The notes under the pieces were generated by a model that did not search any database, was not told where the DNA came from, and worked only from the letters and a program-made list of their open reading frames with translations. Positions 1 through 64,000 of a DNA stretch of 64,000 nt are shown here, one piece after another (position 1 is the first letter of the stretch; every line of letters starts with the position of its first letter). Both the position numbers and the translations under genes were made by a program. Where the stretch lies: positions 1 through 64,000 of the IMG/VR virus record IMGVR_UViG_3300033153_002993. The stretch is one strand, 5' to 3'. The stretch is from a virus.

Positions 1-117
1 GGCCGGGCAGAAGCGGGCGTATTCGTCGCCCTCCACGATCGAGTCGTTGCCGATGCCACCGACACCAGGGAGGCACAAAGCCCCCAGTCCTGCCTTCTTC
101 CTGAACCTACGTGCCAT
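1..117 (-). CDS. Hypothetical protein, N-terminal fragment (runs off window)
   Basis: The first 39 residues of a protein are visible, starting MARRFRKKAGLGALCLPG; the rest lies beyond the left edge. The N-terminus is basic and then glycine-rich. I recognise no family. The ATG lies one base past the stop of the preceding gene, so the two are translationally linked in the late head-gene transcript. Its place after the major capsid gene makes a small morphogenesis protein plausible, but nothing in the visible residues proves it. Confidence 0.6.
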   Translation of the reverse strand, partial: MARRFRKKAGLGALCLPGVGGIGNDSIVEGDEYARFCPA

Positions 118-118
118 A

Positions 119-736
119 TCATCCCTCCGCTGGAAAACTCGGCTTGATCTTGCCGACCGTACCGATCGTTATCTCCTCGGGCTCCTGCCCCGGTGGCATC
201 GCCCGCTCCATCCCGACGAACGGGACGTTCTCTTCTGCTTCGTCTCCCTCGCGCTCTCCTTCGGGGATGTCCTCTCCGAGGATCTTCCTTCGCGCGGCCT
301 CTCGGGCGCGGGCTAGGGCCTCCTCGTCAGGAATCGGAGGCTCCTGGGTGCCCTCTGACGGCTTCGGGGGGCTCAGGGGTGTGGAAGGTGCTTCCGTCGC
401 TTCTGCGCTCTCCAGAGGCGTCTCAGGCGTCTCCAGGACTGTCTCCAGCCCCTCATCGACGTCATCGACAGGCGCCCAGACCTCTCGGAGTCGCGTCAGC
501 GCCTCCCGGAGTCCCTCGAACGCCCTCACGGCGTCGTCTGTATAGCGCACCGCGTCATCTATGGCCTCGGCCGCCTTCGTCCCCCGGAGGTCCCGAAGGA
601 CCACGCTTGGAGGCCCCTGCTCGACCTCCACCTCGGTGACCACACTCTCAGGGAGTATAGGAGCTTTCAGGGCGCCCCCAACCGCGCCGACTCGCTTCAA
701 GTCGGCCAACACATCGTCCGTGCTCGTCTTCGCCAT
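119..736 (-). CDS. Hypothetical acidic protein following the major capsid gene
   Basis: A 205-residue protein beginning MAKTSTDDVLADLKRVG. It is rich in Glu, Ala and Pro, with helical stretches such as residues 55-90 and a disordered-looking Pro/Thr/Glu segment near 100-140. No known domain recognised. ATG 736 is preceded by GAGG with good spacing. It sits after the major capsid gene but behind a terminator and its own promoter region containing a recurring palindrome, so its expression may be set separately from the capsid genes. Function unknown; a head decoration or assembly role is only inferred from position. Confidence 0.7.
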   Translation of the reverse strand: MAKTSTDDVLADLKRVGAVGGALKAPILPESVVTEVEVEQGPPSVVLRDLRGTKAAEAIDDAVRYTDDAVRAFEGLREALTRLREVWAPVDDVDEGLETVLETPETPLESAEATEAPSTPLSPPKPSEGTQEPPIPDEEALARAREAARRKILGEDIPEGEREGDEAEENVPFVGMERAMPPGQEPEEITIGTVGKIKPSFPAEG

Positions 737-744
737 CGTCCTCT

Positions 745-773
745 ACCTTACCAGGTGCGACCATTGGTCGCAG
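745..773 (-). promoter_or_regulatory. Extended -10 promoter overlapped by palindromic operator-like site
   Basis: On the minus strand TGG-TAAGGT (-10 at 745-750) matches the extended -10 pattern of other promoters in the window. The palindrome GCGACCATTGGTCGC at 757-771 fills the spacer where RNA polymerase would bind, and no good -35 is present. This arrangement suits a regulated promoter for the gene at 119-736. The same palindrome recurs at 34843, 44963 and, with one change, 62397. Confidence 0.45.
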
Positions 774-782
774 CCTCTCAAA

Positions 783-819
783 GCAAACGGCCGCCGGCCC
801 CTTGGGAGCCAGCGGCCGT
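783..819 (-). terminator. Intrinsic terminator after the major capsid gene
   Basis: The minus-strand transcript of the capsid gene runs into an inverted repeat with 8-bp arms ACGGCCGC/GCGGCCGT (787-794 and 812-819), followed by TTTGCTTT. GC-rich stem plus interrupted U-tract is the usual form of a factor-independent terminator. It lies 48 bases past the capsid stop codon and separates capsid expression from the next gene. Confidence 0.7.
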
Positions 820-867
820 CATGAACGAACCGGGGTCAGTCTCAGACCAGCGCCGCAGGCGGTACGC

Positions 868-2376
868 CTACAGGTTGTTGATCGTCAACTGGCCGTAGAA
901 GTCCGGGCGAAGCAGCTTCTTCGCGTAGCGGGTCCGGAGGCCCTTGCGGAAGCTGAAGTCGCTCGGATCGAGGAAGGTCGGCGTGACCTGGAGGGGCACG
1001 TAGGGCGCCCAGCAGTAGCCGGACTCCAGGAAGCTGCCGCCCTTCAGACCGACCATCATCTTGTTGGTCGTGAAGAAGGGATCTTCGTAGACGACCCACT
1101 TGTTCATGAGCGTCCCGGTCTTGTAGATCGAGAACTGCCCATGCGCCGTGCGCGGCCGAGGTACGTCGGTCGGCGAGTTCGGGTTCATGTCCGACGACCA
1201 GATCGGCTTGAAGTCGCCGTGCGTGGTCAACTGGGTCAGGAGCGCCGAGATTTCGGGGCTCGTGATGATCCAGTTCGCCGGGGCGCGGAGGGTTTTCTTG
1301 TGGATGAGGTTCGAGACGGTGCTGATCTGCGTGATCAGCGCTCGGATGTGGTCGATCTCCGAGATGCCACCGGGCGGGATGCGGTCGAACGTGCCGGTGG
1401 TCCCCGTCGAAGCCAGGAAGAGGTCGTTGATGATCTCGCGGTCGATCTCCAGCGCGATCTCCTGAGCGATGATCGACACGATCTCGGTCTCGGCGTCGAG
1501 ACCGTGGAACGCACGGAGGTCTTCCGCCGCCTCGCTCGACCACAGGGCCTTGAGTCGACGCGGCTTGGCCTCGACCGGCGCCTTCTTGATGTCGAGCTTG
1601 ATCTCGGGAACCTTGGTGTTGAGTTCCCCGTCGAAGTAGTAGTACGCCTTGACCTGGTTCCCGAGGGCGGGGATGTTCTGGAACTGGAACCCAGTCACCG
1701 CGCCGTTCGCGTAGTTGATCGAGCCTGAAGTGAGTCCACCGGCCGGGGTGAACGTGAAGCCGCCCGCCCCATCGTCGACGGCCTCCTGCACGGTCGACCC
1801 GTCCGCCGCCGAAACCTCCCGGATGGCGCACGAGAACTCACGAGCAGCATCGAGGGGCCGAACCGGGGTCCACGCGAGGGTCCCGGTGAGGTCGAGCGCA
1901 CCACCACCACCACCGAAGTTGACGCCATCGCCGGTCACCATCGACTCGCCGTTGACGTACTCGCTGGAGTAGTCACGATCGAAGTCACGTGGGAACACGT
2001 TCCCCTCGGTCGTGCCGCCCTTGGTCGAACCGTACACGTAGTCGAGGAAGAAGACAGCACCGATCGGGGCCGTCATCGGCTGGACCGAGACGATCTCGTT
2101 GGCGATGAGGTTCGGGAAAACTCGCCTCAAAACGGGGAAGATGAACTTGGTGAACGAACCGACGTTCACCGTGCGCGTCTCCTCCGTGAGAGACTGGAGC
2201 CAGAGGCTCTCGTTCTCCATGAGCATGGCGGTGCATCCGAGGATGTACCTGTCCTGCTCGGATCGATCGGCGAGGCCCTCCAGGAAGTCTCCCCACTTCC
2301 GGATCAAGGCCCCGACGTAGCTCTGGTCGGCGATCGTTCGACGACCCTCTTCCTGAAGCATCTGTCGAGCTTCCAC
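868..2376 (-). CDS. Major capsid protein, T4 gp23-like
   Basis: A 502-residue protein that forms the capsid lattice of the T4 type. Segments typical of gp23-like proteins are visible: RRVFPNLIANEIVSVQPM near residues 77-94, followed by GAVFFLDYVYG, and in the C-terminal third an acidic-aromatic segment around YEDPFF and GSFLESGYCWAPYVPLQ. Length is close to the T4 family norm. The start is GTG at 2376, chosen because AAGGAGG lies six bases upstream; no better ATG exists. It follows the prohead protease in the transcript, the same order as T4 21-22-23, and is followed by a terminator. N-terminal processing by the protease at 2435-4138 is expected from T4 biology but no site is proven here. Confidence 0.93.
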   Translation of the reverse strand: MEARQMLQEEGRRTIADQSYVGALIRKWGDFLEGLADRSEQDRYILGCTAMLMENESLWLQSLTEETRTVNVGSFTKFIFPVLRRVFPNLIANEIVSVQPMTAPIGAVFFLDYVYGSTKGGTTEGNVFPRDFDRDYSSEYVNGESMVTGDGVNFGGGGGALDLTGTLAWTPVRPLDAAREFSCAIREVSAADGSTVQEAVDDGAGGFTFTPAGGLTSGSINYANGAVTGFQFQNIPALGNQVKAYYYFDGELNTKVPEIKLDIKKAPVEAKPRRLKALWSSEAAEDLRAFHGLDAETEIVSIIAQEIALEIDREIINDLFLASTGTTGTFDRIPPGGISEIDHIRALITQISTVSNLIHKKTLRAPANWIITSPEISALLTQLTTHGDFKPIWSSDMNPNSPTDVPRPRTAHGQFSIYKTGTLMNKWVVYEDPFFTTNKMMVGLKGGSFLESGYCWAPYVPLQVTPTFLDPSDFSFRKGLRTRYAKKLLRPDFYGQLTINNL

Positions 2377-2434
2377 GGCTTGCCTCCTTAGTCTTTCCCA
2401 CGGCGGATCGTCGTCGCCCGCCAGAAGTTCTTTC

Positions 2435-4138
2435 TCAGTCTCGCAGTCCTGCCAGGTGTTTCAAGTCAGCCAGGGACGCTCCGAGACCATTGTAGTCCTT
2501 CGATCCACTACCACGCGGCCCAGAGGGTTGCGTGTCTTCTTCGAGATACTCCGCCCCACCATGCAGTTGAGCACGAACGCGAGCACGCACTGCTTCGAGG
2601 TCGTCCGCGTCGCGCTTCGGCTCACGGAAGTCCTCGATCAGTGCATCCACTTGCTCCTGGGACTGAAGCCCTGATCGTTCGAGCATGCGGAGGATCTTCG
2701 CACCTTGAGGGTGAGTTTGCAACCTCTTGGATGCGTAGACCTGTAGAGCCAGGTCCCGGTTGGCGACGAGGGCTTTCTCCAGCCCCTCCGCCAATGCCTG
2801 GTTCTTGCCGCGTAGACGATCAGATTCCTCCGACCGTTGTTGCTGCACACGCTCCTCTTCGATACGGAACGTCTGCATCTCCTGATACGCCTCTTCGACA
2901 CGAGTGCGAAGCGCATCCGGGGAGTCGTACTGCGAGACATCCCCAACGATCACGCGAAGCCGCTCGATCTCTGCGTCATCCTCATGGAGCAAGCACTCCA
3001 GGTGGTACCTGTAGCCTGCCTCCCGAGCCGCCTCGGTGAGCGTTTCGATCAGCGTCTCGTGCTGCTCGATCGTCTGCTCCACCTCTTCGAGCTTGGACCG
3101 GAGCGCGTGTATCTCATCGTCGCGCTCTGCGACCAGCGCGTGGGCATCCTCGGTCAGGGCGAACGGGAGCAACGCCCGCTGCACGTCTTCCAAGGCCGCT
3201 CTCGCACCTGCAACTGCGGGGTCCGCTGCCATCTCAGCGCGAACCTGCTTCTCGACGTCACCCCGGAGGGCAGCGATACGATCTACGATCTGGTCCGCAA
3301 ACTCCTGCCGGAGGTCTTCGACCGAGACATCGTTTCCCTCGGCGTCGGACAGAACCTTCGCGGCGAACCGCGCGGCCATCTCTGCCTCGGCGGACTTCGG
3401 CGCAGCGGCAGCCTCGGCAGCCACCTTCTCTCCGAAGCGCTTGGCCATCTCTGCCTCGCCCGGAGGTGCTGAACCTACGACAGGAGCGACGTTTTCGTCA
3501 TCGCCCTCGTCCTCACCCTCAGAAGCACCTTCCGGCTCGGCCGTCTCGAAGGCCACACCCTCGAACATCATGGCCGCGCCCTCTTCGGCGCTCTCGAAGA
3601 CCACCTCGGGATAGGCCGACGGGTCGGCTGGTTCAGCCACGAAATCGAAGGTGACGAGTTTGTAGTCCTCCTGGACTTCCTCGATGCCGTCCTTGCCCGG
3701 CTTGGTGCTCCCGAAACCACGGGAACTGATGCCCACCGGAACACCCGCCGCGAGGATCGCCTTCAGGTCTCGGCCCTTGGCCGTGTCGAGGATCTCGGCC
3801 TCACCCATCACCTTGTCGTCCTCCAAGCGGAGGCCGGTGATAACGTGCGAAGCGCGTTGCAGTGCCGTGCGCCCATCCGTGGGGTGGTCGAGTTCGCCCA
3901 GCACCTTTTTGGACTCCAGGTTCGACTGGAGGCGAGAGAAATTGTTCTCCCAGATGTTGTGCCGGTATCGGCGTCCGTTCGCTGTGGGGTTGACCGCATG
4001 GCCGAACTCCCCACGTGCAAACACGCGGCCCTTCTTCTCGCCTTCCCCCTCGACCAGTTCGAGCTTGCAGGGGTGAACCTGCTCGTCGATCAACTGGTTC
4101 TCGGTGGATGGGGAAGTCGCAGTCAATTGTCCCATCAT
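2435..4138 (-). CDS. Prohead protease (T4 gp21-like) fused to a coiled-coil scaffold-like region
   Basis: A 567-residue protein. Residues about 20-200 match the T4 gp21/S80 prohead protease type: a conserved GELDHPTDGR segment supplies the likely catalytic histidine and GVPVGISSRGFGS the likely serine. After residue about 200 the sequence becomes Glu/Ala-rich and strongly helical to the end (heptad-like stretches near 300-480), much longer than gp21 alone (T4 gp21 is about 212 residues). In T4 the scaffold gp22 is a separate gene; here protease and scaffold-like parts appear joined in one chain, as known in other phages. GGAAGG precedes the ATG, whose first bases overlap the stop of the 51-residue gene upstream. 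It acts inside the prohead before packaging. Confidence 0.87.
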   Translation of the reverse strand: MMGQLTATSPSTENQLIDEQVHPCKLELVEGEGEKKGRVFARGEFGHAVNPTANGRRYRHNIWENNFSRLQSNLESKKVLGELDHPTDGRTALQRASHVITGLRLEDDKVMGEAEILDTAKGRDLKAILAAGVPVGISSRGFGSTKPGKDGIEEVQEDYKLVTFDFVAEPADPSAYPEVVFESAEEGAAMMFEGVAFETAEPEGASEGEDEGDDENVAPVVGSAPPGEAEMAKRFGEKVAAEAAAAPKSAEAEMAARFAAKVLSDAEGNDVSVEDLRQEFADQIVDRIAALRGDVEKQVRAEMAADPAVAGARAALEDVQRALLPFALTEDAHALVAERDDEIHALRSKLEEVEQTIEQHETLIETLTEAAREAGYRYHLECLLHEDDAEIERLRVIVGDVSQYDSPDALRTRVEEAYQEMQTFRIEEERVQQQRSEESDRLRGKNQALAEGLEKALVANRDLALQVYASKRLQTHPQGAKILRMLERSGLQSQEQVDALIEDFREPKRDADDLEAVRARVRAQLHGGAEYLEEDTQPSGPRGSGSKDYNGLGASLADLKHLAGLRD

Positions 4139-4290
4139 GACACCTTCCAGCGGAAGTTGGACCGGAACGGCCCACGGTCCAGACTGGCGTCGGACCGTAT
4201 GCTCGTCTTGGGAAGGTCGACAGTGAAATCCAGCCCCGAACGCGATCCTCCTACGCTTCGAGTCTGACGCTTCACTGGACTCTTCTCCAT
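4135..4290 (-). CDS. Small basic protein, 51 aa, coupled to prohead protease
   Basis: An open frame of 51 codons, MEKSPVKRQTRSVGGSRSGL at the start and ...FRWKVS at the end, fills the gap between the acidic protein and the protease. Its TGA overlaps the protease ATG (TCATGATG), a translational-coupling layout, and a weak GGTAGGG lies directly before its ATG. It is rich in Arg and Ser. No family recognised. T4 has small core proteins (gp67, gp68) at the equivalent place between portal and protease; that similarity is positional only. Confidence 0.55.
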   Translation of the reverse strand: MEKSPVKRQTRSVGGSRSGLDFTVDLPKTSIRSDASLDRGPFRSNFRWKVS

Positions 4291-4382
4291 CCCTACCACT
4301 TCCCGTCTCCCCGAGGAATACGCTGTGCGACGACGCCGTGTTGTACGCCCCTTACGGAGGGCCAGCGCGCGGAGTCGTCGCC

Positions 4383-5294
4383 TTACCCGTTTCCCTCATC
4401 GCCCTCGTCCTGCTCCTCACCGTCGTCCTCGTCCTCGTCCTCGTCCTCATCGGCCTCCCGGAGGATGGCGAAGGTCTCCAAGCCCTGGAGGACCGTCGCC
4501 AGGTAGTCCTGGAACGTCTCCGTGAGGGCCTCGAAGTTGATCGTGTCGGCACTCTCGGTCTTGAGCGTGTCCACGATCGCTGCCGAGTACTGCGCGATGC
4601 TCTTGTACGCCTCGGCAATCTCCGCGTACTCGGCATCGTCCTGAGCCTCGGCGGTCTCGGTGAAGAAACCGTACAGCTTCTCCGAGATGAGCGCGAGGTT
4701 GGCGAACGCTGGGGTGGCCTCCTCCAGAGAGTCGGTCGGCCGCGCGTCCTCGTCCAGGATGGCCTCGATGGCGCTCATGGCCTCGGACACGGACTCGAAC
4801 GGGTTGGGGGCGTCTTCGCCCTCATCCTCGTCGTCGTCCTCGTCGATGGCCTCGTCCTCGTCGTCAGCGTCGATGGTCTCGTCGATGACACCGCCGGGGA
4901 GCGTGGTGGTATCCCCCATGCCCTCCAGAGCGGACATCTGCCCCGAGTCGAGATCGATCGTCTCGATGCCATCCTCACCGAACTCCTGCCACATCGCCTT
5001 CGCACTCTCGTGGAAAGCAACGGCCTCGGCCATAGCGACATCCTCGTCGGACTCGTCGGACTCGTCGGCCTCGTCGGCCTCGTCGGCCTCGTCGGAGTCG
5101 GGGCGGGCCTTGGAGATTGCCTCGTCCTCGTCGTCGTCGAAGTCCACGTCGTAATCGGACTCGTCGGTCTCCTCGGACTCGGACTCCGCAAGGACGTCCT
5201 CTCCCTCGCCGGGGTGATCTTCCTTGATGAGGCCAATGCGCCGGAAGTCCTCCTCCAGGGAGGTGATTACCACCGCGTGCCTGAGCAAAGTCAT
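4383..5294 (-). CDS. Highly acidic head-region protein with Asp/Glu tandem repeats
   Basis: A 303-residue protein, start chosen at ATG 5294 because AGGAGG lies four bases before it; the frame is open further upstream but would run into the preceding gene. Nearly every third residue is Asp or Glu. A short tandem repeat of Asp-Glu-Ala and Asp-Glu-Ser units lies near residues 70-85, encoded by 9-bp DNA repeats at about 5045-5100. The tail is again Glu/Asp-rich. Flanked by head genes between portal and protease, the place of the T4 prohead core genes. An internal core or assembly role is plausible; no domain recognised. Confidence 0.7.
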   Translation of the reverse strand: MTLLRHAVVITSLEEDFRRIGLIKEDHPGEGEDVLAESESEETDESDYDVDFDDDEDEAISKARPDSDEADEADEADESDESDEDVAMAEAVAFHESAKAMWQEFGEDGIETIDLDSGQMSALEGMGDTTTLPGGVIDETIDADDEDEAIDEDDDEDEGEDAPNPFESVSEAMSAIEAILDEDARPTDSLEEATPAFANLALISEKLYGFFTETAEAQDDAEYAEIAEAYKSIAQYSAAIVDTLKTESADTINFEALTETFQDYLATVLQGLETFAILREADEDEDEDEDDGEEQDEGDEGNG

Positions 5295-5304
5295 ACCATT
5301 CCTC

Positions 5305-6198
5305 CTAGCTGGCCTCGACCATTCTATTGGCCACCACCACGACGAAGCGGCCAGCGACCTCCCGATCGTGCAACCCTCCGACGAGCGTGTCGCAGAGTCT
5401 ACCACGGGAGCGGATATCGTCTACCGCCTCAATTGCGTGGGAGCCTGATTCATGGATCGCACAGAGGTCGGCGAACAGATCGTCAGCAAATCGAGCAAAC
5501 ATATCAGCGATAGGCCCGGTGGACTCGGAAAGGGTAGTGGTCGCTACTGCCAACGCTGTCCCTACCTCGTCTCGAATCTGACCCAGCCTGTCAATCACGA
5601 TCCTCAGACCTTCTGTCACGCGATCCTCGTAGGCACTGAGTTTGCCCTCTTCGATCGCCCCATCATACAACTTACCGAACTTCTGGCGCAACCGGCCTTC
5701 TTCGAGAGCCTCCACATCGCCCTCGATGAAGCCGAGAATGTGGTCCTCACGCGCCTCGAAGAGCCGCCTCCACGGTCGCGGGGCCGCTATCATGCCCTCG
5801 ATCTTTGCAACCTTGCCGCCCGAGACACGGGTCTTCGGAACTAGATTCTCCAATCGGGACACAGCGGATTTCATCTCGCCACGAAGGAACAGGTCGACAA
5901 CAACGCCGGCCTCCCTCCCCACGAAACCGTGCATGCTTGTCATGTCGAATACCTCGACATCGAGGTCCGAGAGCGTCGGGCCATCCTCGGTCAACTCCAC
6001 GCGAACGTACTTCCCACCGGAGTACACCACAGCCCCGTACTCCTGCGTCGCCACCACCTCGAAAGGAACGTCCCCAAGGCCCGCACGGACCGCTCGGGCG
6101 ACCTCCTCGATCTTTACCTCGTAGCTCCCTGACCGAAGACGCCGCAATTCGGCATCCGGTAGGAGTTTGTTGGGGCTCTCGATCATCTTGGGCGACAC
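5305..6198 (-). CDS. Hypothetical protein between portal and protease
   Basis: A 297-residue protein with a mixed alpha/beta N-terminal part (residues 25-110, including VPFEVVATQEYGAVVYSGGK and a beta-rich VRVELTEDGP) and a helical C-terminal half. I recognise no family. It is followed 10 bases later by the acidic protein. The product may take part in capsid assembly given its neighbours; the sequence gives no catalytic motif. Confidence 0.7.
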   Translation of the reverse strand: MSPKMIESPNKLLPDAELRRLRSGSYEVKIEEVARAVRAGLGDVPFEVVATQEYGAVVYSGGKYVRVELTEDGPTLSDLDVEVFDMTSMHGFVGREAGVVVDLFLRGEMKSAVSRLENLVPKTRVSGGKVAKIEGMIAAPRPWRRLFEAREDHILGFIEGDVEALEEGRLRQKFGKLYDGAIEEGKLSAYEDRVTEGLRIVIDRLGQIRDEVGTALAVATTTLSESTGPIADMFARFADDLFADLCAIHESGSHAIEAVDDIRSRGRLCDTLVGGLHDREVAGRFVVVVANRMVEAS

Positions 6199-6237
6199 TA
6201 GCTGTTCCTCGAACCGTCTGTCAAACGAAAGGTAGAC

Positions 6238-8034
6238 TCAGCGGCCATGCGCCGCTGCCACGACCTCTCGGAGAAGCGCCACGCTCTCCCGCAAGCGTTG
6301 GCTGTTCGCACTGTTCGACCGGAGGATGCTGTCCAACTTTCCCTCGGCCCGCTTCTCGGCCTCGCGATTCCCTCTTAGAAGCTCCTTCTCGGTGATAGCC
6401 CCACGCAACTGACGGGGTATCGCAGCGATCTTGCGTTCGAGCCTCCGCATACCCGAAGGGGCTGCGAGCGACTCCACGCCACCGCCACCACCTCCACCTC
6501 CACCCGATGCCTGCTCTACCGAAGCCTGCGCCATGGCGCTCATCTTCTCGACCTCGGCCTGAGCCTTGCCCTCTCGGATCACATCCTCGGACCGCTCTTG
6601 AATGATGAGTTTGATGTCCTCGTCCGATAGCTGGTAGATGTTCTCCAACACCCACCGCAGCGAGACATGCTCGCGCATACGCGAAGCCAAGTCAGCCCGC
6701 GCGTTCCGTACCTCCAACTGAGCCAACTCGAAGATGGCCGAAGGCACGGTCATGTGGATGGTGTAGTCGCTCGCGTAGGGGTCGATATTGAGCGCCGCCA
6801 GGTGCGTCCGGGCCACCTTGCGAAGACCGTTGCGGACCTCCCGCTGGACTCGCAAGACAGACCGTGCGAACCGGACATCCTCGCTAGAGAGGACCGCTCT
6901 TGCCGTGTTGTCGTCCTGAGCCAGGTACGCCTTGGGCACCTTCATTGCGGTGAACAGCTTCGTCTGGAAATACTCTACGTCGTCCATGTGCTGCCAGGAC
7001 GGGCCGCCGAGTACCTCGATCCGCGTACCCTCCACACCCTTACGCACCGGAACCCAGAAGTCGTCATCCTGGGACAGCGGCTCGAATTTCATATCGAGTT
7101 TGCCGGTAGACGGGTTGACGAACCGCTTCTTCTTGTGCTGCTGCCGGATCTTGTTGACGAACGCCAACGCCTCGGCCGGAGGTAGATCGCCGACGTCGAC
7201 ATAGAAGGCGAAGCGCTCGGGCGCTCGCTGGAGTCGATAAATCATCGCGGCATCTTCGAGCAGCATGAGCCGCTTCCATATCCACCGTGACGATTCGAGG
7301 ACCGAGTAGCCGTACACGCTCCGGCGGTGCTTCCCGCGCAAGCGGAAGTGCGACACCTCCCAAGGCTCCAGCGCAGAGACGCGCTGTAGCATGTTGCCCG
7401 GGGGTCGAGCGGCGCCCGGCTGCGTGACCTGACGGATAGCGTCCGTGCGCTGGGTTAGGATCTTCTGAAACTCCTGCGGAGAGTAGCCGAACCGGCCTTT
7501 GAAGTCCTGGACGAACCCGTACAGTTCCCCACGAGGGCCTTCCACCCGGCGCACAGTCGGCGCCGGAAGGAAGTTCAAGCCGACCACGCCATCCTGATTG
7601 ACGAGCAACTCTTCGTAGTCGTTCCCGTACTTCACCAGGGAGCGCACGATTTCCCAGATTTCCTCGTCCAGGCGGAGCCGCTTATGGAACAGATCGTCGA
7701 GCACGCCCTGAAGGGTCTTGTCCGGACTGGACACCCACACGGTGCGCTGGAGTTGCGTGTCCGGCTGTGAGGCGTCGTCCGCGTAGATGTCGATGGCCGA
7801 CGAGACCTCGGGGTAGTCGTCCATCTCCTCGTAGTCGACATAGCGACTGAGGAGATCGTGCTCCAACCGGAGATAGTCCGACAGAGCATCGTAGCCGTAG
7901 GCTTGAAGCAGGTCGTACCCAGAGTCCGGATACGTTGGAGAGGTGCTGCCCTTGGCGAGTAGTTGCCCTCCCCGTTCCTTATCCGAGACAAACGCACCAC
8001 GCAGGCGATCAACAACATTCTGTACAGCGCCCAC
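6238..8034 (-). CDS. Portal protein, T4 gp20-like
   Basis: A 598-residue portal subunit, expected to form the dodecameric DNA channel at one capsid vertex. Typical gp20-family segments: YEEMDDYPEVSSAIDIYADD near residues 68-87, EEIWEIVRSLVKYGNDYEEL near 127-146, the segment KVPKAYLAQDDN and the C-terminal helical region around LRWVLENIYQLSDEDI. A poly-Gly run lies near residue 520, then a short tail. Its ATG overlaps the stop of the upstream gene (8034), so the two are coupled. Gene order terminase, small gene, portal, core genes, protease, capsid mirrors T4. Confidence 0.92.
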   Translation of the reverse strand: MGAVQNVVDRLRGAFVSDKERGGQLLAKGSTSPTYPDSGYDLLQAYGYDALSDYLRLEHDLLSRYVDYEEMDDYPEVSSAIDIYADDASQPDTQLQRTVWVSSPDKTLQGVLDDLFHKRLRLDEEIWEIVRSLVKYGNDYEELLVNQDGVVGLNFLPAPTVRRVEGPRGELYGFVQDFKGRFGYSPQEFQKILTQRTDAIRQVTQPGAARPPGNMLQRVSALEPWEVSHFRLRGKHRRSVYGYSVLESSRWIWKRLMLLEDAAMIYRLQRAPERFAFYVDVGDLPPAEALAFVNKIRQQHKKKRFVNPSTGKLDMKFEPLSQDDDFWVPVRKGVEGTRIEVLGGPSWQHMDDVEYFQTKLFTAMKVPKAYLAQDDNTARAVLSSEDVRFARSVLRVQREVRNGLRKVARTHLAALNIDPYASDYTIHMTVPSAIFELAQLEVRNARADLASRMREHVSLRWVLENIYQLSDEDIKLIIQERSEDVIREGKAQAEVEKMSAMAQASVEQASGGGGGGGGGVESLAAPSGMRRLERKIAAIPRQLRGAITEKELLRGNREAEKRAEGKLDSILRSNSANSQRLRESVALLREVVAAAHGR

Positions 8035-8375
8035 TATCCCCTCGCGGCCAGGTGCTCGGAGAACGACCGAGCAAACTCCTCCGACCGGAGAAGGTAGCCA
8101 ACGATTCGCTTCGCTGCTGCCTTCGGAAGATCGGGGAGGTTAGCGTAGTCCGCCGGCCGGAGAGACTGCCTCTCCAGTTCATCCGCTAGGACACGCGCTG
8201 CGACAGCACCTACGTCTCGATACAACCCGTCTATCGGCATAGCCCTGACGGCTTGCTGCGCGACCTCCAAAGACAACTTCGATGGGCGAATGAGCACGGC
8301 TCCTGTACCCCCGGGTGCGACGTTCATGTCGCCTCCGAAGATCTCCTCCAGTTGCCGCCTGAGTTCGCTGTCCAT
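8034..8375 (-). CDS. Hypothetical protein between terminase and portal
   Basis: A 113-residue protein, start ATG 8375, ending in the first base of the portal start codon. The sequence is mostly helical: LEEIFGGDMNVAPGG near the start and a C-terminal part rich in Ala, Arg and Leu. No family recognised. A promoter-like sequence lies in the 39-base gap before it, so it may begin the portal transcript. Confidence 0.65.
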   Translation of the reverse strand: MDSELRRQLEEIFGGDMNVAPGGTGAVLIRPSKLSLEVAQQAVRAMPIDGLYRDVGAVAARVLADELERQSLRPADYANLPDLPKAAAKRIVGYLLRSEEFARSFSEHLAARG

Positions 8376-8381
8376 GCTGCT

Positions 8382-8410
8382 CTAATACCACGTGCGACCG
8401 AGCGTGGAAA
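8382..8410 (-). promoter_or_regulatory. Extended -10 promoter for the portal operon
   Basis: Minus strand: TTTCCA (8405-8410), 17 bases, then TGG-TATTAG (-10 at 8382-8387). The TGG immediately before the hexamer is shared with the other promoters here. It fits in the short gap between the terminase stop and the ATG at 8375, giving an almost leaderless transcript. Confidence 0.45.
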
Positions 8411-8414
8411 CCGA

Positions 8415-11400
8415 TCAGTCGCCCCAATCGCTTCCAGAGCCTACCAGAAACGGAGGCAAAGCCGTACTCTCCGACATATCCGAGGTGTCCTCGCTCCCGT
8501 AGCTCCTCGCCATCGCCGCTTGCTGGTGCTCCTGCATCCACGCATCCCCGTTCTGCGGAACGCTGCGGAGGATGGGGAGAGGCAGTGCGGAGGAGTTTTC
8601 AGTGAGCGTCCACATGACCCCGGCCGCTGCGTCTGAAATATCCTTCGAGCCACGCAGCGGGTGGTCCACCTTGTGCTTCATGCGGTCGTGCTCGACCTCG
8701 CGTAGCTCCCGAAGGAGAGGCTCGTATTCGTAGTAGTAGATGCGGTCCTCGTAGAGGCCCGTCTTCAGAAGGTCGTAGGGTCCCATCGTCCTGTCGATCG
8801 ACAACTGGATCGCGTTGAAGCCTCGCTGATTCAACTTCTGGATCGCGTCGGCGGAGTTCCACGAGTCGATCGACACGCAGGTGATCATGTACCCGTGCTT
8901 GCTCAACTGGTAGACGAGTTTTCGTATCTCGCCGAGGACGATCTCCCCTCCGATAGGCGGGACGATCTTCAAGAGCACGTCGAACGTGATCTCCGGAGCA
9001 CGCTCGGGGTACTTGTTCCCCTCGTCGTCCCTCCGGACGACCTCACGCCAGCCTGAGATGTGCCCCATGGCGAAGCCTGTGGAGTCGCCTGTCATCGACG
9101 GGTCGATGTGGATGTGTCGGGGAGCGTAGGGGCTCAGGATGGGCCTGTTGCCGCCCTCGGCGTCCGAAGCAGCCCGCAGCATCTTGTGCCAGTAGAACCT
9201 CCCCGGCTGCGAGGGGTCGTACACCTCCACGCTGAAAGGGTGCTTCATGCCCGGACGGATGGCTTCAACGATCTTGGTACGGCGTTGGATGTAGGGGCTC
9301 ACGGAGACGGTGGCCACGCCCGCAAGGTCCCGGATGGCCCCTTCCAAGTCTTTCTCGAAGTCTACTCGGAAGTCCTCCGGAACTTCGATCACAACGCAGT
9401 CCTCGGGGAGCAGCACCCTCACCTCATCGAGGTCTTCATCGACCTCGATGATTCGACTGGGAGCTTGCTCGTTCCCCACCACCACATGGAACCAGTCGTC
9501 AGAGTAGTAGATGTCCGGCTTGACGTCCCAAAGAGCGTAATCCCGCACGAACACTGTCGGGTCGAGAATCGACTCTTTGACCCGCTTGGCCGTGAAGTCA
9601 TCGTTGGTCTGCTTCGAGGAGACGACGAACAGAATGCCGGGCAGCCGTCCCTTGCGCTCGAACCTGGACTTCATCCGGCGCTGCATGGCGTTGTACAGCA
9701 CCTCGGCCCGGTCCTGAAGGTTGAACCTCGGGTCCTGCCCCTTGCTCGCCTTGGGCATGAAGTTGGTGTTGTGGACGAGAACCCCGTCTACGACGAAGCA
9801 CTCGTACCCTGGGACCGAAACGTCGTAGGTAGGCTGCACTCCCACGTCTCTCTTGGACACGACGCGGGCCACAGAAAGCTCTCGTCCCAGACTACGTACT
9901 CCAAGCCGTGCTCCTCGCAGTAGCGCCGCGCGGCACCCATCTTGAGCTTCTCCTTCCAATGGTAGGTGAAGCCCCGGGGCTTGACCTCGATCACACGATC
10001 CCTGTCGCCCCAGACTCGAAAGTCCGGCACCGTGCGGCGGGTCGTCCCGTTCAACGAGTAGGAGACCGCCAGCTTCTCGTACTCGAACCGCGTCACAGAG
10101 GAGTCCGCCTCCAACAACTCGATGGCTCTCAATTCGTACAGACTGCGGAAACCGACACGCCCTGCCTTGGTCGTCTGCGCCCAACCCAAGTAGCGGAAGT
10201 CCCCCTTGCGGAGTTTCCAGATGTTCGATTCGGAGATCTTCTGTTTGGTCTCCTCGGTGTGCTTGAACTTGCCCTTGCGCTCCCGGTTGCGTTCGGCCAG
10301 CGCGTCCTTGAACTCTTGTGAGTGGACCGGCTTCCCGGTCCGCTGCTCGGACATGCGCTTGCGGTCCTCGTCCGACCACCGCCTGCCTCTGCTCACTTCG
10401 CCTATGCGCTCTTTCTGCGAGTCGGAGAGCCGCTTCCCATACATCGGGTTGTCGGTCCCCTCCATCGGAGGCGGAACAAAGCCCCGTCCCTCCGCGTGCA
10501 TCTGCCGCACCGCCGAAACCTGCCTCTCGCGACCCTCGGGTGACATCTCCCGGTCCTTGTATCGTCCCTCCGCCCACAGAGCCTTCATCCGCTCCGAATG
10601 AGCTTTCCGGCGCTCCTCCGTCCATCGGGGCATGAACCACAACCTCCTGCCCGTCCAGGATAGCGCCCATTACGTTGAAAGTGAAGGTGCCGTCAACCTG
10701 TCGAACTGCAACAGGGTGATCGGCCGACCCGCGCATCACTCCACCGTTATCCAACTCCAACTCGTAACACGGCTGCTCCGACGACCATTTCACGAACGCC
10801 TGTGCTGGCACAGCGTGACCTAGCTCGAAGTCGAACGTCTCGACCACCACATCGGTCCGACCGACCAACGTCTCCACACGAGCCTGTTTACCATCCCCGA
10901 GCAGCACCAGCGACCCGACTGGCACACATTCATCCAGCAAGCCTCCAATAACATTTAGCCCCAAGACCGAGCCGTCGTTGCTCGCACGCGCGGCCACCCA
11001 CACCTTGCGTGGGAAGCGAAGTTCCTTCTTTGTCTTCTCGAACGGGAAGTTTTCCTGAAAGTAGGGGCTCGCCTCGATCTTGGTAGCGATGTTCTCGTAG
11101 GCGACCTTGGTGGCCAGGATCTCGTTGACCGAGAGGCAGACGATCGAGATGTTCGAGTTGGCTGCGATTCCGAAAGAACGGTGGGGGTCCCGCATGCAAC
11201 TCAGGATGTACAGAAGCCGGCAGATGCCGATGGACGCAGCGAAGGTCTTCCCCCACCCGATCGCGCCCGTGAGGACCGCCTCCCGATAGCCCTCCTCGAA
11301 CAGCGCGGTGATGTCCTCCAGGAGCCTCGGGTACAGGTTGTCGCAGGTGTTCCCGAGGTAGTACGGGTCCATGCAGAAAGTTTGCATGTCCACCGGGGTG

Positions 11401-11591
11401 CGTAGCCACTCCAGGTTGCCGATGGTCTGGAGGAGCCCGGCAGACGCGGCGGGGTCCGCTAGCTCGGCCATGAGAACCCCGATCGTCTCGCGCTCCTCGG
11501 AGGTGAGGGTCTCCAGGTCTCTCTCCAGGAGCCCGGTCCCCTCCTGCGGCGTCCGCACTGACCGCCAGTGGCCATTCTCGTACTCGATCAT
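8415..11591 (-). CDS. Terminase large subunit with an inserted intein
   Basis: A 1058-codon frame. Without its intein the product is 671 residues: packaging ATPase plus nuclease. N-extein residues 1-221 contain Walker A GAIGWGKT (109-116) and end in the Walker B motif NVIGGLLDE. The intein follows directly, then the C-extein resumes TNFMPKASKG. The C-terminal nuclease has HIHIDPSMTGD, CVSIDSWNS and DISDAAAG acidic clusters, as in phage terminase RNase H-like nucleases. Splicing is needed to join Walker B to the rest of the ATPase. Residues about 323-575 of the open frame look like a frame shadow (Gly/Arg-rich) because the endonuclease is encoded there in another frame. ATG 11591 lies ten bases past the upstream stop. 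Confidence 0.9.
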   Translation of the reverse strand: MIEYENGHWRSVRTPQEGTGLLERDLETLTSEERETIGVLMAELADPAASAGLLQTIGNLEWLRTPVDMQTFCMDPYYLGNTCDNLYPRLLEDITALFEEGYREAVLTGAIGWGKTFAASIGICRLLYILSCMRDPHRSFGIAANSNISIVCLSVNEILATKVAYENIATKIEASPYFQENFPFEKTKKELRFPRKVWVAARASNDGSVLGLNVIGGLLDECVPVGSLVLLGDGKQARVETLVGRTDVVVETFDFELGHAVPAQAFVKWSSEQPCYELELDNGGVMRGSADHPVAVRQVDGTFTFNVMGAILDGQEVVVHAPMDGGAPESSFGADEGSVGGGTIQGPGDVTRGSREAGFGGAADARGGTGLCSASDGGDRQPDVWEAALRLAERAHRRSEQRQAVVGRGPQAHVRAADREAGPLTRVQGRAGRTQPGAQGQVQAHRGDQTEDLRIEHLETPQGGLPLLGLGADDQGRACRFPQSVRIESHRVVGGGLLCDAVRVREAGGLLLVERDDPPHGAGLSSLGRQGSCDRGQAPGLHLPLEGEAQDGCRAALLRGARLGVRSLGRELSVARVVSKRDVGVQPTYDVSVPGYECFVVDGVLVHNTNFMPKASKGQDPRFNLQDRAEVLYNAMQRRMKSRFERKGRLPGILFVVSSKQTNDDFTAKRVKESILDPTVFVRDYALWDVKPDIYYSDDWFHVVVGNEQAPSRIIEVDEDLDEVRVLLPEDCVVIEVPEDFRVDFEKDLEGAIRDLAGVATVSVSPYIQRRTKIVEAIRPGMKHPFSVEVYDPSQPGRFYWHKMLRAASDAEGGNRPILSPYAPRHIHIDPSMTGDSTGFAMGHISGWREVVRRDDEGNKYPERAPEITFDVLLKIVPPIGGEIVLGEIRKLVYQLSKHGYMITCVSIDSWNSADAIQKLNQRGFNAIQLSIDRTMGPYDLLKTGLYEDRIYYYEYEPLLRELREVEHDRMKHKVDHPLRGSKDISDAAAGVMWTLTENSSALPLPILRSVPQNGDAWMQEHQQAAMARSYGSEDTSDMSESTALPPFLVGSGSDWGD
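9768..10928 (-). other. Intein in terminase (387 codons), inserted after Walker B
   Basis: Begins with Cys-222 of the terminase frame (CVPVGSLVLLGDGK) and ends ...VDGVLVHN before Thr, matching intein blocks A and G with Cys1 and terminal His-Asn and a +1 Thr nucleophile. Block B is visible as a segment ending RGSADHPVAV (TxxH-like). The C-terminal splicing block F/G is YDVSVPGYECFVVDGVLVHN. Only about 100 N-terminal and 32 C-terminal residues look like splicing domain; the 250 codons between are open but appear noncoding in this frame and overlap the endonuclease gene. Confidence 0.88.
9788..10633 (-). CDS. Homing endonuclease nested out of frame inside the terminase intein
   Basis: A 281-residue protein read +1 relative to the terminase-intein frame. 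ATG 10633 (MPRWTEERRKAHSERM) has AGGAGG nine bases upstream, a near-ideal ribosome binding site lying inside intein codons. Residues about 35-125 carry NUMOD3-like repeats (NPMYGKRLSD, RRWSDEDRKRM, GKFKHTEETKQKI) typical of homing endonucleases that bind DNA modularly. Residues about 145-250 hold a PD-(D/E)XK nuclease core: SLYELRAIELLE, TVPDFRV, RVIEVKP. The frame continues to 9788, overlapping the intein C-terminal splicing block. It should promote spread of the intein. No fusion to the splicing domains is possible without two frame changes. Confidence 0.85.
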   Translation of the reverse strand: MPRWTEERRKAHSERMKALWAEGRYKDREMSPEGRERQVSAVRQMHAEGRGFVPPPMEGTDNPMYGKRLSDSQKERIGEVSRGRRWSDEDRKRMSEQRTGKPVHSQEFKDALAERNRERKGKFKHTEETKQKISESNIWKLRKGDFRYLGWAQTTKAGRVGFRSLYELRAIELLEADSSVTRFEYEKLAVSYSLNGTTRRTVPDFRVWGDRDRVIEVKPRGFTYHWKEKLKMGAARRYCEEHGLEYVVWDESFLWPASCPRETWECSLPTTFRSQGTSASS

Positions 11592-11600
11592 GCGGTGGTC

Positions 11601-12278
11601 CTAGTTGGACCCTTCGGGAGGCTTGGTGCCCTCTGGCAACCGCAGAAACCGCTCCATGACCCCCATGACCTTCCGGCGTGATTCGGGGTCCTCCAACACC
11701 TTCGCGACAGCCCCGTCACCGAACTTGGCTAGGACGCTCTCGGAGAGCGTAGCCTCCACCTCGACACCGACGTTGACATCCACACCCCGAGGCGCACGAC
11801 CGAGGACGCCCATCTCCAGCTTCAGGTCGGCCATGTCCTTCAAGATGTTCCGGGCCTCTCGGATCTCTCCCGTCATCGACGGCATGAGTTTTCCGATCCC
11901 CTTCTCAGTGGCGAAGTCCACTCCAACACGGTGCATCTGGATTCGGTATAGCTCCTCCAGTTCGACCAGTTCGTCGATGCCCTCTTCGACCTTCTTCTTC
12001 GCCTCGTCGAAGACCTCCGGAAACCGCTTCTGCACAAGGTCCCCTGGAGGCATCTCCTTCCGGAACTCGGCCAACTGCTGTTCGAGCCCGTGGCAAGAGA
12101 TTGCGGTGTACTCGCGCCGCTCCTCCTGGACGAACCGCGCCACCTGCGCGAGAGGCCACCCAGCGCAAATGCGCTCGTAGACCTCTTGGTAGCACGCGAG
12201 GGCTCGCAGCTTCTTGAATCGGGTGCTCCGGCCGGGGGGCTTCCCGCTGGATCGTTTTCTACCCATCTTGACCATCAT
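11601..12278 (-). CDS. Probable terminase small subunit
   Basis: A 225-residue basic-to-acidic protein directly upstream of the large terminase. N-terminus MGRKRSSGKPPGRSTRFKKL is basic. Residues 28-50 (YQEVYERICAGWPLAQVARF) resemble a helix-turn-helix for recognising packaging-site DNA. The middle is helical and could oligomerise (EVFDEAKKKVEEGIDELVEL). I call it by position and layout; no sequence-level family match can be claimed. Two or three Met codons compete for the start and none has a clear ribosome binding site. Confidence 0.55.
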   Translation of the reverse strand: MMVKMGRKRSSGKPPGRSTRFKKLRALACYQEVYERICAGWPLAQVARFVQEERREYTAISCHGLEQQLAEFRKEMPPGDLVQKRFPEVFDEAKKKVEEGIDELVELEELYRIQMHRVGVDFATEKGIGKLMPSMTGEIREARNILKDMADLKLEMGVLGRAPRGVDVNVGVEVEATLSESVLAKFGDGAVAKVLEDPESRRKVMGVMERFLRLPEGTKPPEGSN

Positions 12279-12314
12279 AGGGCAACCTGGCAGGGAGAGC
12301 CAGCTAGCAGCGCT

Positions 12315-12438
12315 CTGAGGGGCTCCGGGGCCTCGTAGGGCTCCGGCCCTACCAAGGGGCTGTCCGGGCTTGCGGGGCTTAGAGGGGCTGTCAGGGGGTC
12401 AGGGAGAGGGGGTTGCGCGGTCGCGCGGGGGAGGGGCT
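12315..12438. repeat. G-rich intergenic block with repeated GGGGCT and a 7-bp hairpin
   Basis: On the plus strand G3-4CT recurs at 12319, 12338, 12356, 12366, 12374, 12384 and 12433. Within it GTAGGGC-TCCG-GCCCTAC (12335-12352) is a perfect hairpin. The minus-strand transcript is correspondingly C-rich and G-poor, as seen at Rho-loading sites. It lies next to the small terminase gene, where many phages carry the packaging site. Packaging site, Rho site or G-quadruplex are all open. Confidence 0.5.
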
Positions 12439-13114
12439 AGCAGGGGCACTCGCCGAGGGTGTCGTTGAGGGCATCCCGCGCGGCCTCGACCCACTCCTCG
12501 TGGGTGCGCTCCTCGTCGTCGCGCGGCTCCGTGTCCTCGTTCGGGTCGATGTCGTCGTGCGCGCCGCACCCTATGGTGTCGCAGCACATCCAATAAGTGG
12601 CGTCCGCCTCGACCTCGCTGCCGCACTCGGAGCACACGCGGTCCCCATCCGCATTGAAGCTGTTGGTGGGCTCGAACTCGTCCGCGAAGTCGCTCACGGA
12701 GTCGCGGATCGTCTCGGCCCAGTCATTCAAGCCCTCGGCCTTCTCTTCACACTCATCCGCCGTGGTCGACTCGGAGAAGGAGTCGTGAATGCTGTCCGCG
12801 CTCTCCTGGTACTCCTCGGCGACCTCCACGATCGAGTCGGCCGTCTCTTCGGCGAGGCCCTTGATACCCTCGACGCTGCACAGGTCGCCGATGCTGTCCT
12901 CGGCGTTCTCCTGCGCCGCGTAGACACCGCTCATCTTCGACTGCGTGAGGTCGCTCGGACGGAACCGGCAGGCCGAGTCGGTGCAGCGGATACGCCGGCC
13001 ACCGTGGCGGAACTTGATCCACACGTAGGGCGAGCCCTTCGGAAGCGCCTTCCCGCAGCGCCCGCACGCCCCCTGGTCCTTCTGGCTCCGCTTCACTTGG
13101 TTGACTCTCGGCAT
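12437..13114 (-). CDS. Hypothetical zinc-ribbon protein
   Basis: A 225-residue protein. Residues 17-50 carry CGRCGKALP...CTDSAC, a four-cysteine zinc-binding pattern on a PARP-type-like short ribbon; near residues 160-185 a second cluster CSECGSE...CCDTIGC appears. Between them lies a long acidic helix (residues 65-150), and the tail is Glu/Asp-rich, ending ECPC. No catalytic motif. Neighbours are small unknown genes. A regulator or adaptor is possible; not assignable. Confidence 0.65.
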   Translation of the reverse strand: MPRVNQVKRSQKDQGACGRCGKALPKGSPYVWIKFRHGGRRIRCTDSACRFRPSDLTQSKMSGVYAAQENAEDSIGDLCSVEGIKGLAEETADSIVEVAEEYQESADSIHDSFSESTTADECEEKAEGLNDWAETIRDSVSDFADEFEPTNSFNADGDRVCSECGSEVEADATYWMCCDTIGCGAHDDIDPNEDTEPRDDEERTHEEWVEAARDALNDTLGECPC

Positions 13115-13126
13115 CCTACCCTCCTT

Positions 13127-13801
13127 CTACAGGCCCAGCAATTTCTCCAGGTCGCTCACGCTCATGGTCACGCGCTCGTCGTCGTAGCGGTGCTTCGTCG
13201 GGCTCTCGCAGCCCTTCGACTTGAGCAGATCGATCACGGCCGCCTGCCTGGCCTTGCGCACCTTCACGAGTGCGTCGTGCTTCGCATGGGTCGCCTTCTC
13301 CGCCGCCTCCGCCGCGACGCGCTCGGGAGTCGGAAGCAGGTAAAGGGTGTCGCTCGTGCGGCCGTAGTCCGTCCAGAGCCGACCCTCGTTCACCAGACGA
13401 CGGAGGCGCTTCTCGATCGTGCGCTCCCATTCATATTCGAGCCAGCAAGACACCTTGAAGAGGCGCCGTATGATCGTCTCGCTCTTGTGGCGCCCCTTCT
13501 TGGTGAAGCAGGACAGGATCTCCGCGTCCAGGTTCGCCACGTCGCGCCCGGCGATTTCGAGAGCCGCGCCCATGGCCAACATGCTCGCACGCTTGTCGAG
13601 CCGACCCGCACGCTTGAAGTAGGGTCTGCACACGGAGTCATTCGGGCCGACACCGTTCGCGACTGCCACGTCGTGCGCGGCCTGGCGCCAGCGTTTCGCG
13701 TCGGCCTCGATGCGCGGGATCGCCCCCAACATGAGGGCTGCCCACGGGGGCGCGGCGTGGATGTCGACGTTCTTGAGAGCGGTGTAGTTACTGAGACTCA
13801 T
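13127..13801 (-). CDS. Hypothetical protein with winged-helix-like middle
   Basis: A 224-residue protein starting MSLSNYTALKNVD. Residues 95-155 (DAEILSCFTKKGRHKSETII...LRRLVNEGRLW) look like a winged helix: helices followed by a short beta hairpin ending DTLYLLPTP. The C-terminus is basic then acidic, ending SVSDLEKLLGL. Expressed from a well-formed promoter with a leader hairpin abutting the ribosome binding site, so it probably heads an operon. A DNA-binding regulator is possible; family unknown. Confidence 0.65.
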   Translation of the reverse strand: MSLSNYTALKNVDIHAAPPWAALMLGAIPRIEADAKRWRQAAHDVAVANGVGPNDSVCRPYFKRAGRLDKRASMLAMGAALEIAGRDVANLDAEILSCFTKKGRHKSETIIRRLFKVSCWLEYEWERTIEKRLRRLVNEGRLWTDYGRTSDTLYLLPTPERVAAEAAEKATHAKHDALVKVRKARQAAVIDLLKSKGCESPTKHRYDDERVTMSVSDLEKLLGL

Positions 13802-13810
13802 CTGCGCTTC

Positions 13811-13874
13811 CTCCTTCGCGGTAGCAACCGCGACCTGATAACCCCATCATGCACGAGCCAGCCGACGGCGTCAA
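13811..13874 (-). promoter_or_regulatory. Promoter and leader hairpin for gene 13127-13801
   Basis: TTGACG (13869-13874), 17 bases, CATGAT (13846-13851). The upstream context TTTGCTCTTGACG is shared with promoters at 51240 and 62373. The leader forms CGCGGT-AGCA-ACCGCG (13817-13832), ending exactly at AAGGAG (13811-13816), so the hairpin touches the ribosome binding site. Confidence 0.6.
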
Positions 13875-13928
13875 GAGCAAACGTGAAAAAAGATCGGCGC
13901 TCTGTCGATTTGTGGAGAAGTGTAGGTG

Positions 13929-14171
13929 TCAGTCAGAGTCGGAGGCGGAGGCGATTCCGAGGAGCGCGGCCTGCACGCGAGCCAGCAAACTCTCCCGCTC
14001 GGCCTGGTAGCAGCGGACGATCGCCAGAGAGGATTCGTACAGTTCCTTCCAGCGTGCCGCCTTGCGCTCGGCCCTCTCCGCACGCTCACGTAGCTCGGCA
14101 ATGATCCGGAGGGCGTCGGCGTGCTGGCGGTGCATCTCAGCCAGAGTGACGTCCTCGCCTATGTTACCCAC
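13929..14171 (-). CDS. Small coiled-coil protein
   Basis: An 80-residue protein, almost wholly helical, with heptad-like Leu/Ala/Arg pattern (ADALRIIAELRERAERAERK). No family recognised. It overlaps the end of the upstream ASCH-like gene by 13 bases, so it is translated from the same message. Likely a homomeric helical protein; role unknown. Confidence 0.6.
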   Translation of the reverse strand: MGNIGEDVTLAEMHRQHADALRIIAELRERAERAERKAARWKELYESSLAIVRCYQAERESLLARVQAALLGIASASDSD

Positions 14172-14452
14172 GGCTCCCCCAGCGGGTCAGGCAGGATGGA
14201 CATGACCACGTAGCCCGTAGGTACACCGAAGTCCGGACCATGGAGAATGTAGGTCACGTGCGCTCGCAGAACCCTCCCGGTGTACTCGCCGCCAGTACCG
14301 AACTGCGCCCCGGCGGCTGGATCCCACTCGTGCAAGATGAGCACGTCCTCGACCTCGAAGCCTCGGTCGTCCTTCCGATACTCGAACCGCTTGGCGCAGC
14401 CAGCGACGGCAGCAAACTCCCGGGGCCAGGTCTTGAGGTCGTGCTCCTTCAT
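14159..14452 (-). CDS. DUF3850 / ASCH-PUA-like protein
   Basis: A 97-residue protein matching the DUF3850 pattern: MKEHDLKTWPREFAAVAG at the start, RFEYRKDDRGFEVEDVLILHEWDP in the middle and GYVVMSIL near the end. These domains have a PUA/ASCH-type beta barrel and are thought to bind RNA or modified nucleotides; the exact substrate is not known. It overlaps its neighbours by 4 and 13 bases. Common as a stand-alone small gene in phages. Confidence 0.8.
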   Translation of the reverse strand: MKEHDLKTWPREFAAVAGCAKRFEYRKDDRGFEVEDVLILHEWDPAAGAQFGTGGEYTGRVLRAHVTYILHGPDFGVPTGYVVMSILPDPLGEPWVT

Positions 14453-14928
14453 ACCGTCTCGCCCCTGGCCCGCTTCGCCTTGTTCTCGCGCTTCCGCGCC
14501 GTCTTGCCAGGCGCCGAGAACTGGCCGAGACCGCCGGCCCCGCCGCCCACCCTACTCGGCCCGGAACCTCGTTCCTGTCGCTGCGGGCGCGGGGGCGGGT
14601 CGTGCTCCTTCCGCAGTTCCGCAAAGCGATCCTTGGTCTCGTCCAGCTTCGCGTCGTCCAGGCGGTTGAGCATCTCGCGGAGAGCGGAGATTTCCGTGGT
14701 CTCTCCGCCATGACACTTCAACCGCAGCATGCGCTCTCCCCGCTTCAGGACGACACCCATCGCCACGTGACCCGTGCGTCCGCCCTCGAACACAGGTCGC
14801 TGGACCTCGATCACGAGTCCAAGGGCATCCTTACCCACGTTCTGGAGATCGCTGTGCAACATCTCCACCGTCTCCCAGTGGTCGATGGGATTGCGCGGCC
14901 TGTCGTTGCCCTTCCTGTCGTTATCCAT
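14449..14928 (-). CDS. Hypothetical protein with basic Gly-rich tail
   Basis: A 159-residue protein. Residues 15-65 form a likely alpha/beta unit (LHSDLQNVGKDALGLVIEVQ and GVVLKRGERMLRLK), then a helix (LREMLNRLDDAKLDETKDRF), then a disordered Pro/Gly/Arg/Lys-rich tail from residue 110. Family not recognised. Couples to the next gene through a 4-base overlap. The basic tail suggests nucleic-acid contact, as inference only. Confidence 0.6.
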   Translation of the reverse strand: MDNDRKGNDRPRNPIDHWETVEMLHSDLQNVGKDALGLVIEVQRPVFEGGRTGHVAMGVVLKRGERMLRLKCHGGETTEISALREMLNRLDDAKLDETKDRFAELRKEHDPPPRPQRQERGSGPSRVGGGAGGLGQFSAPGKTARKRENKAKRARGETV

Positions 14929-14934
14929 CGCGAC

Positions 14935-15216
14935 TTACCCCTTCTTCTCAGCAGCCCGTGCGCGCTTCCTGCGTCGTCGAGCCGCGTCCACTCGCTTGCG
15001 CCGCTTCCGATCGCTTGGCTTGGTAGCCCGGCGGCGCTTCTTCAGTTCCTTCAGGACCCCCTCGGCAGCCATCTTCTTCGTGAGTTTGCGGAGGGCCTTG
15101 TCCAACTTGCCGTCAGTGACCAGCACCTCCACCGGCTTCAGGATGACAGGATCGCGCTCGCCGTGGGGTGGAGATGGTTCTCGAACCGCACGGGGGTACT
15201 GATCGTCGTAACTCAT
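14935..15216 (-). CDS. rpsU: Ribosomal protein bS21 homologue
   Basis: A 93-residue protein. From residue about 28 it follows the bS21 pattern: VLVTDGKLDKALRKLTKKM, then GVLKELKKRR, KPSDRKRRK and a basic helical tail ending ARAAEKKG. The first 27 residues are an extra extension not in cellular S21 (about 70 residues). bS21 sits at the 30S platform near the mRNA Shine-Dalgarno helix and exchanges readily, so a phage copy could alter initiation. Phage-encoded bS21 is known in marine and huge phages. It abuts thyX, one base after its stop. Confidence 0.85.
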   Translation of the reverse strand: MSYDDQYPRAVREPSPPHGERDPVILKPVEVLVTDGKLDKALRKLTKKMAAEGVLKELKKRRRATKPSDRKRRKRVDAARRRRKRARAAEKKG

Positions 15217-15864
15217 CTATTCTCCGAGGTCATCGAACACAACGGGGACGAGGCTCTGTAGCTCCTCACGGAGCGGGAGCATCAGTTCGCGCATGCGGGG
15301 GTGGGCCTTCTTCGAGCACCGTAGCGAGAAGATGTGCCGCCACTCGCGCACGTTGGCGCCGATGACGATCTCCGCCTTCAAGCCGATGGGGAGCACCTCT
15401 CGCGCGATCTCCGCCGGGCACCCACACTCGACCATGCTCATGTACTTCGCTTCGCACTGAGCCCAGGACTCTATCATGTCGGCCTTGAACTCAGCCCGCT
15501 TCCCTGGATCGGAGACCTTCATCTCCAGCATGGCCGAGGGATCGACACAGGTGATCGCTCCGGAAAACTTCCCCTTCGAGTAGTTGCAGTAGCGCGTTGA
15601 CTCCTGCGCCAGCGAGGATAGCCGGTGCCGAACCAGTTCGTGGGTGAAGCCCCGGTTGGAGAAGAACTTGACCACGATCCAGCCACCGAACTCGACCATC
15701 GCGTAGTGCCGTCGTTCAATGAGCCCGCGCGTCAGCTTCTCGGCCGACCCTTCCGTGATCTTGTCCTCGGACTTGTAGCAGATGCGCGCCGCTCGCTCGA
15801 TTCGCAAGTGCGCGTCCTCGGGGTACTCCAGGATGACGTATTGCGGGGCAATCAACTCAGGCAT
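15217..15864 (-). CDS. thyX: Flavin-dependent thymidylate synthase ThyX
   Basis: A 215-residue enzyme converting dUMP to dTMP with FAD, NADPH and methylene-tetrahydrofolate. The ThyX signature RHRLSSLAQESTRY (RHRx7S) is at about residues 79-92, after FFSNRGFTHELV. Late substrate residues NVREWRHIFSLRCSKKAHPRM are also typical. ATG 15864 chosen because GGGAGGG lies four bases before it; the frame extends 11 codons upstream into the promoter. It fits a phage that raises thymidine supply alongside its own DNA polymerase. Confidence 0.95.
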   Translation of the reverse strand: MPELIAPQYVILEYPEDAHLRIERAARICYKSEDKITEGSAEKLTRGLIERRHYAMVEFGGWIVVKFFSNRGFTHELVRHRLSSLAQESTRYCNYSKGKFSGAITCVDPSAMLEMKVSDPGKRAEFKADMIESWAQCEAKYMSMVECGCPAEIAREVLPIGLKAEIVIGANVREWRHIFSLRCSKKAHPRMRELMLPLREELQSLVPVVFDDLGE

Positions 15865-15884
15865 GTTTCCCTCCCAAGCACGCG

Positions 15885-15913
15885 ACACTACCAGCAAGGT
15901 GGAGGATAGTCAA
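15885..15913 (-). promoter_or_regulatory. Promoter for thyX-rpsU operon
   Basis: TTGACT (15908-15913), 17 bases, TGG-TAGTGT (-10 at 15885-15890). The TTTGCCA before TTGACT matches the upstream context of other promoters here. The predicted start leaves a leader of roughly 20 bases before ATG 15864. Confidence 0.65.
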
Positions 15914-15928
15914 TGGCAAACTTCCTGG

Positions 15929-17725
15929 TCAGTGAATGTCTGCCCATGACTTTCCGTTGGAGGCGTCTACGACCACAGGCACGTGGTGAACGAACTTCTC
16001 CATGCCCTCGACCATGCCCTCACTGAGCAGGCTCTCGGCCTCCGCGACCATCTCATGGGTGTCGTCCGTTTCCAGGATGATCTCATCGTGGACGTGGTGG
16101 ACGATCTTCACGGGACCATCAGGAGTTTCCGGTGAGGTGACCCCAAAGCGCTTGTCGATGGCGTCCTGCACGATCGCCAGCGAGGTCTTCAGGGCGTCTG
16201 CTCCGGAGCCCTGCACCGGGGTGTTGTAGAACTCATTGAACGCCTCATGCGGGTCCAGGTAGCGGATGCGCCCACAGAGCGTCCGAGAGAAGCCGTTGCG
16301 CTGCCCGTCTCGTAGCACTCGTCGGTGCCACTGCTCGACCCCTGCGTAGCGCTCGAAGTAACGCTTGCGGTAGGTCTTCGCCTGGTAGGGCGTCAACGCC
16401 ACACCGTAGTTCGACATGGCGTAGAGGACCAACTTGTCTGGCATCATTCCGTAGATGAACCCGAAGTTCACTGGCTTCGCGTTCTGCCGCTGGGCCTTGG
16501 ACACCTTGTCGGGGTCCATGTCCATGATGACTGCCGCTGTCGCCCTGTGCGCGTCCTCCCCGTTGATGAACACCTGCGTCAGCGCTGGGTCCCCGGAGAT
16601 TTCAGCACACAGGCGCATCTCGATCCCTGAGTAGTCCGCTCCCGTGAGCCTACGCCCCTCTGGCGCCTCGAAGCAGTCCCGGAACTCCAGCGCCCGTGGG
16701 ATCTGGTGCATGCTCTTGTTCGCGCTGTAGCGGCCCGTAATGAGCAGCCCGAAGTACTCCGTGTGGACACGGGAGTCCTCGTCTAGATGGCGCAAGAAGG
16801 TCATTCCGAACGTCTTGACGCGCTGTGCGATGTGGCGGTAGTCGAGCACCTTCTTCACGAGGGGATACTTACCCGCGTGCTGCGCGAGGACGATCTCCGG
16901 CGTGTTCTCGATCTTCAGGCCGAGCCGTTTCAGGGAAGCGAGCATCTGCTGCGGCGAGTCCACGTTCCACTGCCCGCTCATCCCCGGCAGCGCCATCTGG
17001 TCCTTCGGGTGCGGTAGCTCGTAGAGTAGCTCCTCGCGGGACTTGAATCGCGCTGCCGCGTTGGCTTTCGCGAGGGTGGTCCACTTCTCCTCATCGAGGG
17101 CGAAGCCATTCAACTCGGTCCGGCACTCCGCGAACACCACGCCAAACTCCACAAGCGCGGTGGTGAGCAGCCCGTACTCCGTCAGCTTCTTCTTCAGAGC
17201 CACCCGAAGGGGGAGCAAACGCAAAACATCCTCGGCTGCGTAGTCCTTCTGCTGTTGGTTGAGCGTCCCGGACCAGTTCGACTTCCCTTGCCCGACGTTC
17301 ACCGGGTGCTCGTCCAACTCGCGGATGATCACGGAGTCAAGGTTGTGCCTGAGCCCCTTCTTCCCGTTGTACGTGATCGCGCTCGACCGGAACGTGCAGA
17401 ACACCGGCCAGATGCGAAGGCGGAACTTCCACCACATCCACTTCTGCTCGAACTTGGCGTTGTGGATCACGAAGATTGCGGAGGTCTCCCGCATGGCTTC
17501 GAGCACAGGGCCGAGAGTCTTGGTCTGAAAGAGGTCGATGACGTAGATGCGACCGCGCCCGTCGTTCTCCACCCCGGGCACGACCAACTGGACCAGACGG
17601 ATGTCTCCGTAGCGAGGGTCTAGGGAGGTGGTCTCGATATCAAGGCCGAGGACGTCGGCCTGTAGGACGTCCTGCGCGACGCGGTTCAGGTCGTCCGCTC
17701 GCGTGATGAAGTCGTAGTCCAGCAC
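15929..17725 (-). CDS. DNA polymerase, Pol I (A) family with 3'-5' exonuclease
   Basis: A 598-residue replicative-type polymerase. Exonuclease domain in residues 1-190: LGLDIETTSLDP (Exo I), FVIHNAKFEQKW (Exo II), YAAEDVLRL (Exo III). Polymerase domain follows: GADYSGIEMRLCAEI (motif A), RQNAKPVNFGFIYGM (motif B, Phe at the position of E. coli F762) and KIVHHVHDEIIL (motif C). No 5'-3' exonuclease domain, as in T7-type enzymes. GTG start 17725, two bases after the upstream stop. No separate clamp or loader is seen in the window. Confidence 0.95.
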   Translation of the reverse strand: MLDYDFITRADDLNRVAQDVLQADVLGLDIETTSLDPRYGDIRLVQLVVPGVENDGRGRIYVIDLFQTKTLGPVLEAMRETSAIFVIHNAKFEQKWMWWKFRLRIWPVFCTFRSSAITYNGKKGLRHNLDSVIIRELDEHPVNVGQGKSNWSGTLNQQQKDYAAEDVLRLLPLRVALKKKLTEYGLLTTALVEFGVVFAECRTELNGFALDEEKWTTLAKANAAARFKSREELLYELPHPKDQMALPGMSGQWNVDSPQQMLASLKRLGLKIENTPEIVLAQHAGKYPLVKKVLDYRHIAQRVKTFGMTFLRHLDEDSRVHTEYFGLLITGRYSANKSMHQIPRALEFRDCFEAPEGRRLTGADYSGIEMRLCAEISGDPALTQVFINGEDAHRATAAVIMDMDPDKVSKAQRQNAKPVNFGFIYGMMPDKLVLYAMSNYGVALTPYQAKTYRKRYFERYAGVEQWHRRVLRDGQRNGFSRTLCGRIRYLDPHEAFNEFYNTPVQGSGADALKTSLAIVQDAIDKRFGVTSPETPDGPVKIVHHVHDEIILETDDTHEMVAEAESLLSEGMVEGMEKFVHHVPVVVDASNGKSWADIH

Positions 17726-17727
17726 GA

Positions 17728-18189
17728 CTACGCGGCGCGGGCCAGCTTCTTACGGCCGGCTTCCGACACGCGGTACTTGCCACGTGCGACCTTCTCCACG
17801 AGCCCGGCCTGCACGAGGCGCCGAAGCGAGTTCCGGGTCCACGAGTTGGCCTGCCGCCTCCCGCGCGACTTGAAGCACGTCTCCGACAGTTCCGCGATGG
17901 TCAGGATCGTCCGCACGCCCGAACCGGGGCCGTTGAGCGCGGCGAAGACCTTGTCCTCCTTCGTGTTGAGACCGTCCGTGGAAAGCTCTATGGACGGAGC
18001 GCTCTGACCGCTCGTCGGGGTCTTCTTCTCAGCAGTCTTCTTCGGGGGCGCCTTCTTCGCGGCGGCCTTCTTCTTCCTCGGCTTGGTCACCTTGTGGGGC
18101 TTCGCCTTTGCCTCGCCGCGCTTCTTCACTGGCTTCCCCTTGGCCTTCTTCACGGCTGCGGCGACACCTGCGACTTTTGAATCAGCCAT
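17728..18189 (-). CDS. Histone H1-like protein: Lys/Ala-rich tail plus winged helix
   Basis: A 153-residue protein. Residues 10-60 are Lys, Ala and Pro-rich with repeated AKKA/KKxA patterns (KKAAAKKAPPKKTAEKK), like histone H1 tails or bacterial HU/H1-like proteins. Residues 75-150 form a winged helix (TILTIAELSETCF, ANSWTRNSLRRLVQAGLVEK, GKYRVSEAGRKKL). A DNA-compacting or regulatory protein is a reasonable reading. Expressed from an extended -10 promoter with a strong leader hairpin. Not a recognised family as a whole. Confidence 0.7.
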   Translation of the reverse strand: MADSKVAGVAAAVKKAKGKPVKKRGEAKAKPHKVTKPRKKKAAAKKAPPKKTAEKKTPTSGQSAPSIELSTDGLNTKEDKVFAALNGPGSGVRTILTIAELSETCFKSRGRRQANSWTRNSLRRLVQAGLVEKVARGKYRVSEAGRKKLARAA

Positions 18190-18207
18190 CGTCCGATCTC
18201 CTTATCC

Positions 18208-18270
18208 TTGGGAGTGATCGCTCCCAACATCCATAGTTGGGACTATACCACGTTTGCTCTTGAAGGGCAT
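18208..18270 (-). promoter_or_regulatory. Extended -10 promoter and leader hairpin for the H1-like gene
   Basis: TGG-TATAGT (-10 at 18242-18247) is the best -10 in the window; the -35 place (18265-18270) reads ATGCCC. The leader forms TTGGGAG-TGATCG-CTCCCAA (18208-18227), a 7-bp stem, immediately followed by AAGGATAAGGAG, the ribosome binding site. Base pairing up to the SD again. Confidence 0.55.
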
Positions 18271-18482
18271 CCGTTTATTTCAAGGGCTAGCAGGCGCACC
18301 CCGAGCAGTTTCGCGTGCGCGCGAGTACGCCTCAGATCGACCGACAGAATAGCAGCTACGAGCGCACCCGCAACCCTGCTCTCACGCCCCAGCGGAGTCA
18401 TCACTTTGGCAGCCCACAGCCCGACGACGCGAGCCTCGATACCGTTGTCGGTGAGGGCGGTCACAAACTCCGTCGCAGCCAC
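18243..18482 (-). CDS. Possible small gene, probably frameshifted
   Basis: An open frame of 79 codons from GTG 18482 fills the only otherwise empty stretch here. Sequence such as GIEARVVGLWAAKVMTPLG and LVAAILSVDLRRT looks like real protein. The GTG has no ribosome binding site. An ATG at 18526 opens a frame reading MPGTSVLAAIVPP that would join this frame if a GT dinucleotide near 18480-18484 were absent, so the gene may be broken by a 2-base insertion or mis-sequenced. Function unknown. Confidence 0.35.
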   Translation of the reverse strand: MAATEFVTALTDNGIEARVVGLWAAKVMTPLGRESRVAGALVAAILSVDLRRTRAHAKLLGVRLLALEINGCPSRANVV

Positions 18483-18528
18483 ACGCGAGGAGGGACGATC
18501 GCAGCCAACACGGACGTGCCAGGCATGG

Positions 18529-18753
18529 CTAGTGGTCGTCGGGGCCGTAGATGAAGAAGCGCTGGCTCGGGTCGTCTTTCATCCGCTTCTTCATGGCGGC
18601 GTCGGCCTCTTCGTGCGTGTCGAATCGCGCCGCCAGGTGTAGCTCATCTCCAGGCTCCTCGAAGTCGTCGAACCCGACGAGGTTGAACCCCTCCTTCGGG
18701 ATCATCTTCGCCTTCGCTTCGAGCCGCTTCTCCATGTCTGTCTTCTTCGCCAT
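18529..18753 (-). CDS. Hypothetical small protein, 74 aa
   Basis: Starts MAKKTDMEKRLEAKAKM at ATG 18753 after GTGAGGACG. A short basic helix is followed by GFNLVGFDDFEEPGDELHL and a helix EEADAAMKKRMKDDPSQ ending YGPDDH. The pattern, a beta strand, helix, then FFIYGPD, suggests a small alpha/beta domain. No family recognised. It ends the effector-like group behind the RelA-domain gene, six bases downstream. Confidence 0.6.
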   Translation of the reverse strand: MAKKTDMEKRLEAKAKMIPKEGFNLVGFDDFEEPGDELHLAARFDTHEEADAAMKKRMKDDPSQRFFIYGPDDH

Positions 18754-18758
18754 CGTCC

Positions 18759-19952
18759 TCACCCTAGTGATCGGCACCCGACTGCGTTGGACACCTGCTC
18801 GGGGCACTCCGGCTGGGGGCCGGGGTCCTTGCCCTTGTCTTTCTCGTATGCCCACTCGGCAATCTTCGCCTGGGTCTTCTCGATCTCTTTGCGGTTGGCG
18901 TCGACCTTCTTCTTCTGCTCTGACGTCCGTGGCTTGAACACGTCGTGCGACCACTCCGCCATCTCGTGCTGCCGGCGCGTCCGGACCTGGATCTCTTTCT
19001 CCAGGCCGTCTTCGTCCTCCACGATCAGGTGGTGCGATCGGTAGCTGCCCTGCGGGTTCGAGATGTAGTCCCGCTCCGCCTTCACCTTGAACTGTTTCTT
19101 GATCTTCCCGACGGAGCGCGTCACGTCGTCTAGGCTGTCGTGGATGATCCGGTAGCCTGTGCCGTCCTGCACGTCATCCGCCTTTTTGAACCAGTGCGGC
19201 TTGGTAGCGATCTTCCCGAGGACCGAGCCGAGAGTTTTCACCCGGCCCTGGACATTCGCGCCACCCCCGGCCATCTCCTCCAGCTTCGCGCCGAACGCGA
19301 CCACACCCTTCCTATGCGCGTCCACGACGCCACGGGCCTGGTCGATGTGGTCCTGAATGTCCATCCCGGGAGCCAACTCGCCGCTTCCGACCATCCCATT
19401 CAGTCGCGTGATCGTCTCGGCCATTATCTCCGCGCCCTCGGCGGCGGGCTCCGTGCCGGGTATCTTCTGCCAGGTGCCATCGCGCAGCTTCAGGTAGGAG
19501 CCGTCGCTCCACTGGTGGACCTCGCCAGGCTTGGCTTTACGGCCCTCCTGTATCTCAGCCCCGTACTGAATGGCGAGGGCCTTGGAGATCGAGTCGATGT
19601 CCCCCACCCCGGTCTCCTCCGAGGCCGTCATCCAATCGTGCCAGTAAAACTCCTGCAAATCGCCATCCGAGTCGAACGGCAGGTGGGAGGAATCGGAAGG
19701 GTTCATCCCCTTCCACAGGTCCAGCGTCAGAGGCTCGAAGGTGGCTGGGCCGTCCTTAGTCACCACGACGACCTTCCCACCCTCCCCCTCGAACGTGTCG
19801 CCTCGGAGGATGCGTTCCGGATGGTCTGGAGAGGTGCGACGGACCCACCACCCCTTCCCCGCAGGGAGCGGCACAGGAGCCATGACGATCTCGGGGTGAG
19901 CCGGGTCGCTCCCGAGCCTGAGTTTGTAGACGGTGTTGAAGTCCAGTGACAT
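18759..19952 (-). CDS. RelA/SpoT nucleotidyltransferase-domain protein
   Basis: A 397-residue protein. Residues about 235-345 show the (p)ppGpp synthetase fold signature: RVKTLGSVLGKIA (basic substrate helix), QDGTGYRII with the DxxGxR motif (Asp-263, Arg-268), DYISNPQGSYRSHHLIV (ATP/GDP-binding segment) and EIQVRTRRQHEMAEWSHD with Glu-320. These catalytic residues appear intact. Residues 1-130 are unknown; 135-170 is a Gly/Trp-rich motif. It lies one base after the 1687-residue gene and shares its message. Related phage and toxin-antitoxin enzymes make alarmones or transfer pyrophosphate to tRNA; which applies here is open. Confidence 0.8.
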   Translation of the reverse strand: MSLDFNTVYKLRLGSDPAHPEIVMAPVPLPAGKGWWVRRTSPDHPERILRGDTFEGEGGKVVVVTKDGPATFEPLTLDLWKGMNPSDSSHLPFDSDGDLQEFYWHDWMTASEETGVGDIDSISKALAIQYGAEIQEGRKAKPGEVHQWSDGSYLKLRDGTWQKIPGTEPAAEGAEIMAETITRLNGMVGSGELAPGMDIQDHIDQARGVVDAHRKGVVAFGAKLEEMAGGGANVQGRVKTLGSVLGKIATKPHWFKKADDVQDGTGYRIIHDSLDDVTRSVGKIKKQFKVKAERDYISNPQGSYRSHHLIVEDEDGLEKEIQVRTRRQHEMAEWSHDVFKPRTSEQKKKVDANRKEIEKTQAKIAEWAYEKDKGKDPGPQPECPEQVSNAVGCRSLG

Positions 19953-19953
19953 G

Positions 19954-22900
19954 TCAGTACCCCAGCGGCTTCAGGTACTTGGTGTACATAGCCTTCTGAT
20001 CCGTTTCAACGACCACGAAATCCTCGATGGGCACCCCATTGTGCTCGGTGATGCCGGCGTTATCCAGGGCTGCCAGAACCTTCTTCCGCGTGCTCTCGCC
20101 CCCCGTCGCAATGCGCTTGATCATGGAGGCCGGGAACCCACGCCGCAAGACCAGTTCCGTGTTCGAGTGCTTGCTTGCGTTCTCCGCCTTGACCGCGCTG
20201 CTCAGCCCCTTCCGGTTGTCGTAGAACGACGAATGCCCAGGCTTGGTGGCCCCGTAGGAGTCCCCCCGCGCAAGGTGAACGTCAAGCCGGTCCAGGAGTT
20301 CCGGTGCGATGACGAGTTTGATAGCGCCCTGGACATTTCCCTGGTCCATCGAGCCGTAGTGGTCCTTCATCGCGATCCGCGTGGTCACGTTGTCCGAGCC
20401 GCCGGTCTCCATGTCGGAGTGGACCGACGAGCCCCCAGTACCAAGCCCCATCCGCATCCGCTCGTGAGCGCCTACGCCTCCGGTCTTGAGTATGTTGGCC
20501 ACCTTGCTAGGGTTGTCCACCTGCCAGAACGGGAACCGGACCACCGGGTCGTCCTCGGTCCCGCCTCCGAGCGTCTTCCACCGACCTGGGATGATCGCCG
20601 ACGCCCTTCCGAGTGGGCCTTGGACTGTGCGAATGGCCTCGATCTCGTCCTTCTTCAACTTGCCCTTCAGCTTCTTCTTCAGAAGGGGGATCGTCAACTC
20701 AACGTCATCCTCGATGAGTTTGTCGTGGACCTTCGGGGAGACCGACCAGAGCGCCTGCGATAGATGGAACAGTTCGACGTCCGACTTGCTCGGCTTCTTC
20801 AGAACCTCCTTCGCGAGTCCGATCTCATCGAGCAGCTTCTTCAGAACCGTCTTCACCTTCCCAGCCCCTTCAGGGATGATCGCGTACACCGACCCCTGGA
20901 AGGAGTAACTGGCTTTGTTGCCGTAGTGTGAGTGGTCCACCTTCGGCCCGAGCACGAACATCTCCGAACCTTTCGGCCCCTTGAAGACGAGCGCCTTCTC
21001 AGAGTGCCCCCCGCTCGACGAGTAACGCACCGCGTCCTCGCCCTCGTCGTAGGCGCCGAGGTGCCACTTGTACTCGCCAGGCTCGCCCCCGGTGATGTCC
21101 TTCCAGTAGGGCTTCCGGAGTTTGAAGTGGACGACGTGGGCCTTCTTCCCGTTCGTGAGGATGACCCTCTGAATGCTAGCTGACTGCCCTTCCACAGCCT
21201 TGCCGTCCAGGGTGAACTGCTTCCCGACGTGGCCCAGGTGGTCCTGCTCGACCGTGATGATCTCGTCGATGTTGGCAGGAGCCTCTTGGGGCGCGAACGC
21301 CTCAGACTGGTACGTCGGGGAGCCCTTGAAGTCCTGGTACTTCTGCCCTGGTTCGGACTTGATCTCGATCGTCTTGGTGATCGTCTTGTCGAGGTCACCG
21401 CTCTTCACGAACACCATGTTGTAGTTCGAGCCCATCTTCGGCTCTCCCACCACCTCGACACCTAGTTCTTGGAGGTACTCCGTGACCTTTGTGATCGGCT
21501 CCATATTCTGGACACGCACGACCGTGAGGTCCGGGTCCGACTTGTGCGGCTTCAGGGCGTTCGAGCCGAGATGCTTCAGGATGAGCCCTCGGAGGGTGTC
21601 CGAGACCTCCTGGAATGTGGACTGCGGCCCGGCCGCCTCCGAGGCGTCGCTCACCCACCCCGCCGCGAACGTAAACTTCCCGGTCTCGCCCTCGCGCTTC
21701 ACGTACTTCTCCGTGATGAACTCCTCGAAGTCCCGACGCAGCGTCGCCCGGCGAGAGACCATCTTCTTCACGAAAGCGTAGCGCTCGTATTCCTTGTCCG
21801 CTCCGAGCATCTTTTTGTTCGTGGCCGCGTACCCCTCCAGGGCCTTGGTCAAGGTCTCGACGGGCATCTGTTCCAGCTTTTTGAGGGCGCTGTTCATGGA
21901 CTTCGGATCGAAGTCCATCGTGCCGCCGCCGAACGCCCGCCAGAACTTGTTGTAGTAGGGCTCCTGCTCGCCGTAGAGGTCGCTGTTGGGTCGGTACTCC
22001 GTACTCAACTCGTCGGGGTGGGACTTGTGACCGACGTACTTCCAGCCCTGTTCCTTGTCGATCCCGACGACGCGGCCCTCCTTCGTGATGACGAAGTTTG
22101 CGGCGAAGGAATCGTGCTGGGACATGAGCCAATCGAGCAGGTGCTCTTCGGCGACGTCCTGCTTCTGCTGCTCCGTCAACTCCTCGGGCGCCACGCCCGC
22201 GAGGTCTTCCTGATTCGGGTCCAGGTCCAACATCGGTTGGAGCGTCCCGAGTTGCCCCTTGTACTTCACCGTCTCGACAGGGACATAGGCATCCGGGCGA
22301 GCTACGGCCGCCACGGCGGCGAAACCCTCCTGCGACTTGGCGCGGAACGCCTGCGTCTTCTTCGGGCCGCTCTTCGGTATCGACGGCTTGAACAGATAGA
22401 GCTTGCCTGTGTCCGGGTCCTTGAGTCGCGTCTTGGCTCCGGCACCCTTCATCCCGGCCGACCCGATGTCCTCCAGCGTGTCGGGGTCGGGGAGGTCGGC
22501 CTGCGGAGTGACGAACGCCGCCGCTGCCGGCATCTTCGGGGGCTTCTTTGGTGCCTCGGGCTCGTCCGACTTCACTGCCTTCGCCGGCACCAGAGGGGTC
22601 ATCGCCTTCGCGGGGGCCGGCGGCTCAGATATCGGGGTGACCCCGGACTTCAGATACATCGCGTCGATGTCGCTGAGATCGAATGTCTCCTTCGGGAAGG
22701 ACAATTCCCACACCGCGAACTGCGGGTCAAACTCCATCAGGCGGTATGTCTTCGCCTTGGGGTTCCACGCCGCCATGGAGCCGTTCGGGAGCATCGCCAA
22801 GGGCTTCAGGTGCTTGGAGTCTCCCTGCACAACCTTGTAGGTTGGGAGGCCGTTGTCATCCACCTCACCCGTGGGCTTCAGGGTCTTGTAGTCAGGCTCC

Positions 22901-25017
22901 CCTATCACGTCCTTCAGGTCCGATGGGTCGAGTATCTCTCCGGTCGGAACGAACTTCTTCCCCTGCGCCGGGTCGGCCTTGTAGATGACGATCTTGGACT
23001 TGCCGTCGATGTACTTGTGCTCGGCAAACTTCCCGTTCGGGAGCACCAGGACCGACTTCCCGTCGTGGTCCACGACATGGGCCAAGGTAGCACTGAAAGT
23101 ACCGTGGTCCGGGGCCAGGGCTTGGTGCATCCCCGGGGGAGTCCACATGTAGCCCGAGTTGTAGTAGCTGTCCCCGAGCGCGTCATACTGGTGGAGCACG
23201 TAGGCGCCGTTCGCTTTGGACCAGACGCCGACCTTGCCGTCCGGCAGAATGGCATACGTGCTGCCCTTGTACAGCCCGACAGGGTAGCCCCTGGGGTCCT
23301 TGGCGTTTGCGGGCTCCAGGGCGCCCGTAGGCTTCGCCTTGGGCTTCGCCTTGGGCTTCGCCTTGGGCTTCCACTCCGGAGGCTCCACGGGGGTGCTGAC
23401 GGGCACAGAGGGCACCTGAGCCTGGAGTTTCTTGACCTCCTTCAAGGTGACGTACACGGTCGGGTGGGTCGGGTAGTAGTTGTAGTCCCCGAGGATGTCC
23501 CTCCATTCCCACACGAGGTACTGAATCGACAGCGGGTCCCACCTGGCCAGGCGGCTGTCGGGGAGGAGCGTCAACTTGTGGTTGTCGTCCATATCGTCGG
23601 TTGGGATCGACTCCACCATGGGAAGGCCGTTCGTGTCCTTCTGCGAGATCGACTTGCAGTCGTTCGGCAAGGGCACGCTGTAGGTGGACGGCTGGGCCTT
23701 GTCCGCCCCCACGTTCTGGAACTGGTGATAGCGGCCGTTCTTGACCGTCAGGGACAAGACCGTCATGAGTTTCTTGGCCTCGTCCGGGGAGACGGTCTCC
23801 CCCGACTTCGAGAACATAAACCCGTAGTAGGGATCGTAGTCGTAGAGCAGGTAGACGCCACTGTCCGGGCGCCATCGGGCCACACGGTCGTCCGGCATGA
23901 GCGTCAGGCCCTTCGCCACCTGCTCATCGTCGGAAGCCACCTCCATCACTTCGTCCACGAGCGGGAGGCCGTTCACATCGACCTGACCCGTGTACTTGGT
24001 GAGGTGAGGCGCCAGTTCGGCGTGAGGCGCAACGACCTTCTCCTGCTCCGGAGCTTTCGTGGAGGGCTTGCCCTTCTTGGTGCTGTACTTCTTCGACGGC
24101 GCCCCGGGCTTCTTCTTCGTGGTGACCTTGAACGGGTTCTTTGACTGGGCCTTGGATTTGGCCTTGGCCTTGGTCTTGGTCTTGGTCTTGAGAGTCGCGG
24201 ACTGAAGGGGCTCGTGGTCCTTTGTGGGGTCGTCAGCGTGGACCCAATGGTTCGTGACCTTGATCCACTTCACGTCCGTGCCGTCCGGCGTTATGGCGAC
24301 CACATGCGACGGCGTGACTTTCTTGATCGTGTAGTTCGGAGGTAGCTCGAAGTCCTCCGGAGGCTCCATCGGCTGCGGCTTCGCCTTTGGCTTTATGGCT
24401 GGCCCCGGCTTCAGGTCGGCGGGCGAGTAGGTGGGGGCGGCCTGAGTGAACCAGGTGGCTCCCTCCTTCTTCACCTCGTAGTAGAGCCCGTCGTCAGGGT
24501 CGAACTCCATGACACGTCCGTCAGGGAGGATCGAAAACACATCTCCGGAGGTGTCGTCGTCGACCGTGGGGAATCCATGGGGGTCCTTTTTGCCCGTGAG
24601 GGTGAACTCAGGTGGTAGCTTCGGGGCCTTCTTCTTCGCCTTGGGCTTCACCAGCGGTTCAAATTTCGCCAGGATCGGAATGTCCACAGGCTTGCCCACG
24701 AACGTGGACGTGTCCAGTGAATCCCCGTACTTCCAGCCCGGGGGGTACAGGTCGTCTGGGCCGGTGTAGGCGCTCGGGTCCAAGAGCGCTACGTACTCAG
24801 TCTTTGTCGGGAGCCACCCGAGCTTTCCCTTGTACTTCTTGACCTGGCCGTGAGGGATCTCTGTGGGGCCAAAGACCTTGCCGCCCTTCTTCACCCACAC
24901 CCAGACACGCTTCATGGTCCACGAGAACACCGGAACGAACTTCTCCGGGTTCGGCGCCTTCGGGGCCTCTACGAGGAGCCCTGAAGTGTGCGGAATGGCC
25001 TCGCTCAACATGCCCAT
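19954..25017 (-). CDS. 1687-residue multidomain (polyvalent-like) protein with kinase-like and ART-like regions
   Basis: Residues 1-840 contain about six degenerate repeats of the form LPDGRVxxWDPxxxxYxLxEYD (near 160, 380, 490, 590, 660, 750) separated by Lys/Pro linkers such as KPKAKPKAKPKAKP. Residues about 845-1010 resemble a PI3/4-kinase or HipA-like kinase core: KLYLFKPS, then LDWLMSQHDSFAANFVI and VVGIDKEQG for catalytic and metal loops. After a long unknown part, residues about 1490-1687 (VDNPSKVANILKTGGVGAHE, then GGSDNVTTRIA and NTELVLRRGFP) resemble an ADP-ribosyltransferase-like domain of phage polyvalent proteins. Such proteins can be injected with DNA. It has its own promoter; domain names beyond the repeats are tentative. 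Confidence 0.65.
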   Translation of the reverse strand: MGMLSEAIPHTSGLLVEAPKAPNPEKFVPVFSWTMKRVWVWVKKGGKVFGPTEIPHGQVKKYKGKLGWLPTKTEYVALLDPSAYTGPDDLYPPGWKYGDSLDTSTFVGKPVDIPILAKFEPLVKPKAKKKAPKLPPEFTLTGKKDPHGFPTVDDDTSGDVFSILPDGRVMEFDPDDGLYYEVKKEGATWFTQAAPTYSPADLKPGPAIKPKAKPQPMEPPEDFELPPNYTIKKVTPSHVVAITPDGTDVKWIKVTNHWVHADDPTKDHEPLQSATLKTKTKTKAKAKSKAQSKNPFKVTTKKKPGAPSKKYSTKKGKPSTKAPEQEKVVAPHAELAPHLTKYTGQVDVNGLPLVDEVMEVASDDEQVAKGLTLMPDDRVARWRPDSGVYLLYDYDPYYGFMFSKSGETVSPDEAKKLMTVLSLTVKNGRYHQFQNVGADKAQPSTYSVPLPNDCKSISQKDTNGLPMVESIPTDDMDDNHKLTLLPDSRLARWDPLSIQYLVWEWRDILGDYNYYPTHPTVYVTLKEVKKLQAQVPSVPVSTPVEPPEWKPKAKPKAKPKAKPTGALEPANAKDPRGYPVGLYKGSTYAILPDGKVGVWSKANGAYVLHQYDALGDSYYNSGYMWTPPGMHQALAPDHGTFSATLAHVVDHDGKSVLVLPNGKFAEHKYIDGKSKIVIYKADPAQGKKFVPTGEILDPSDLKDVIGEPDYKTLKPTGEVDDNGLPTYKVVQGDSKHLKPLAMLPNGSMAAWNPKAKTYRLMEFDPQFAVWELSFPKETFDLSDIDAMYLKSGVTPISEPPAPAKAMTPLVPAKAVKSDEPEAPKKPPKMPAAAAFVTPQADLPDPDTLEDIGSAGMKGAGAKTRLKDPDTGKLYLFKPSIPKSGPKKTQAFRAKSQEGFAAVAAVARPDAYVPVETVKYKGQLGTLQPMLDLDPNQEDLAGVAPEELTEQQKQDVAEEHLLDWLMSQHDSFAANFVITKEGRVVGIDKEQGWKYVGHKSHPDELSTEYRPNSDLYGEQEPYYNKFWRAFGGGTMDFDPKSMNSALKKLEQMPVETLTKALEGYAATNKKMLGADKEYERYAFVKKMVSRRATLRRDFEEFITEKYVKREGETGKFTFAAGWVSDASEAAGPQSTFQEVSDTLRGLILKHLGSNALKPHKSDPDLTVVRVQNMEPITKVTEYLQELGVEVVGEPKMGSNYNMVFVKSGDLDKTITKTIEIKSEPGQKYQDFKGSPTYQSEAFAPQEAPANIDEIITVEQDHLGHVGKQFTLDGKAVEGQSASIQRVILTNGKKAHVVHFKLRKPYWKDITGGEPGEYKWHLGAYDEGEDAVRYSSSGGHSEKALVFKGPKGSEMFVLGPKVDHSHYGNKASYSFQGSVYAIIPEGAGKVKTVLKKLLDEIGLAKEVLKKPSKSDVELFHLSQALWSVSPKVHDKLIEDDVELTIPLLKKKLKGKLKKDEIEAIRTVQGPLGRASAIIPGRWKTLGGGTEDDPVVRFPFWQVDNPSKVANILKTGGVGAHERMRMGLGTGGSSVHSDMETGGSDNVTTRIAMKDHYGSMDQGNVQGAIKLVIAPELLDRLDVHLARGDSYGATKPGHSSFYDNRKGLSSAVKAENASKHSNTELVLRRGFPASMIKRIATGGESTRKKVLAALDNAGITEHNGVPIEDFVVVETDQKAMYTKYLKPLGY

Positions 25018-25053
25018 GGTCGTCTACCCCTACCGATCTCTCGGCCGAGTTTA

Positions 25054-25082
25054 GGAGTACCACAGGTCAGAAGCCGACGTCA
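25054..25082 (-). promoter_or_regulatory. Extended -10 promoter for the 1687-residue gene
   Basis: TGG-TACTCC (-10 at 25054-25059) with TGACGT at the -35 place (25077-25082), 17 bases apart. A short palindrome CTCGGCCGAG (25040-25049) lies in the leader. It separates the large protein gene from the ParB operon. Confidence 0.45.
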
Positions 25083-25888
25083 TCTTGCTGGGGCTTCGCC
25101 TTGGAGGTCTTCTTCGACTCGCTCTTGTCGAGGACGTCAGCGAGCGCTTGGAGTGCCGGACCGAGGACGGTGTTGATGTCTTTCGCGTGGCCCTTGCAGT
25201 GGTCTCCGATGCGCCTGACCGCCTCCCGGGTCTTCTTATCCATGGCGATGTAGAAGTGCTCCCGCTTGCCGTAGGTGAAGACCATGAAGGATAGCTGCAC
25301 CGTGTCCCCGTAGCTCGACCACAGTTCGTTGAGGATGCGTTCGAGGTCTTTCAGGGTCTTGGCTTCCTTCGCCTTCTCAGCAAACTCCTTCTGCTTGTCC
25401 TTCGGCAGCGCCGCCTTCGAGAGGCCCTGCTTGATCCCGCTGACCAACTTGTCCCAGCCGTGCGTGTCCGTGTAGGCGAAGAGGCTCTGGAGAGCGTCCT
25501 CTCCGTACCTCTTCGCCATCTGGTGATAGAGCAGCGCCATCTTGTCCGGGTTGAGCTTCCCTCTCAGGACATTCAGGCGCACCGTGACGAGCTTCTGGAG
25601 GTCTTCATCCTTCCAGCGTGGTCCATCGAGCACCATGGCCGGAATAGAAGGAAGACGTAGGTCCACAGCCGCCGCGACGCGGTGCTCTCCTCCGATGATC
25701 CGATACCTCCCACCATCGACTGGGATGACCTGCACAGGAGCTATAAATCCTACGTCCTCGATCTCGCTCACAAGCCGATTGAAGTCGTCCTGATCCAGCG
25801 TGTTCGGATTCCAAGGGTTGTTGTCCAGAAGGGTCGGGTCCAGCATCTCAAAGATCGTTCTGCCTTCTAGCTTCTTCTTATGGGTCAT
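25067..25888 (-). CDS. ParB/Srx-fold protein
   Basis: A 273-residue protein starting MTHKKKLEGRTIFEM at ATG 25888, which overlaps the upstream stop (ATGA). Residues 15-100 follow the ParB N-terminal fold: NPWNPNTLDQDDFNRLVSEI, VGFIAPVQVIPV, then RYRIIGGEHRVAAA with the GEHR box. ParB-type domains bind CTP or act as nucleases or regulators. The rest is helical, with a Lys/Ser-rich tail ending QQDDVGF. Phages use such proteins as regulators or nucleases; the exact role is not determinable. Confidence 0.8.
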   Translation of the reverse strand: MTHKKKLEGRTIFEMLDPTLLDNNPWNPNTLDQDDFNRLVSEIEDVGFIAPVQVIPVDGGRYRIIGGEHRVAAAVDLRLPSIPAMVLDGPRWKDEDLQKLVTVRLNVLRGKLNPDKMALLYHQMAKRYGEDALQSLFAYTDTHGWDKLVSGIKQGLSKAALPKDKQKEFAEKAKEAKTLKDLERILNELWSSYGDTVQLSFMVFTYGKREHFYIAMDKKTREAVRRIGDHCKGHAKDINTVLGPALQALADVLDKSESKKTSKAKPQQDDVGF

Positions 25889-26124
25889 CGCTCGGACAGC
25901 ACGACAGCCATGTTCTGGCACTTGCCAGCGACAAAGAACATCTCGCCGGTAAACTGCCGGAGGAAGGCGTCCAGCTTCTCGTCAGAGTCCGGAGCCGGCT
26001 TGTCGATCCCGACAATGCCCTGGCCAATGTACTCCCGCCACTTCTTGACGGTCGCCTCGATGTGCTCCAACTCGGTGTGCAGGTTGTCTGGGGTTATGGG
26101 TAGCACCAGATTCAGATCACTCAT
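25885..26124 (-). CDS. Hypothetical protein, 79 aa
   Basis: Starts MSDLNLVLPITPDNLHTELE at ATG 26124, inside the last codons of the upstream gene (8-base overlap). Mostly helical: EHIEATVKKWREYIGQ and DEKLDAFLRQFTGEMFFVAG. No family recognised. Co-translated with the ParB-like gene, which starts inside its stop codon. Confidence 0.6.
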   Translation of the reverse strand: MSDLNLVLPITPDNLHTELEHIEATVKKWREYIGQGIVGIDKPAPDSDEKLDAFLRQFTGEMFFVAGKCQNMAVVLSER

Positions 26125-26983
26125 CGTTCGCCTCCAAGACCTCGGCAGCCCTCGACAGGGCATCCATGCCGTACTCGATCACCCACGTCGCCGCGTCGAT
26201 CACGACGAGTCTCTTGCCCAGCAGTCGCTCGAACTTGGCGAGGAAGATAAGGTGTCTGTTGGGGTCGTCGGCCTTCCGGAAGTCGTTCGTGCTCAGGAAG
26301 TCGGTACAGATGAGGTCCAGACAGTGCCCCGGCCTGTCCGAGTTTGCCAGTTGCTTCGCGCGCCCGATGGCCATCTCGATGTTGGCCTTCTGCTCGGGCG
26401 TGAGGTTGAACCACATCTTTTTGAAGCGGTCCGCGTCGTCCGGTGGGGGAGCCCCCTTGAACTCGTCGTCGTCCTCGTCGTCGGCGGTGCCCACCGCCCT
26501 CGCCTGGTCGTGCTTCTCTCGGGCTTCCAGCGCGCGACGGATGGCCTCACACAACTCGTCGTAGTTCAGGTGCTCTGCCACTTCGACCCACTTCTCCGCG
26601 TTATCCGCGTCAATGACGCGGATCAACTCTCGGACCTTAGTCCATCCGAGCGCGATGATCTTCTTCCGAGTCGGGCGATCGAGTTTTCCGCCCAGCGTGA
26701 TGTGGAAGTGGTGCCATATGGCCTTCAAGCGCTCGATCTTGCGCTTGTGGAGACCTAGCTCCTCCTCGCCCCACTGGACGTAGCTCTCGTAACCCCACGC
26801 CACGGTGACGCAGGCATTGTGGGACTCGTTGTTGATCGGGGTGGCCCAGACAGTATGGAGGATCTCCGCCAACTCCATATAGCCCTGGTCGATGGTCTTG
26901 ACCAGTGCTCGCGCTCGCTTTCGTATCTTCGCGCCCCACGCTTCCGATCCCGGAAGTTCCGCAATCGCCGCCACGTTGCTCAC
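26117..26983 (-). CDS. Hypothetical protein of the recombination operon
   Basis: A 288-residue protein. Residues 20-100 are helical with a possible helix-turn-helix around YVQWGEEELGLHKRKIERLK. Residues 155-185 are acidic (DDEDDDEFKGAPPP), a flexible linker. C-terminal residues 190-285 are a second helical unit. It begins at the end of ssb (4-base overlap). It could be a DNA-binding partner of the ParB-like protein; no family assignment can be supported. Confidence 0.65.
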   Translation of the reverse strand: MSNVAAIAELPGSEAWGAKIRKRARALVKTIDQGYMELAEILHTVWATPINNESHNACVTVAWGYESYVQWGEEELGLHKRKIERLKAIWHHFHITLGGKLDRPTRKKIIALGWTKVRELIRVIDADNAEKWVEVAEHLNYDELCEAIRRALEAREKHDQARAVGTADDEDDDEFKGAPPPDDADRFKKMWFNLTPEQKANIEMAIGRAKQLANSDRPGHCLDLICTDFLSTNDFRKADDPNRHLIFLAKFERLLGKRLVVIDAATWVIEYGMDALSRAAEVLEANDE

Positions 26984-27291
26984 TTCCTACCCTCCTTCAC
27001 GAAGATGATCTCCTTCGCTCGCACCTCCATGAGTTTTCCATGGCGCCCCTCACGGTTCATGAGTTCGCCCTCCACGATGACATACCCCCCGCAAAAGAGA
27101 TGCGTGCGACACTGCTCAACCAGGATGTCGATGTAGACGTTGATCTTCGCCCATGCCGTGATGGTGGCACCGTTGGCAGCGCGGTCCGACGCCATCGTGA
27201 ACGATAGGACCGGCGAATCGTCCGGCAGGGTGCCATAGTTGATCTCGCGAGACACGTTGCCCGAGACGATCACCTTGTTTATTCCTCGCAT
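26980..27291 (-). CDS. Single-stranded DNA-binding protein (OB fold)
   Basis: A 103-residue protein starting MRGINKVIVSGNVSREIN, the usual SSB opening (first beta strand and NVxRD-like motif). Then VLSFTMASDR...AWAKINVYIDILVEQCRTHL and GGYVIVEGELMNREGRHGKL correspond to the core OB strands. It lacks the long acidic C-terminal tail of cellular SSB. ATG 27291 lies inside the end of the RuvC-like gene (13-base overlap). It would coat single strands in recombination and replication beside RecA. Confidence 0.85.
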   Translation of the reverse strand: MRGINKVIVSGNVSREINYGTLPDDSPVLSFTMASDRAANGATITAWAKINVYIDILVEQCRTHLFCGGYVIVEGELMNREGRHGKLMEVRAKEIIFVKEGRK

Positions 27292-27869
27292 GATGCCATC
27301 CCTCTTGCCATGCGGATGACGTCGCTGTCCAGACATGTGACCACGGCGCCTACCGCATCGAAGCCGTGCTCCCACTGACCGTTGGGCTGGGGAGGCTTCC
27401 TGGCCGGGAAGCGTGCCTTGAACCCGTCGAACTGGCACGGGTAGCGAGCCTCTAGGACACGCCGGACGTCCTCTTTCGTAGCCGACTTGTTGTTGCAGAG
27501 AGCTTTCTTGATCTCCTGCGGGCTCGCCTGGACCATCGGCAACTGGTAGATGTAGCAGAGGTCGATAATGATGCCCCACGACAGGGCAACTTTCGTAGCG
27601 GCTCCGGCGTTCCGGGGCCACGATGCAGCCTCCGCTGCAATGGCCATAGGCTTCCACTCCTTCACGGTTTCATGGAGCACAGCCGAGATAGCCTGACCTC
27701 TGTGAAAATTGTCGTCGGCAGCCTTGACGCCCTTCTTCTTCTCGGACTTCTGAGTGCGGATGACATCAGTCGTCATCACCTTCTCAGACGAGGAGGATAG
27801 CCGCACGATCCCGAAACCAAACGATGCAAACCCGGGGTCCAACCCAAGAATGTAAACTTCACGATCCAT
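27279..27869 (-). CDS. RuvC-like Holliday junction resolvase
   Basis: A 196-residue protein, start ATG 27869 after GGGGGAGACG. RNase H-fold signatures of RuvC: YILGLDPGFASFGFGIV with the first catalytic Asp, IAAEAASWPRN with Glu, and HGFDAVGAVVTCLDSD with the final acidic pair. The segment ASPQEIKKALCNNKSATKED corresponds to the RuvC DNA-binding helix. It resolves four-way junctions from recombination or replication. Neighbour genes (SSB, Cas4-like exonuclease, RecA) agree. Confidence 0.85.
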   Translation of the reverse strand: MDREVYILGLDPGFASFGFGIVRLSSSSEKVMTTDVIRTQKSEKKKGVKAADDNFHRGQAISAVLHETVKEWKPMAIAAEAASWPRNAGAATKVALSWGIIIDLCYIYQLPMVQASPQEIKKALCNNKSATKEDVRRVLEARYPCQFDGFKARFPARKPPQPNGQWEHGFDAVGAVVTCLDSDVIRMARGMASCEE

Positions 27870-28293
27870 CGTCTCCCCCGAACATCGCCATTCGTGCATG
27901 GTGCTCTGCAATCCTTGACGTCACACCGATCGCTCCGAGGATACGATCTGCATCCCTACAGGACCAGAGACAGCCGTCGCCCGCCTTGCGGAAGATCTCT
28001 TCCTTCTGGACCTCCACGGCGCGAATCATGCAGTCGACAGCCTCCCGGTTCTCCTTCCCCCACGCCGACTCATAGAGCCAGCACAGGGAGCACACGGGGG
28101 TACCCTTCCGAACCCCAGAAGGAAGTTCCGGTGGGAAATGTTCCCAGACCGACTGGCGCTTGTCGCACTCCTCGCATGAGATGTTCCAGAGCGACTGGGG
28201 GAGGGGACGGAGCACCTTTGGATCGAGGAAGACGAACTTGGGAGAGGCGACCTGGAGGAATGCAGGGTCGTCGATGATCGTGTCGTGCCCCAT
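27859..28293 (-). CDS. Hypothetical cysteine-containing protein
   Basis: A 144-residue protein starting MGHDTIIDDPAFLQVAS at ATG 28293, which overlaps the upstream stop. Residues 38-80 carry CEECDKRQS and CSLCWLYES, a plausible zinc or Fe-S site. A helical region (VDCMIRAVEVQKEEIFRKAG) follows. No family recognised. Co-translated with the exonuclease and RuvC-like genes. Confidence 0.6.
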   Translation of the reverse strand: MGHDTIIDDPAFLQVASPKFVFLDPKVLRPLPQSLWNISCEECDKRQSVWEHFPPELPSGVRKGTPVCSLCWLYESAWGKENREAVDCMIRAVEVQKEEIFRKAGDGCLWSCRDADRILGAIGVTSRIAEHHARMAMFGGDDGS

Positions 28294-29183
28294 CAGTCGG
28301 CCTCGAAACAAGGCTCGACGCAGGCACAGAGGTCCGCCCGCTTGCAGTCCGAAGACGCGCAGATGCGCTCGGGGAGGTGGCTGGTCTCGTCCTTGACGCC
28401 GGTCCAGATGTCACGAACGAGGTTCTGCATGGCCTCCACGTGGTCCTCGTCGTACTCGACCGTGTGCTCGATCAGGCCCTTCATACCGCCCGTACCCTTG
28501 TCCCAGTAGAGCACCTTGCCCCACTGGCAGCCGGTCATCCACATGTAGCATTGCGCCTGCGTCACATGGTCCAGCTTCGCGCAGGTGCGGACCTCGTAGG
28601 CCCCTCGTGGGCTGATCGACTTGACCTCTAGGACCCCAAGCCCTGGCATGCCTTCCAAGCGCAGAAAGCCATCTGGGTGGCCCGCTAGGCGGTACTCCGG
28701 GTCCTTGATCCACTGCTCCTCGAAGATGCTGTTGTCGGACGTGAGGACGCTCCCACACTTCGGACACACCTCGGGGCGGAGTATCTGAGAATCCTCGAAC
28801 GTGTGGTCCCTTTCGGGCTCGTCCGGAAAGATCGGGTACGTCTCCTCGGGGTCAGGCTCGCCCCATAGCGACCGACCTCCGTGGTGGGTTCCGCACACCG
28901 CGCAGAGCCAGCGCCCGAACAGAGTTTTCGTCTGCGGCAGGATGCGGTTCTGGAGGTCCCAGTGGAGCCCATTACCGTGCTCGAAGATGAGCATGAGGTC
29001 GGCACCCACGTTGTCGGCTCGGATGATCTCGCCCCGGACAGCGAGCACCTCCTCCCGAGCACACATCATTGCGAGACCGGAGACTCTGATCCACGAGTCC
29101 TCGGTTAGTGGCGGCTTCTCTCGCTCTTCCGGAATGGAGCTACGAATCAGCGGCTTGAGATCCCCGTGAGCCTCCGTACCCAT
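28293..29183 (-). CDS. Cas4/RecB-like PD-(D/E)XK exonuclease with cysteine cluster
   Basis: A 296-residue protein. Core nuclease motifs: YRLAGHPDGFLRL (motif II Asp), GVLEVKSIS (E-x-K) and QAQCYMWM (QxxxY). Cysteine at residue 41 (MCAREE) plus C-terminal CASSDCKRADLCAC can hold an iron-sulfur cluster, as in Cas4 and AddB. An extra zinc ribbon (CAVCGTHH...CPKCGS) is inserted at about residues 95-150. Such enzymes resect DNA ends for RecA loading. Gene context (RecA, RuvC, SSB) supports recombination. Confidence 0.8.
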   Translation of the reverse strand: MGTEAHGDLKPLIRSSIPEEREKPPLTEDSWIRVSGLAMMCAREEVLAVRGEIIRADNVGADLMLIFEHGNGLHWDLQNRILPQTKTLFGRWLCAVCGTHHGGRSLWGEPDPEETYPIFPDEPERDHTFEDSQILRPEVCPKCGSVLTSDNSIFEEQWIKDPEYRLAGHPDGFLRLEGMPGLGVLEVKSISPRGAYEVRTCAKLDHVTQAQCYMWMTGCQWGKVLYWDKGTGGMKGLIEHTVEYDEDHVEAMQNLVRDIWTGVKDETSHLPERICASSDCKRADLCACVEPCFEAD

Positions 29184-29512
29184 CGTCCTATACCCCTTCC
29201 AGCGTCCTTTGGCTCGCAGGTGTGAGCCACCTCGTCATCCGTCTCGCCTAGCACCTCTCCGAGCCCTTTGTAGCAGGCCCGGAGCAGGTCGGCGCCCTCC
29301 CGGTCCGTCGTCTCTTGCTGGCAGCCTGGACAGACCCACCAGCCCTTAGAGGCGTCCCATTCTAGCAGGTCTTCACAGGCGACGCACTCCAGGTCCAGTT
29401 GGAGATTGCGGTCCCCTCTTCCTATGATCACTCGCACACGATCGAAGGCTGACACATGGAGATACGGCCGCATGCGTTCGAGGTCTTTTAGGAGCATCGG
29501 CTTGCCAGTCAC
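29147..29512 (-). CDS. Hypothetical zinc-ribbon protein
   Basis: A 121-residue protein. Residues 43-70 hold CVACEDLLE...VCPGCQQ, a four-cysteine ribbon after a beta-rich region (FDRVRVIIGRGDRNLQLDLE). GTG start 29512 overlaps the upstream stop. The 3' end overlaps the exonuclease gene by 37 bases. Role unknown; likely an adaptor of the recombination operon. Confidence 0.55.
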   Translation of the reverse strand: MTGKPMLLKDLERMRPYLHVSAFDRVRVIIGRGDRNLQLDLECVACEDLLEWDASKGWWVCPGCQQETTDREGADLLRACYKGLGEVLGETDDEVAHTCEPKDAGRGIGRWVRRLTGISSR

Positions 29513-30015
29513 TCGTCACCCTCTCGCATCATGGCCAACAACCGCTCGGCCACGTCCATCGGCAACATGAGCCAGTCCTCGGCATAGCCTGACGCCCCCT
29601 CGTAGTGGAACACCATCGCCGGGATCTTCATCCGACGCTTGGCCCCGACCGTGACCTTCCGAAGCCAGTCGCGCTTGACACCGATCGACTTGGTGTTGGG
29701 CTCAATCCGCTTGTGCTCTATATGGAGGTCGGGGGTGGTGATGTCCCCGCAGACCGTGGTGGGGTCGCTCTTCGACCAAGGGAGCCCACCAGAGCGGGCG
29801 TGGGTGCGCCCTCCAAGTCGCTTGGCGACCTTCTTCTCTTCCCGAGAGGACTTCTTCGCCCGGTCATAGTTGGCATCGAACGCCTTGGGTCTGGGGCCGT
29901 CTACGCCGCCGTCAACACGCCCATCAGCGTCTCCCCGAACTGCTTCTTCAGGGCCGCGTTCTCCACCATCGCTGTGACCAGAAGAGATTTCGACTTGTAC
30001 TTCTCTCCGAGGCAT
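29509..30015 (-). CDS. Resolvase-like PD-(D/E)XK nuclease overlapping the recA end
   Basis: Core residues from about 55 to 165: KRLGGRTHARSGGLPWSKSD, then CGDITTPDLHIEHKRIE, a D...ExK nuclease signature as in archaeal Hjc-type resolvases. The first 45 residues (ATG 30015, MPRREVQVEISSG) lie in the recA coding region, 115 bases overlapped, and read as low-complexity Gly/Glu/Asp sequence. No ATG, GTG or TTG closer to the core exists in this frame. So either this long overlap is real, or the nuclease is made by a frameshift from recA. DNA ends in the same operon as a RecA. Confidence 0.65.
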   Translation of the reverse strand: MPRREVQVEISSGHSDGGERGPEEAVRGDADGRVDGGVDGPRPKAFDANYDRAKKSSREEKKVAKRLGGRTHARSGGLPWSKSDPTTVCGDITTPDLHIEHKRIEPNTKSIGVKRDWLRKVTVGAKRRMKIPAMVFHYEGASGYAEDWLMLPMDVAERLLAMMREGDE

Positions 30016-31010
30016 GTCCAACCGTTCCCAGACTTCTCGACGAGCCCGATCTTGATCCCCATGTCAACCATAGGGGGCTCCTCGTAGACCTCGCCCTTCT
30101 TTTTGATGGTCGTGTCGGCCAGCATGAGCCGCCACTCCCCTTCGATCTTCGCCCCGGACGACTTGTTCTTCTCGACCCGGAACGACATATCCACGTGAAG
30201 GGGTCGCCCGGTCACCTCGTCCATCACGTACTTGCCGCCGTAGGTCTTGGTCTCGGTCGTCGCAGAGAAGCCCGGAGCGTAGCCGCCCGGTTGCGTCTCT
30301 GGATTGCCAAAGAGCAGCCCGACCTTCATCCGAATCTGGTTCGTGAAGAGCAAGGTGGGTCGGCGCCCGGTGACGTTGCCCATGTGGTTTAGAGCCGCGC
30401 CGAACTTGCGGATGCCTCGGCCGAGAACACGCGCCTGCTCCGCCTGGAGAGCCTTGCCGGCACTCTCCTCGATCTCCTTCGCGGGCGTGAGGAAAGCCAA
30501 CGAGTCGATGACAAGAAAGTCCACGTCACCCGACCGAAGCAGCGCCTCGGCGATGTCCAGAGTTTGCTCTGCGTACTCGGGAACGGACAGAAGCACCCGG
30601 TCAGGGTTCACCCCGTGTAGCCTGGCCCACTCGTGATCCCACGAACCCTCGACATCGAGGAAGCAACAGATGGTCTCGCGGAACTTCCCGCACTGGCACT
30701 CCCCCGTCTCCTCGTCCGGGAACGTGTAGCAATTGGCACATAGCTTCTGAGCATTGCCCATGGCTCGCAGGCAGATAACCGTCTTGCCGGTGCTCTTGTG
30801 CCCCCAGACGATGTTCGTCCGCCCCCCGGGGAAACCCCCGCCCCCGAGGGCGTAGTCATAGAAAAAGATGCCAGTGGGGATGCGCGGGATCTTCTTGATC
30901 CGGAACTCGTCGGCCGGCGTGAGGATGTTCTTGCCGTGCTTCTTCTTGATCTTGGCGATCAACTCGCTCGCCATAAGCGCTTTGAATCGGTCCTCTTTCG
31001 ACTTCGCCAT
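29901..31010 (-). CDS. RecA/UvsX-like recombinase
   Basis: A 369-residue ATPase. Walker A GHKSTGKT at about residues 69-76, Walker B VDFLVIDSLAFL, and late LLFTNQIRMKVG, all RecA-type. The L2-like segment GGYAPGFSATTE follows. An inserted zinc-ribbon-like loop CANCYTFP...GECQCGKF lies just after Walker A at about 90-108, not found in E. coli RecA. Catalyses strand exchange on single-stranded DNA. Start ATG 31010 after AGGGGGACTC. Its 3' end overlaps the resolvase-like gene. Confidence 0.9.
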   Translation of the reverse strand: MAKSKEDRFKALMASELIAKIKKKHGKNILTPADEFRIKKIPRIPTGIFFYDYALGGGGFPGGRTNIVWGHKSTGKTVICLRAMGNAQKLCANCYTFPDEETGECQCGKFRETICCFLDVEGSWDHEWARLHGVNPDRVLLSVPEYAEQTLDIAEALLRSGDVDFLVIDSLAFLTPAKEIEESAGKALQAEQARVLGRGIRKFGAALNHMGNVTGRRPTLLFTNQIRMKVGLLFGNPETQPGGYAPGFSATTETKTYGGKYVMDEVTGRPLHVDMSFRVEKNKSSGAKIEGEWRLMLADTTIKKKGEVYEEPPMVDMGIKIGLVEKSGNGWTCLGEKYKSKSLLVTAMVENAALKKQFGETLMGVLTAA

Positions 31011-31018
31011 GAGTCCCC

Positions 31019-31474
31019 CTAAAACAGATGCTTCCCGGAGCCCTTGGATTTGCGTAGCTCGGCAGCACGTTCCTGGCCGGTCTCGATCTCCGTGGCCAGT
31101 CGCTCACCGACCGTCTTGGCCACAAACTCCAGAGCCTCGGCGTACTCCTCGCGGTAGCACGGTACGTCGAGCGAGACCTGCACCGACAGAGACCAGAAGT
31201 TGCCGAGGTTGAGCGTGTGGTTCACACGCAGACCCGCGTGAGCGGGGTCCGTGTGGAAGTCCTGCACCAGGATCTCCTCCACCGCCTCTTCAGGGTCGAT
31301 CACGAGGTCACCGCTCTCCTTGTACTGCCGGCGCACTCGCATCACGATGGGCTTCATGGCGACGATGCCTCCCGGCTCCACCGTCTCCGTCAGGGCCTCC
31401 TCGACCTGCTCCATGTCCGCCTCGACCTGCTTTTCAAGGGTCGGGTGAGCATCCTCGACTGGACTCGTTTTCAT
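31019..31474 (-). CDS. Hypothetical protein of the recombination operon
   Basis: A 151-residue protein starting MKTSPVEDAHPTLEKQVEAD at ATG 31474, overlapping the upstream stop (ATGA). An acidic N-terminus is followed by beta strands (VNHTLNLGNFWSLSVQVSLD) and helices (CYREEYAEALEFVAKTV). No family recognised. Located between a MerR-like regulator and RecA. Possibly a DNA-metabolism accessory; function not assignable. Confidence 0.6.
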   Translation of the reverse strand: MKTSPVEDAHPTLEKQVEADMEQVEEALTETVEPGGIVAMKPIVMRVRRQYKESGDLVIDPEEAVEEILVQDFHTDPAHAGLRVNHTLNLGNFWSLSVQVSLDVPCYREEYAEALEFVAKTVGERLATEIETGQERAAELRKSKGSGKHLF

Positions 31475-32271
31475 TCTTCCAACCTCGCGTCCATGACTCC
31501 TAACCTCGTCCATCCATCCACGATCTCGTCGTAGAAATCTTCCCACTCGGACTGCCCTCGGATCGCTCCTCCCCTCCTGTCGAACGCCCCTTGCACGACC
31601 TCGATCATGTCGAGCGTATAGAGTCGGTACGACAGGGAGGACGACACGAGCGGTGTTTTGGGCAGCACCTCACGCTTCTCCATCTGCGTGAGAGCCACCA
31701 CCGTCCTGTTCACAGCCTTGGCGAGCGTTCCGATCTTGTAGAGCCTCATCCGGATCGGCGTCTTTAGCCGTTTGAACCGGACATCCTTCTCCACGTAGGT
31801 CGGACGCTTCTTCTCTTTCAGCGCACCGATTTCGAGTTTTCCTGCCTTGCGAAGCGCAACCTGAATCGACTCAACCATCTCCAGGGTGTAGAGCCTGTCC
31901 CCCTTCTTTGACCTGTAGGGGGTCTGGGGGAGCGTGCCGTTGCGCTCCCAGACGCGGATGGTAGAGATGCCTTTTCCGATAGCACGAGCAAGAGCCCCAA
32001 TGGTGAACATGCGTACCATGACGCCATCCACCTCGACCTGCACCGTCTTCCATGCCCCGGATGTCTGCATCTTCACAGCCCGCTTCGCTCGGAGCCCCTC
32101 TTTCTCGACGTCCTTCCGGCGGCGTGCCCTGGCGTCCCGGTTCCACTTCTGCACCTTCGCTCGGTACATAGGGTCACTAGCGTACTTCTCACGCCGACGC
32201 TCATTCAGATCGTCTCGATTGTCGTCATACCACTTCTGGAAGTAGTCCTGAGCTTTCGGGGCTCTGGGCAT
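31471..32271 (-). CDS. Protein with two tandem MerR-like helix-turn-helix domains
   Basis: A 266-residue protein. Residues 1-65 are basic and helical. At about 88-140 (VRMFTIGALARAIGKGISTIRV...DRLYTLEMVESI) and 175-235 (RLYKIGTLAKAVNRTVVALT...YRLYTLDMIEVVQ) two similar MerR-type DNA-binding units occur, so one chain has two recognition helices. MerR family members normally have one such unit plus an effector domain; here the second replaces it. It starts the recA operon under its own promoter. A transcriptional regulator or nuclease accessory is likely. Confidence 0.75.
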   Translation of the reverse strand: MPRAPKAQDYFQKWYDDNRDDLNERRREKYASDPMYRAKVQKWNRDARARRRKDVEKEGLRAKRAVKMQTSGAWKTVQVEVDGVMVRMFTIGALARAIGKGISTIRVWERNGTLPQTPYRSKKGDRLYTLEMVESIQVALRKAGKLEIGALKEKKRPTYVEKDVRFKRLKTPIRMRLYKIGTLAKAVNRTVVALTQMEKREVLPKTPLVSSSLSYRLYTLDMIEVVQGAFDRRGGAIRGQSEWEDFYDEIVDGWTRLGVMDARLEE

Positions 32272-32278
32272 CCCCCTA

Positions 32279-32306
32279 CCTCTACCAAATAGGCCCCGAT
32301 TGTCAA
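32279..32306 (-). promoter_or_regulatory. Promoter for the MerR-like/recA operon
   Basis: TTGACA (32301-32306), 16 bases, TGG-TAGAGG (-10 at 32279-32284). It overlaps the last codons of the helicase gene. The leader is only a few bases, so the message is nearly leaderless. Confidence 0.6.
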
Positions 32307-33766
32307 GCTATCCTCGTGTAGAACTTCTCTCGTTTCCTACCCATCGCCTCGAACATAGGAATCGAGTCATCGCGGAAGTCCACCACGATAGGATCTTTCT
32401 TGTCCGGGTGCGGCCTCTGAATACGACCCACCGCCTGCTCCACGTCGCTCATTGGCGTGGTCAGGAACAGCGTGTCCAGCGCCGGGATGTCCAGACCCTC
32501 GGCCGCGTACTGAGACGTGGCGAAGATGACCTTAGCCTGCGCCGACCGTTCGAGTTGGACCTTGGTTCGACCTCCGACGTACTGACCGATCGAAACGTCT
32601 CCGGCCACCGCTGGCCACATATTCCGAAGCTGCGACTCCATGTCCTGTAGGTGCTGCAAGCGCTCACTCAGCACAAGGATCTTCCTCCCCGCCTCCAAGG
32701 CTGAGACGAGTTGCTCCGCGATCAGATCGTTGCGGTAGCGGCTCTTGACCAGGAACCGAGTGATGAGCGCCTTCGGGGCCAGATTCGGATTGAAGCGGTC
32801 CGTCTTCACGAGTTTGAACTTGGTCCACACTCGCTTGACGACGGGCTTCAATCGCTCCTCTTTCCCCGCGAAGATAATCGGACCGATGTGCTGCCAGAAC
32901 ACGTCGTCGGCGCCATCCTTGCGCCGGGGCGTCGCCGTGAATCCGAGGCGGTACTTGGCTTGGAACCTCGGAGGAACAGGAGCCCACGTGCGGGCTCCGA
33001 TACGGTGCACCTCGTCCACGATGACCAAACCCGGCCACTCCCACAGGTCTTCAGGGTAGGGCTGCTCTCCTCCAAGGGAGTGAACCATGCCCATGACCAC
33101 AGTCTTGCCCCGGAAGTCGCAGGTGTCTTGCTGGACGCGACCTATCTTCGCCGCCGGAAGGAACTTCTCGATCCGCTCCGTCCACTGGTCCATCAGAAAT
33201 TCCTTGTGGACTACGACGAGGGTAGGCACACCTAGCTCGGCAGCGATAGCCAGCGCCACGACCGTGTTGTGAGTCACGGTGAAATCTCCGAGGAGGAACC
33301 GCCCGTCCCCGTCCAACGTAAACCCCGCATACGCCCCGGTCCCCGCAAAACGAACATCGAACCCTGTCCGAGTAGGCACCTTTTTCTGTCGCCGGGGAGG
33401 GGCCTTCTTTCGGGACACACGCAGGGGAAGTGTAGAGAAATCGCCGGACAGACCCATGCGCCAGTAGACCTCCCCGTGTACAATTTTCTCCGACACCCTC
33501 GCCCGAAACCCAAGAGATCGGGCGAGGAACATGACGGCCTCCGCATAAGAGCGCCGCTTCTGCACGATGTCGAAATAACCGTTATTGAGGTGGCCGTCCG
33601 AGTCCAAAAAACCCGCGAGCAGTGCCCTTCGATCCGACCTGGACGCGGTGAGATACTGACGAGGGACCTCATCCTGCCAGTTGTGAGATGGTAGGTAGGG
33701 CACCGCGTACCTCCAGAAGTTTCCACGCGGACATGGAGACCGTACCTCGACGCCACATCCTCGCAC
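32303..33766 (-). CDS. UvsW-like helicase, C-part: second half of intein plus helicase core
   Basis: Frame reading the back of the LAGLIDADG intein (NFWRYAVPYLPSHNW, LLAGFLDSDGHL, ending ...GDFTVTHN) and then the helicase C-extein: TVVALAIAAELG, motif II DEVHRIG, motif III GFTATP, QAVGRIQRP motif VI. It is an SF2 helicase of the T4 UvsW type. Frame is -1 relative to the N-part (33274-34590). The possible GTG start at 33766 has no ribosome binding site, so expression needs a frameshift, an unseen repair of the sequence, or a genuinely split protein. In T4 UvsW unwinds branched DNA. Confidence 0.7.
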   Translation of the reverse strand: MRGCGVEVRSPCPRGNFWRYAVPYLPSHNWQDEVPRQYLTASRSDRRALLAGFLDSDGHLNNGYFDIVQKRRSYAEAVMFLARSLGFRARVSEKIVHGEVYWRMGLSGDFSTLPLRVSRKKAPPRRQKKVPTRTGFDVRFAGTGAYAGFTLDGDGRFLLGDFTVTHNTVVALAIAAELGVPTLVVVHKEFLMDQWTERIEKFLPAAKIGRVQQDTCDFRGKTVVMGMVHSLGGEQPYPEDLWEWPGLVIVDEVHRIGARTWAPVPPRFQAKYRLGFTATPRRKDGADDVFWQHIGPIIFAGKEERLKPVVKRVWTKFKLVKTDRFNPNLAPKALITRFLVKSRYRNDLIAEQLVSALEAGRKILVLSERLQHLQDMESQLRNMWPAVAGDVSIGQYVGGRTKVQLERSAQAKVIFATSQYAAEGLDIPALDTLFLTTPMSDVEQAVGRIQRPHPDKKDPIVVDFRDDSIPMFEAMGRKREKFYTRIA

Positions 33767-34215
33767 AGCTTCTTGATCTCTTCGTCCCGCTTAGTGACCG
33801 CTACCTTCCTCAAGACCCCCTCGTCCGCACCCTTCGTACCGTCCCCGAACCACACCCCCAAAAAGTACGGGTCCAGCAGAAGTGGCTCGGCTGAGAGAAA
33901 GTCGACCCCTTGCTCCGGAGCAAACTGCTTGAGGTAATGCCGCTCCGTCTTCGATAGCTTCAGGTACTCCCCCACCTCAATATCCTGTACTTCTCCTGTC
34001 AGGGAGTGAACCAGAGTCAAGATGTGAGCGTCGTTGCACACCCAGGACTCTCCACGCAACGGAACGATCTCGTATAGCGGTCCGGTGCCGCGTGTCGTAG
34101 ACAAAACGCGGCGGGGTCGGCTGTCCGGCCCCATGAGAAGATCGCCATCTTGAATGTCCTCGACAGGCTTTATCGCTCCATCGAACATGAGCACGGGAGT
34201 TCCGATACCCAGGCA
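33266..34215 (-). other. Intein in the helicase Walker A motif, frame broken
   Basis: Inserted between GWGK and TVV, inside the P-loop. Starts Cys (CLGIGTPVLMFDG), ends VTHN before Thr. LAGLIDADG motifs: LDPYFLGVWFGDGT (first half frame) and LLAGFLDSDGHL (second frame). Total length 950 bases, not a multiple of three; adding one base gives 317 codons. The frame change most likely lies at the AAA run 33720-33722, where one more A would read ...VENFWRY. This is either a natural frameshift, an inactivated intein or a sequencing error. Confidence 0.75.
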
Positions 34216-34590
34216 CTTCCCCCAGCCCGGCTTGGCTTGGATGATCCCGCCCATCCGCCCGGCCCGGAACATCGCCACCACCTCGTTCAGAGCGGTCTTC
34301 TGCTCCGTCCGAAGGAGGCCGACAAACTCCGCCGGCCACCAGTCCTTAGATCCTTCTGTGACCTGGAGGTCGATGTTGTGAGTCGCACGCCGATTGCTGA
34401 AAAAGAACTCGCGGGGGACGCCGAAGCGGTCACTCTCGTTCGCATACAGGTGGATCGGCAGGGGCTCGTCGCCCGGGTAGTCCCCGATCTTCTGCGGGTG
34501 AACCGTGAGCATGCGCTCCATGTTCACGATCTGGTCTGGCGTCAGGTCCGCCTTGGGCAACCACGCCCACCCTGTGACTGTCACATCCAC
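33274..34590 (-). CDS. UvsW-like helicase, N-part: helicase start plus first half of intein
   Basis: GTG start 34590 with GGGGAG upstream. Residues 1-125 are N-terminal helicase ending in IIQAKPGWGK, the P-loop. From Cys-126 the LAGLIDADG intein begins; the first LAGLIDADG motif is LDPYFLGVWFGDGT near residue 240. After about residue 300 the frame loses coding character (SISPRPGRIEGHC) and stops at 33274, so the true product should switch to the other frame near 33720. Companion entry 32303-33766. Confidence 0.7.
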   Translation of the reverse strand: MDVTVTGWAWLPKADLTPDQIVNMERMLTVHPQKIGDYPGDEPLPIHLYANESDRFGVPREFFFSNRRATHNIDLQVTEGSKDWWPAEFVGLLRTEQKTALNEVVAMFRAGRMGGIIQAKPGWGKCLGIGTPVLMFDGAIKPVEDIQDGDLLMGPDSRPRRVLSTTRGTGPLYEIVPLRGESWVCNDAHILTLVHSLTGEVQDIEVGEYLKLSKTERHYLKQFAPEQGVDFLSAEPLLLDPYFLGVWFGDGTKGADEGVLRKVAVTKRDEEIKKLCEDVASRYGLHVRVETSGGTRCPTYHLTTGRMRSLVSISPRPGRIEGHCSRVFWTRTATSITVISTSCRSGALMRRPSCSSPDLLGFGRGCRRKLYTGRSTGAWVCPAISLHFPCVCPERRPLPGDRKRCLLGQGSMFVLRGPGRMRGLRWTGTGGSSSEISP

Positions 34591-34593
34591 GGT

Positions 34594-34833
34594 CTACTCC
34601 CCGGGCAACGCTCGCCCCGTCCGCCGCCTGTGCTCCAACCCCCGCTGGTGCTGGACCTCCCGGAGCACAGCCTCGTGCCAGATGTCCGGAGGCACGTCCT
34701 TGGCCTCCAGGGCTTTCCAGTTGTATTTCACCAGTCGAGGCTTCTCCGAGAGCGGGTCGTCCAGAGCAACATCCATCTTGCTCTTGCCCAGATAGAGCCG
34801 GACGAATCGGAGTTTGGGGGTCGTGTCGTCCAT
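34594..34833 (-). CDS. Hypothetical small protein, 79 aa
   Basis: Starts MDDTTPKLRFVRLYLGKSKM. Two adjacent ATGs (34836 and 34833) compete; the second is better placed after AGGAG. A beta-rich N-part followed by helix (DIWHEAVLREVQHQRGLEHRR). Ends four bases before the helicase start. Just upstream lies the palindrome 34843-34857, touching the ribosome binding site. No family recognised. The frame stays open to an earlier ATG at 34941 but that would put the palindrome inside coding sequence. Confidence 0.6.
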   Translation of the reverse strand: MDDTTPKLRFVRLYLGKSKMDVALDDPLSEKPRLVKYNWKALEAKDVPPDIWHEAVLREVQHQRGLEHRRRTGRALPGE

Positions 34834-34842
34834 CATTCTCCT

Positions 34843-34857
34843 GCGACCAATGGTCGC
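34843..34857. promoter_or_regulatory. Recurring palindrome GCGACCAATGGTCGC before a ribosome binding site
   Basis: Perfect inverted repeat with arms GCGACC/GGTCGC and AAT between. In the minus-strand message it ends directly at AGGAG of the gene 34594-34833, so as RNA it forms a hairpin at the ribosome binding site; as DNA it could be an operator. Identical arms at 757-771 and 44963-44977. Confidence 0.7.
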
Positions 34858-35059
34858 TAGGGGTGCTGCGCCTCCACCCGGACCCGCAGCAGGAGTCGCC
34901 CACTGATCGCCGCTAGCAGGGGGGCCGAGTGGCCGCTCCATGGCGCGGTTGCCCCACCACTGTTCCCTGCCCTCGACTCCAACCCGATCAAGTGCCCCCT
35001 ACAGCATCCTGCTTCTCCTCGGATGGTCGAACCGAGGAAGGCCCGGGGGCGTAGGCCCG

Positions 35060-35491
35060 TCAATCCGCTACCTGTCCATGCTCCGCTCGATGGTGCTTCC
35101 GACAAAGCCACCGCACCTCCAAGGGCTTCGAGTAGTCCTCATGATGTGCCTCGGCCGGTCGTTCGCACCCTTCCGCTTCACAAGACCCCCGCACCACCTT
35201 GCCGTCTCGGATTGCATTGTTGATGGCTGTGTTCGCCCTGTACTTCTCAGGGTGAGCTTGCCGGGCTCTCCTGGCGTACTCCCGCTTCTTCGCTCGCCGC
35301 TCAGGGGACTGTTCGCGCTTCCGCTCGTACCCCTGCCGCTTCTTACGAGTCTTCCTGTAGTTGCCTCGAACATCAGCCTTCGCGCACTCCTTACACTTGT
35401 TGAGACGTCCGTCGGCCGTCTCCGGGTGCTGGTAGAACTCGTCGAGGGGCCTCGCCCGGCCGCACTTGAAGCATGTTTTCTGCTCTTCCAT
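35060..35491 (-). CDS. HNH endonuclease
   Basis: A 143-residue protein. The N-terminus has CFKCGRARP...CKECAKAD, a two-knuckle zinc site. Residues 100-140 have the HNH core: CEAEGCERPAEAHHEDYSKP, then VRWLCRKHHRAEHG. Free-standing phage HNH proteins are often homing endonucleases or packaging nicking enzymes. It sits alone between the SSB-like operon and the helicase operon, consistent with a selfish insertion. Confidence 0.8.
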   Translation of the reverse strand: MEEQKTCFKCGRARPLDEFYQHPETADGRLNKCKECAKADVRGNYRKTRKKRQGYERKREQSPERRAKKREYARRARQAHPEKYRANTAINNAIRDGKVVRGSCEAEGCERPAEAHHEDYSKPLEVRWLCRKHHRAEHGQVAD

Positions 35492-35534
35492 GCAACCAGA
35501 CTAGCGCCCTCCCGACGAGACTACAAGTACCCTT

Positions 35535-36335
35535 TTAGAACGGAACCTTGTCCTCCTTCGAGGCTCCACCCCCGCCACCCCCGCCACCCGACGCGCCTCG
35601 CTTGTTGTCTTCGTCGTCCTCTTGGACGGCGCCGAGGAGCAGACGCAGATCCTTCGGGGTCTTCGGCTTCAAGACCTCCATGTAGTTGAACGCCGGGACG
35701 ACACGAGGGAGTTTGCCCTCCTCATCCGGCTTGACCTGGAAGGTCCGCGTGACCCGTGCCATGACCTCCGGGTCGGCCTCGGCCTGCTCCCAGAGTTCGG
35801 ACAACTTGGTGCCACGGTAGTTCACGAAATCGAACATCTTCTCCATGTCGATATCGCGCTGGAAGTCCCAGTCGTCGCCGATGCTCGCCGCGTTGTCGTC
35901 CTCGCGGTTCATCTTCCACATCGTCCCGACCATCGAGCCCCGGTCTTCCTTCTTCCGGCGGAACTTCTTCAGGGAGCGCAGCTTCATCGGCACCAGCCGC
36001 ATCTCGTACTGGTGCTTGTTCCCACGCTGATCCGTCCACTCGGAGCAGTCCACCGCCGTGAGGTACCCGACGTAGTAGCGGCCCCTCGGACCGAGCTTCT
36101 GGCAGCACACCACCTCGTCGTAAACTCCCTGCTGACAGGTGAGCCAGTTGCGGTAGTTGCCGTTCATCTTGGGGTTGTGCTCGTGCACGCAAACCGGCTC
36201 GTCATCAACCCACACGGTGTCCTTGGATGCCCCACCGGGAATCCACAAGCGGTGCGGTCCCTGCGCGGCGTCGAGTGCGGCCTCTTCGCCGCTGATCCCC
36301 TCAAACCCAGTGTCGTACCATGATCCGTCGCCCAT
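35535..36335 (-). CDS. Putative single-stranded DNA-binding protein with SSB-like C-terminal tip
   Basis: A 266-residue protein. The middle has a beta-rich core with Cys/His residues (CVHEHNPKMNGNY, YDEVVCCQKLGPRGRYYVGY), consistent with a metal-binding DNA-binding fold as in T4 gp32-like proteins. The C-terminus is acidic and Gly-rich and ends SKEDKVPF, like the bacterial SSB tip DDDIPF used for partner binding. Position beside primase and helicase supports a replication role. A second SSB lies at 26980-27291; division of labour unknown. Confidence 0.5.
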   Translation of the reverse strand: MGDGSWYDTGFEGISGEEAALDAAQGPHRLWIPGGASKDTVWVDDEPVCVHEHNPKMNGNYRNWLTCQQGVYDEVVCCQKLGPRGRYYVGYLTAVDCSEWTDQRGNKHQYEMRLVPMKLRSLKKFRRKKEDRGSMVGTMWKMNREDDNAASIGDDWDFQRDIDMEKMFDFVNYRGTKLSELWEQAEADPEVMARVTRTFQVKPDEEGKLPRVVPAFNYMEVLKPKTPKDLRLLLGAVQEDDEDNKRGASGGGGGGGGASKEDKVPF

Positions 36336-36380
36336 GATTCTCTCCTCTCGATCTACATGATCGTTATGTGGCCATCCGGC

Positions 36381-37079
36381 CTAGAAGGGGTGCTTCTCCC
36401 CGTTCTGTCCCTTGTTCCCCCGCACCTTGACCTCCCCCGTCTCTGGGTCGTACCTGTCGCCCGTCAAGGGGTCTTCCACGAGCCCGTCATCGGTCTCGGA
36501 AGTCGCTTCCGCACCGTTGTCCCCATCCGAGGTCTCGCCTGGCTCATTCGCGAGTTCTGGTTCCTCGGGCTCGGAGTTTTCGGCGGGCGCATCGGCTGGG
36601 GGCTCCTCCGGGTTCTCGGGCTCCTCCTCACCCTGCACCGCCGTAACCTGCGGCTCTCCGGTCTCGGTCGCCTTTTCGGCGGCCTTCTCGACCTTCTCTG
36701 CCGTCTCCTTCACGGTCTCGCCCTCGGCCTTCGCTGGGTCGTCCTCCGGGTTCTCGGAGTACTCCGGGGTCTTCGGAGGCTTCTTCTCCTCGGGCTTCTT
36801 CTCGCCGCGCTTCTTCGCCGGGCCGCGCTTCTTCTTCCCGTCCAAACGCATCTTCGCGATCAGGTTGTCGATCGCCTTCTGGCAGTCGGGGCACATGTCG
36901 TCAAAGGAAATGACCACAGTGAACTTCGGCTCCGGGTCCTTGTTCGTCCCCTTGGTCTCCGTGACGACGAGACCATGCTGTTTGAAAGTCGGCACGACGT
37001 CGGCCGCTTTCAGGTGCTTTTCGTTGAAAGGCTTCTCACATCGGTCGCAGGTTTGGACCGAATTCGTCCGGACAGTCAT
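36381..37079 (-). CDS. Zinc-finger protein with long acidic tail ending in -HPF
   Basis: A 232-residue protein. Residues 10-80 carry CDRCEKPF and CPDCQKAID, a zinc-binding unit. From residue 80 the chain is almost wholly Glu, Pro, Lys and Ala, disordered, ending GEKHPF. The -PF end resembles the SSB tip and occurs in two other proteins of this region. Promoter and two leader hairpins precede it; it is followed 45 bases later by the SSB-like gene. Function unknown; possible SSB-partner hub. Confidence 0.6.
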   Translation of the reverse strand: MTVRTNSVQTCDRCEKPFNEKHLKAADVVPTFKQHGLVVTETKGTNKDPEPKFTVVISFDDMCPDCQKAIDNLIAKMRLDGKKKRGPAKKRGEKKPEEKKPPKTPEYSENPEDDPAKAEGETVKETAEKVEKAAEKATETGEPQVTAVQGEEEPENPEEPPADAPAENSEPEEPELANEPGETSDGDNGAEATSETDDGLVEDPLTGDRYDPETGEVKVRGNKGQNGEKHPF

Positions 37080-37086
37080 GCTACTT

Positions 37087-37157
37087 CCTCCTGGCCCAAG
37101 GCCATCAATTGCCTACACGGCAACTCGAAAACTACCTAATAGCGATCCGATTGTCAA
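37087..37157 (-). promoter_or_regulatory. Promoter and leader hairpins for gene 36381-37079
   Basis: TTGACA (37152-37157), 17 bases, TAGTTT (-10 at 37129-37134). Leader hairpins TTGCC-TACAC-GGCAA (37109-37123) and GGCC-CAA-GGCC (37093-37103). The second touches AGGAGG (37087-37092), the ribosome binding site. Confidence 0.6.
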
Positions 37158-38317
37158 GCGGTATTTCGTGGCCCTAGAAGTGACTGCACTTCCTCGGGTT
37201 TTCGAGCGTCGATGTCCCCCTTGCCAGGTAGGTCAACGATGTCGATCTGTTCGATTCGGAAGGTGTTCCCACCCTTGCCTGGAGGGTCGAACGGCCGCCC
37301 AGGGAATTCCAAGTCTCGAAGGGCGAGCCGGTCGCGCTCGGCAGCCTCCGTCCCAGCCTTGTCCGCATCCGGAACGATGACCAGGTGATCGAACCAGCGC
37401 ACCAGCTTCTCCGACTGCTGCCGGCTCAGGTGCGTACCCATGCGCGCAAGGGTGTTCTGGTAGCCGCACTGCCAGGTGTAGATCGTCTGGAAAAAGCCCT
37501 CAAAAAGGTAGCCAGTCCGGATGCTGGAATCGTGCTTGTGCCCCCCGAACAGAACGCGGTCCCGCTTGAACGGGCTGTGCAAGTACTTCGGAGGAGGGGA
37601 CTTCCCGCACCGCGTGCATTCCTTCTTCACGACGGAGGCCCCACAGAAAGAACACACGCTGTCATCGAAGGTACGCCCACTGATCGAGACGAGTTTGCCA
37701 TCTTCATCGCGAATCGGAATGGCGATGCGGTGCTTGAAGCTGTGCCAGCCGAGTTCCCACTCCACGACAGTCAGGTCCGAGAGCCTCCGGCCCTTGACGC
37801 CCATGAGCGGGTCGTCCTGCCGTGTCAGGTACTCCCGCACGTAGTCCGGCATGTCCTCGATCATCTTCTTCAGGACGTGCTCGGGAACCTCGGCCTGTGG
37901 TTCGTCGTCCGGATGGACGAACTTACTCTTGCGCGTCGGTCCGGCGGCGTACTTGCGAGCCGCGCGTATCCGTCCTTCGAGGTCGTTGGCGGCCGGCTCA
38001 GGGAGATCGAGATCGAACTTCTCGACGTCGATCTTATTGTGCTTGACCAGATAGTCGAAGAGGTCGGGCTTGGGTCGTCGCCCCTCCACGCTCAGGCGCC
38101 ACACGAGCGGGAGGAGCCCTCCGTAGATACCACACGCCTGGCACCGACAATTGCTCTCGTCCCCAGGGTTGATCGAGATGGCAAACGACGGCTGCCGATC
38201 CTTACCCCCGCTATGGAGGTGGGTCATAGGGCACGTCGAGCGCACCCACTTCGCCCCGACAGAAATCTTCTGGCACCTGAGCGCGCTCAGGAAATACCGG
38301 ATCTCGCCAACGTCCAT
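37154..38317 (-). CDS. DnaG-type DNA primase
   Basis: A 387-residue primase. Residues 28-65 have the zinc-binding start CPMTHLHSGGK...CRCQACGIYG. Around 195-255 the polymerase core (HRIAIPIRDEDGKLVSISGR) is followed by a second cysteine set CSFCGAS...CTRCGKS. TOPRIM region: YLFEGFFQTIYT, then HLVIVPDADKAG. Makes RNA primers for lagging-strand synthesis with the DnaB-like helicase encoded upstream. Smaller than bacterial DnaG (about 580) but typical for phage. Confidence 0.88.
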   Translation of the reverse strand: MDVGEIRYFLSALRCQKISVGAKWVRSTCPMTHLHSGGKDRQPSFAISINPGDESNCRCQACGIYGGLLPLVWRLSVEGRRPKPDLFDYLVKHNKIDVEKFDLDLPEPAANDLEGRIRAARKYAAGPTRKSKFVHPDDEPQAEVPEHVLKKMIEDMPDYVREYLTRQDDPLMGVKGRRLSDLTVVEWELGWHSFKHRIAIPIRDEDGKLVSISGRTFDDSVCSFCGASVVKKECTRCGKSPPPKYLHSPFKRDRVLFGGHKHDSSIRTGYLFEGFFQTIYTWQCGYQNTLARMGTHLSRQQSEKLVRWFDHLVIVPDADKAGTEAAERDRLALRDLEFPGRPFDPPGKGGNTFRIEQIDIVDLPGKGDIDARKPEEVQSLLGPRNTA

Positions 38318-38321
38318 GTCC

Positions 38322-38783
38322 TCACCTTCGCTTGGCCCGCTTGGCTCGCTTCACCCTCTTCGGCTGCCTGCGCGCCGAGGAGCGAGCCACCTTTGCCAGG
38401 CGTCGTCGTCTTTGTAGCTTCCGGCTCTCGTGAGGCTCTTCCGTCACAGGCTCCGCATCCTCTGACGTGGCGCCCGAACCCTCGGGCTCCTCAACCTCTT
38501 CCTTGATCAGCACGTACAGGGCATTCCACGCTTGCGTCTTGACGCTGCCGCCCTTCTCCCGTCGGTGGCGGTTCTCGGCCTTCTGCCCCTTGGTCTTGAG
38601 TTTGATCTTCTCCGGGGTGACCTTCCCAGAATTCTTCCATAGAAATCCGTATTCGATGAGTCGGCTGACAGCAATGTCCAGCGACTCCTGTACGCGCTCG
38701 ACCTTGGTTCCGGTGCAGTAGCCGCTCTTGTAGATCGCGAGCGCGCAGTGCTTGACCAGGACTGGTATCTGCTTCGCAGGCAT
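38322..38783 (-). CDS. Hypothetical protein between primase and helicase
   Basis: A 153-residue protein starting MPAKQIPVLVKHCALAIYKS. The N-terminus resembles a winged-helix-like unit (residues 15-60), the middle is Glu-rich and the C-terminus is basic (RRLAKVARSSARRQPKRVKR). No family recognised. It lies inside the replication operon, ending five bases before the primase. Confidence 0.6.
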   Translation of the reverse strand: MPAKQIPVLVKHCALAIYKSGYCTGTKVERVQESLDIAVSRLIEYGFLWKNSGKVTPEKIKLKTKGQKAENRHRREKGGSVKTQAWNALYVLIKEEVEEPEGSGATSEDAEPVTEEPHESRKLQRRRRLAKVARSSARRQPKRVKRAKRAKRR

Positions 38784-38784
38784 A

Positions 38785-40182
38785 TCAGAAAGGCACCTGG
38801 TCCTTCGTGTTGTCGTCGTCCTTGAACAGGAGCCCAGAACCGTAGGGGTCGGGATCAGACCCAGAACCGCCGCCTGAGCCGCCTGAGCCGCCTCCTGCGC
38901 CTCCCTGACCGCCTCCAGGCCCTCCGGCCCCTCCAGCCCCTCCCGCGCCCGCTACGGCCGCCTGTGCGCCCTTGGGTAGCTCATCGAAGCACATGGTATC
39001 GAAGTCCCAGTGGGTCTCGATCTCCTCGCCTTCCCCCTCCCGGAACTTCAGGGGTAGCTGGACCATCCTCCGGTCCCGCTTCATGTCGTCCGTCCGGAGG
39101 AGCCCGAAGATGAGGTCGGCGTTCCAGCCTGCCGCGTCGGACAGGGCGATCTTCTCAGGGCCGGCAGACGAGAGATTGTTCCCCTTCACCTCGCGGTTGA
39201 ACTGAGTCGAGGCCACGAGCGGAAGGTGGTTCCGCTTCGCCACCCGCTTCAGTTCGTCGAACGAGTTGGCCGCCTTCTCGATACGCCCCTCGCCCTTGAC
39301 CTTCAGAAGGTATGCCCCGTCCATGAACACCACGTCCGGCTCGCACTCCTCGATCGCCGCTTCCAGGCTCTCGATCCTGAAGTCGAAGTCACCTCCAATG
39401 ATGTAGAGCCCCTCCTCTTGTGCCAAGGTGACGAGTTCGTCGCGCATCCTCTGCTCGGCGAACGCACTCAGCAAGCCCTTCCGGAGGTCGTTGTACGGGT
39501 ATCTGAAATGGATCGCGAGCCAGCGACGAATGATCGACAGTTGGGACATCTCGGTCGTGGCGAAGAGCACTCGCTTCTTCTGGACCGACCATACGTGGTC
39601 GGCGATGATTGCCAGAGCCCATGTCTTGCCGACCCCGAGGCGGGCGACGTACAGAACGAAATCTTCCGGCCAGAAGCCGAGGGTTGACTCATTGATCGTC
39701 GGCCACGGCGTGAGGATGCCCCGGTAGCCGGCCTTGATCTTGTCGTAGTACTCCAGGAACTCCGGACCGAGGGACGGCAGGCTCACGGTCTTCGCCGTGG
39801 CGACCCCCAGCTTCCGTAGCTCCCGGATGCCGTCCTCGTACTCCGCATAGGCCGCCTGGGGGTCCCGCGCCTCGAAGTGCTTGGTGATGGCTAGCAGTTG
39901 GTCCCCGATCGCGTTGTGGAGCCGGCGGTTGAGAACCTCGTCTATCCAGACCTCCGGTGGTGTCCCGGGTGGGGGATCGTCGAGTTTTACGCCGGTCTTG
40001 CCCTCCACGAACGCAGGGTCCGGAACGGCGCTGTACTGCTTCAGGTAGTCGAGAACGCACTTCCAGGCCGTGAGACCCTGCCCCGAAAGGCACTCCTCAT
40101 CGACGCCCTTCTCGATAGCGAGACGAACGGTGCTGTGCCCCGCTTTCAGCGCACTAGCGACAAAGATCGTGTCAAGGTCCAC
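38785..40182 (-). CDS. DnaB-like replicative helicase with SSB-like tip
   Basis: A 465-residue RecA-fold helicase. Walker A ARLGVGKTWALA near residue 180, then ATTEMSQLSIIRRW. Walker B-like CEPDVVFMDGAYLL. Active-site loop LVASTQFNRE. The C-terminal tail is Gly-rich and acidic, ending DDNTKDQVPF, an SSB-like tip. Acts with the loader (40204-40812) and primase. GTG or ATG start at 40182 follows the loader by about 21 bases. Confidence 0.88.
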   Translation of the reverse strand: MDLDTIFVASALKAGHSTVRLAIEKGVDEECLSGQGLTAWKCVLDYLKQYSAVPDPAFVEGKTGVKLDDPPPGTPPEVWIDEVLNRRLHNAIGDQLLAITKHFEARDPQAAYAEYEDGIRELRKLGVATAKTVSLPSLGPEFLEYYDKIKAGYRGILTPWPTINESTLGFWPEDFVLYVARLGVGKTWALAIIADHVWSVQKKRVLFATTEMSQLSIIRRWLAIHFRYPYNDLRKGLLSAFAEQRMRDELVTLAQEEGLYIIGGDFDFRIESLEAAIEECEPDVVFMDGAYLLKVKGEGRIEKAANSFDELKRVAKRNHLPLVASTQFNREVKGNNLSSAGPEKIALSDAAGWNADLIFGLLRTDDMKRDRRMVQLPLKFREGEGEEIETHWDFDTMCFDELPKGAQAAVAGAGGAGGAGGPGGGQGGAGGGSGGSGGGSGSDPDPYGSGLLFKDDDNTKDQVPF

Positions 40183-40203
40183 GCCCTACCCCCACCTAAC
40201 GTC

Positions 40204-40812
40204 TCAGGTCCCGAGGACCGCTTCTTTTACTGCTTGCTTCCGGCTGTCGTGCAGGTTCGGACCGGACACCTTGAACAAGAGCAAAACATCCAACAGCGAG
40301 TTCATCGGCGGGCCAGTGAGCGCGCCCTTGTCGAGCCGTGTCGTGAGGAGCGTCACGCGGCGCCGAGACGCTCGGTACCGGACCAATTCGTTGATCTCGG
40401 AGAACGTGAAAAACTTCTCGCCAGCGTCCTCTTGACGCAGATCGTCTAGGACAAGCACTTCGACCTCTCGGGCACGCTGCGCCATGGACGAGTCGTCGTC
40501 GTACTTCATGCGGGAGCGGATCATCTCGCGTAGCTCCCAGAGGCGAACGAACAGGGCCGTATACCCGCGCGAGCGGGCCTCCTTCGCAATGAGGGAGGCG
40601 ATGGCTGTCTTGCCTGTACCCGTCGACCCGTGGATGACAAGCCCGGCTCCGTGAGCCATAGCTTCGTCCACGTTGCGGAGGTAGGTCTCGACCTTCTCGC
40701 GAGCCTCGTCGCTGACGTTCTGCACTTTCGCCAGCCAGAGGTCTTCCGGCAGGTTCATGCGCTCCAGGTCCACACGACCTAGCTTTCTCCTGAATTGCGC
40801 CGTGTCGATCAT
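40204..40812 (-). CDS. DnaC-like helicase loader (AAA+)
   Basis: A 202-residue ATPase. Walker A GSTGTGKTAIASL near residue 65; Walker B VEVLVLDDLRQED; sensor-type TLLTTRLDKG. This matches DnaC/DnaI-type loaders. It loads the DnaB-like helicase encoded directly after it. Between them and the initiator-like gene, an ordered initiator-loader-helicase-primase module is present. Confidence 0.88.
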   Translation of the reverse strand: MIDTAQFRRKLGRVDLERMNLPEDLWLAKVQNVSDEAREKVETYLRNVDEAMAHGAGLVIHGSTGTGKTAIASLIAKEARSRGYTALFVRLWELREMIRSRMKYDDDSSMAQRAREVEVLVLDDLRQEDAGEKFFTFSEINELVRYRASRRRVTLLTTRLDKGALTGPPMNSLLDVLLLFKVSGPNLHDSRKQAVKEAVLGT

Positions 40813-40830
40813 CCCGACCTCCAGGCATCG

Positions 40831-42252
40831 TCAACTCCCGAGCCCAAGAGACTCCAGCGCTGTTCTCGCCGTCTCATACCGCCCCTGCAACTCCGAGGGC
40901 GGCGTCTCGTCGTCGTCCTCGTGACCGCTCTGCCACGCCTCCCACTCCTCCATGACCTCCCGATGCTCCCCCCACATCGCGGCCTCTCGGAACAGAGACT
41001 CGTGCATGGAGAGGAGCAGCGCGAAGTTTGGGACGCTTCCTGGTCCCTTTTTGAAGAAGCGCACATTGATCGAATCCCAATTGCCTACCACAAAGCGTAG
41101 CGTCTGCTCCACCGCATCGCCACCATACATATCCACGAGACGGTACATCTGCCCGCGCGCCTTCGCGTTACCCTCGGCGTTCCATCGCACCACTGGCAGC
41201 ATGGGGTAGCTGTCCTTGGTCAGAGTCGTGTAGAGGTCCCACGCGCAACGTGAGGCTTTGAGCACGGCGTGGGTGAACTTGGTCCCACCCTTCAGGTTCC
41301 GGACTCGCTGCTCATCGGCGTCACCCTTCTGGACCTGCTCTGTGCGCTTCGCTGTCAATCGCTCCGTCACCTTCTCGACCTTGGCCGCTTGTTGATGGTC
41401 CGCCTTGGTCTTGCCGATCGTCCCCGCCTCCGCCGCGCGGGCGAACCTATCCTCATCCTGCCTGGAGTCAAGAGCAGAGTCAATAGCAAACTCAGCGCTA
41501 CTCCCTTCTTGATCTTTTTTCTTCTTTTGAGATCTTCTTCTACGTTCTTGTCCGGCGGGGTCATTCCAATGCTCTGGCTCGGGGCCGGTCGAGTGTGTTG
41601 GCGCGCAGCGCCCTACATATTCCTCGGACTTATCTATTCTCTCTCCCGAAGGGTTATCTATTACAGAGGGACTCTCTGACCCACCCCCCGGGGGTAGGTG
41701 GGACTCTGTGACCGAGGGGGTGGGACTCTCTGACCCACCCCCGTTCGCTCGGTACAGACCTCTGTCCTTCCGCGTGACCCACTCCTTCGCCAGCCGAACC
41801 CGTTCGAGCACGGGGATGCTGTACACCTGCTCTTCGGTCCGGTCTGCAAGCTCCTCCAAGTAGAGACAGAATTCCCGGCAGTCCATATCCGCGTAGAAGA
41901 CCTCCATGCCGCCTTGGATGACGTGGCCTAGTTCGTAGACGAGAGCCCCACCCAAGGGCTGACCGTTCTCAGACCGAACCCAACCGATCTCTCGAAGCAG
42001 GTTCACGCGACGCTGGACGGTCTTCACAGAGAGGCCGGTCGAGTCGGCCAAGGTCTGACGACGGATACCGACCGAGAGGTGCCCCTTTCGGACCTCGGCT
42101 CGCATCTTCCCGTTGCCTCGGGAGCGCGACCGCCACACGTGAGCGCGTAGTTCTTCGTACACGGCGACGGTGTCTACCCCGAGCGCCGCCGCCATCTTCG
42201 ACTGGTAGAAGGCAGAGTCCTTGATCAGGTAGCTTTCAGACCCCCCGCGCAT
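40831..42252 (-). CDS. Initiator-like protein with winged helix
   Basis: A 473-residue protein. ATG 42252 (MRGGSESYLIKDS) follows GGAGGTGG. Residues 15-110 form a helix-turn-helix/winged helix (VAVYEELRAHVW, GIRRQTLADSTGLSVKTVQR), as in phage O-like or DnaD-like initiators. The middle is Ser/Pro/Glu-rich and flexible; the C-terminal part (residues 310-430) is helical. Upstream of loader and helicase, it is the natural candidate for origin binding, but no origin repeats are seen within the gene. Confidence 0.65.
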   Translation of the reverse strand: MRGGSESYLIKDSAFYQSKMAAALGVDTVAVYEELRAHVWRSRSRGNGKMRAEVRKGHLSVGIRRQTLADSTGLSVKTVQRRVNLLREIGWVRSENGQPLGGALVYELGHVIQGGMEVFYADMDCREFCLYLEELADRTEEQVYSIPVLERVRLAKEWVTRKDRGLYRANGGGSESPTPSVTESHLPPGGGSESPSVIDNPSGERIDKSEEYVGRCAPTHSTGPEPEHWNDPAGQERRRRSQKKKKDQEGSSAEFAIDSALDSRQDEDRFARAAEAGTIGKTKADHQQAAKVEKVTERLTAKRTEQVQKGDADEQRVRNLKGGTKFTHAVLKASRCAWDLYTTLTKDSYPMLPVVRWNAEGNAKARGQMYRLVDMYGGDAVEQTLRFVVGNWDSINVRFFKKGPGSVPNFALLLSMHESLFREAAMWGEHREVMEEWEAWQSGHEDDDETPPSELQGRYETARTALESLGLGS

Positions 42253-42415
42253 CTTCCACCTCCTCCCCTTCAAACTCAGTCGGCTGAGAGTGACGTAGAA
42301 GGATCTCCAGGACGACCTTCGGGCCAACACCGATCACGGGCAGTGCGTCGAGCGCAGCCGGGTGGGTGTAGAGCGCGGAGTAGAAATCAGAGAGCACGGA
42401 CCACCTCCCCCTCAT
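42236..42415 (-). CDS. Hypothetical small protein, 59 aa
   Basis: Starts MRGRWSVLSDFYSALYTHPA, overlaps the initiator-like gene by 17 bases. Helical (AALDALPVIGVGPKVVLEIL) with an acidic tail. Its ATG lies 12 bases past the U-tract of the structured RNA, with no clear ribosome binding site. Read-through of the RNA would carry it. No family recognised. Confidence 0.5.
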   Translation of the reverse strand: MRGRWSVLSDFYSALYTHPAALDALPVIGVGPKVVLEILLRHSQPTEFEGEEVEDARGV

Positions 42416-42426
42416 GGCCCGCGCAT

Positions 42427-42563
42427 AAAAAAGCACGAGCCCACTAGGAGGCCCAACGGAGACGAGGACGCAATGACGATGTGACGTCGGCGCGTGGAGC
42501 GCCTTTGGGCGTGGCTTACGCCAACGCCAATCCTCGAACCCGAATTCCTAGTGGGCTCGCGCT
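42427..42563 (-). ncRNA. Structured RNA with promoter, 18-bp closing stem and U-tract
   Basis: The minus strand folds with AGCGCGAGCCCACTAGGA (42563-42546) pairing with TCCTAGTGGGCTCGTGCT (42449-42432): 18 continuous pairs with one G-U. Six T residues follow (42432-42427), the first pairing in the stem. Inside are CGAGGA/TCCTCG, a hairpin GGCG-U-UGGC-GUAA-GCCA-CGCC with a GNRA tetraloop, a hairpin GGCGC-UCCAC-GCGCC and a short GACG/CGUC hairpin. A promoter lies at 42571-42599, so transcription would start within a few bases of the stem. Reads as either a free small RNA ending at the U-tract or an attenuator for the replication operon. No known family recognised. Confidence 0.65.
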
Positions 42564-42570
42564 GAAACGG

Positions 42571-42599
42571 ACTCTATCACATAGAAAGTTTATAGTCAT
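42571..42599 (-). promoter_or_regulatory. Promoter of the structured RNA
   Basis: ATGACT (42594-42599), 17 bases, TAGAGT (-10 at 42571-42576). Similar to TTGACT-17-TAGTGT of thyX. Predicted start 42564-42565. Confidence 0.55.
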
Positions 42600-42673
42600 T
42601 GCTAAATCCCCGTCCGGTAGTTGGGCCGCCACCGAATCAGGACCACCGATACTGCCCTCCAAGGGGCGAAGGG

Positions 42674-43741
42674 TCAAGAGTTTTCGTCGGAGGGATCTTC
42701 TGGCGCGATCGAGGTCACGGTTTCTGCTACTTCTGAAGGAGGGCTGGGAGCCTTGTACCCCATCTCAGAGCAGACAGGGTCGATCTCTTCTGGGCTGGTG
42801 GGGCGTCTCCAGAACGCATTCAGGGTGTTGGTCCCTTGGAGGCGTACCAGCCCCCGGGAACACGCGATTTGATCGTCGCAGGCCGCCTTGCCGCTCTCAC
42901 AGCGACCTCCCCACGTGATAGGCCGCCCCGGCAACCACTGGACACGGTGACCTGGCCTCGACTCGGGCAACTTCCCAGCAAGCAGCCGGCGAGCGTCAGC
43001 CACGGCTTGGGGGCAGGCTTTCGAGCCGTAGTGCGAATCCCAGTGGTTCCCGGATTTCGGGTACCCCTCGGGCATCTCACAGTTGGGGGTGAGTTTGCCG
43101 ACCCAGATCGCGCGTTGGTTCTGGGCCTTGATCATCCCGAGCACGTGACGCTGGTGCCGCCGTAGGGCCGAGAGGTAGGTCTCCCCTTCGCCCTCTACGC
43201 ACTCTGTGATGCGTCGGATCATCCCCCGGTCGCAGGACCGGCGGCGGTTGTTCTTGACCACCTGCCAGATGCCTGTGCAGTCCTGGGGGTTGCCGTCGGC
43301 CTCGGCTATGCACACTCGGAGCAGGGCTGTCAGAAGGGCCTCGTGACTCTCCTCGACAGGTACATTCCAGATCTCGCCCCGCCTCTCTGCGGGCGACTCC
43401 CATCGGAACCTGCGAACACGGCGGACACGCTTTGGGGGCGCCTTCGCAAACTCCGCCTCCAGGGCTTCCGACCGCTGGCGTGACTCCTCCTCCTCCTGAG
43501 CCCAACAAGCCTCCCTCTCCTGCTCGTGTCGCTCCCCTTGCTGGCGGAACTCGGCCGCCTCCCGAACCCGGTCCTCCCTCGCCAGTTGGCGCTGTCGTGC
43601 TCGGTCCGGCCCCGCCCCCGCAGTCTCCTCGCAAGACACGAGAAAAGGGGTCACGGACGCCCCAGCCGCAATGGCCACGAGGATTGCTCCTATGACCATC
43701 GCCCCCCTGAGTTTGCTCGACACTCCTCGCCACGTAGCCAT
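42674..43741 (-). CDS. Membrane-anchored probable peptidoglycan hydrolase
   Basis: A 355-residue protein. Residues 14-36 (AMVIGAILVAIAAGASVTPFLV) form an N-terminal transmembrane or signal-arrest segment. A long charged helix (residues 40-110) follows. The C-terminal region (about 145-270) has VCIAEADGNPQDCTGIWQVV followed by CDRGMIRRI and AVADARRLLAG, laid out like SleB-type cell-wall hydrolases with a catalytic Glu. Six or more cysteines suggest disulfides outside the membrane. Likely lysis function; no holin is visible beside it. ATG 43741 after AAGGAGG. Confidence 0.55.
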   Translation of the reverse strand: MATWRGVSSKLRGAMVIGAILVAIAAGASVTPFLVSCEETAGAGPDRARQRQLAREDRVREAAEFRQQGERHEQEREACWAQEEEESRQRSEALEAEFAKAPPKRVRRVRRFRWESPAERRGEIWNVPVEESHEALLTALLRVCIAEADGNPQDCTGIWQVVKNNRRRSCDRGMIRRITECVEGEGETYLSALRRHQRHVLGMIKAQNQRAIWVGKLTPNCEMPEGYPKSGNHWDSHYGSKACPQAVADARRLLAGKLPESRPGHRVQWLPGRPITWGGRCESGKAACDDQIACSRGLVRLQGTNTLNAFWRRPTSPEEIDPVCSEMGYKAPSPPSEVAETVTSIAPEDPSDENS

Positions 43742-43760
43742 CGGCTACCTCCTTCCTGAG

Positions 43761-43774
43761 CCCGGCACACCGGG
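43761..43774 (-). promoter_or_regulatory. Leader hairpin before lysis-like gene
   Basis: CCCGG-CACA-CCGGG, perfect 5-bp arms and a 4-base loop, near AAGGAGG before ATG 43741. Same leader style as other genes here. A promoter is not obvious upstream. Confidence 0.45.
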
Positions 43775-43869
43775 ATCAGTCGTCGCTATTCAACATGCAG
43801 GGAAAGATCGGTGTGCAGAGCGTTGCTCACGGCCGCAGAACATAACACAGAGAGGCACGATCTTGCCAC

Positions 43870-44193
43870 TCAGAGGCGCTCGCCGGACTCCAGGATGCGC
43901 TGCTTTAGCTCCCGGAAAGCGGCCTCACGCTGCTCGCCGTTCACGCCTCGCTTCCACAATCGGCACAGCTTTCGAGCGGCTAGCGCGACGAGAGCATCCT
44001 TGTCGGACTGGTCTGCGATCTCGGCCCACGCTTCCAGCTTCGGTCGCATGTTCCCGGCCAGGAACGCCATCGACTCGTCCACCCACTCGTCCGTCACCTG
44101 GAGACCGTCCGAGCGCTTGCCCGTCTTGACGTACTGCTCGATCCCCACAAGCCGCAAGGTGTCCGCCTTGCTGAGTCCTCTCAAAGCCTGCAT
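43870..44193 (-). CDS. Hypothetical protein, 107 aa
   Basis: Starts MQALRGLSKADTLRLVGIEQ at ATG 44193, which follows GGAGAGG from the promoter. Helical, with VALAARKLCRLWKRG and a basic tail (FRELKQRILESGERL). No family recognised. First gene of a short transcript. The frame is open further upstream, but an earlier start would fall inside the promoter -10. Confidence 0.6.
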   Translation of the reverse strand: MQALRGLSKADTLRLVGIEQYVKTGKRSDGLQVTDEWVDESMAFLAGNMRPKLEAWAEIADQSDKDALVALAARKLCRLWKRGVNGEQREAAFRELKQRILESGERL

Positions 44194-44201
44194 TCGTCCT
44201 C

Positions 44202-44230
44202 TCCTTACCACCTAGCAGGTGAATAGTCAA
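44202..44230 (-). promoter_or_regulatory. Promoter for gene 43870-44193
   Basis: TTGACT (44225-44230), 17 bases, TGG-TAAGGA (-10 at 44202-44207). The -10 hexamer runs into the ribosome binding site, leaving an almost leaderless message. Confidence 0.6.
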
Positions 44231-44236
44231 GATCAC

Positions 44237-44944
44237 CTACTGCCGACGATACCGTGCTTGAAGATTGCTGATATCCCGGTCTGTTACATGCGCCGTGGTC
44301 ATGACGCCGGTCTCCCACTCCTCATGGGTGAGAGGGAACATGATCGACATGGTGAAGTCGTCGTGGGCCAGCCCGGCGAGATGTAGCAGTTCGTGCTCTA
44401 GGACAAGAAATAGTAGACGGTCCTCTGATCCCACGTCTGACCGTATCCAGACGTGACCTCGGTATGTAGAGGTGCCGCCCAACCGCGTGTGGGTGGTGTA
44501 CCCCGGGGGTGGGGTGGCGGCCCCTTCGCCGCAAGGAAACGCTCCACCAAAGCGAACTTCCGCGTCGGAGGGCTGTAGTCCGGTTCCCATCCGGAAAAGC
44601 TCGAAGCCGACTTGGCGATTGAGGTCGGAAACGGCCTGGCCGAGAACCCGGACTTCAGGCGCGTCTGCTGCCAGTGGTTGCCCTTCAGACGACACGGGCG
44701 CGAGGGTGAGCGGTATCTGTTCCTGCGGCCAACGTAGTTCTTGAGCCCCCTCACATGCCCCATGGTCTCTCTCCGAGCCTTCCACATAACGCGCCGAGCC
44801 GTCAGCGGCCCAGCACACTTCCAGCATCTCACCTTCAGTGTGGTGCGTCACACCCCAGACGATCAGGAAGATTGCGGCAGCGGTGAGCAGCGCCGCGCCA
44901 ATGGTGATGCCGATGTTGAGCGGCTTTTTGAACCAGGATGACAT
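44237..44944 (-). CDS. Membrane-anchored metzincin-type metalloprotease
   Basis: A 235-residue protein. ATG 44944 (MSSWFKKPLNIGITIGAALL) follows AAGGAGGGG. Residues 10-30 form one transmembrane segment, so the rest faces outside the inner membrane. C-terminal HELLHLAGLAHDDFTMSIMFP is the metzincin zinc motif HExxHxxGxxHD with the Met-turn (SIM). The region between holds PGYTTHTRLGGTSTY with HTRLGG typical of matrixin-like beta sheets. Outer-membrane or periplasmic cleavage could aid superinfection control or lysis; role unproven. A palindrome precedes the ribosome binding site. Confidence 0.75.
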   Translation of the reverse strand: MSSWFKKPLNIGITIGAALLTAAAIFLIVWGVTHHTEGEMLEVCWAADGSARYVEGSERDHGACEGAQELRWPQEQIPLTLAPVSSEGQPLAADAPEVRVLGQAVSDLNRQVGFELFRMGTGLQPSDAEVRFGGAFPCGEGAATPPPGYTTHTRLGGTSTYRGHVWIRSDVGSEDRLLFLVLEHELLHLAGLAHDDFTMSIMFPLTHEEWETGVMTTAHVTDRDISNLQARYRRQ

Positions 44945-44949
44945 CCTAC

Positions 44950-44977
44950 CCCTCCTTCTCTTGCGACCATTGGTCGC
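44950..44977 (-). promoter_or_regulatory. Palindrome and ribosome binding site before metalloprotease
   Basis: GCGACCATTGGTCGC at 44963-44977 lies just upstream of AAGGAGG. On the minus strand the arms GCGACC/GGTCGC are separated by AAT. As RNA a hairpin next to the ribosome binding site; as DNA a possible repressor site. Confidence 0.6.
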
Positions 44978-44981
44978 CAGC

Positions 44982-45464
44982 CTAGAACAGGTCAGCCGAC
45001 CCGTCGAGGTCGTCGGGCTCGTCGGGCTCCCGCGCGAAGGGGGAATCGCGGATGGTGGCGAGGGCTCGGGGGGTCGTAGCGACGACATAAATGCGGACGT
45101 CCTCAGTGTGGTCCTCACCGAAGTGAGTTCCGAGAAAGACCTTCAGGCCCAACTGACCGAAGGGGCCAGCGATGCCATCGTCACCATCCACGAAAAACAG
45201 CTTCGACCGTCGCGTCGCGTCGTACTCGCTCGGGTCGGTCACGTACAGCTTCCCGGCCTTCTCTTGGGTGCGAACCGCGACCTGCCTGTAGAGCACCTCC
45301 AGAACATCCGTAGGCACCGTCCAGCCCGTCGTCTCAGGGTCTCCGAGGGTCCCGCCTAGTCTCACCTCCGTCGGCTTGTCGCAGCACGGACAGCGGCCCA
45401 CAGGCCCCTCGTAGACCAGGCGCCTCTTGGGAGGAGCTTTCTGCTTCCTCTTCGCCACGTTCAC
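44982..45464 (-). CDS. Hypothetical protein of the MoxR/VWA operon
   Basis: A 160-residue protein with N-terminal basic stretch, a CPCCDKP zinc-like site near residue 25 and beta-rich core (RSKLFFVDGDDGIAG, VRIYVVATTP). The acidic tail ends GSADLF. GTG start 45464 overlaps the upstream stop (GTGA). Forms the end of an operon with the AAA+ and VWA genes; role unknown. Confidence 0.6.
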   Translation of the reverse strand: MNVAKRKQKAPPKRRLVYEGPVGRCPCCDKPTEVRLGGTLGDPETTGWTVPTDVLEVLYRQVAVRTQEKAGKLYVTDPSEYDATRRSKLFFVDGDDGIAGPFGQLGLKVFLGTHFGEDHTEDVRIYVVATTPRALATIRDSPFAREPDEPDDLDGSADLF

Positions 45465-47428
45465 CTCGTCCGGAGGTACTCAACAAACGCCCCGGTGACG
45501 AGTTGCACCAGGTCGTTGCCGAAGGAGTCCTCCCCCATGATCCGCCAGAACTTCGACGATCCGAACATGAACGACATCCCCTTGGGTTTGATGTCGTGGC
45601 CGATCATCACCCCAGTGACCCCGATGCCCTTCGAGCGAGCAGTCATGACGTTGCTCCGGACGAACGCCATGAGCGTCTGGGTCCCGAAGTGCGCGCCGTC
45701 ACGCCGAGCGAAGACAGGGAAGCCGTCCGAGATGACGAACAGGTGCTTCTTATCCGTGCCGTCCTCCAACTCTCGGAGCGCGACCCGGATAGCCGTGTGC
45801 AAGGGCGTGTGGCCGCCCACTGCCGCTGCCTCCGACTCGAAGACCTCCTGCCCGGCCTTGAATCGTGTGATGTCTACCTCGCCGTCCTTCCACGATTGGA
45901 AGCCCCAAACGGTGCGCGCGACGAACGGGAAGTCCAGCGCCCGAGAGATGATCCTGCAAGCTCTCTCGGCCTGCGCCGTTCGCTTCCCTTTCATGGAGAT
46001 GGAGCGGTCCACAAGGACGACGGTCTTGAAGCCCCGGCCGAAGCTGTCCACGCGGAAGACGGGAAGGGGCTCCCCGGTCATCCGGCGCTCAATAAGAGCC
46101 GGAATGTCGACTTGCGACCCAGAGTCCTCCAAGGTGTTCACGCGGCGCCCTATGACCCGGTGGAACATCGCGCGCAGGCGCCGCACCGTGTCCTCGTCCT
46201 CGTCCTCGATCCTGGCGTGCGGGTCGCTGTGCGGGGAGGGCATCACGTCCTTGAAGACCACCTTGGCGTAGCTCTCCTGCCGAATCTTATCGTCGTGGTT
46301 CGGGGTATTCTTGGTCGCGTGGCGGGCCTTCTCCACGATCTGGATCATTTGCTCCGAAGAAATCTCCAGGGCCGTCTCCAACTTGTCGCCGTCTTTCACG
46401 TCAGCGTTGATCGCTGCCCGAGCCCGACGGTTGGCCTTGGTCTCCTCGCCGCGTTTCTTGTAGCGTGACTCTCCGACCTCGCTCGTGAGGTCTTTCGGGG
46501 CGACCCCGAGCCTGTCAATCGTGTCCTGCATGGCCTTGGAACGGGCTTCCAGACCGGCCTGGACCTTCGGGGGCTCCCAAGCATCCCCTCCGTGGCCCCC
46601 AGAAGGGGTCTCAGAGCCCTCCTGAGCGTCTCCGGCCTCCCAGGGCATGGATGGCGGCCCGGAGGGTTCTGAGTCGTCTGGAAGGCCGTCAGGGGCGTTC
46701 TTGGCCCCGAACTGACCGTCCTGCCCGGCCCCGGGCTGGAATGAGGGCATTGGAGGGGGCTCCTCACCCCTCGATTCCCGGATGATCTCGCTCACCAGTT
46801 GCACGATGAGCCACTTCGCGGCCACGAGGCAGCCGAAGTAGTCCCGGAGGTGCACCTTGCGGAGCGCCTCGCGCATGTACGGGACGAATCGGTCGAGCTT
46901 TCCCGGTGGGACATCGTTGCCGCTCGCCACACAGATGAGAAGCGAGATGAAGTCCTCGTGCACCATACCCAGATACGGCTTCACCTCGTCCGCCTTCATA
47001 CGCCGCATGATGGCCTCGGAGCCCTTGTACAGGAGCCCCCAGAGCGAGATAACCCGCTCGTCGTCCAGCACGCCTATGATGCCGTCCAGGCCCGCGCGGA
47101 GCATCCGTTCGTTGATCGGCGTCCCGGCCCCCTTGGCGACCTGCCCGATCTTTTCGGAGTACTCCTCCACGAACTTCTGCTTCGCCAGGAAGTCGCTCTG
47201 AAACAGGATGTGGCTGATCTCGTGCTCGGTGTACTGGTACGCGCGGGGGTGCATGAAGGGCACCTCGATCAGGTAGCCGTTGGTCTTCGGCTGTCCGTCC
47301 CGAGCGTCCTTGAGCCAGAGCTTTCGCTCCACTATCCCGGCGAAGACGTCGACCGTCTTGTACGCCATCGCCTTCTGGGATGAATCCACGCCCGCTTTCA
47401 GGAGGGCGTCAACGTCGATGTCAGACAT
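45461..47428 (-). CDS. VWA-domain protein paired with MoxR ATPase
   Basis: A 655-residue protein. Residues 1-230 are helical, with a HEISHILFQ near residue 70 (HExxH-like, possibly metal-binding). Residues 230-320 are disordered Pro/Gly/Glu. The VWA domain starts near 460: VVLVDRSISMKGKR is the MIDAS DxSxS motif, later GGHTPLHTAI and FVISDGFPVF. Such proteins work with MoxR AAA+ ATPases to remodel proteins or insert metals (CobT/CobS, ChlD-like). The ATPase gene lies directly upstream. Target unknown in phages. Confidence 0.8.
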   Translation of the reverse strand: MSDIDVDALLKAGVDSSQKAMAYKTVDVFAGIVERKLWLKDARDGQPKTNGYLIEVPFMHPRAYQYTEHEISHILFQSDFLAKQKFVEEYSEKIGQVAKGAGTPINERMLRAGLDGIIGVLDDERVISLWGLLYKGSEAIMRRMKADEVKPYLGMVHEDFISLLICVASGNDVPPGKLDRFVPYMREALRKVHLRDYFGCLVAAKWLIVQLVSEIIRESRGEEPPPMPSFQPGAGQDGQFGAKNAPDGLPDDSEPSGPPSMPWEAGDAQEGSETPSGGHGGDAWEPPKVQAGLEARSKAMQDTIDRLGVAPKDLTSEVGESRYKKRGEETKANRRARAAINADVKDGDKLETALEISSEQMIQIVEKARHATKNTPNHDDKIRQESYAKVVFKDVMPSPHSDPHARIEDEDEDTVRRLRAMFHRVIGRRVNTLEDSGSQVDIPALIERRMTGEPLPVFRVDSFGRGFKTVVLVDRSISMKGKRTAQAERACRIISRALDFPFVARTVWGFQSWKDGEVDITRFKAGQEVFESEAAAVGGHTPLHTAIRVALRELEDGTDKKHLFVISDGFPVFARRDGAHFGTQTLMAFVRSNVMTARSKGIGVTGVMIGHDIKPKGMSFMFGSSKFWRIMGEDSFGNDLVQLVTGAFVEYLRTR

Positions 47429-47438
47429 GGCGCCCCCG

Positions 47439-48278
47439 CTACTTGAGTGTGATACCGAAGACCGACTGCACCCTCGTGAGGAAATAGTCTCGGTCCTGGC
47501 CCTCGAACTTCCCGGAAGCGAGGCGCAGCGCGTCCTCCAGCCCGCAGTAGCCGATGTCTTCGAGGATCTGCACCGTGTCGCGCGGGGACAGCGAGTAGGC
47601 GAGGCTCTTCTGGCGCGTCTCGTGCGCGAGCGTGAGCACGTCCTTGATCGTCTCCTTCTTCACCCCGCCGCCGACGACCTTCTTCAGGATGCGCGTCTCC
47701 TCGCCCTTCGAGGGGTACTCCACCGGCAGCATGCGGAAGCGGCTCTTCAAGTCCTCGTTCAACTCGTAGACGCCACCGTAGACCGAGGTGTTCATGGTCC
47801 CGCAGAGCCAGAGTTGCGCCCCATTCTTCAACTCGAAGACCCGCTTGCACTCGGGGACCTCGATCCGCCGCCGGTAATCTCCGATGGCGTTGAGCATCTT
47901 CTGGACGGAAGGGGTGAGGGCGTTGATCTCTTCGAGGCAGAGGATGCACCGGCCCACCTCGTTCGCGACCTCGATAGCCGTGGGGAGCGGACCGAGGATG
48001 AACGGGCTCTCATCACCCCTGAGCGTGAACATGCCGAGCAGGTGCGCCCGGCGGATGTCCTCACTGCAATCGAAGGTAACGATCGGGTGATCGTTCTCGT
48101 GAGCCCAGGACGCGATGGAGAGAGTTTTGGCGACCCCCTTCGGCCCGACGAGGATGAGGTTCGCGTTGAACCCGATCTTGTCGAACAGCGGGAGGTGCTC
48201 CGCCACGTCCTCGTAGATGAGGTCGCCCTTCGGGGTGAAGGCGTCGTTGGGAAGCCTCTCGACGGTCATGTCCCCCAT
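47439..48278 (-). CDS. MoxR-family AAA+ ATPase
   Basis: A 279-residue ATPase. Walker A VGPKGVAKT near residue 45; Walker B CILCLEEINAL; sensor 1 GTMNTS; Arg-finger-like LKSRFRM. This matches the MoxR/CobS type. It sits between a helical protein and the VWA partner and is likely in one complex with it. CobS-like chaperone activity is expected; client unknown. Confidence 0.85.
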   Translation of the reverse strand: MGDMTVERLPNDAFTPKGDLIYEDVAEHLPLFDKIGFNANLILVGPKGVAKTLSIASWAHENDHPIVTFDCSEDIRRAHLLGMFTLRGDESPFILGPLPTAIEVANEVGRCILCLEEINALTPSVQKMLNAIGDYRRRIEVPECKRVFELKNGAQLWLCGTMNTSVYGGVYELNEDLKSRFRMLPVEYPSKGEETRILKKVVGGGVKKETIKDVLTLAHETRQKSLAYSLSPRDTVQILEDIGYCGLEDALRLASGKFEGQDRDYFLTRVQSVFGITLK

Positions 48279-48279
48279 G

Positions 48280-48855
48280 TCAGCCCTCCTTCCGGTTCCC
48301 GTTGGCTTCGGCGCGCTTCGCCCTGGGAGCCTTCTCGACGATCTCTTCCCCGGCCTCGCCGACCATCCGGTCGAGGGACTCAGCCAACTCGTGGCTCTCC
48401 TTCACGCGGAGCGCCCAGGTGACCTTCTTCGCGTCGTCGACCTTCTTCTCCGGGATCTTCCCGAGGTCCACGAGCCCCTGGACCTTCGAGGCGTCCAGGA
48501 CGACCTTGGAGACCTTGGTGAACGCCTGGTCGGGCTTGACCCCGTGCTCGTCCAGGATCGCTCGCATCTTCTTCTCGTCGGGGAGCGCGGCCTGACGCCT
48601 CTCGCGCAGGACGAGGGAGCCCTCCACCGAGAGCTTGCTGCCGCCCTTCTCCGTCTCCTTCCCGAACTCCTCGGCGCGGCCCAGAAGCACGTTCCGGAGC
48701 CCCTTCATGCGCTCCTCGATGCGCTCCTTCGTGTGCTTCAGGAGGACCCACGACTGGACGACGCTGGCCACGTTGGCCTCCTCGGCGTCTGAGGTCATGA
48801 TGTCGCCCGTCAAGATCGGCTCGACGTACTTCTCTACTGCTTCCTCGAATGTCAT
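48280..48855 (-). CDS. Hypothetical helical protein heading the MoxR operon
   Basis: A 191-residue protein, mostly helical and charged, with EEAVEKYVEPILTG near the N-terminus and ATKVSKVVLD-like segments. It ends in a basic tail. Promoter and hairpin lie in front. Might be a client or adaptor for the MoxR/VWA pair; no family recognised. Confidence 0.6.
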   Translation of the reverse strand: MTFEEAVEKYVEPILTGDIMTSDAEEANVASVVQSWVLLKHTKERIEERMKGLRNVLLGRAEEFGKETEKGGSKLSVEGSLVLRERRQAALPDEKKMRAILDEHGVKPDQAFTKVSKVVLDASKVQGLVDLGKIPEKKVDDAKKVTWALRVKESHELAESLDRMVGEAGEEIVEKAPRAKRAEANGNRKEG

Positions 48856-48883
48856 CTCGATCTTCTCCTTCCGGCAATCAGCG

Positions 48884-48954
48884 GGAGCAACCGTGCTCCG
48901 GCCAGAGTGCCTGATTCACTCTTCATGTGTACCACAAAGAATGGCGATTGTCAA
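48884..48954 (-). promoter_or_regulatory. Promoter and leader hairpin for the MoxR operon
   Basis: TTGACA (48949-48954), 17 bases, TGG-TACACA (-10 at 48926-48931). Leader GGAGCA-ACCG-TGCTCC (48884-48899) forms a 6-bp hairpin about ten bases ahead of GGAAGGAG. Confidence 0.65.
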
Positions 48955-49232
48955 TCGTAATGAGGCTCGTCCGACTCGTCCACTTCGACCACGACCTGCC
49001 GGCCGTCAGCCATGCCGATCGCGGAGAACACCTGCCGTAGGGCTCGGATCGTGCGGCCTCGTTTGCCGATGATCCGGCCCCGGTCTTGGGGGAGCACGTA
49101 GAGGTGCAGGACCAGCTTCGGGCCGACCTGCTCCTCTTCCACTCGAACGTGCACGGGGGTGTCTACGAGTGCCCTGGCAATCTCCGCCAGAAGCGCCCGG
49201 TCTTCAAGAGGATGCTGGGGTCGAGCCTCCAC
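48951..49232 (-). CDS. KH-domain RNA-binding protein (KhpA-like)
   Basis: A 93-residue protein. GTG 49232 follows GGGAGG. The KH signature is DRGRIIGKRGRTIRALRQVF, between beta strands LVLHLYVLP and VVVEVDES. Bacterial KhpA (YlqC) has this layout with GxxG loop GKRG and about 80 residues. It binds single-stranded RNA. With bS21 it may adjust translation of phage messages (inference). Confidence 0.85.
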   Translation of the reverse strand: MEARPQHPLEDRALLAEIARALVDTPVHVRVEEEQVGPKLVLHLYVLPQDRGRIIGKRGRTIRALRQVFSAIGMADGRQVVVEVDESDEPHYD

Positions 49233-49458
49233 CCGTACCTCCCTTCTTCGCTTGTTGGACCTTGTACATGTCGCGCAAGTGCGCCTTCACGAGATCGCAG
49301 TGGTCGAAGTAGTCACAGTCCCAACACGAGGAGAGAGCCTTGGCCTCTTTGCAGAGTTGGACCTTCCGATCCCGGAGTTCCCTCTCAAAGGGCTCCGAGC
49401 CAGGCTTCAGGCCGGCGGCTTCGAGTTCAGCGTGTAGGTTGTCCAGCAAGCGGCTCAC
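49204..49458 (-). CDS. Hypothetical protein with cysteine cluster
   Basis: An 84-residue protein. CWDCDYFDHC and a further Cys form a possible metal site; the rest is helical. Overlaps the KH gene by 29 bases. No family recognised. Confidence 0.5.
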   Translation of the reverse strand: MSRLLDNLHAELEAAGLKPGSEPFERELRDRKVQLCKEAKALSSCWDCDYFDHCDLVKAHLRDMYKVQQAKKGGTGGGSTPASS

Positions 49459-49690
49459 GAGACACCCGCCGCAGTTCGTCTACCACCATGTCGGGGGACT
49501 CGACTGCTGACGCGAAGCACGACTCGTGCGCGACCCCGAAGAGGGACCGCTCCTTCCACTCTCCGCTCTTGATCGTGCCCTTTGCGATACGGATGGCCTT
49601 TGTCGTGACAGGCTTGCCACAGACCACACAACGGTCTTGTTTCCTTGCACCCACGGGCCTGACTATAGGGGAGTTTGCTGGTAGCCACAA
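49427..49690 (-). CDS. Hypothetical zinc-binding protein
   Basis: An 87-residue protein. CVVCGKPVTTKA and a later HESCFAS form a likely zinc site. The first plausible start is TTG 49690, immediately after the upstream stop, with GAGG six bases before it. A TATAGT-like -10 lies inside the coding start (49662-49667). No family recognised. Confidence 0.5.
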   Translation of the reverse strand: MWLPANSPIVRPVGARKQDRCVVCGKPVTTKAIRIAKGTIKSGEWKERSLFGVAHESCFASAVESPDMVVDELRRVSREPLAGQPTR

Positions 49691-49942
49691 CTAGTGCCTC
49701 GTGTCCTTGATCAACTCCACGCTCAACATGCCCCGCGACTTCGAGTACCAGAAGCGCACAGGGCCTCTGTGTTCGTCTGCTCGCTCCAAAGCGTCGGCCG
49801 CCGCAGAGTCCTTCCCGATGACATGCACGACGCCTTCCACCTGCTCGCGAGTGATGACCTGCGCGTCCTCCGCCAGTTGGACAAGCGCGGGGTCGTGCGT
49901 GAAACGCGCCCGCTTGCGTTTCCTTCGTACCGAGTCGTTCAT
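49691..49942 (-). CDS. Hypothetical basic protein, 83 aa
   Basis: Starts MNDSVRRKRKRARFTHDPAL, overlaps the UDG stop by 4 bases. Basic N-terminus, then VIGKDSAAADALERADEH and RFWYSKSRGMLSVELIK. No family recognised; could be nucleic-acid-binding. Confidence 0.55.
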   Translation of the reverse strand: MNDSVRRKRKRARFTHDPALVQLAEDAQVITREQVEGVVHVIGKDSAAADALERADEHRGPVRFWYSKSRGMLSVELIKDTRH

Positions 49943-50619
49943 GCCTCGCCCCCGAACAGCGGTCCCGCGTCCCGCGAGCGCACCTCCATGGCCTTCAGGT
50001 GGCGCATGGCCTTCTTCAGATCGTCCCATGCCGGCTGCTTGTACTCCTCGTTCCGGAGCATCCCAGACGGGTGATACGTCACCTGGAGAGGGAGCTTGTC
50101 CCAGGTGTGGATCTTCTTCCGCATCTGGCCGACAGCCTGCCCTTTGGTCCCCAGAAGCACGTTCCCGGAGACCTTGCCGAGCGCGATGATCATCTTGGGC
50201 CGAACCGCGACGACCTGAGAGGTCCAGATCGGCATGCAGGCTTCAAGTTCGTCGGGCTTCGGGTCCCGGTTGCCAGGTGGATGACAAGCCACAGCGTTGC
50301 AGATGTAGATGTCCTCCCGCTTGTAGCCCATGTGGCCGAGGATCGAGTCCAGGAGTTTGCCAGCGGGACCCACGAACGGCTCCCCCGTCACGTTCTCCTT
50401 CGCCCCGGGGCCTTCACCGATGAAAAGGAAGTCAGGCGACTCCGTGTTGCCCATGCCGTAGACGATCTTGTCCCGGCCCTCGTGGAGACGGCAGCGGGTG
50501 CAGTCCTTGACCTGTTTCTCCCACACCGTCTGGAGTGAGACCTTGCCGATGTTCTCTTCCATCCACGCCTTCCATCCCTCGTCGTCGTAGGGGCACTCCC
50601 AGATGTGACCCCACCTCAT
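49939..50619 (-). CDS. Uracil-DNA glycosylase, family 4 (Fe-S)
   Basis: A 226-residue protein starting MRWGHIWECPYDDEG at ATG 50619, overlapping the upstream stop. Family-4 motifs: DCTRCRL (Fe-S cysteines), FIGEGPGAKENVTGEPFVGPAG and CNAVACHPPGNRDP, late YHPSGMLR. These enzymes remove uracil from DNA. Together with ThyX it suggests care of thymine/uracil balance in phage DNA. Confidence 0.9.
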   Translation of the reverse strand: MRWGHIWECPYDDEGWKAWMEENIGKVSLQTVWEKQVKDCTRCRLHEGRDKIVYGMGNTESPDFLFIGEGPGAKENVTGEPFVGPAGKLLDSILGHMGYKREDIYICNAVACHPPGNRDPKPDELEACMPIWTSQVVAVRPKMIIALGKVSGNVLLGTKGQAVGQMRKKIHTWDKLPLQVTYHPSGMLRNEEYKQPAWDDLKKAMRHLKAMEVRSRDAGPLFGGEA

Positions 50620-51167
50620 AGGTACTTGACCTCGACAAGCCCGTGCTCTGGGCACCACATCCCGTCGTATGTTCGAGCGACCCTTCCAGAACAGACCGAG
50701 CACACCTTGCCGCTGTCGCCTGCGAGATCCTCCAGGTACTTCAGGAGCGTCTCGACGGCCGGGCGATAGCGATACGTGAAATTGTGAGCGTTTGCCACTG
50801 ACAGGGCCGCGAATAAATCTTCCCTAACCCTCCTCGCTTCCGCGCGAGTGAGCCCCTCCCCGGTAGCTGCTCCAGGCTGGCCTGTCCTCGTGTTCGTCCC
50901 GGCCGGGTAGACCTTGTACTCCCACGACCCGCTTCCCCCGCGACGGCGCTTGTCGACATCATGGCTGCCGAAACGCGGCTTCCGTAGGTGGCGAAGCTGT
51001 GCCGAGACGGACGACTCCGGGTCGTGCGTCACGGACTTGATCTCTTGGAGCGTCCGCCACTCTCCGTCCGACATGAGGTCACGGATGCGTTCGTGTTGGC
51101 CAGCTAACCGATCCTGGTCGAGCGGCTGGCTGTACGCTGGTCCGCTGAAGTTCGGAGGGTCGCTCAT
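50616..51167 (-). CDS. Winged-helix protein with C-terminal zinc ribbon
   Basis: A 183-residue protein. Residues 28-70 (IRDLMSDGEWRTLQEIKSVT, SAQLRHLRKPRFG) form a winged helix. The C-terminus has CSVCSGRVARTYDGMWCPEH, a zinc ribbon. It opens the UDG operon under a strong promoter; a regulator is likely. No family recognised. Confidence 0.65.
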   Translation of the reverse strand: MSDPPNFSGPAYSQPLDQDRLAGQHERIRDLMSDGEWRTLQEIKSVTHDPESSVSAQLRHLRKPRFGSHDVDKRRRGGSGSWEYKVYPAGTNTRTGQPGAATGEGLTRAEARRVREDLFAALSVANAHNFTYRYRPAVETLLKYLEDLAGDSGKVCSVCSGRVARTYDGMWCPEHGLVEVKYL

Positions 51168-51183
51168 TTACCTTTCACCTTCT

Positions 51184-51240
51184 TGCGAGAAAACTTCTCG
51201 CATCTGCCTAGAACGTACCAGAGAGAGGACGAAACGTCAA
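51184..51240 (-). promoter_or_regulatory. Promoter and leader hairpin for gene 50616-51167
   Basis: TTGACG (51235-51240), 17 bases, TGG-TACGTT (-10 at 51212-51217). Leader TGCGAGAA-AAC-TTCTCGCA (51184-51202) has 8-bp arms and leads into AGAAGG before ATG 51167. Confidence 0.65.
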
Positions 51241-51250
51241 GAGCAAAGGG

Positions 51251-52120
51251 TCAGTCAGCGCGCAGGCTCTTGAGAAAGGTCTCGGCGTAGGGATGGTGTC
51301 TCGGACTCGACGGGTAGGCATACTTCGCGCTCCACCAGTTGTGCGCAACGGGCTTGTAGTGGAGCGATGCCTCGAAGGACGCCTTCATCGCGTCGTTGGC
51401 CGACATGGTGGCCCAGCGGCCGTCCATCTTGCGCCTAAAGTGGTCCTGGTTCCACGCTGCGTGACCGACAGCGAGTTCCGGCTTGCCTTGTGCGACACCG
51501 GGGATCTTCAGAGTGCGATTCAGGGTCAGAGTTTGCATCCGACCCGGGCCGAAACGGTGGTCCCACGTGACCTCTTTACCGCCGCGCTCGTCCACCGCAT
51601 ACGCTTGCACCATCACGCGGTCCATGTGCTGCGCCGTGTCCGCGCGTGCGCTGTTCTCGCGGTGATAGGTGAAGGTCGTGATCGTGTTGCGGACCTCGTG
51701 CTTCGAGCACAACCGGCCCTTGATATCAACCAGGGCGTCGCCAGCCTTGTCGAGGTTGGCGAAGCCGGCCACGTCGTCCTCTTGCCAGTTGAACTCCTCA
51801 TCCGTCTCCCACTCCCCTATGGGGCCGACCCCGAGGAGCGCGTCCATCTTCTGCTCCATGACGCGAAGCTGGTTCACGTCCGGGTAGGGCCATGTCGTGA
51901 GAGCGATCTCGATGGCGTACTTGTCGGCCAGCTTCAGGGCCTTCTCGACGTCCTTGGCCGACCAGGAAAACTCTACAGCCGGGTCAGCGTCGTCGATCAT
52001 GATCGACATGAGGTCGAACTTGAGGGTCTCCGCAAACCATCGGAAGAAGTCCGGCGTCAGGACCATCCGCTTGGAGAGGTCAATCCAGAGCCCGAGGCTG
52101 GTGTCGTTCAGGTCATACAT
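51251..52120 (-). CDS. Hypothetical protein, possible TIM-barrel hydrolase
   Basis: A 289-residue protein. The start LNDTSLGLWIDLSKRMVLTP and the segments LMSIMIDD and IEIALTTWPYP suggest repeating beta-alpha units of a TIM barrel, as in glycoside hydrolases. The C-terminal part contains HAAWNQDHF and SAKYAYPSSPRHHPY. No catalytic pair can be assigned. Downstream of a weak promoter, single gene. Could be a cell-wall enzyme. Confidence 0.4.
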   Translation of the reverse strand: MYDLNDTSLGLWIDLSKRMVLTPDFFRWFAETLKFDLMSIMIDDADPAVEFSWSAKDVEKALKLADKYAIEIALTTWPYPDVNQLRVMEQKMDALLGVGPIGEWETDEEFNWQEDDVAGFANLDKAGDALVDIKGRLCSKHEVRNTITTFTYHRENSARADTAQHMDRVMVQAYAVDERGGKEVTWDHRFGPGRMQTLTLNRTLKIPGVAQGKPELAVGHAAWNQDHFRRKMDGRWATMSANDAMKASFEASLHYKPVAHNWWSAKYAYPSSPRHHPYAETFLKSLRAD

Positions 52121-52191
52121 GGCGCCTCCTAAGTTTCTCAGAATAGCAGAGTAGGACTTGCCACAGTTACACCCGAGGGTCGCGGGGAAGC

Positions 52192-52398
52192 TCAGGCTCC
52201 GACTTCATCCTTGGTCACCCATAGGCCGCGCGGTTTGCCGCCACACGTGCGGCACTTCAGCACCTCTCGGGTCGTCACGAGGAGCCGGCCGCAGCACGTC
52301 GTCACGTACACGCGCTCGTGGCCCTCGGCAAAGAACTGCGGCGCGATCTGCCGCACCACCTCCATCACGACCGTCCTACCGGCACTTGATTCCGTCAC
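52192..52398 (-). CDS. Small zinc-ribbon protein, 68 aa
   Basis: GTG 52398 (MTESSAGRTVVMEVV) with GGAAGGA upstream. CCGRLLVTTRE and CRTCGGKPRG supply a zinc-binding pair. It overlaps the small membrane protein gene by 23 bases. No family recognised. Confidence 0.5.
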   Translation of the reverse strand: MTESSAGRTVVMEVVRQIAPQFFAEGHERVYVTTCCGRLLVTTREVLKCRTCGGKPRGLWVTKDEVGA

Positions 52399-52576
52399 GT
52401 CGCATCCTTCCCATCTCGCTGGCCATCCTCTCCAGCGCGATGACCTGGCGCTCCTCGATGGTCTGTCCCACCTGCGCGTGGGCCTCGGGGAGCAGTTGCT
52501 TCCGAGCCGCACTGAATAGTGCGATCGACATGAGCGCCGTCGCTACCATGATCAGGAGAACCTGCTTCGGTCTCAT
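52376..52576 (-). CDS. Small membrane or exported protein, 66 aa
   Basis: Starts MRPKQVLLIMVATALMSIAL, a hydrophobic stretch of about 18 residues that serves as a membrane anchor or signal peptide, followed by a charged helix (IEERQVIALERMASEMG). Downstream of the gene at 52573 with ATGA overlap. Possible lysis accessory (holin- or spanin-like) by size only. Confidence 0.5.
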   Translation of the reverse strand: MRPKQVLLIMVATALMSIALFSAARKQLLPEAHAQVGQTIEERQVIALERMASEMGRMRRDGIKCR

Positions 52577-53205
52577 TCCGCACCTCCTCGCCACGTCTGG
52601 AGTGTCTCTTCGATCAGGTTCCGCACCGCGTCCCCACACTCCTCACGTGGCACGTCTTCGTCCTCGTCCAGGGAGTCGGCGACGGTCATACCCATACCGT
52701 CCAGGGCGTCGTAGATTTCGATGGCGATGAGGTCGGGCAGCCGCTTCTCGTCCTTGCCGTGGTCATGCCACGCTGCAACGGCTCTCAGCGCCCTCTCGCG
52801 CGGGTGAAGGTTCCGAGGGTCGGGAACCTCTTTGGGCTCGGGTTCGCTCTCCTCGGACGCTCCTAGCGCCCGCACGAGCCCCTCCGTGAGTAGGGCTAGG
52901 ATGTACTCCTCCGTTTCGAGCAGGAACCGATGGTCCTTGGTGCCCTCAGTCGTTGGGCTCATGCCAACCATTTCGGGCCGGATGAGCACGTGGTCGTTGT
53001 CGAGATCGAGGTAGAGCGCCTTCCAGTCGAGCACGCGGAAGCCCACCGCGAGCCAGGTGAAGAAAGCTCCGTCCACGTACAGGGCTGCCTGTGGGTCCGC
53101 CGTGGCCGGGTGCCTGCCCGTGCTGTACTCCACGCAGAAGTGGTGGCCGAAGCGATGTACCTCGGCCTCCACCTTGCGCTTCATCTCCACGACGTCACCC
53201 ATCAC
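52573..53205 (-). CDS. Hypothetical protein, 210 aa
   Basis: A 210-residue protein with an alpha/beta N-terminus (RFGHHFCVEYSTGRHPATAD, GAFFTWLAVGF) and an acidic Pro-rich stretch near 115-130. The C-terminus is helical. Overlaps neighbours by 4 bases on each side. No family recognised. Confidence 0.6.
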   Translation of the reverse strand: MMGDVVEMKRKVEAEVHRFGHHFCVEYSTGRHPATADPQAALYVDGAFFTWLAVGFRVLDWKALYLDLDNDHVLIRPEMVGMSPTTEGTKDHRFLLETEEYILALLTEGLVRALGASEESEPEPKEVPDPRNLHPRERALRAVAAWHDHGKDEKRLPDLIAIEIYDALDGMGMTVADSLDEDEDVPREECGDAVRNLIEETLQTWRGGAE

Positions 53206-53447
53206 GACACCATCTTCCCGTCAGCCCCGAGGATTGGAGCCATCGCCTTCAGGGTCGCGTGCTCGGCGACCTGGATCACGGTCATGAGAGCCGTCAGCGG
53301 CCCTTCGCCTTCGACAACCAGCGGCACCTCGTCCTGCAAGGCCGTCGCGACATCGCCCTTCATGAGCCGAATGAGCTTCAGAGACTTCATGCTCTGCGAG
53401 GTGGTCGGTTCCGTGATCTCGTCTTGCAGCGTCTTGTCGTTGACCAT
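53202..53447 (-). CDS. Hypothetical protein, 81 aa
   Basis: An 81-residue protein starting MVNDKTLQDEITEPTTSQSM. Mixed helical with VPLVVEGEGPLTALMTVIQV. Its ATG overlaps the stop (TAATG) of a 16-codon frame. No family recognised. Confidence 0.5.
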   Translation of the reverse strand: MVNDKTLQDEITEPTTSQSMKSLKLIRLMKGDVATALQDEVPLVVEGEGPLTALMTVIQVAEHATLKAMAPILGADGKMVS

Positions 53448-53497
53448 TACCAGTCCCAGTCCTTCCTCTCGATCACCACACCCTGCGACTCCGGCAT
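53447..53497 (-). CDS. Possible 16-residue leader peptide
   Basis: ATG 53497 with AGAGG upstream opens a 16-codon frame MPESQGVVIERKDWDW whose TAA overlaps the next ATG. Such tiny frames can couple or regulate the next gene. Only the coupling layout supports it. Confidence 0.3.
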   Translation of the reverse strand: MPESQGVVIERKDWDW

Positions 53498-53505
53498 TGT
53501 ACCTC

Positions 53506-54024
53506 TCAGCAGAACCACCCCCCGATCGAGTTCTTGAGTTGGATCGGGCAGTTCATCTCCAGCATCTTCAGGAATGCCCGTCCTGTCATAGACCGCTCGT
53601 ACTCGTCCACGACAATCTCCTCGTCCAGGTGCTCCCGCGCGAACACTTGGAAGTGGCCTAGCGGTTGCGCCCACGTAAACGAGGCACACGATCGCACCTC
53701 CTCCGGACGCACACTGGCAGGCTTCGCGAAGCCTAGTTCGACCGCTCCTGCTCCTTCTTTGAGCCCGTCCACAGGCACAGGGGCTTTGCCGCAGACAGGG
53801 CACTCGTCGTGCCACTTCGAGTCGTGGTGAACACGCGCCTCCCCGTCCTTGCAGAGCGTCACACCGCAGTCCCAGCAATAGGGGCCTGCCGCCGAACGCT
53901 TGCCGATGTGAAACCGAGGGTCGTCCGAGTCGAGAGACTCATCTTGGTCCCTCTCGGTGTAGAAGTCCGCGTCTTCGGGCTCGAACTCGAAGGTGTGTCG
54001 CGTCAGATAGAAATTCGTTCCCAT
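53506..54024 (-). CDS. Hypothetical protein with zinc sites
   Basis: A 172-residue protein starting MGTNFYLTRHTFEFEPEDAD. CWDCGVTLC and CPVCGKAPV form two CxxC pairs. The rest mixes helix and beta and ends IGGWFC. Short leader from a promoter directly upstream. No family recognised. Confidence 0.6.
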   Translation of the reverse strand: MGTNFYLTRHTFEFEPEDADFYTERDQDESLDSDDPRFHIGKRSAAGPYCWDCGVTLCKDGEARVHHDSKWHDECPVCGKAPVPVDGLKEGAGAVELGFAKPASVRPEEVRSCASFTWAQPLGHFQVFAREHLDEEIVVDEYERSMTGRAFLKMLEMNCPIQLKNSIGGWFC

Positions 54025-54033
54025 GCTATTTCT

Positions 54034-54062
54034 CCTATCCTACAAAGCCCCGCGATAGTCAA
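54034..54062 (-). promoter_or_regulatory. Promoter for gene 53506-54024
   Basis: TTGACT (54057-54062), 17 bases, GATAGG (54034-54039). The spacing is right; the -10 is imperfect. Confidence 0.45.
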
Positions 54063-55054
54063 GACCGGGAGAAGAAGAGCCGCGCCCAGATGCGCTCCAC
54101 CATGTCGATGTGCTGCTTCTCTCCGTCCGAGGCGGCTGACAGCGCGTGAGCCTCCTCGTGGATGAGCGTGGTCAGGGCCTCCTCCGCATCCACGAGCAGT
54201 CGGCGCGAAATCTTCACGAGCCGGGTCTTGCGATCGCAGGTCCCGAGCAGCGCCTCTTGCTTGAAGTCCACGACGTGCAGCCGGTCGAGAAGCGGGCTCA
54301 GGCCCCAACGCCCTCGCCACTCGGCTGTGGCCTCGTGCACAAGGGTCGTCACCTCGCCCAGAACGGTCCTCTCCTCCTCTTCGAGATCTTGCCAGGAGTA
54401 CTCCGCCTCGGCCGCCGTGGCGAGTTCCTGCCTCACCTCAGAGGCACTCCTGACCTTCCTCTCCAGCACCTTCTTCAGGGTGTCACTGACGACGACGCCC
54501 TGGGCTCCGAGGTGATCGAGTTGCTTGCTCTCGGCCATGCCCTCGACAGGGATAGCCCCCTCGCCGTGCTCGGACTTGAACTGCGTAGCCATCGCCTCGG
54601 CGAACTCGTCCGAGTTGTTGTAGCCCATGGACTGAACCTCCTCGGCCTTGTCCTTGAGCATCTTGTAGACGGCCGGGGCGAGCTTTCCGGGGTCCTTCGC
54701 CACGCCTTCCTTCAACATGGCTGAGAGCCGCCAGCGGAGGTCCCACACCTCCACCATGCGACGGTCGCGGTCCATCTTCGCCTTCTTCAGGTCGTAGCCG
54801 TACTCCATCTGCGGCATCGTCGTGCAGTAGATCCCTTTGACGTAGATCTGCCCCTTGCGATCGGGGTGCGTGAGGATGACCCCCTCATCGACTTTGATAT
54901 TGAACTGAGGCTCGTCGTCCACGAGGAAACGAAAGAGCTTGCGCGCCTCCTTCCAGTCGTCGAGCGGCATCTTGATCCGGACCTCAACGCCCGGTCCCTC
55001 GATCTCTCTCGCGCGGGTGCGGACGACCAGCACGAGGTCGCCGAACTTCTTCAC
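54059..55054 (-). CDS. C-terminal part of split GHKL ATPase / HExxH protein
   Basis: A 331-residue protein whose start MKKFGDLVLVVRTRA continues the fold expected after the GHKL N-part; just upstream the same frame reads TEVWTPTIEF, without a start. Its GTG overlaps the upstream stop (GTGA). C-terminal LIHEEAHALSAASD carries an HExxH zinc motif. So either a frame change joined an ancestral GHKL-metallopeptidase fusion or a deletion plus frameshift separated the parts. Product possibly inactive as encoded. Confidence 0.6.
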   Translation of the reverse strand: MKKFGDLVLVVRTRAREIEGPGVEVRIKMPLDDWKEARKLFRFLVDDEPQFNIKVDEGVILTHPDRKGQIYVKGIYCTTMPQMEYGYDLKKAKMDRDRRMVEVWDLRWRLSAMLKEGVAKDPGKLAPAVYKMLKDKAEEVQSMGYNNSDEFAEAMATQFKSEHGEGAIPVEGMAESKQLDHLGAQGVVVSDTLKKVLERKVRSASEVRQELATAAEAEYSWQDLEEEERTVLGEVTTLVHEATAEWRGRWGLSPLLDRLHVVDFKQEALLGTCDRKTRLVKISRRLLVDAEEALTTLIHEEAHALSAASDGEKQHIDMVERIWARLFFSRS

Positions 55055-55344
55055 GAACTCGATCGTCGGCGTCCAGACCTCCGTCTGAGCGCCAGGTCCA
55101 GGCCCTCGCCGAACTCACCTCGCAGGTCGTCTCGTGACGCCTTGCTGGTCTGCCCGAGGAGCAGCGCGTTGCGCGCGAGGTCGGCCCCGATGTTGGAAAG
55201 GCGCAGCCACCCGCGCTCGTACTTCACGGTCATCTTGTGACCGTTCTCCTCCTCCTCGTCCTTAGCGTTCTGGACGATTTCGCGCACACACTCCCATGTC
55301 CCCCAGTGAGAGACGTAGGTGCTCTTGATCGGTAGTATGAACAT
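55051..55344 (-). CDS. GHKL-type ATPase N-part, truncated
   Basis: A 97-residue protein. N-box VREIVQNAKDEEE and glycine box GEFGEGL are the hallmarks of the HATPase fold. After GEGLDLAL the frame turns into RRRSGRRRSSS and stops, while the downstream gene reads the remainder in the -1 frame. Some residues normally between the glycine box and the next strand also appear missing. See 54059-55054. Confidence 0.6.
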   Translation of the reverse strand: MFILPIKSTYVSHWGTWECVREIVQNAKDEEEENGHKMTVKYERGWLRLSNIGADLARNALLLGQTSKASRDDLRGEFGEGLDLALRRRSGRRRSSS

Positions 55345-55364
55345 GCTGCCCTCCTAGCCAGAAT

Positions 55365-56693
55365 CTACTTCCGGCTCCCGTTGCCATTCTTGACCTTGTA
55401 CTCGTGAGCGAACACGGGCGAGCCCTCGACCTTGTTCCGGACGTAGGGCTTGATCTCTTTCGGACGGCACTTGGTCCCTTTCGGGCACTCTTCCGACTTT
55501 GGCCCGCTCCACTGCTTGCGCCAGTACCCCATCACGAGGACGTTGACGGCCTTCTGAGGGCCTCTCTTCGTCCCTGCGTGCCGGACGGCCTCCCGGATGC
55601 TCGGGTCCACCACGACACGGCTCCCGACGACCCAGAAGGGCTTCCGCCGGAGACGCTTGATCTGCTCCCGCACTCGCCGCGTCGTTTTGCCCTTGCGTAG
55701 CTTCGACACGTGGTCGGCGTGCTTGTGGCAGATGTCCGACTCAGGTGCATTCAGGTAGAGCAGGAAGTTGACGACGAACGAGCGGAGCAGGTTTCGTAGC
55801 TGGAGATTGGTGCGGCCCACCCCTGCAAACGCTCCGCCGATCTTGTCGTCTCTCCAGTCGTCACCAGTGACCGTGTGATCGTACTCGATCAACTCCCCTA
55901 CGGTCCTCTCGTCGTCGTACAGCGGCAGAGAGAAATAGAGGATGTTGTCATCCTCTGGCGTGATGCTGTTCTCGTTTGGCTCGCAGAACACGACGATCAG
56001 GAGGCGGCGTCCATAGCCCACATCCTCGGACTCGCGGAACGGTGAGTCGTCGATCGGGAACGACGCCACAATATCGCTGGCAGCCTTGGTCGGGCAGCCC
56101 TCGGCCACGCACAGCGCACGGACCTCGTGGCGTCCCGTCAGGTTGTTCGTGAGGTACATGAGGTCAGGCGGTAGCTCGATGTAGAAGCCCGGAAGCGGCA
56201 TCTTGACGTCGCTCGGCCGCACGCCGGTCAAGCGCGTCGCGAGGAGCGAGTGAGCGAGCCCGTCCCGTAGCTCGAACCAGGCCGGCGTGTCGCTCACCTG
56301 GAGAGCTTGCATGGCCGTGAACGCGAGCGTCGCGTTCAGTGAAGCACTGTTGTCCTCGCCTGCATTGATCTGGTTCACGCCCAGAAAGGGCTCGTAGAAC
56401 CATGCCTCTGGATCGAAGAAGTCGCTGATCCACTGGAGGTCGGTCGGCACCTTGCCCTCGAACATGGCGAGCGTCACCATCGTTCGGAGCGCGGTGACGA
56501 GGCGGAAGACGGGCTCTCCGCGCTTCCATGTGTTCCACGTCGCTTCCGCGTGACGCTTCAGTTCCTTGCCCACTGGATCAGCCGTCTGACGAAACGTCCT
56601 GCGGTCGCCCGAAGGCGTGCCTATCGGAACGGGTCCAGAGGCCCCGTGACGGAGCCAATCGTTATCGGGGACTGGCGGGCGTTTCTTCTTCAT
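55365..56693 (-). CDS. Hypothetical protein, weakly AcrVA2-like
   Basis: A 442-residue protein starting MKKKRPPVPDNDWLRHG at ATG 56693. Segments LLRSFVVNFLLYLNAPESDI and a Trp-rich C-terminal GYWRKQWSGPKS have the layout I recall from AcrVA2-like phage proteins (LLYL box, then a WRxQ box and basic tail). AcrVA2 is an anti-Cas12a protein; homologues are widespread in phages without proven function. Own promoter and hairpin. Assignment is tentative. Confidence 0.4.
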   Translation of the reverse strand: MKKKRPPVPDNDWLRHGASGPVPIGTPSGDRRTFRQTADPVGKELKRHAEATWNTWKRGEPVFRLVTALRTMVTLAMFEGKVPTDLQWISDFFDPEAWFYEPFLGVNQINAGEDNSASLNATLAFTAMQALQVSDTPAWFELRDGLAHSLLATRLTGVRPSDVKMPLPGFYIELPPDLMYLTNNLTGRHEVRALCVAEGCPTKAASDIVASFPIDDSPFRESEDVGYGRRLLIVVFCEPNENSITPEDDNILYFSLPLYDDERTVGELIEYDHTVTGDDWRDDKIGGAFAGVGRTNLQLRNLLRSFVVNFLLYLNAPESDICHKHADHVSKLRKGKTTRRVREQIKRLRRKPFWVVGSRVVVDPSIREAVRHAGTKRGPQKAVNVLVMGYWRKQWSGPKSEECPKGTKCRPKEIKPYVRNKVEGSPVFAHEYKVKNGNGSRK

Positions 56694-56696
56694 CGT

Positions 56697-56765
56697 CTCT
56701 CCTAGCGGGAAGTCATCCCACTTTCGATCTCCCTCAGTCGTACCACATAGCCCGGCGATTGTCAA
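56697..56765 (-). promoter_or_regulatory. Promoter and leader hairpin for gene 55365-56693
   Basis: TTGACA (56760-56765), 17 bases, TGG-TACGAC (-10 at 56737-56742). Leader GGGA-AGTCA-TCCC (56707-56719) then TAGGAGAG. The leader is closely related to the one at 57596-57618. Confidence 0.65.
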
Positions 56766-56777
56766 GCCACAATCTGC

Positions 56778-56891
56778 CTACCCAAGGCAGTCCATGACCG
56801 CTAGGAAGATACTCAGGCCGATCAAGACGCCCATGAAGGGCGCCACCCCGTCCAGCATCCAATCCCACGGCCTCTTGTCGTACCTCACCAT
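56778..56891 (-). CDS. Small membrane protein, 37 aa
   Basis: ATG 56891 lies inside the last codons of gene 56885-57589. The product starts MVRYDKRPWDWMLDGVAP and has a hydrophobic segment FMGVLIGLSIFLAV, one transmembrane helix. Stop 56778. Unknown function; similar small membrane proteins occur in phage early regions. Confidence 0.5.
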   Translation of the reverse strand: MVRYDKRPWDWMLDGVAPFMGVLIGLSIFLAVMDCLG

Positions 56892-57589
56892 TGCCTAACG
56901 ACCTCGCTGATCGCCTCTTCCAGATCTTCGACCTGTTCCTGCGTGAGCGAGTCCTTCTGGCCGTTGAACCAGAGCGCTGCCACCGGGTTGCCAGCGGTGT
57001 CGTTGATCAGCCGCCACTTGGTCGAGTCGAGACCTGCGTCAACGTACTCGTCGATGACGGGCTCCTCGGGAGCTTGCTCATCCCCCAGGTCCGGAAGCAC
57101 CTCTTCGGCCAGCGCCTTGCCGTCCTCGTAGCAGTTGGGGCAGTGCCTATCCATATCGAGTTCCATGCCGCACTCCACGCAGTGCTCCCGGCACCACTCG
57201 CACTCGCCTTCAGGCTGGCCGTTCGTGAGTTGCCCTTCGCACGTGCAGTGCCCGGTCGGGTGCAACGTGGCCTCGGTCAGTGCGTGTCGGCGCTCGGAGC
57301 GATTGGTGAGTTCTTTGACAACGGAGAGAAGGTGCTTCTTCTGCACGCGCTCGCTGTCCATATCCACCTTGAAGCTGAGTGTGTATCGAGCCAAGGCGAG
57401 CGCTGCTTTCGCAGTAGCCTGCACGATATCCTCACCGTCCTCTCGCCTCATCTCGTTCTTGACGGACATGAGCTTTCCGTGGAGGTCGCTGCGGGACTCT
57501 GCAATGGCCTCTTTCGGAAGTGAGGCTTCGGCAACCGTGGTGATCGCGCGGACGATGCCTTCCAACAGGTTGTAGGTCGCTGGGTTCAT
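56885..57589 (-). CDS. Hypothetical protein with cysteine-rich middle
   Basis: A 234-residue protein. Residues 1-100 are helical. Residues 113-153 hold CTCEGQLTNGQPEGECEWC, CVECGMELD and CPNCYED, a multi-zinc module. The C-terminus is acidic. Promoter and hairpin precede it. No family recognised. Confidence 0.6.
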   Translation of the reverse strand: MNPATYNLLEGIVRAITTVAEASLPKEAIAESRSDLHGKLMSVKNEMRREDGEDIVQATAKAALALARYTLSFKVDMDSERVQKKHLLSVVKELTNRSERRHALTEATLHPTGHCTCEGQLTNGQPEGECEWCREHCVECGMELDMDRHCPNCYEDGKALAEEVLPDLGDEQAPEEPVIDEYVDAGLDSTKWRLINDTAGNPVAALWFNGQKDSLTQEQVEDLEEAISEVVRQW

Positions 57590-57595
57590 GTGCTT

Positions 57596-57660
57596 CCTCT
57601 CCTAGCGGGACACGTCCCACTCGTCCCACCTAACGTATGCTATTGACGCGAGAAAGTCAA
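57596..57660 (-). promoter_or_regulatory. Promoter and leader hairpin for gene 56885-57589
   Basis: TTGACT (57655-57660), 17 bases, TACGTT (-10 at 57632-57637). Leader GGGA-CACG-TCCC (57607-57618), then CTAGGAGAGG. Confidence 0.6.
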
Positions 57661-57848
57661 GTTGAAAGTGGGTTGCGCTCGCGCCAGCCCTCAAAGTCGA
57701 TCCACTCCAGGTAGAGCGCGCCGCACTTCGGGCAGGTCGGGGGCGTCACCCCGCTCGGGTGGCCGCTGTCCGGGGTCCTGTGCCACTCGTAGGCGCAGGT
57801 GAGGCATCGGTACTGCGCGGGCTCAACGCACCTTCTTCGCTTCGGCAA
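57657..57848 (-). CDS. Small zinc-ribbon protein, 63 aa
   Basis: A 63-residue protein: CLTCAYEWH, then CPKCGALYLE. One zinc ribbon. It ends the long operon that starts at 62303. No family recognised. Confidence 0.6.
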   Translation of the reverse strand: MPKRRRCVEPAQYRCLTCAYEWHRTPDSGHPSGVTPPTCPKCGALYLEWIDFEGWRERNPLST

Positions 57849-58035
57849 GACACCTCTCGCAGGTCACGTTGTCGAGGTCGTGCGCGTAGGTCCAGACATG
57901 CCCCGGAGGCCACTCGCCCGGGAACTGCCCTTTACCCAGCCCGCAGAGAGCGACTCCACTGTCGAGGACATGGACGACTCTCTCTGGCTCGTCCCCCTCC
58001 CGAGGGAGTTTTCGATCCGAGTAGTCGCTCACCAC
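57823..58035 (-). CDS. Hypothetical protein, 70 aa
   Basis: Begins MVSDYSDRKLPREGDEPERV and contains a VTCERCL pair near its end. Overlaps the deformylase gene by 7 bases and the next gene by 26. No family recognised. Confidence 0.55.
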   Translation of the reverse strand: MVSDYSDRKLPREGDEPERVVHVLDSGVALCGLGKGQFPGEWPPGHVWTYAHDLDNVTCERCLAEAKKVR

Positions 58036-58676
58036 CTTCGCCGCCCGTTGGAGTGAATCCGACGCCGCAGGTCGCGGGCCTTCTTCTTCGCCATGTAGTC
58101 GATGAGCAGCCGGCCTTCGAGGTGGTCGTACTCGTGCTGGATCGCGCGGCCGAGGTCGGCGCTACAGCCGAGGGCGTAGGGCTTCCCATGGTGGTCGAAC
58201 GCCTTCATGATGACACTCGCCGGTCGCTCCACCACTTCCACGGCATCTGGAAACGAGAGGCATCGCTCCGCGTCTCGCTTGGTCTTGCCGGGTACGGGCC
58301 ACACGATCGGGTTGACAGCGACGAGAAGCTGGTTCGTCGGTCGCCCCTTCTGGGGCGGGGCACCGTTCAAGACGTCCACGACGAACACCCGGTCCGGCTC
58401 GCCGATCTGCGTGGCAGCGAGCCCGATGCCGTTGAACGTGTACATCGTCGTCGCCAGGTCAGCCACGAGTTTGCGGAGCCGGTCATCGAACTCCGGGACT
58501 TCGGCTGTTTCGTCCCGCAGTCGAGGGCTCGGATAGACCAGGACCGGCCTGACCTCGCCGTCCCCGCAGTCACTCAGATGCTCAGGGTCCGGCGGCCCGA
58601 GCCCCTGCGTCTCTCGGGCCATCTCCTCCATATGAGCCCCCATCTCCTCGATCTGCGCTTTGCTAGGTACCTTCAT
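58029..58676 (-). CDS. def: Peptide deformylase
   Basis: A 215-residue enzyme. ATG 58676 (MKVPSKAQIEEMG) chosen over an earlier in-frame start. Motif 1 NGIGLAATQIG, motif 2 ERCLSFP (usual EGCLS) and motif 3 QHEYDHLEG (HExxH) are visible; the Gly in motif 2 is Arg here. Removes formyl from nascent chains. Phage deformylases occur in marine phages. The N-terminal 45 residues are extra. Confidence 0.9.
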   Translation of the reverse strand: MKVPSKAQIEEMGAHMEEMARETQGLGPPDPEHLSDCGDGEVRPVLVYPSPRLRDETAEVPEFDDRLRKLVADLATTMYTFNGIGLAATQIGEPDRVFVVDVLNGAPPQKGRPTNQLLVAVNPIVWPVPGKTKRDAERCLSFPDAVEVVERPASVIMKAFDHHGKPYALGCSADLGRAIQHEYDHLEGRLLIDYMAKKKARDLRRRIHSNGRRRW

Positions 58677-58948
58677 TCGTCCTCCAGCCCCTCTCGCCGT
58701 TCCCGCTCCTCCAAGCACCTCGCACAGAGCCCGCCTCCTGGCCCCACGTCGGCGTGGTACAAGTGCTCCTGGCAGTAGTACTTGTGGCAGGTCTCGGAGT
58801 CCTCGTGCATCCGTCCACAGAGGTATGCGAGGCCCCTATTTATCGCGACCTCGCAGCCGGGCTCGTCGCAGACCGCCTCCACGCTGTAGCCTATCTCCTG
58901 CCCGTGGTCGTTCTTCCCGCAAAGGCTCCAACCCACAAGCTCCTCCAT
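58673..58948 (-). CDS. Hypothetical cysteine-rich protein, 91 aa
   Basis: Cys/His-rich: AVCDEPGCEVAINRG, YLCGRMH, CHKYYCQEHLYH, CARCLEE. A zinc-binding fold such as a RING- or TRASH-like unit is possible. Overlaps the deformylase start by 4 bases. No family recognised. Confidence 0.6.
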   Translation of the reverse strand: MEELVGWSLCGKNDHGQEIGYSVEAVCDEPGCEVAINRGLAYLCGRMHEDSETCHKYYCQEHLYHADVGPGGGLCARCLEERERREGLEDE

Positions 58949-59055
58949 CGTCCTGGTTCTTGAGCCACACCACCACGTCGTGAACCGTCAGGGCCACGAC
59001 AACACCCAGCACCGCCATCACCATCCCACACCGTCCTCATCCCGCACCCTGTGTC

Positions 59056-59409
59056 CTACGGTCTGGTCTCGTCATCGGACCGACCCGAAGTGGTTTCGAG
59101 GAGCAGTTCTGCCACCTCCGACACTGCCGGCCTCGATGGAACAAGAGCGCGCCACTGAAGCACGACCTCATCCCCCTCGGCAACCGCATGCTTGCCGAAG
59201 TAACTCATCTCTCTCCCAAGCCCAGAAGCCAGGATCGTCTCATTAGGGCCATGGCGCAGAATGATCCTTGCGTCCGCGCCAGTGTAATCGAGAGCAGCCC
59301 GGACGATGTAAACTCCATCGTTTCCGGCCCACTCGACCGCCACGTCGTCCGCCCACCTGACATCGGCCATGATGAGCTTCTCATACCTGATAACTGTGAT
59401 ACTCCCCAT
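59056..59409 (-). CDS. Hypothetical protein, 117 aa
   Basis: Beta-rich (SITVIRYEKLIMADV, VYIVRAALDYTG, VVLQWRALVP). Ends with a disordered tail. No family recognised. Part of the operon 62303-57657. About 100 bases after it (58949-59055) hold no confident gene. Confidence 0.55.
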   Translation of the reverse strand: MGSITVIRYEKLIMADVRWADDVAVEWAGNDGVYIVRAALDYTGADARIILRHGPNETILASGLGREMSYFGKHAVAEGDEVVLQWRALVPSRPAVSEVAELLLETTSGRSDDETRP

Positions 59410-59419
59410 GTTGACGATC

Positions 59420-59722
59420 CTACTCCGCCGGCACCTCGAAGATCCACACTCGCCTTCGGTCTTGAAATTCAGTGAATAGCTGGACCTCCCCGTCCGACTT
59501 CACGTCCTCATAGGCCATCCCCGCATTGCTCGCCCCGTACACACCCATGGTGTGGATCATCTTCGCCTGCTCGACCCCGAGGAGTTTGCAGACCTCATGG
59601 TAGACATCCGCGAATTCCTGCTCGTGCAGGCTGCCGGAAGTCAGGTCGGAATGGATCTTCACGAACCCTCCGTAGCCCTGCGGGTCTGTCCTGTTCGCGG
59701 TCATCTCGATCACGATGTACAT
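59420..59722 (-). CDS. Hypothetical protein, 100 aa
   Basis: Starts MYIVIEMTANRTDPQGYGG. Alpha/beta with VYHEVCKLLGVEQAKMIHTM. ATG 59722 inside the end of the upstream gene. No family recognised. Confidence 0.55.
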   Translation of the reverse strand: MYIVIEMTANRTDPQGYGGFVKIHSDLTSGSLHEQEFADVYHEVCKLLGVEQAKMIHTMGVYGASNAGMAYEDVKSDGEVQLFTEFQDRRRVWIFEVPAE

Positions 59723-60216
59723 AGCTGGTCCTCCGGCCGCCTCATCCGCACGCACGTGACCGGCAACGGCCCTGTCTGCGTGCCGTCCTTGTCCAGGTTC
59801 ACGTCGGCGTACTCGTAGCTCCCGCCCCCGGAGGAGTGGTGCCCAACGTTCGTGACCATGCCCGTCTCCCCGTTCGCCTCGGCGAAGGTCAGGAACACCT
59901 TGTCACCGGGCGCGAACTTGTACCGGCTCGGGTCGGTGTTAGGGGTGGTCAGCCCCAGGGTGCGCTCCTCGCGGTACTGCGTCACAGCATTCGTGTGCCG
60001 GTTGATCCAGTCCCGGATGTTTTCGAGCCACGTCAGCGTCTCTTCGGGGTCCATCATGGCGTGAAAGACGAACCGGCTCAGGACGTCGGCCTCGATCGAG
60101 ATCGAAGTACCATCACCGTGCGGGTTGTTGGGCGGGACAACAATCTCCACGCCGCCGGACAGGTCCGAGTTGTAGTGGAAGATGATCCCCGTCTCGTCCT
60201 TGTAGGTGTGGCTCAT
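59710..60216 (-). CDS. Hypothetical protein, 168 aa
   Basis: Starts MSHTYKDETGIIFHYNSD. Residues 95-150 resemble a small beta barrel (YKFAPGDKVFLTFAEANGET, YEYADVNLDKDG). No family recognised. GTGA or ATGA overlaps with neighbours. Confidence 0.55.
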   Translation of the reverse strand: MSHTYKDETGIIFHYNSDLSGGVEIVVPPNNPHGDGTSISIEADVLSRFVFHAMMDPEETLTWLENIRDWINRHTNAVTQYREERTLGLTTPNTDPSRYKFAPGDKVFLTFAEANGETGMVTNVGHHSSGGGSYEYADVNLDKDGTQTGPLPVTCVRMRRPEDQLCTS

Positions 60217-61184
60217 GATGCACCTCCCTTGGGCTTGTGGTGCTCACAGGAGCCCGCGCCGGGCGGGTCGGGGTAGCAGTCGTCCGGGGCGTCTTCGCAC
60301 GTCTCGCAGCCCTCTGGGGTCGCTGGGGAGGGGTCCTTTCCGCAGCGCGGGCAGAACATGACTCCTGCGGGGTAGCCTGTCCCGCAGTGGGGGCACCGCA
60401 CCCGGTTCAGCCCTCCGGTCTCGGTCCCTTGCGGCGCGGCCGTGGTGTTGAACCGCTTCTCCAGTTCGTCCACGCGCTGGAGGAGTTTGTAGGCGGGCAT
60501 GACTTGCCCCACGTAGGTCATCACGGCGTCCACGTTCGGGGCCGTGACGACGCCGTAGGCCACGCGCGGGACCCCAACCGCCATGGCGAGGTCCAGGAAG
60601 TGAGCCTTCCACGTTCCGGCAGACGTCTCGTCCCCCGCGCGAAGCACCGCTACGTCCTCCTCCAGAGACTCGATCTCGGTGTGAAGTCGCTCTCGGACCT
60701 CCTTCCCCTCTTCCATCTTACCGATGAGCGCCCCGACGCTCTCCACGAGGTCGCTGGCGTACTCCGCCTCCCCCGGCGGCCGACCCCCGATGGTGTCCCA
60801 GACCAACTTGTCGGCCTTGACGACCTGCTCTCGGACCATGTGCAGGGCGAAGCGCAGCGAGTCGATCTCGGTCGTGACTTCCTGCCACTCGCCGTGGAGT
60901 TCTTGAGCGGCTGGCACCAGCCTCTCCCATTTCGTGTCCGGATCGACACTGAGCGCACTTGCGAGTTTGCTGCGGACCGATTCCATAGCACCAGTGAAGT
61001 CGGCGAGAGCCCTCTCTTCGAGTTCTGTGGCCTCTTGGGCGCGCTCGTCTAGGCTCGGGCGCGGAGGCACGCCGCCGCAGCCGGGGCACAGGCCCGGAGC
61101 GTCCTCTGACGAGGTGTCCGGGGTGATGTCGTAGCTCGTGCCACAGACGCAATGCACCGTCAGCTTCATCATGGTCTCACTCAT
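60213..61184 (-). CDS. Hypothetical protein with zinc ribbons and coiled coil
   Basis: A 323-residue protein. N-terminal CVCGTSYDI...CPGCGGV ribbon, coiled helix residues 50-160, C-terminal CPHCGTGYPAG...CPRCGK ribbon. No family recognised. In the long operon. Confidence 0.6.
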   Translation of the reverse strand: MSETMMKLTVHCVCGTSYDITPDTSSEDAPGLCPGCGGVPPRPSLDERAQEATELEERALADFTGAMESVRSKLASALSVDPDTKWERLVPAAQELHGEWQEVTTEIDSLRFALHMVREQVVKADKLVWDTIGGRPPGEAEYASDLVESVGALIGKMEEGKEVRERLHTEIESLEEDVAVLRAGDETSAGTWKAHFLDLAMAVGVPRVAYGVVTAPNVDAVMTYVGQVMPAYKLLQRVDELEKRFNTTAAPQGTETGGLNRVRCPHCGTGYPAGVMFCPRCGKDPSPATPEGCETCEDAPDDCYPDPPGAGSCEHHKPKGGAS

Positions 61185-61797
61185 CGCCTGCCTCGTCTTC
61201 CTCGGCCTTCACGACCTCTTCGCCCAGCGCCACGAGTTCGATGATCGTCTCGTTGTCCGACTCTACGTCCAGGATGGTGCACCCTGTCAGGTCGATGCTC
61301 CCGAGGCGCTTCTGCAAGAGCCCAAGTGGCCCCTTCCGGCTGACCCCTGTGATGCGAACGAACCCCTTGTCGTGCGCGTCCGTGTGGAGCGTGGAGATGC
61401 CGATCACCGTGTCGTAGTCCCACGTTCCGCCCTCTGCGTCGGGCTCTCCGAGAACGAACACCTGGCAGGGGTCGAGCAGGCCCATGCCGAGGTGCTCCGA
61501 GCCGTTGATCCAGTCGAAGACACGCTCGTGGGCCTCACGGTCCGACGCAAGCTCCCCCTCGGGCAGCCGAATGCGGAAGATCGGTAGCTGCGGCCTGTCT
61601 GTGGGCCGGGGGAAATATGAGGCCGGACGGCGCGGGACCGGAGCCGGGCAGTGCGTCTGGTCCACACCCGTCTTCTGCTTCGCCAGTTCGGCCTGTAGTC
61701 GGTCGATACGGTTCGCCGCACGCATGAGCCCTTCGGCCAAGTCCTCGTGGTCCTGCGCCTGCGCGCGGAGCCACGTTGCGGTGCCAGGGGTGCTCAT
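61177..61797 (-). CDS. Hypothetical protein, 206 aa
   Basis: Starts MSTPGTATWLRAQAQDHEDL at ATG 61797 overlapping the upstream stop. Helical N-terminus; alpha/beta C-terminus (CQVFVLGEPDAEGG, VIGISTLHTDAHD). Acidic tail. No family recognised. Confidence 0.6.
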   Translation of the reverse strand: MSTPGTATWLRAQAQDHEDLAEGLMRAANRIDRLQAELAKQKTGVDQTHCPAPVPRRPASYFPRPTDRPQLPIFRIRLPEGELASDREAHERVFDWINGSEHLGMGLLDPCQVFVLGEPDAEGGTWDYDTVIGISTLHTDAHDKGFVRITGVSRKGPLGLLQKRLGSIDLTGCTILDVESDNETIIELVALGEEVVKAEEDEAGDE

Positions 61798-62303
61798 GAC
61801 TTCTCCCGCACCTTCGGTGGTAGCTCGTCGGGCTCCATGAGGGAGTGCAGGAGGTCGCGCGTCTCCGCGTGTAGCTCGATCTTGAGGTGGTTCTTCGCGT
61901 ACCAGGGGCCGAGTTTGTCGAAGCCCTGCGCGCGACCGGCCCCGCGCCAGTCGGCGAGCATCTCCTTCACGTACTTCGGCGGCATGGGGATCAGCTTCGT
62001 CCCGCCGTCGTCTTCCCTGAGACGCCAGAACTGCCAGTGATGTTTGTTCCGGTGCTGGTGCAGGAGCCACGCGAGATCGAAGGCTGCCTTGACCGGCTTC
62101 GGGCACTTGTACCCGTCCGGGACCGACGCTTTGCCCTGCCACTCGCCGTTGAAATAGTTCACGTAGGGGAACCACTCGCTCGGCAGGAACTTCGACAGGT
62201 CGTGGACGAGTCCACGCCAGATGATTCCGAGGCGCACGCACTCCACGAGCACGAACCAGCGGTGCCTGACAACATAAGACAGGTAGCTCAGGTGCTTCCT
62301 CAC
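61794..62303 (-). CDS. DUF5662-like protein
   Basis: A 169-residue protein. SYVVRHRWFVLVECVRLGII, WRGLVHDLSKFLPSEWFPYV and HHWQFWRL fit the DUF5662 pattern seen in phages (helical, HD-like His-Asp in HDLSKF). GTG 62303 follows AAGGAGG. It heads the operon with a strong promoter. Function unknown; phosphohydrolase-like fold is suspected. Confidence 0.7.
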   Translation of the reverse strand: MRKHLSYLSYVVRHRWFVLVECVRLGIIWRGLVHDLSKFLPSEWFPYVNYFNGEWQGKASVPDGYKCPKPVKAAFDLAWLLHQHRNKHHWQFWRLREDDGGTKLIPMPPKYVKEMLADWRGAGRAQGFDKLGPWYAKNHLKIELHAETRDLLHSLMEPDELPPKVREKS

Positions 62304-62308
62304 GAGCG

Positions 62309-62373
62309 CCTCCTTCGGGGACTCATCCCCGACTCACCTATACCACATAGCAGGAGATTGCCAACGGCGTCAA
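62309..62373 (-). promoter_or_regulatory. Promoter and leader hairpin for the operon starting at 62303
   Basis: TTGGCA (62359-62364), 16 bases, TGG-TATAGG (-10 at 62337-62342); an alternative TTGACG (62368-62373) lies farther up. Leader CGGGGA-CTCA-TCCCCG (62316-62331) ends directly at AAGGAGG (62309-62315). Confidence 0.6.
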
Positions 62374-62396
62374 GAGCAATCGTCACGGCCCATTTC

Positions 62397-62411
62397 GCAA
62401 CCATTGGTCGC
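62397..62411. promoter_or_regulatory. Variant of the recurring palindrome, GCAACCATTGGTCGC
   Basis: One mismatch from the other three copies (A at 62399). Lies upstream of the promoter for gene 61794-62303 on the minus strand. Confidence 0.5.
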
Positions 62412-62655
62412 CGGTCTTGGAGCCGGGATCACCTCTCCCACAGAAGTACAAGAGCAGTACGTACCAAAGAGCCAGGAAAAAGTGACAGCGGTGCGCTTTT
62501 TCCGCTTGACTCTGAGGTTTGCGCTTGACACAGTGAGAGATGCGAGCGGGAGGTCCATCACCTTCCGGGAGCTACCGAGAAGCACGATGCAACGGCATAT
62601 CGAACATACCCGGTTGAAGCGCACGGAGGTCAAACGACCGTCCTCATGGACGTGT
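62412..62655. other. Gene-poor stretch between operon and tRNA cluster
   Basis: No supported protein gene on either strand. The plus strand holds two TTGAC boxes (TTGACT 62506, TTGACA 62525) without a convincing -10, so a tRNA promoter is possible but unproven. With 62656-62784 this is the longest gene-free stretch. Confidence 0.5.
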
Positions 62656-62784
62656 CTACCCTCCGATGGCGGTAATACCGTGTTTTATGCTGCCATCGCG
62701 CTCCAGGAGGGTAGCCCCGGGTAAGGCTCTCGCACCACACGCACCACGCGAGAGCCGCCCCGGGAAACCGAGGCGGCTTTTCTC
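62656..62784 (+). other. Structured leader with competing hairpins and terminator before tRNAs
   Basis: CTACCCTCC (62656-62664) pairs with GGAGGGTAG (62706-62714), enclosing GATGGC/GCCATC. GGCTCTCGC (62725-62733) pairs with GCGAGAGCC (62748-62756). A terminator-like stem AGCCGCC/GGCGGCT (62753-62759 and 62772-62778) plus TTTT shares bases 62753-62756, so the two cannot form together, as in attenuators. Confidence 0.55.
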
Positions 62785-62858
62785 GTTTCTGGGCTCGAAG
62801 AAGAAGGAGGGGAGGGTGAGACAACGACTGAAACGGTGACCCTGAGACCGCAAACTCA

Positions 62859-62931
62859 GGGGGTAGCGCCCGACTGGACGGGTCCCGGGCTTTTACCCCG
62901 GATTGAGCAGGTTCAAGTCCTGTTGCCCCCA
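62859..62931 (+). tRNA. tRNA-Lys(TTT)
   Basis: Acceptor GGGGGTA/TGCCCCC, anticodon stem CCGGG/CCCGG with loop CTTTTAC, T-arm GCAGG-TTCAAGT-CCTGT. Discriminator A, followed by CC. Pairing is complete. Confidence 0.85.
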
Positions 62932-62940
62932 CCGATGGAA

Positions 62941-62962
62941 GGAGGTTCTCTCGCGAACCTCC
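62941..62962 (+). other. Hairpin between tRNA-Lys and tRNA-Asn
   Basis: GGAGGTTC at 62941-62948 and GAACCTCC with a six-base loop; no U-tract follows, so processing or spacer structure rather than terminator. The rest of 62932-63036 holds nothing else I can support. Confidence 0.5.
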
Positions 62963-63036
62963 CAGCGACGGCTGTTCGGTCTGTGACAATCGAGCATCTT
63001 CGACCTCGGGGCTCACCCAGGCTCCGGGGTCATCAT

Positions 63037-63112
63037 GGGTCAGTAGCTCTAATGGAAGAGCGGCGGATTGTTAGTCCGATGGTTGTTGGTTCGACTCCAA
63101 CCTGGCCCGCCA
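63037..63112 (+). tRNA. tRNA-Asn(GTT), CCA encoded
   Basis: Acceptor GGGTCAG/CTGGCCC, anticodon loop TTGTTAG, T-arm GTTGG-TTCGACT-CCAAC; GCCA at the 3' end. One mismatch in the anticodon stem is similar to other tRNA-Asn. Confidence 0.85.
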
Positions 63113-63113
63113 T

Positions 63114-63187
63114 TGGTCAGAAGCTCAGTAGGAAGAAGCATCCGGCTGTTACCCGGAAGGTTGCTGGTTCGACTCCAGCCTGGCCAG
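63114..63187 (+). tRNA. tRNA-Asn(GTT), second copy
   Basis: Acceptor TGGTCAG/CTGGCCA, anticodon stem TCCGG/CCGGA, loop CTGTTAC, T-arm GCTGG-TTCGACT-CCAGC. The D-arm is irregular (AAGCTCAGTAGGAAGAAGC). No encoded CCA. Likely a diverged duplicate. Confidence 0.75.
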
Positions 63188-63193
63188 CCCTGT

Positions 63194-63268
63194 GGGTCCG
63201 TGGCGTAATGGGAGCGTAGCAGATTCTTACTCTGTCAGGTGGGGGTTCGAGTCCCCCCGGACCCCCCA
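63194..63268 (+). tRNA. tRNA-Lys(CTT), CCA encoded
   Basis: Acceptor GGGTCCG/CGGACCC, anticodon stem GCAGA/TCTGT, loop TTCTTAC, T-arm GGGGG-TTCGAGT-CCCCC, then C and CCA. Confidence 0.88.
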
Positions 63269-63287
63269 TTGTCAATCTCCTCGCTAT

Positions 63288-63366
63288 TGGGGTGTAGCTC
63301 AACTGGTAGAGCGCCGGACTCTGACTCCGGGTCATCGTGGGGGTTCGATTCCCTCCACCCCAGCCA
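63288..63366 (+). tRNA. tRNA-Gln(CTG), CCA encoded
   Basis: Acceptor TGGGGTG/CACCCCA, anticodon stem CCGGA/TCCGG, loop CTCTGAC, T-arm GGGGG-TTCGATT-CCCTC, GCCA 3' end. Confidence 0.88.
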
Positions 63367-63367
63367 T

Positions 63368-63440
63368 ACGGTGGTGCTCAGGGTAGCCACTCGGCCTTTG
63401 AAGCCGATGTGTGAGGGTTCGATTCCCTCCTGCCGTACCA
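63368..63440 (+). tRNA. tRNA-Gln(TTG), CCA encoded
   Basis: Acceptor ACGGTGG/CTGCCGT with two wobble pairs, anticodon stem TCGGC/GCCGA, loop CTTTGAA, T-arm GAGGG-TTCGATT-CCCTC, ACCA 3' end. D-arm short. Confidence 0.82.
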
Positions 63441-63578
63441 ACCGAGACCGAGGCGTCAGACCCGAAAGGGAGCAACGTCAACGGGCGGAGCACTATCCCG
63501 AAAGGGTCGGTGCTGCATCTCCGAGGGAGACGAGAGAGTTTCCCGCGCCACGATACGCCCTGGCCGGAGGTGTCCTTT
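63441..63578 (+). other. Structured spacer with two GNRA hairpins
   Basis: CCCGAAAGGG at 63461-63470 and 63497-63506 are identical GAAA-loop hairpins. Around the second, AGCAC/GTGCT extends the stem. The end overlaps a 54-base repeat unit (63519-63572) repeated at 63657-63709. Reads as folded RNA, not as a tRNA. Confidence 0.5.
63519..63572 (+). repeat. Direct repeat copy 1, before tRNA-Trp
   Basis: CTCCGAGGGA, a variable middle, then the 31-base block 63542-63572 that is identical to 63679-63709. The ends CTCCG and CGGAG can pair. Lies six bases before tRNA-Trp. Confidence 0.8.
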
Positions 63579-63650
63579 GGGTGACGCGCAGGGTACGCGG
63601 GCTGGTCTCCAAAACCGGCTGTCCGCTGAGTTCGATTCTCAGGTCGCCCG
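63579..63650 (+). tRNA. tRNA-Trp(CCA)
   Basis: Acceptor GGGTGAC/GTCGCCC, anticodon stem CTGGT/ACCGG, loop CTCCAAA, T-arm CTGAG-TTCGATT-CTCAG; G then CC. D-arm of 3 pairs. Confidence 0.82.
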
Positions 63651-63656
63651 CCGCGC

Positions 63657-63709
63657 CTCCGAGGGACGCATGAAGCGTCCCGCGCCACGATACGCCCTGG
63701 CCGGAGGTG
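63657..63709 (+). repeat. Direct repeat copy 2, before tRNA-Asp
   Basis: Same unit as copy 1. Its variable middle forms a perfect hairpin GGGACGC-ATGAA-GCGTCCC (63663-63681). Lies four bases before tRNA-Asp. Confidence 0.8.
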
Positions 63710-63713
63710 CATT

Positions 63714-63787
63714 GGGATCGTAGCCATTAGGAAAGGCGCCAGCCTGTCACGCTGGTAAAGCCGGTTCGAGTCCGGTCGGTCCCGCCA
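63714..63787 (+). tRNA. tRNA-Asp(GTC), CCA encoded
   Basis: Acceptor GGGATCG/CGGTCCC, anticodon stem CCAGC/GCTGG, loop CTGTCAC, T-arm GCCGG-TTCGAGT-CCGGT, GCCA 3' end. Confidence 0.88.
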
Positions 63788-63788
63788 T

Positions 63789-63864
63789 GGGGAGTTCGTC
63801 TAACCCGGTAGGACAGTGGAGTGAAGATCCACGAATCTCGGTTCAATTCCGAGGCTCCCCACCA
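63789..63864 (+). tRNA. tRNA-Phe(GAA), CCA encoded
   Basis: Acceptor GGGGAGT/GCTCCCC, anticodon stem GTGGA/TCCAC, loop GTGAAGA, T-arm CTCGG-TTCAATT-CCGAG, ACCA 3' end. Confidence 0.88.
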
Positions 63865-63941
63865 TCCGCGTGTCGTCTAGTCTGGTCAGACACCGGCTTT
63901 GGGAGCCGGCATAACGGCGGTTCAAATCCGTCCACGCGGAC
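63865..63941 (+). tRNA. tRNA-Pro(TGG)
   Basis: Acceptor TCCGCGT/ACGCGGA, anticodon stem CCGGC/GCCGG, loop TTTGGGA, T-arm GGCGG-TTCAAAT-CCGTC. CCA not encoded. It abuts tRNA-Phe without a gap. Confidence 0.82.
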
Positions 63942-63942
63942 C

Positions 63943-64000
63943 TTGAGTTTGGCTCCCTTTCCACACGATCGGCTGTAACCCGATCGCGCTATTATGTGTG
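63943..64000 (+). tRNA. tRNA-Tyr(GTA), partial (runs off window)
   Basis: CGATCGG-CTGTAAC-CCGATCG is a perfect anticodon arm with GTA. The following CGCGCTATTATG may start the long variable arm of tRNA-Tyr. The 3' half is outside the window. Confidence 0.5.

What the first reader, a model, noticed from the sequence alone, without database searches (positions are those of the whole stretch)
9768..10928. Homing endonuclease encoded out of frame inside an intein
The terminase intein has its splicing ends in one frame, but the homing endonuclease (10633-9788) lies +1 to it, with its own AGGAGG nine bases before ATG. The intein frame stays open for about 250 codons although it looks like a frame shadow there. 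So one DNA segment must serve as linker inside a splicing protein and as a separate nuclease gene. In-frame endonuclease domains are the rule for inteins; free nested ones are, to my knowledge, rarely described.
Basis: partly seen in the sequence, partly recalled or inferred. Interest (0 to 1): 0.9.

Follow-up and report, generated by a model that had tools for sequence, protein, structure and literature searches.

The report
Nuclease gene nested inside an intein
In a virus of bacteria, a self-splicing insert (intein) in the DNA-packaging motor gene carries its DNA-cutting mobility enzyme as a separate gene, with its own start signal, written in a different reading frame across the intein's middle, so one stretch of DNA is a throw-away linker in one frame and a nuclease in the other.

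Summary
On the minus strand a T4-like-headed phage has a terminase (terL) ORF (11591-8415) interrupted after the Walker B 'DE' by exactly 1161 bp (10928-9768). Relatives about 91% identical have the empty site. The insert's ends form an intein (Cys1, block-B His, HN|T). AlphaFold gives a HINT fold from residues 1-101 and 348-387, with the 246 residues between mostly disordered. In the +1 frame (10633-9788), behind AGGAGG-N9-ATG, lies an intact TnsA-like/NUMOD3 homing-endonuclease gene. The intein frame has no stop across it; 6-7.5 are expected (P about 0.001; conservatively 0.009). A second contig of the same phage, differing elsewhere, is identical here. Other endonuclease-bearing inteins found in this terL family have the endonuclease in frame. 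Relatives of this nuclease usually sit as the middle cistron of 'fractured' split-intein ATPase genes (T4-like terL, uvsW, phoH, clamp loader), again right after Walker B DE|C, but with stops breaking the host gene. None of about 80 checked is nested in an unbroken intein. Best reading: a cis-splicing intein plus a free nested nuclease, an unbroken counterpart of fractured genes made possible by high GC. Nested out-of-frame nucleases are known from ShiLan-type non-intein insertions. New variant of a known kind; expression and splicing untested.

The parts
8415..11591 (-). terL (terminase large subunit) ORF, 1058 codons, continuous through the intein
   Evidence: ORF list and translation; intein-less terL relatives
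10929..11591 (-). N-extein, ending at Walker B ...GGLLDE
   Evidence: 90% identity to intein-less L003
9768..10928 (-). Intein, Cys1 to Asn387, followed by Thr
   Evidence: Exact insertion versus empty sites; Pfam/TIGR intein matches
10626..10928 (-). Intein N-terminal splicing region, residues 1-101 (blocks A and B)
   Evidence: AlphaFold pLDDT mostly 77-96, 65 in one block; HINT fold matches; alignment with other terL inteins
9888..10625 (-). Intein residues 102-347, linker, shadow of the nuclease gene; stop-free
   Evidence: Mostly pLDDT below 50; shadow codon composition and stop-avoidance tests
9768..9887 (-). Intein C-terminal splicing region, residues 348-387 (blocks F and G)
   Evidence: pLDDT about 88-95; TIGR01443 above cutoff
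10643..10648 (-). Shine-Dalgarno AGGAGG, 9 nt before the nested ATG
   Evidence: Sequence; 1.1% of ATGs have one at 4-12 nt
9788..10633 (-). Nested homing-endonuclease gene, 281 aa, +1 to the intein frame
   Evidence: Translation; NUMOD3 and TnsA-like domains above Pfam cutoffs; phage-like GC by codon position
10208..10633 (-). Nuclease residues 1-142, helical DNA-binding part with NUMOD3 motif
   Evidence: Pfam NUMOD3 at 123-137; helices in the model
9869..10186 (-). Nuclease residues 150-255, TnsA-like PD-(D/E)XK core with E167, D204, E216, K218
   Evidence: Invariant in the 15-sequence alignment; pLDDT above 90 over most of it; Foldseek TnsA 1t0f/1f1z
9788..9868 (-). Nuclease tail (residues 256-281 and stop) overlapping the intein C-terminal region out of frame
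   Evidence: Homology to relatives ends near 255; pLDDT 31-36 over most of it

Best explanation
A mobile intein in the terminase ATPase gene, made of a contiguous cis-splicing HINT intein and a free homing-endonuclease gene nested out of frame in the intein's middle. Ribosomes that start at terL read straight through, giving a 1058-residue precursor from which the 387-residue intein (splicing domain plus a roughly 246-residue meaningless linker) splices itself out. Other ribosomes start at AGGAGG-N9-ATG inside the intein and make a separate TnsA-like nuclease, which cuts intein-less terL alleles at the Walker B codons and so copies the whole element. Shown: anatomy, conserved catalytic residues, empty sites, predicted folds, stop avoidance. 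Inferred: splicing, internal initiation, cleavage, homing. Evolutionarily it looks like the unbroken counterpart of 'fractured' split-intein genes, in which the same nuclease family sits at the same Walker B position but stop codons in the spacer have split the host gene. At 62% GC the shadow frame could stay open, and selection has probably kept it so.
For: Exact insertion with empty sites in relatives. Intein signatures and HINT fold with disordered middle. Nuclease domains, catalytic residues, TnsA fold. AGGAGG-N9-ATG. Stop avoidance in the intein frame. Identical element in a second, slightly different contig. Related nucleases between split-intein halves at Walker B DE|C in terL, uvsW, phoH and a clamp-loader gene. 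Endonucleases of other inteins of this terL family are in frame.
Against: No expression, splicing or cleavage data. Block F lacks the usual His (YECF), so splicing efficiency is uncertain. Pfam Intein_splicing is below its gathering score. The stop-avoidance test rests on one sequence and 5% of comparable windows in other phage genes are open in that frame. No diverged homologue of the element was found, so two-frame selection cannot be measured.
Confidence: 0.72

Rival explanations
1. Split-intein variant: IntC-terL-C is also or only made from its own internal start near 9890, and the halves splice in trans as in fractured genes; the open frame through the spacer is accidental.
For: All close architectural relatives are fractured; GTG codons occur near the start of the C-terminal region.
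Against: No stop ends the N half, so translation must run on into IntC. The chance of that frame being open is about 0.001-0.009. By eye, no strong SD precedes those GTG codons.
Confidence: 0.1
2. Programmed frameshift: ribosomes shift +1 near 10670-10634 so the nuclease is made as an intein-N fusion rather than from its own start.
For: In Thanatos-2 and Krischvirus the related nuclease is fused in frame to IntN; the nuclease frame is open 12 codons upstream of its ATG.
Against: The SD is 9 nt before an ATG, the spacing for initiation; no obvious slippery +1 motif was seen by eye; the nuclease starts like free-standing relatives.
Confidence: 0.07
3. Former in-frame endonuclease domain thrown out of frame by two indels (in nature or in assembly); the arrangement is decay or error rather than a working design.
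For: The nuclease lacks its own stop codon and runs into the intein C region, as a former in-frame domain would.
Against: A second contig with SNPs elsewhere has the same sequence. Catalytic residues and codon usage of the nuclease are intact. It has a well-placed SD and ATG exactly at its start.
Confidence: 0.08
4. Non-splicing insertion: the insert is retained in terminase or terL is inactive, as proposed for the ShiLan domain.
For: ShiLan domains are out-of-frame nucleases in open insertions without splicing motifs (PMC11855218). The block F His is missing here.
Against: Splicing residues and HINT fold are present. The insert sits directly after the Walker B Glu of an essential motor, where retention would very probably be lethal.
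Confidence: 0.03

Closest known systems
Fractured genes with split inteins and free-standing endonucleases (Dassa et al. 2009; here T4-like terL, uvsW, phoH, clamp loader)
   Same: Same nuclease family (TnsA-like PD-(D/E)XK with zinc-finger or NUMOD parts), same Walker B DE|C insertion position, nuclease in its own frame between intein halves, overlap of its 3' end with IntC.
   Different: There the host gene is broken into separate ORFs and must splice in trans; here it is one unbroken ORF.
ShiLan domain and Pacc40 gp60 insertion (Arsenault et al. 2025, PMC11855218)
   Same: Out-of-frame endonuclease nested in an insertion that is open in the host frame of a phage gene.
   Different: Those insertions have no intein motifs, no splicing, an HNH nuclease and no detectable ribosome-binding site; here there is an intein, a TnsA-like nuclease and a strong SD.
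Ordinary large inteins (LAGLIDADG or HNH in frame), as in other terL inteins of this phage family
   Same: HINT splicing domain with the nuclease coding region at the usual endonuclease insertion point.
   Different: Nuclease is not part of the intein polypeptide.
Group I introns with internal endonuclease ORFs; nested phage genes such as phiX174 E in D (own knowledge)
   Same: Free endonuclease gene inside a self-removing element; nested gene with its own SD.
   Different: Removal here is at protein level, so the host frame must stay open across the nuclease gene.

Membership tests
Intein (cis-splicing, HINT) | Precise insertion in a host ORF with intein-less homologues | tested here: met
Intein (cis-splicing, HINT) | Cys/Ser at position 1, block B His, terminal His-Asn, Cys/Ser/Thr at +1 | tested here: met
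   C1, SADHPV, VLVHN|T; the block F His is absent
Intein (cis-splicing, HINT) | HINT fold | tested here: met
   (predicted)
Intein (cis-splicing, HINT) | Self-splicing activity | not testable with these tools
   Needs expression
Intein with in-frame endonuclease domain | Endonuclease in the intein reading frame | tested here: not met
   Nuclease is +1
Fractured gene with split intein | Host gene split into separate ORFs around a free-standing endonuclease | tested here: not met
   terL is one ORF of 1058 codons
Fractured gene with split intein | Free-standing nuclease of the same family at the same site | tested here: met
   30% identity to the HY03 nuclease (E 1e-11); both after Walker B DE, site equivalence by motif only
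TnsA-like/NUMOD3 homing endonuclease | Domains and catalytic E, D, ExK | tested here: met
TnsA-like/NUMOD3 homing endonuclease | Site-specific cleavage and homing | not testable with these tools
   Needs assay
ShiLan-type insertion | No splicing motifs, HNH nuclease | tested here: not met
   Intein motifs present, TnsA-like nuclease
Group I/II intron | Rfam intron match at the insertion | tested here: not met

The most novel reading that the evidence does not exclude
A contiguous cis-splicing intein whose mobility nuclease is a fully separate, internally initiated overlapping gene: the unbroken form between ordinary inteins and fractured split-intein genes, kept unbroken by selection against stops in the shadow frame. 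It would show how inteins become split: when an out-of-frame nuclease settles in the linker, GC-rich genomes keep the host gene whole and AT-rich ones fracture it and force trans-splicing.
Probability: 0.5. Interest if true: 0.78.

Novelty: new variant of a known kind. Interest (0 to 1): 0.64.

Why it matters
How split inteins with free-standing endonucleases arose is an open question in intein evolution. An unbroken intein that carries the same kind of nuclease out of frame, at the same Walker B site, is the layout expected of a step between the two. It also makes testable whether an intein can tolerate a long meaningless linker and whether stop avoidance alone keeps a gene from fracturing. 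Practically, annotation that assumes in-frame endonuclease domains would miss such nested genes.

Tried and rejected
Group I/II intron: no Rfam hit. Assembly error: an identical element in a second contig with SNPs elsewhere. Other nested cases: viral scans with nuclease alignments and 80 loci of a third scan gave none; seven automatic 'contiguous' calls (L181-L186, L188) were rejected because the IntN match was chance (E 0.04-0.6, downstream of the nuclease). Two genome-contig scans gave no relatives. tblastn of the nuclease found nothing in phage records at 1e-5 and only distant ones at a looser limit. The comparison of this terL with T4-like gp17 was not significant (BLASTP; profile E 0.48), so equivalence of the two Walker B sites rests on the motif. 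RNA folding around the start codon is unremarkable. No sigma-70-like promoter was found. Relatives search by taxonomy is unavailable for a virus record. [quoted passage not shown] the latter might already describe a similar layout.

Full report
Observation. On the minus strand the ORF 11591-8415 (1058 codons) is a terminase large subunit with an insertion. Viral contigs L003, L005 and L010 carry about 91% identical terminases that read through the site as GLLDE|TNF without it. The second ORF, ATG 10633 to TAG 9788 (281 aa), lies +1 to the terminase frame and is preceded by AGGAGG with a 9-nt spacer; only 1.1% of ATGs in the window have an AGGAGG at 4-12 nt.

The intein frame. The insertion begins with Cys, has block B (SADHPV), ends VLVHN and is followed by Thr. 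Pfam Intein_splicing gives E 3e-6 (below its gathering score) and TIGR01443 (intein C-terminus) is above cutoff. AlphaFold with eight other terL inteins gives pLDDT mostly 77-96 for residues 1-101 (65 in one block) and about 88-95 for 350-387; most of 102-347 is below 50. Foldseek matches Hedgehog and intein HINT structures. So the ends make a splicing domain and the middle looks like a disordered linker.

The nuclease frame. P0001 has NUMOD3 and Tn7 TnsA-like N domains above Pfam cutoffs. E167, D204, E216 and K218, the expected PD-(D/E)XK catalytic residues, are invariant in a 15-sequence alignment with relatives. The model has a confident core at 150-255 and Foldseek finds TnsA (1t0f, E 3e-6). 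Residues 259-281, read out of frame from the intein C-terminal region, are predicted disordered, and homology ends near 255; the nuclease has apparently lost its own stop codon.

Is the overlap more than chance? Codon-position GC shows the nuclease frame is the coding one over the middle and the intein frame is its shadow. Yet the shadow has no stop in 255 codons: 7.5 expected from phage codon usage (P 0.0005), 5.7 by permuting the gene's own codons (P 0.0005), 6.4 when usage is conditioned on the next base (P 0.0012), and P 0.009 from the phage-wide rate of T at such wobble positions. T is used at 0 of 55 stop-making wobble sites against 20 of 125 other sites in the same gene (Fisher P 0.0004). 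As a caution, 16 of 296 overlapping windows of other phage genes are open in that frame. A second contig (184.7 kb) of the same phage differs by 4 SNPs in one 20-kb stretch and by 6 SNPs and a 43-nt indel in another, but is identical over terL.

Comparison within the terminase family. Among 58 terL loci, inteins occur at several other sites (P-loop, about residues 152, 364 and 594), about a dozen cases; where an endonuclease is recognisable it is in frame (LAGLIDADG or HNH), and one is a mini-intein. Only the window's phage has an intein at Walker B DE, and only there is the nuclease out of frame.

Comparison within the nuclease family. In T4-like phages HY03 and PspYZU05, terL is split into two ORFs with a related nuclease between; the first half ends IYIDE|CVAKDT..., a short IntN, and the second begins with the rest of the intein. 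In Thanatos-2 and Krischvirus the nuclease is fused in frame to IntN and IntC is separate. In S16, PM2, L023 and Lak phage the host gene is uvsW or a uvsW-like helicase, in CPt10 phoH, in LR756500 a clamp-loader gene. In all of these the insertion follows a Walker B DE. In five of the ten cases compared, IntN and IntC share a frame and the nuclease lies in another, as in the window, except that 17-55 stops interrupt the spacer. In 80 further viral loci (many near-duplicates) the pattern is three cistrons in about 68 and IntN-nuclease fusion in two, with none nested in an unbroken intein (after rejecting spurious IntN matches). These 80 loci are 27-46% GC; the window is 62%. The equivalence of the T4 gp17 site and this site rests on the Walker B motif: BLASTP and hhalign do not detect significant similarity between the two terminases.

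Mechanism. Most likely, terL is translated through, the intein splices in cis despite a 246-residue linker, and the nuclease is translated separately from its internal SD. The nuclease would cut empty terL alleles and drive homing. The overlap asks little of either product: the intein side must stay open, and the nuclease side can end in a loose tail. High GC content makes open shadow frames possible; in AT-rich phages an out-of-frame nuclease would break the gene at once, which fits the fractured genes seen there. That GC explanation is an inference.

Novelty. Out-of-frame nested HNH genes in open insertions are published for ShiLan and Pacc40 methylases, without splicing motifs; for ShiLan no ribosome-binding site was detected (PMC11855218). 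Fractured genes with free-standing endonucleases are known (Dassa et al. 2009; reference seen, content from own knowledge). No paper found in the held library describes a contiguous intein with an out-of-frame nested endonuclease, but a relevant 2025 preprint is not held. I call it a new variant of a known kind.

Noticed in passing
L018, L019, L023, L107, L108, L109, L110, L111: TnsA-like nucleases between split-intein halves always follow a Walker B DE|C, in terL, uvsW, phoH and a clamp-loader gene; records annotate the halves as separate helicase or terminase genes or as a disrupted pseudogene.
   Followed up: partly
L033, L034: Krischvirus TB34 and Shewanella phage Thanatos-2 terL: the nuclease is fused in frame to TerL-IntN, with IntC-TerL-C as a separate overlapping ORF.
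   Followed up: partly
L087 (1316-2500 and 3329-4363): One terL gene carries two inteins at different sites (P-loop region and about residue 364).
   Followed up: no
L007, L011, L014: Portal-protein genes of related phages carry inteins; those of L007 and L011 look to have HNH-type endonucleases in frame, L014's is cut by the contig end.
   Followed up: no
window 18759-19952 (-): Phage gene with a RelA/SpoT domain (Pfam E 1e-18), possibly a nucleotide alarmone enzyme.
   Followed up: no
window 871-8034 (-): T4-like head module (Gp23, S77 prohead protease, T4 portal); the portal protein has a poly-Gly tract near its C-terminus.
   Followed up: no
window 9362-9445 (+): Sub-threshold Rfam match to the Tymovirus tRNA-like element (26.5 bits, gathering 40), antisense to terL; almost certainly chance.
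   Followed up: no

Follow-up and report, generated by a model that had tools for sequence, protein, structure and literature searches.

In erm-type translational attenuators, the leader can refold so that the next gene has its ribosome-binding site masked, and the leader peptide overlaps the arm that switches. In the pyrBI leader, ribosomes trailing RNA polymerase prevent terminator hairpins from forming (PMC5021804). Among phages, the put RNA of HK022 is a structured nascent RNA that heads an early operon (PMC9378689). The RNA described here, which directly precedes the replication genes of a phage, is best read as a new family of this known kind of leader. From its sequence and that of its homologues, we propose with moderate confidence that it is a two-state attenuator containing a leader peptide, which would function as the 5′ leader of the rep-dnaC-dnaB-primase operon. 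Put is an instructive parallel but differs from it, having about 70 nt and two stem-loops and suppressing termination, whereas the present RNA is one large closed domain with a U-tract end and an ORF; size and layout differ, and no sequence relation between the two was shown.

The window, i.e. the whole stretch of 64,000 nucleotides analysed, is part of the IMG/VR virus record IMGVR_UViG_3300033153_002993 (65,658 bases), and since the identical sequence was found within a contig of 184,744 bases, the phage is large. Genes for head, portal, protease, DNA polymerase, recombinase, DnaB helicase and primase are recognisable, and the minus strand of the window carries most genes. The RNA region lies between the gene of a 355-amino acid protein with a membrane N-terminus (42674-43741), which is SleB-like (cell-wall-hydrolase-like) by inspection only and gave no Pfam or PHROG match, and a series of replication genes on the minus strand. 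The latter comprise a short wHTH-like ORF, the first after the leader (42236-42397), a rep-like ORF (40831-42330), a dnaC-like ORF (40204-40812), dnaB (38785-40182), an ORF for a 153-amino acid protein (38322-38783) and the primase gene (37154-38317). An earlier reading of this DNA, made from the sequence only, had placed the replication operon 12 bases downstream of the RNA, which is approximately correct: homology places the next start at the GTG of 42397-42395, with the SD GGGGGAGG at 42411-42404.

The structured domain occupies positions 42427-42563 of the minus strand, where the stem, internal hairpins, GUAA loop and U6 tail described in the sequence-only reading are all present. In the closing stem P1, GCGCGAGCCCACUAGGA (42562-42546) pairs with UCCUAGUGGGCUCGUGC (42449-42433) over 17 bp, which an A-U pair extends to 18 bp. 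The further helices are P1b, P2, P3, which is the hairpin with the GUAA loop (42522-42513), P4 and P5, and the U6 tract (42427-42432) directly follows the 3′ arm of P1. The two arms of P1 have additional roles in the sequence, as the 5′ arm (42546-42562) doubles as codons of a short ORF, and the 3′ arm (42433-42449), which begins with an anti-SD-like UCC(U), is common to an alternative hairpin, P6. Next to the latter arm, the 3′ internal-loop strand GUUGGGCC (42450-42457) is invariant in the four close homologues, and is a possible partner of the loop of an upstream hairpin, H0, or of the multiloop sequence GCCCAA. The domain has an MFE of −82.4 kcal/mol, whereas shuffled sequences average −53.0 (z = −7.8), and none of 200 shuffles was equally stable. 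Folding of the opposite strand is only slightly less favourable (z = −6.4), owing to the long inverted repeat, so the fold alone gives no strand. Of all stems that span less than about 200 nt on either strand of the 64-kb window, P1 is the longest.

Rfam 15 gave no family match at the gathering score for the window or the homologous loci, in agreement with the sequence-only reading, which had recognised no known RNA family; in E-value mode the sole match in the window was MEG8_1 (E 4.6), a chance match. A Y RNA/Ro60 assignment was rejected, as a search of the 65.7-kb record, itself a fragment, for TROVE found nothing and Rfam gave no match. A separate hairpin-rich region is found at 62640-62795 of the plus strand, just upstream of a cluster of ten tRNA genes (MFE z = −5.0). 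It ends in a terminator-like GCCGCC...GGCGGC-TTTTCTCG and may represent either another RNA or a leader belonging to the tRNA array.

Three relatives with the RNA, L003 (IMGVR_UViG_3300009509_000033), L011 (3300017989_000073) and L014 (3300027917_000034), came from protein-guided and pattern scans; together with the window they make up the four close homologues. The divergent fifth member, L106 (3300009702_000026; DnaB ~61% identical), was found through synteny alone, and in all four relatives the RNA stands between a cell-wall-hydrolase-like gene and the replication genes. The covariance model of the first four homologues scores L106 at 33.6 bits on the correct strand, a value that is only supportive because the reverse strands of true members, due to the long palindrome, score 30-35 bits; L106 was accepted on synteny, P2, the ORF and GACGUCAC, rather than on the score alone. 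Each of the records that were searched whole with this model has one copy of the RNA.

In the hand-aligned helices P1, P1b, P2 and P4 of the five homologues, all base-pair cells (155/155) form standard pairs. Since the alignment was made with the structure in mind, this percentage leans towards structure; independent of that are the double changes, which occur at 11 pairs, seven in P1, one in P1b and three in P2, with P4 invariant. Conserved pairing in relatives, on which the sequence-only reading had staked its novel structured RNA, is thus present, and the covariation, the absence of an Rfam match and the same position in relatives all support that claim. The main-domain cells include 7 G-U and no A-C, and the presence of the former without the latter indicates that the selected molecule is the minus-strand RNA, as had been assumed. 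On this comparative sequence evidence, we regard the folded RNA as real and evolutionarily conserved.

The RNA is absent from L012 and L013, in which the upstream gene is present, and from L108, where the space is insufficient; L012 and L108 are among the more distant relatives. Pattern matches in L016, L017 and L019 lie within a coding gene and were rejected as chance, and all 77 matches in genome contigs, as well as L020-L022, were discarded for being without the long closing stem. Among INPHARED phages, blastn found no similar RNA; the upstream gene had no relative there either, and the best DnaB was ~31% identical. Other long-stem leaders occupy the same site before the rep gene in L107 (~541-737), L112 (~1780-2013) and L113 (~1990-2210), whose DnaB proteins are more distant. 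They are preceded by the same TTGACC-17-TA-like site, and L107 and L113 share CUCCAGAAGCGAAG...CUCCUUCGCCGCUGGAG; these leaders are different from the window RNA, and no homology was demonstrated.

The rep-like gene is a single ORF in L003 and L014, and two consecutive ORFs in the window and in L011 (2580-4542), with a short or 151-amino acid wHTH-like ORF coming first (in the window, 42236-42397 ahead of 40831-42330); we read this arrangement as a duplication or split of the N-terminal part of the initiator. Beside the replication operon, a MoxR-type AAA ATPase and a VWA-domain (CobT-like) protein are encoded as a pair (45461-48278, minus strand), which is conserved in L014, L108 and L109; the VWA protein is also present in L106.

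The 5′ half of the RNA is overlapped by a short ORF (42516-42599, minus strand; MTINFLCDRVRFSASPLGIRVRGLALA, 27 codons), which starts at the ATG of the −35 hexamer (ATGACT) of the promoter proposed in the sequence-only reading and has an SD-like GGGG 8 nt upstream. All five homologues have 25-27 codons from the ATG to a stop within P3, the peptides of the relatives being MTRQFLYATVCFCASPLGVRVRGLA (L003), MLTDLPLCDIVPLEASPLGVRVPGLA (L011), MKPLCDIVRFCTSPLGVRVRGLALA (L014) and MRHLLCYDSDLTGLLGVPVRGPESLA (L106), and in the window the stop codon UAA falls inside the GUAA tetraloop. The distances from the ATG to the core in the close four are 15, 15, 9 and 18 nt, i.e. the indels are in frame, and SD-like purines precede the ORF in four of the five by inspection. 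Over the aligned core, synonymous codon differences number 46 in the frame of the ORF, and 11 and 15 when the other two frames are read (column shuffles, p = 0.0077 for the score and p = 0.0036 for the synonymous count). This statistic is good, not overwhelming, because the sequences are related to one another and the ORF coincides with helix arms, where pairing constrains its bases as well. In every homologue the ORF, with its start codon, overlaps the 5′ arm of the hairpin, as a leader-peptide attenuator requires; the peptide is without a run of regulatory codons. Since this coding-like ORF begins 5′ of the start site that had been proposed, one expects the functional transcript to begin further upstream, ahead of the promoter of that reading.

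Between the stop codon of the upstream gene and the ATG lies the hairpin H0 (42613-42636, minus strand), with the core UUCGGUGG-CGGCCCAA-CUACCGGA. In the four close homologues it has double changes at four pairs and 10 G-U versus 1 A-C cell; H0 thus evolves as RNA, and must be part of a transcript. Its apical loop GCCCA is kept in all five members, and the complement UGGGC is part of the 3′ internal loop (GGCCCAAC/GUUGGGCC). The perfect complement spans 8 nt in the window (shuffle p = 0.0095), 9 in L014 (p = 0.003), 7 in L011 (p = 0.07), 11 in L106 (p < 0.0005) and 5 in L003 (p = 0.37), and on these counts a contact between the two loops is only a candidate. An internal pseudoknot between the multiloop GCCCAAC and GUUGGGC is possible in the four close homologues and was not preferred over the H0 contact, as L106 has only 5 perfect pairs.

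A promoter-like site, TTGACC-17-CAGTAT (42649-42677, minus strand), is found 5′ of H0, where it overlaps the stop codon of the SleB-like gene; it is a consensus match only. The TTGAC is kept in 8/8 relatives, including the three with a different leader RNA, and the −10-like hexamer 17 nt after it is weak in the window (CAGTAT, 3/6) and reads TATCTT in L112. Of the TTGAC-16..18-TA matches in the window, 14 are on the gene-bearing strand and 3 on the other, and the pattern may be the promoter type of this phage. Such sites on the minus strand include those at 57660, 48954, 44230, 37157, 32306, 15913 and 6224; many are at gene ends, and the candidate motif often reads ...GGTA. Together, the conserved H0 and the promoter-like site on its 5′ side imply a longer transcript. 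The promoter of the sequence-only reading, ATGACT-17-TAGAGT (42571-42599, minus strand), stood up in one half. Its extended −10, TGNTANNNT, is kept in 5/5, and a second, shorter transcript from it is possible; the −35, which overlaps the ATG of the ORF, is not kept (ATAGCT in L014 and CTAACC in L011 at that spacing), and the whole matches 8 of 12 consensus bases, below our scan threshold of 9 of 12.

At its 3′ end, P1 is mutually exclusive with P6 (42404-42441, minus strand; GGCUCGUGC-UUUUUUAU-GCGCGGGCC), in which the 3′ arm of P1 pairs with the sequence after the U-tract (42441-42433 with 42424-42416). This pairing is possible in all five homologues, with double changes at two pairs, and its outer pairs are predicted in 5/5 to join CCU(C) of the P1 arm to the rep SD. 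When the 5′ arm of P1 was blocked in silico, in imitation of a ribosome translating it, P6 entered the MFE fold. P6 is located 3′ of the terminator and is therefore unable to act as a classic antiterminator, which would be upstream of the terminator and exclusive with it; here the exclusive partner is downstream. The U-tract itself is U6 in the window, L011 and L014, interrupted in L003 (UUUCCUUUU) and short in L106 (UCUUUAU), so that termination may be partial or absent in these two, and may not be general.

The sequence-only reading had favoured a dedicated small RNA gene. On this view, transcription from the extended −10 (42571-42579) to U6 would give a stable, end-protected RNA of ~137 nt acting in trans on an mRNA or protein. 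This agrees with the kept TGNTANNNT, 8-10 nt before the stem base, and with the window, L011 and L014, in which the stem base is the predicted start and the U-tract the predicted end; unpaired motifs beyond the ORF are also kept (ACGUCA, GUUGGGC), and the compact form, closed ends and terminator-like 3′ end are shared with phage small RNA genes in general. The reading is weakened, however, by the conserved ORF that begins upstream of this start, by an H0 that also behaves as RNA, by a −35 half lost in L014 and L011 versus a TTGAC kept throughout, by the poor U-tracts of L003 and L106, and by the pairing of P6 with the rep SD in all members. A promoter that is half conserved, the overlapping ORF and the SD pairing point instead to a role in cis. 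Thus, we consider a small RNA gene unlikely, and attenuation or leader control, which had been named as the main alternative, fits better in view of the leader ORF and P6, although an upstream antiterminator is missing.

Were the element simply an intrinsic terminator or an insulator separating two operons, or else a processing stem of the RNase III type, its inner structure would be incidental. The long stem with a U-tract in three of five members and the co-directional genes on both sides are in line with this, but the inner helices, loop sequences and ORF are conserved and covarying, the U-tract is less conserved than this interior, and a simple terminator would not have a stem around 100 nt; we judge this explanation improbable. 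A DNA-level element, such as an origin of replication containing the inverted repeats GGCCCAAC/GTTGGGCC or a cruciform to which the initiator-like protein encoded next to it binds, would suit the neighbouring rep-like gene and the repeated GCCCAA/TTGGGC words, but is very improbable given the G-U to A-C counts of 7:0 in the main domain and 16:1 in H0 and P6 together, which are unexpected under selection on duplex DNA.

In the attenuator that we propose, transcription would most likely start just 5′ of H0, at ~42642 or further upstream. The transcript would then contain, in order, H0, a weak ribosome-binding site, the ORF of 25-27 codons, which provides the 5′ arms for P1, P1b and P2, the rest of the main domain, the U-tract and, immediately after it, the ribosome-binding site of the replication genes. 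With the ORF untranslated, P1 would close and, together with the U-tract, stop a share of the RNA polymerases before the replication genes, while ribosomes on the ORF would keep the 5′ arm of P1 open and allow read-through. The freed 3′ arm would fold with the downstream segment as P6, masking the rep SD until P1 re-forms, and both termination and translation of the replication genes would depend on ribosome traffic on the leader. Candidate signals are a general fall in translation and a peptide of the arrest type.

This arrangement resembles the pyrBI/pyrL leader of E. coli in that a short ORF extends into the 5′ arm of a terminator-like hairpin located immediately ahead of the operon, and by analogy translation of the leader could keep the terminator open. 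It differs in that a domain of 100 nt with several helices and conserved loops lies within the phage hairpin, that there is no U-rich pause coding region or run of amino-acid codons, and that the genes which follow are phage replication genes. The likeness to erm-type leaders lies in the rep SD, which the modelled folds predict to be sequestered in one of two exclusive states in 5/5; in contrast, the phage leader offers no evidence for a drug- or ligand-stalled peptide, and a terminator-like U-tract is also present. We call it a variant of the pyrBI- and erm-type leaders, since the antiterminator upstream of the terminator is missing.

A more specific idea, which we put forward as doubtful, is that the leader senses the translation state of the host, with an arrest-type peptide, the two-state RNA and the H0 contact together setting read-through and translation of the initiator. 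If this were true, the leader would represent a new class of RNA switches in phages, and the RNAs that sister phages have at this site would be analogous to it but different. For annotation, a layout of promoter, stem and U-tract calls for a check for overlapping ORFs before a small RNA gene is named. Control of the switch to DNA replication is known mainly from a few model phages and is mostly protein-based. An RNA leader that covaries, contains its own peptide ORF and stays at the same site as the phages diverge would extend this control, in a group of uncultivated phages, by a timing device at the RNA level.
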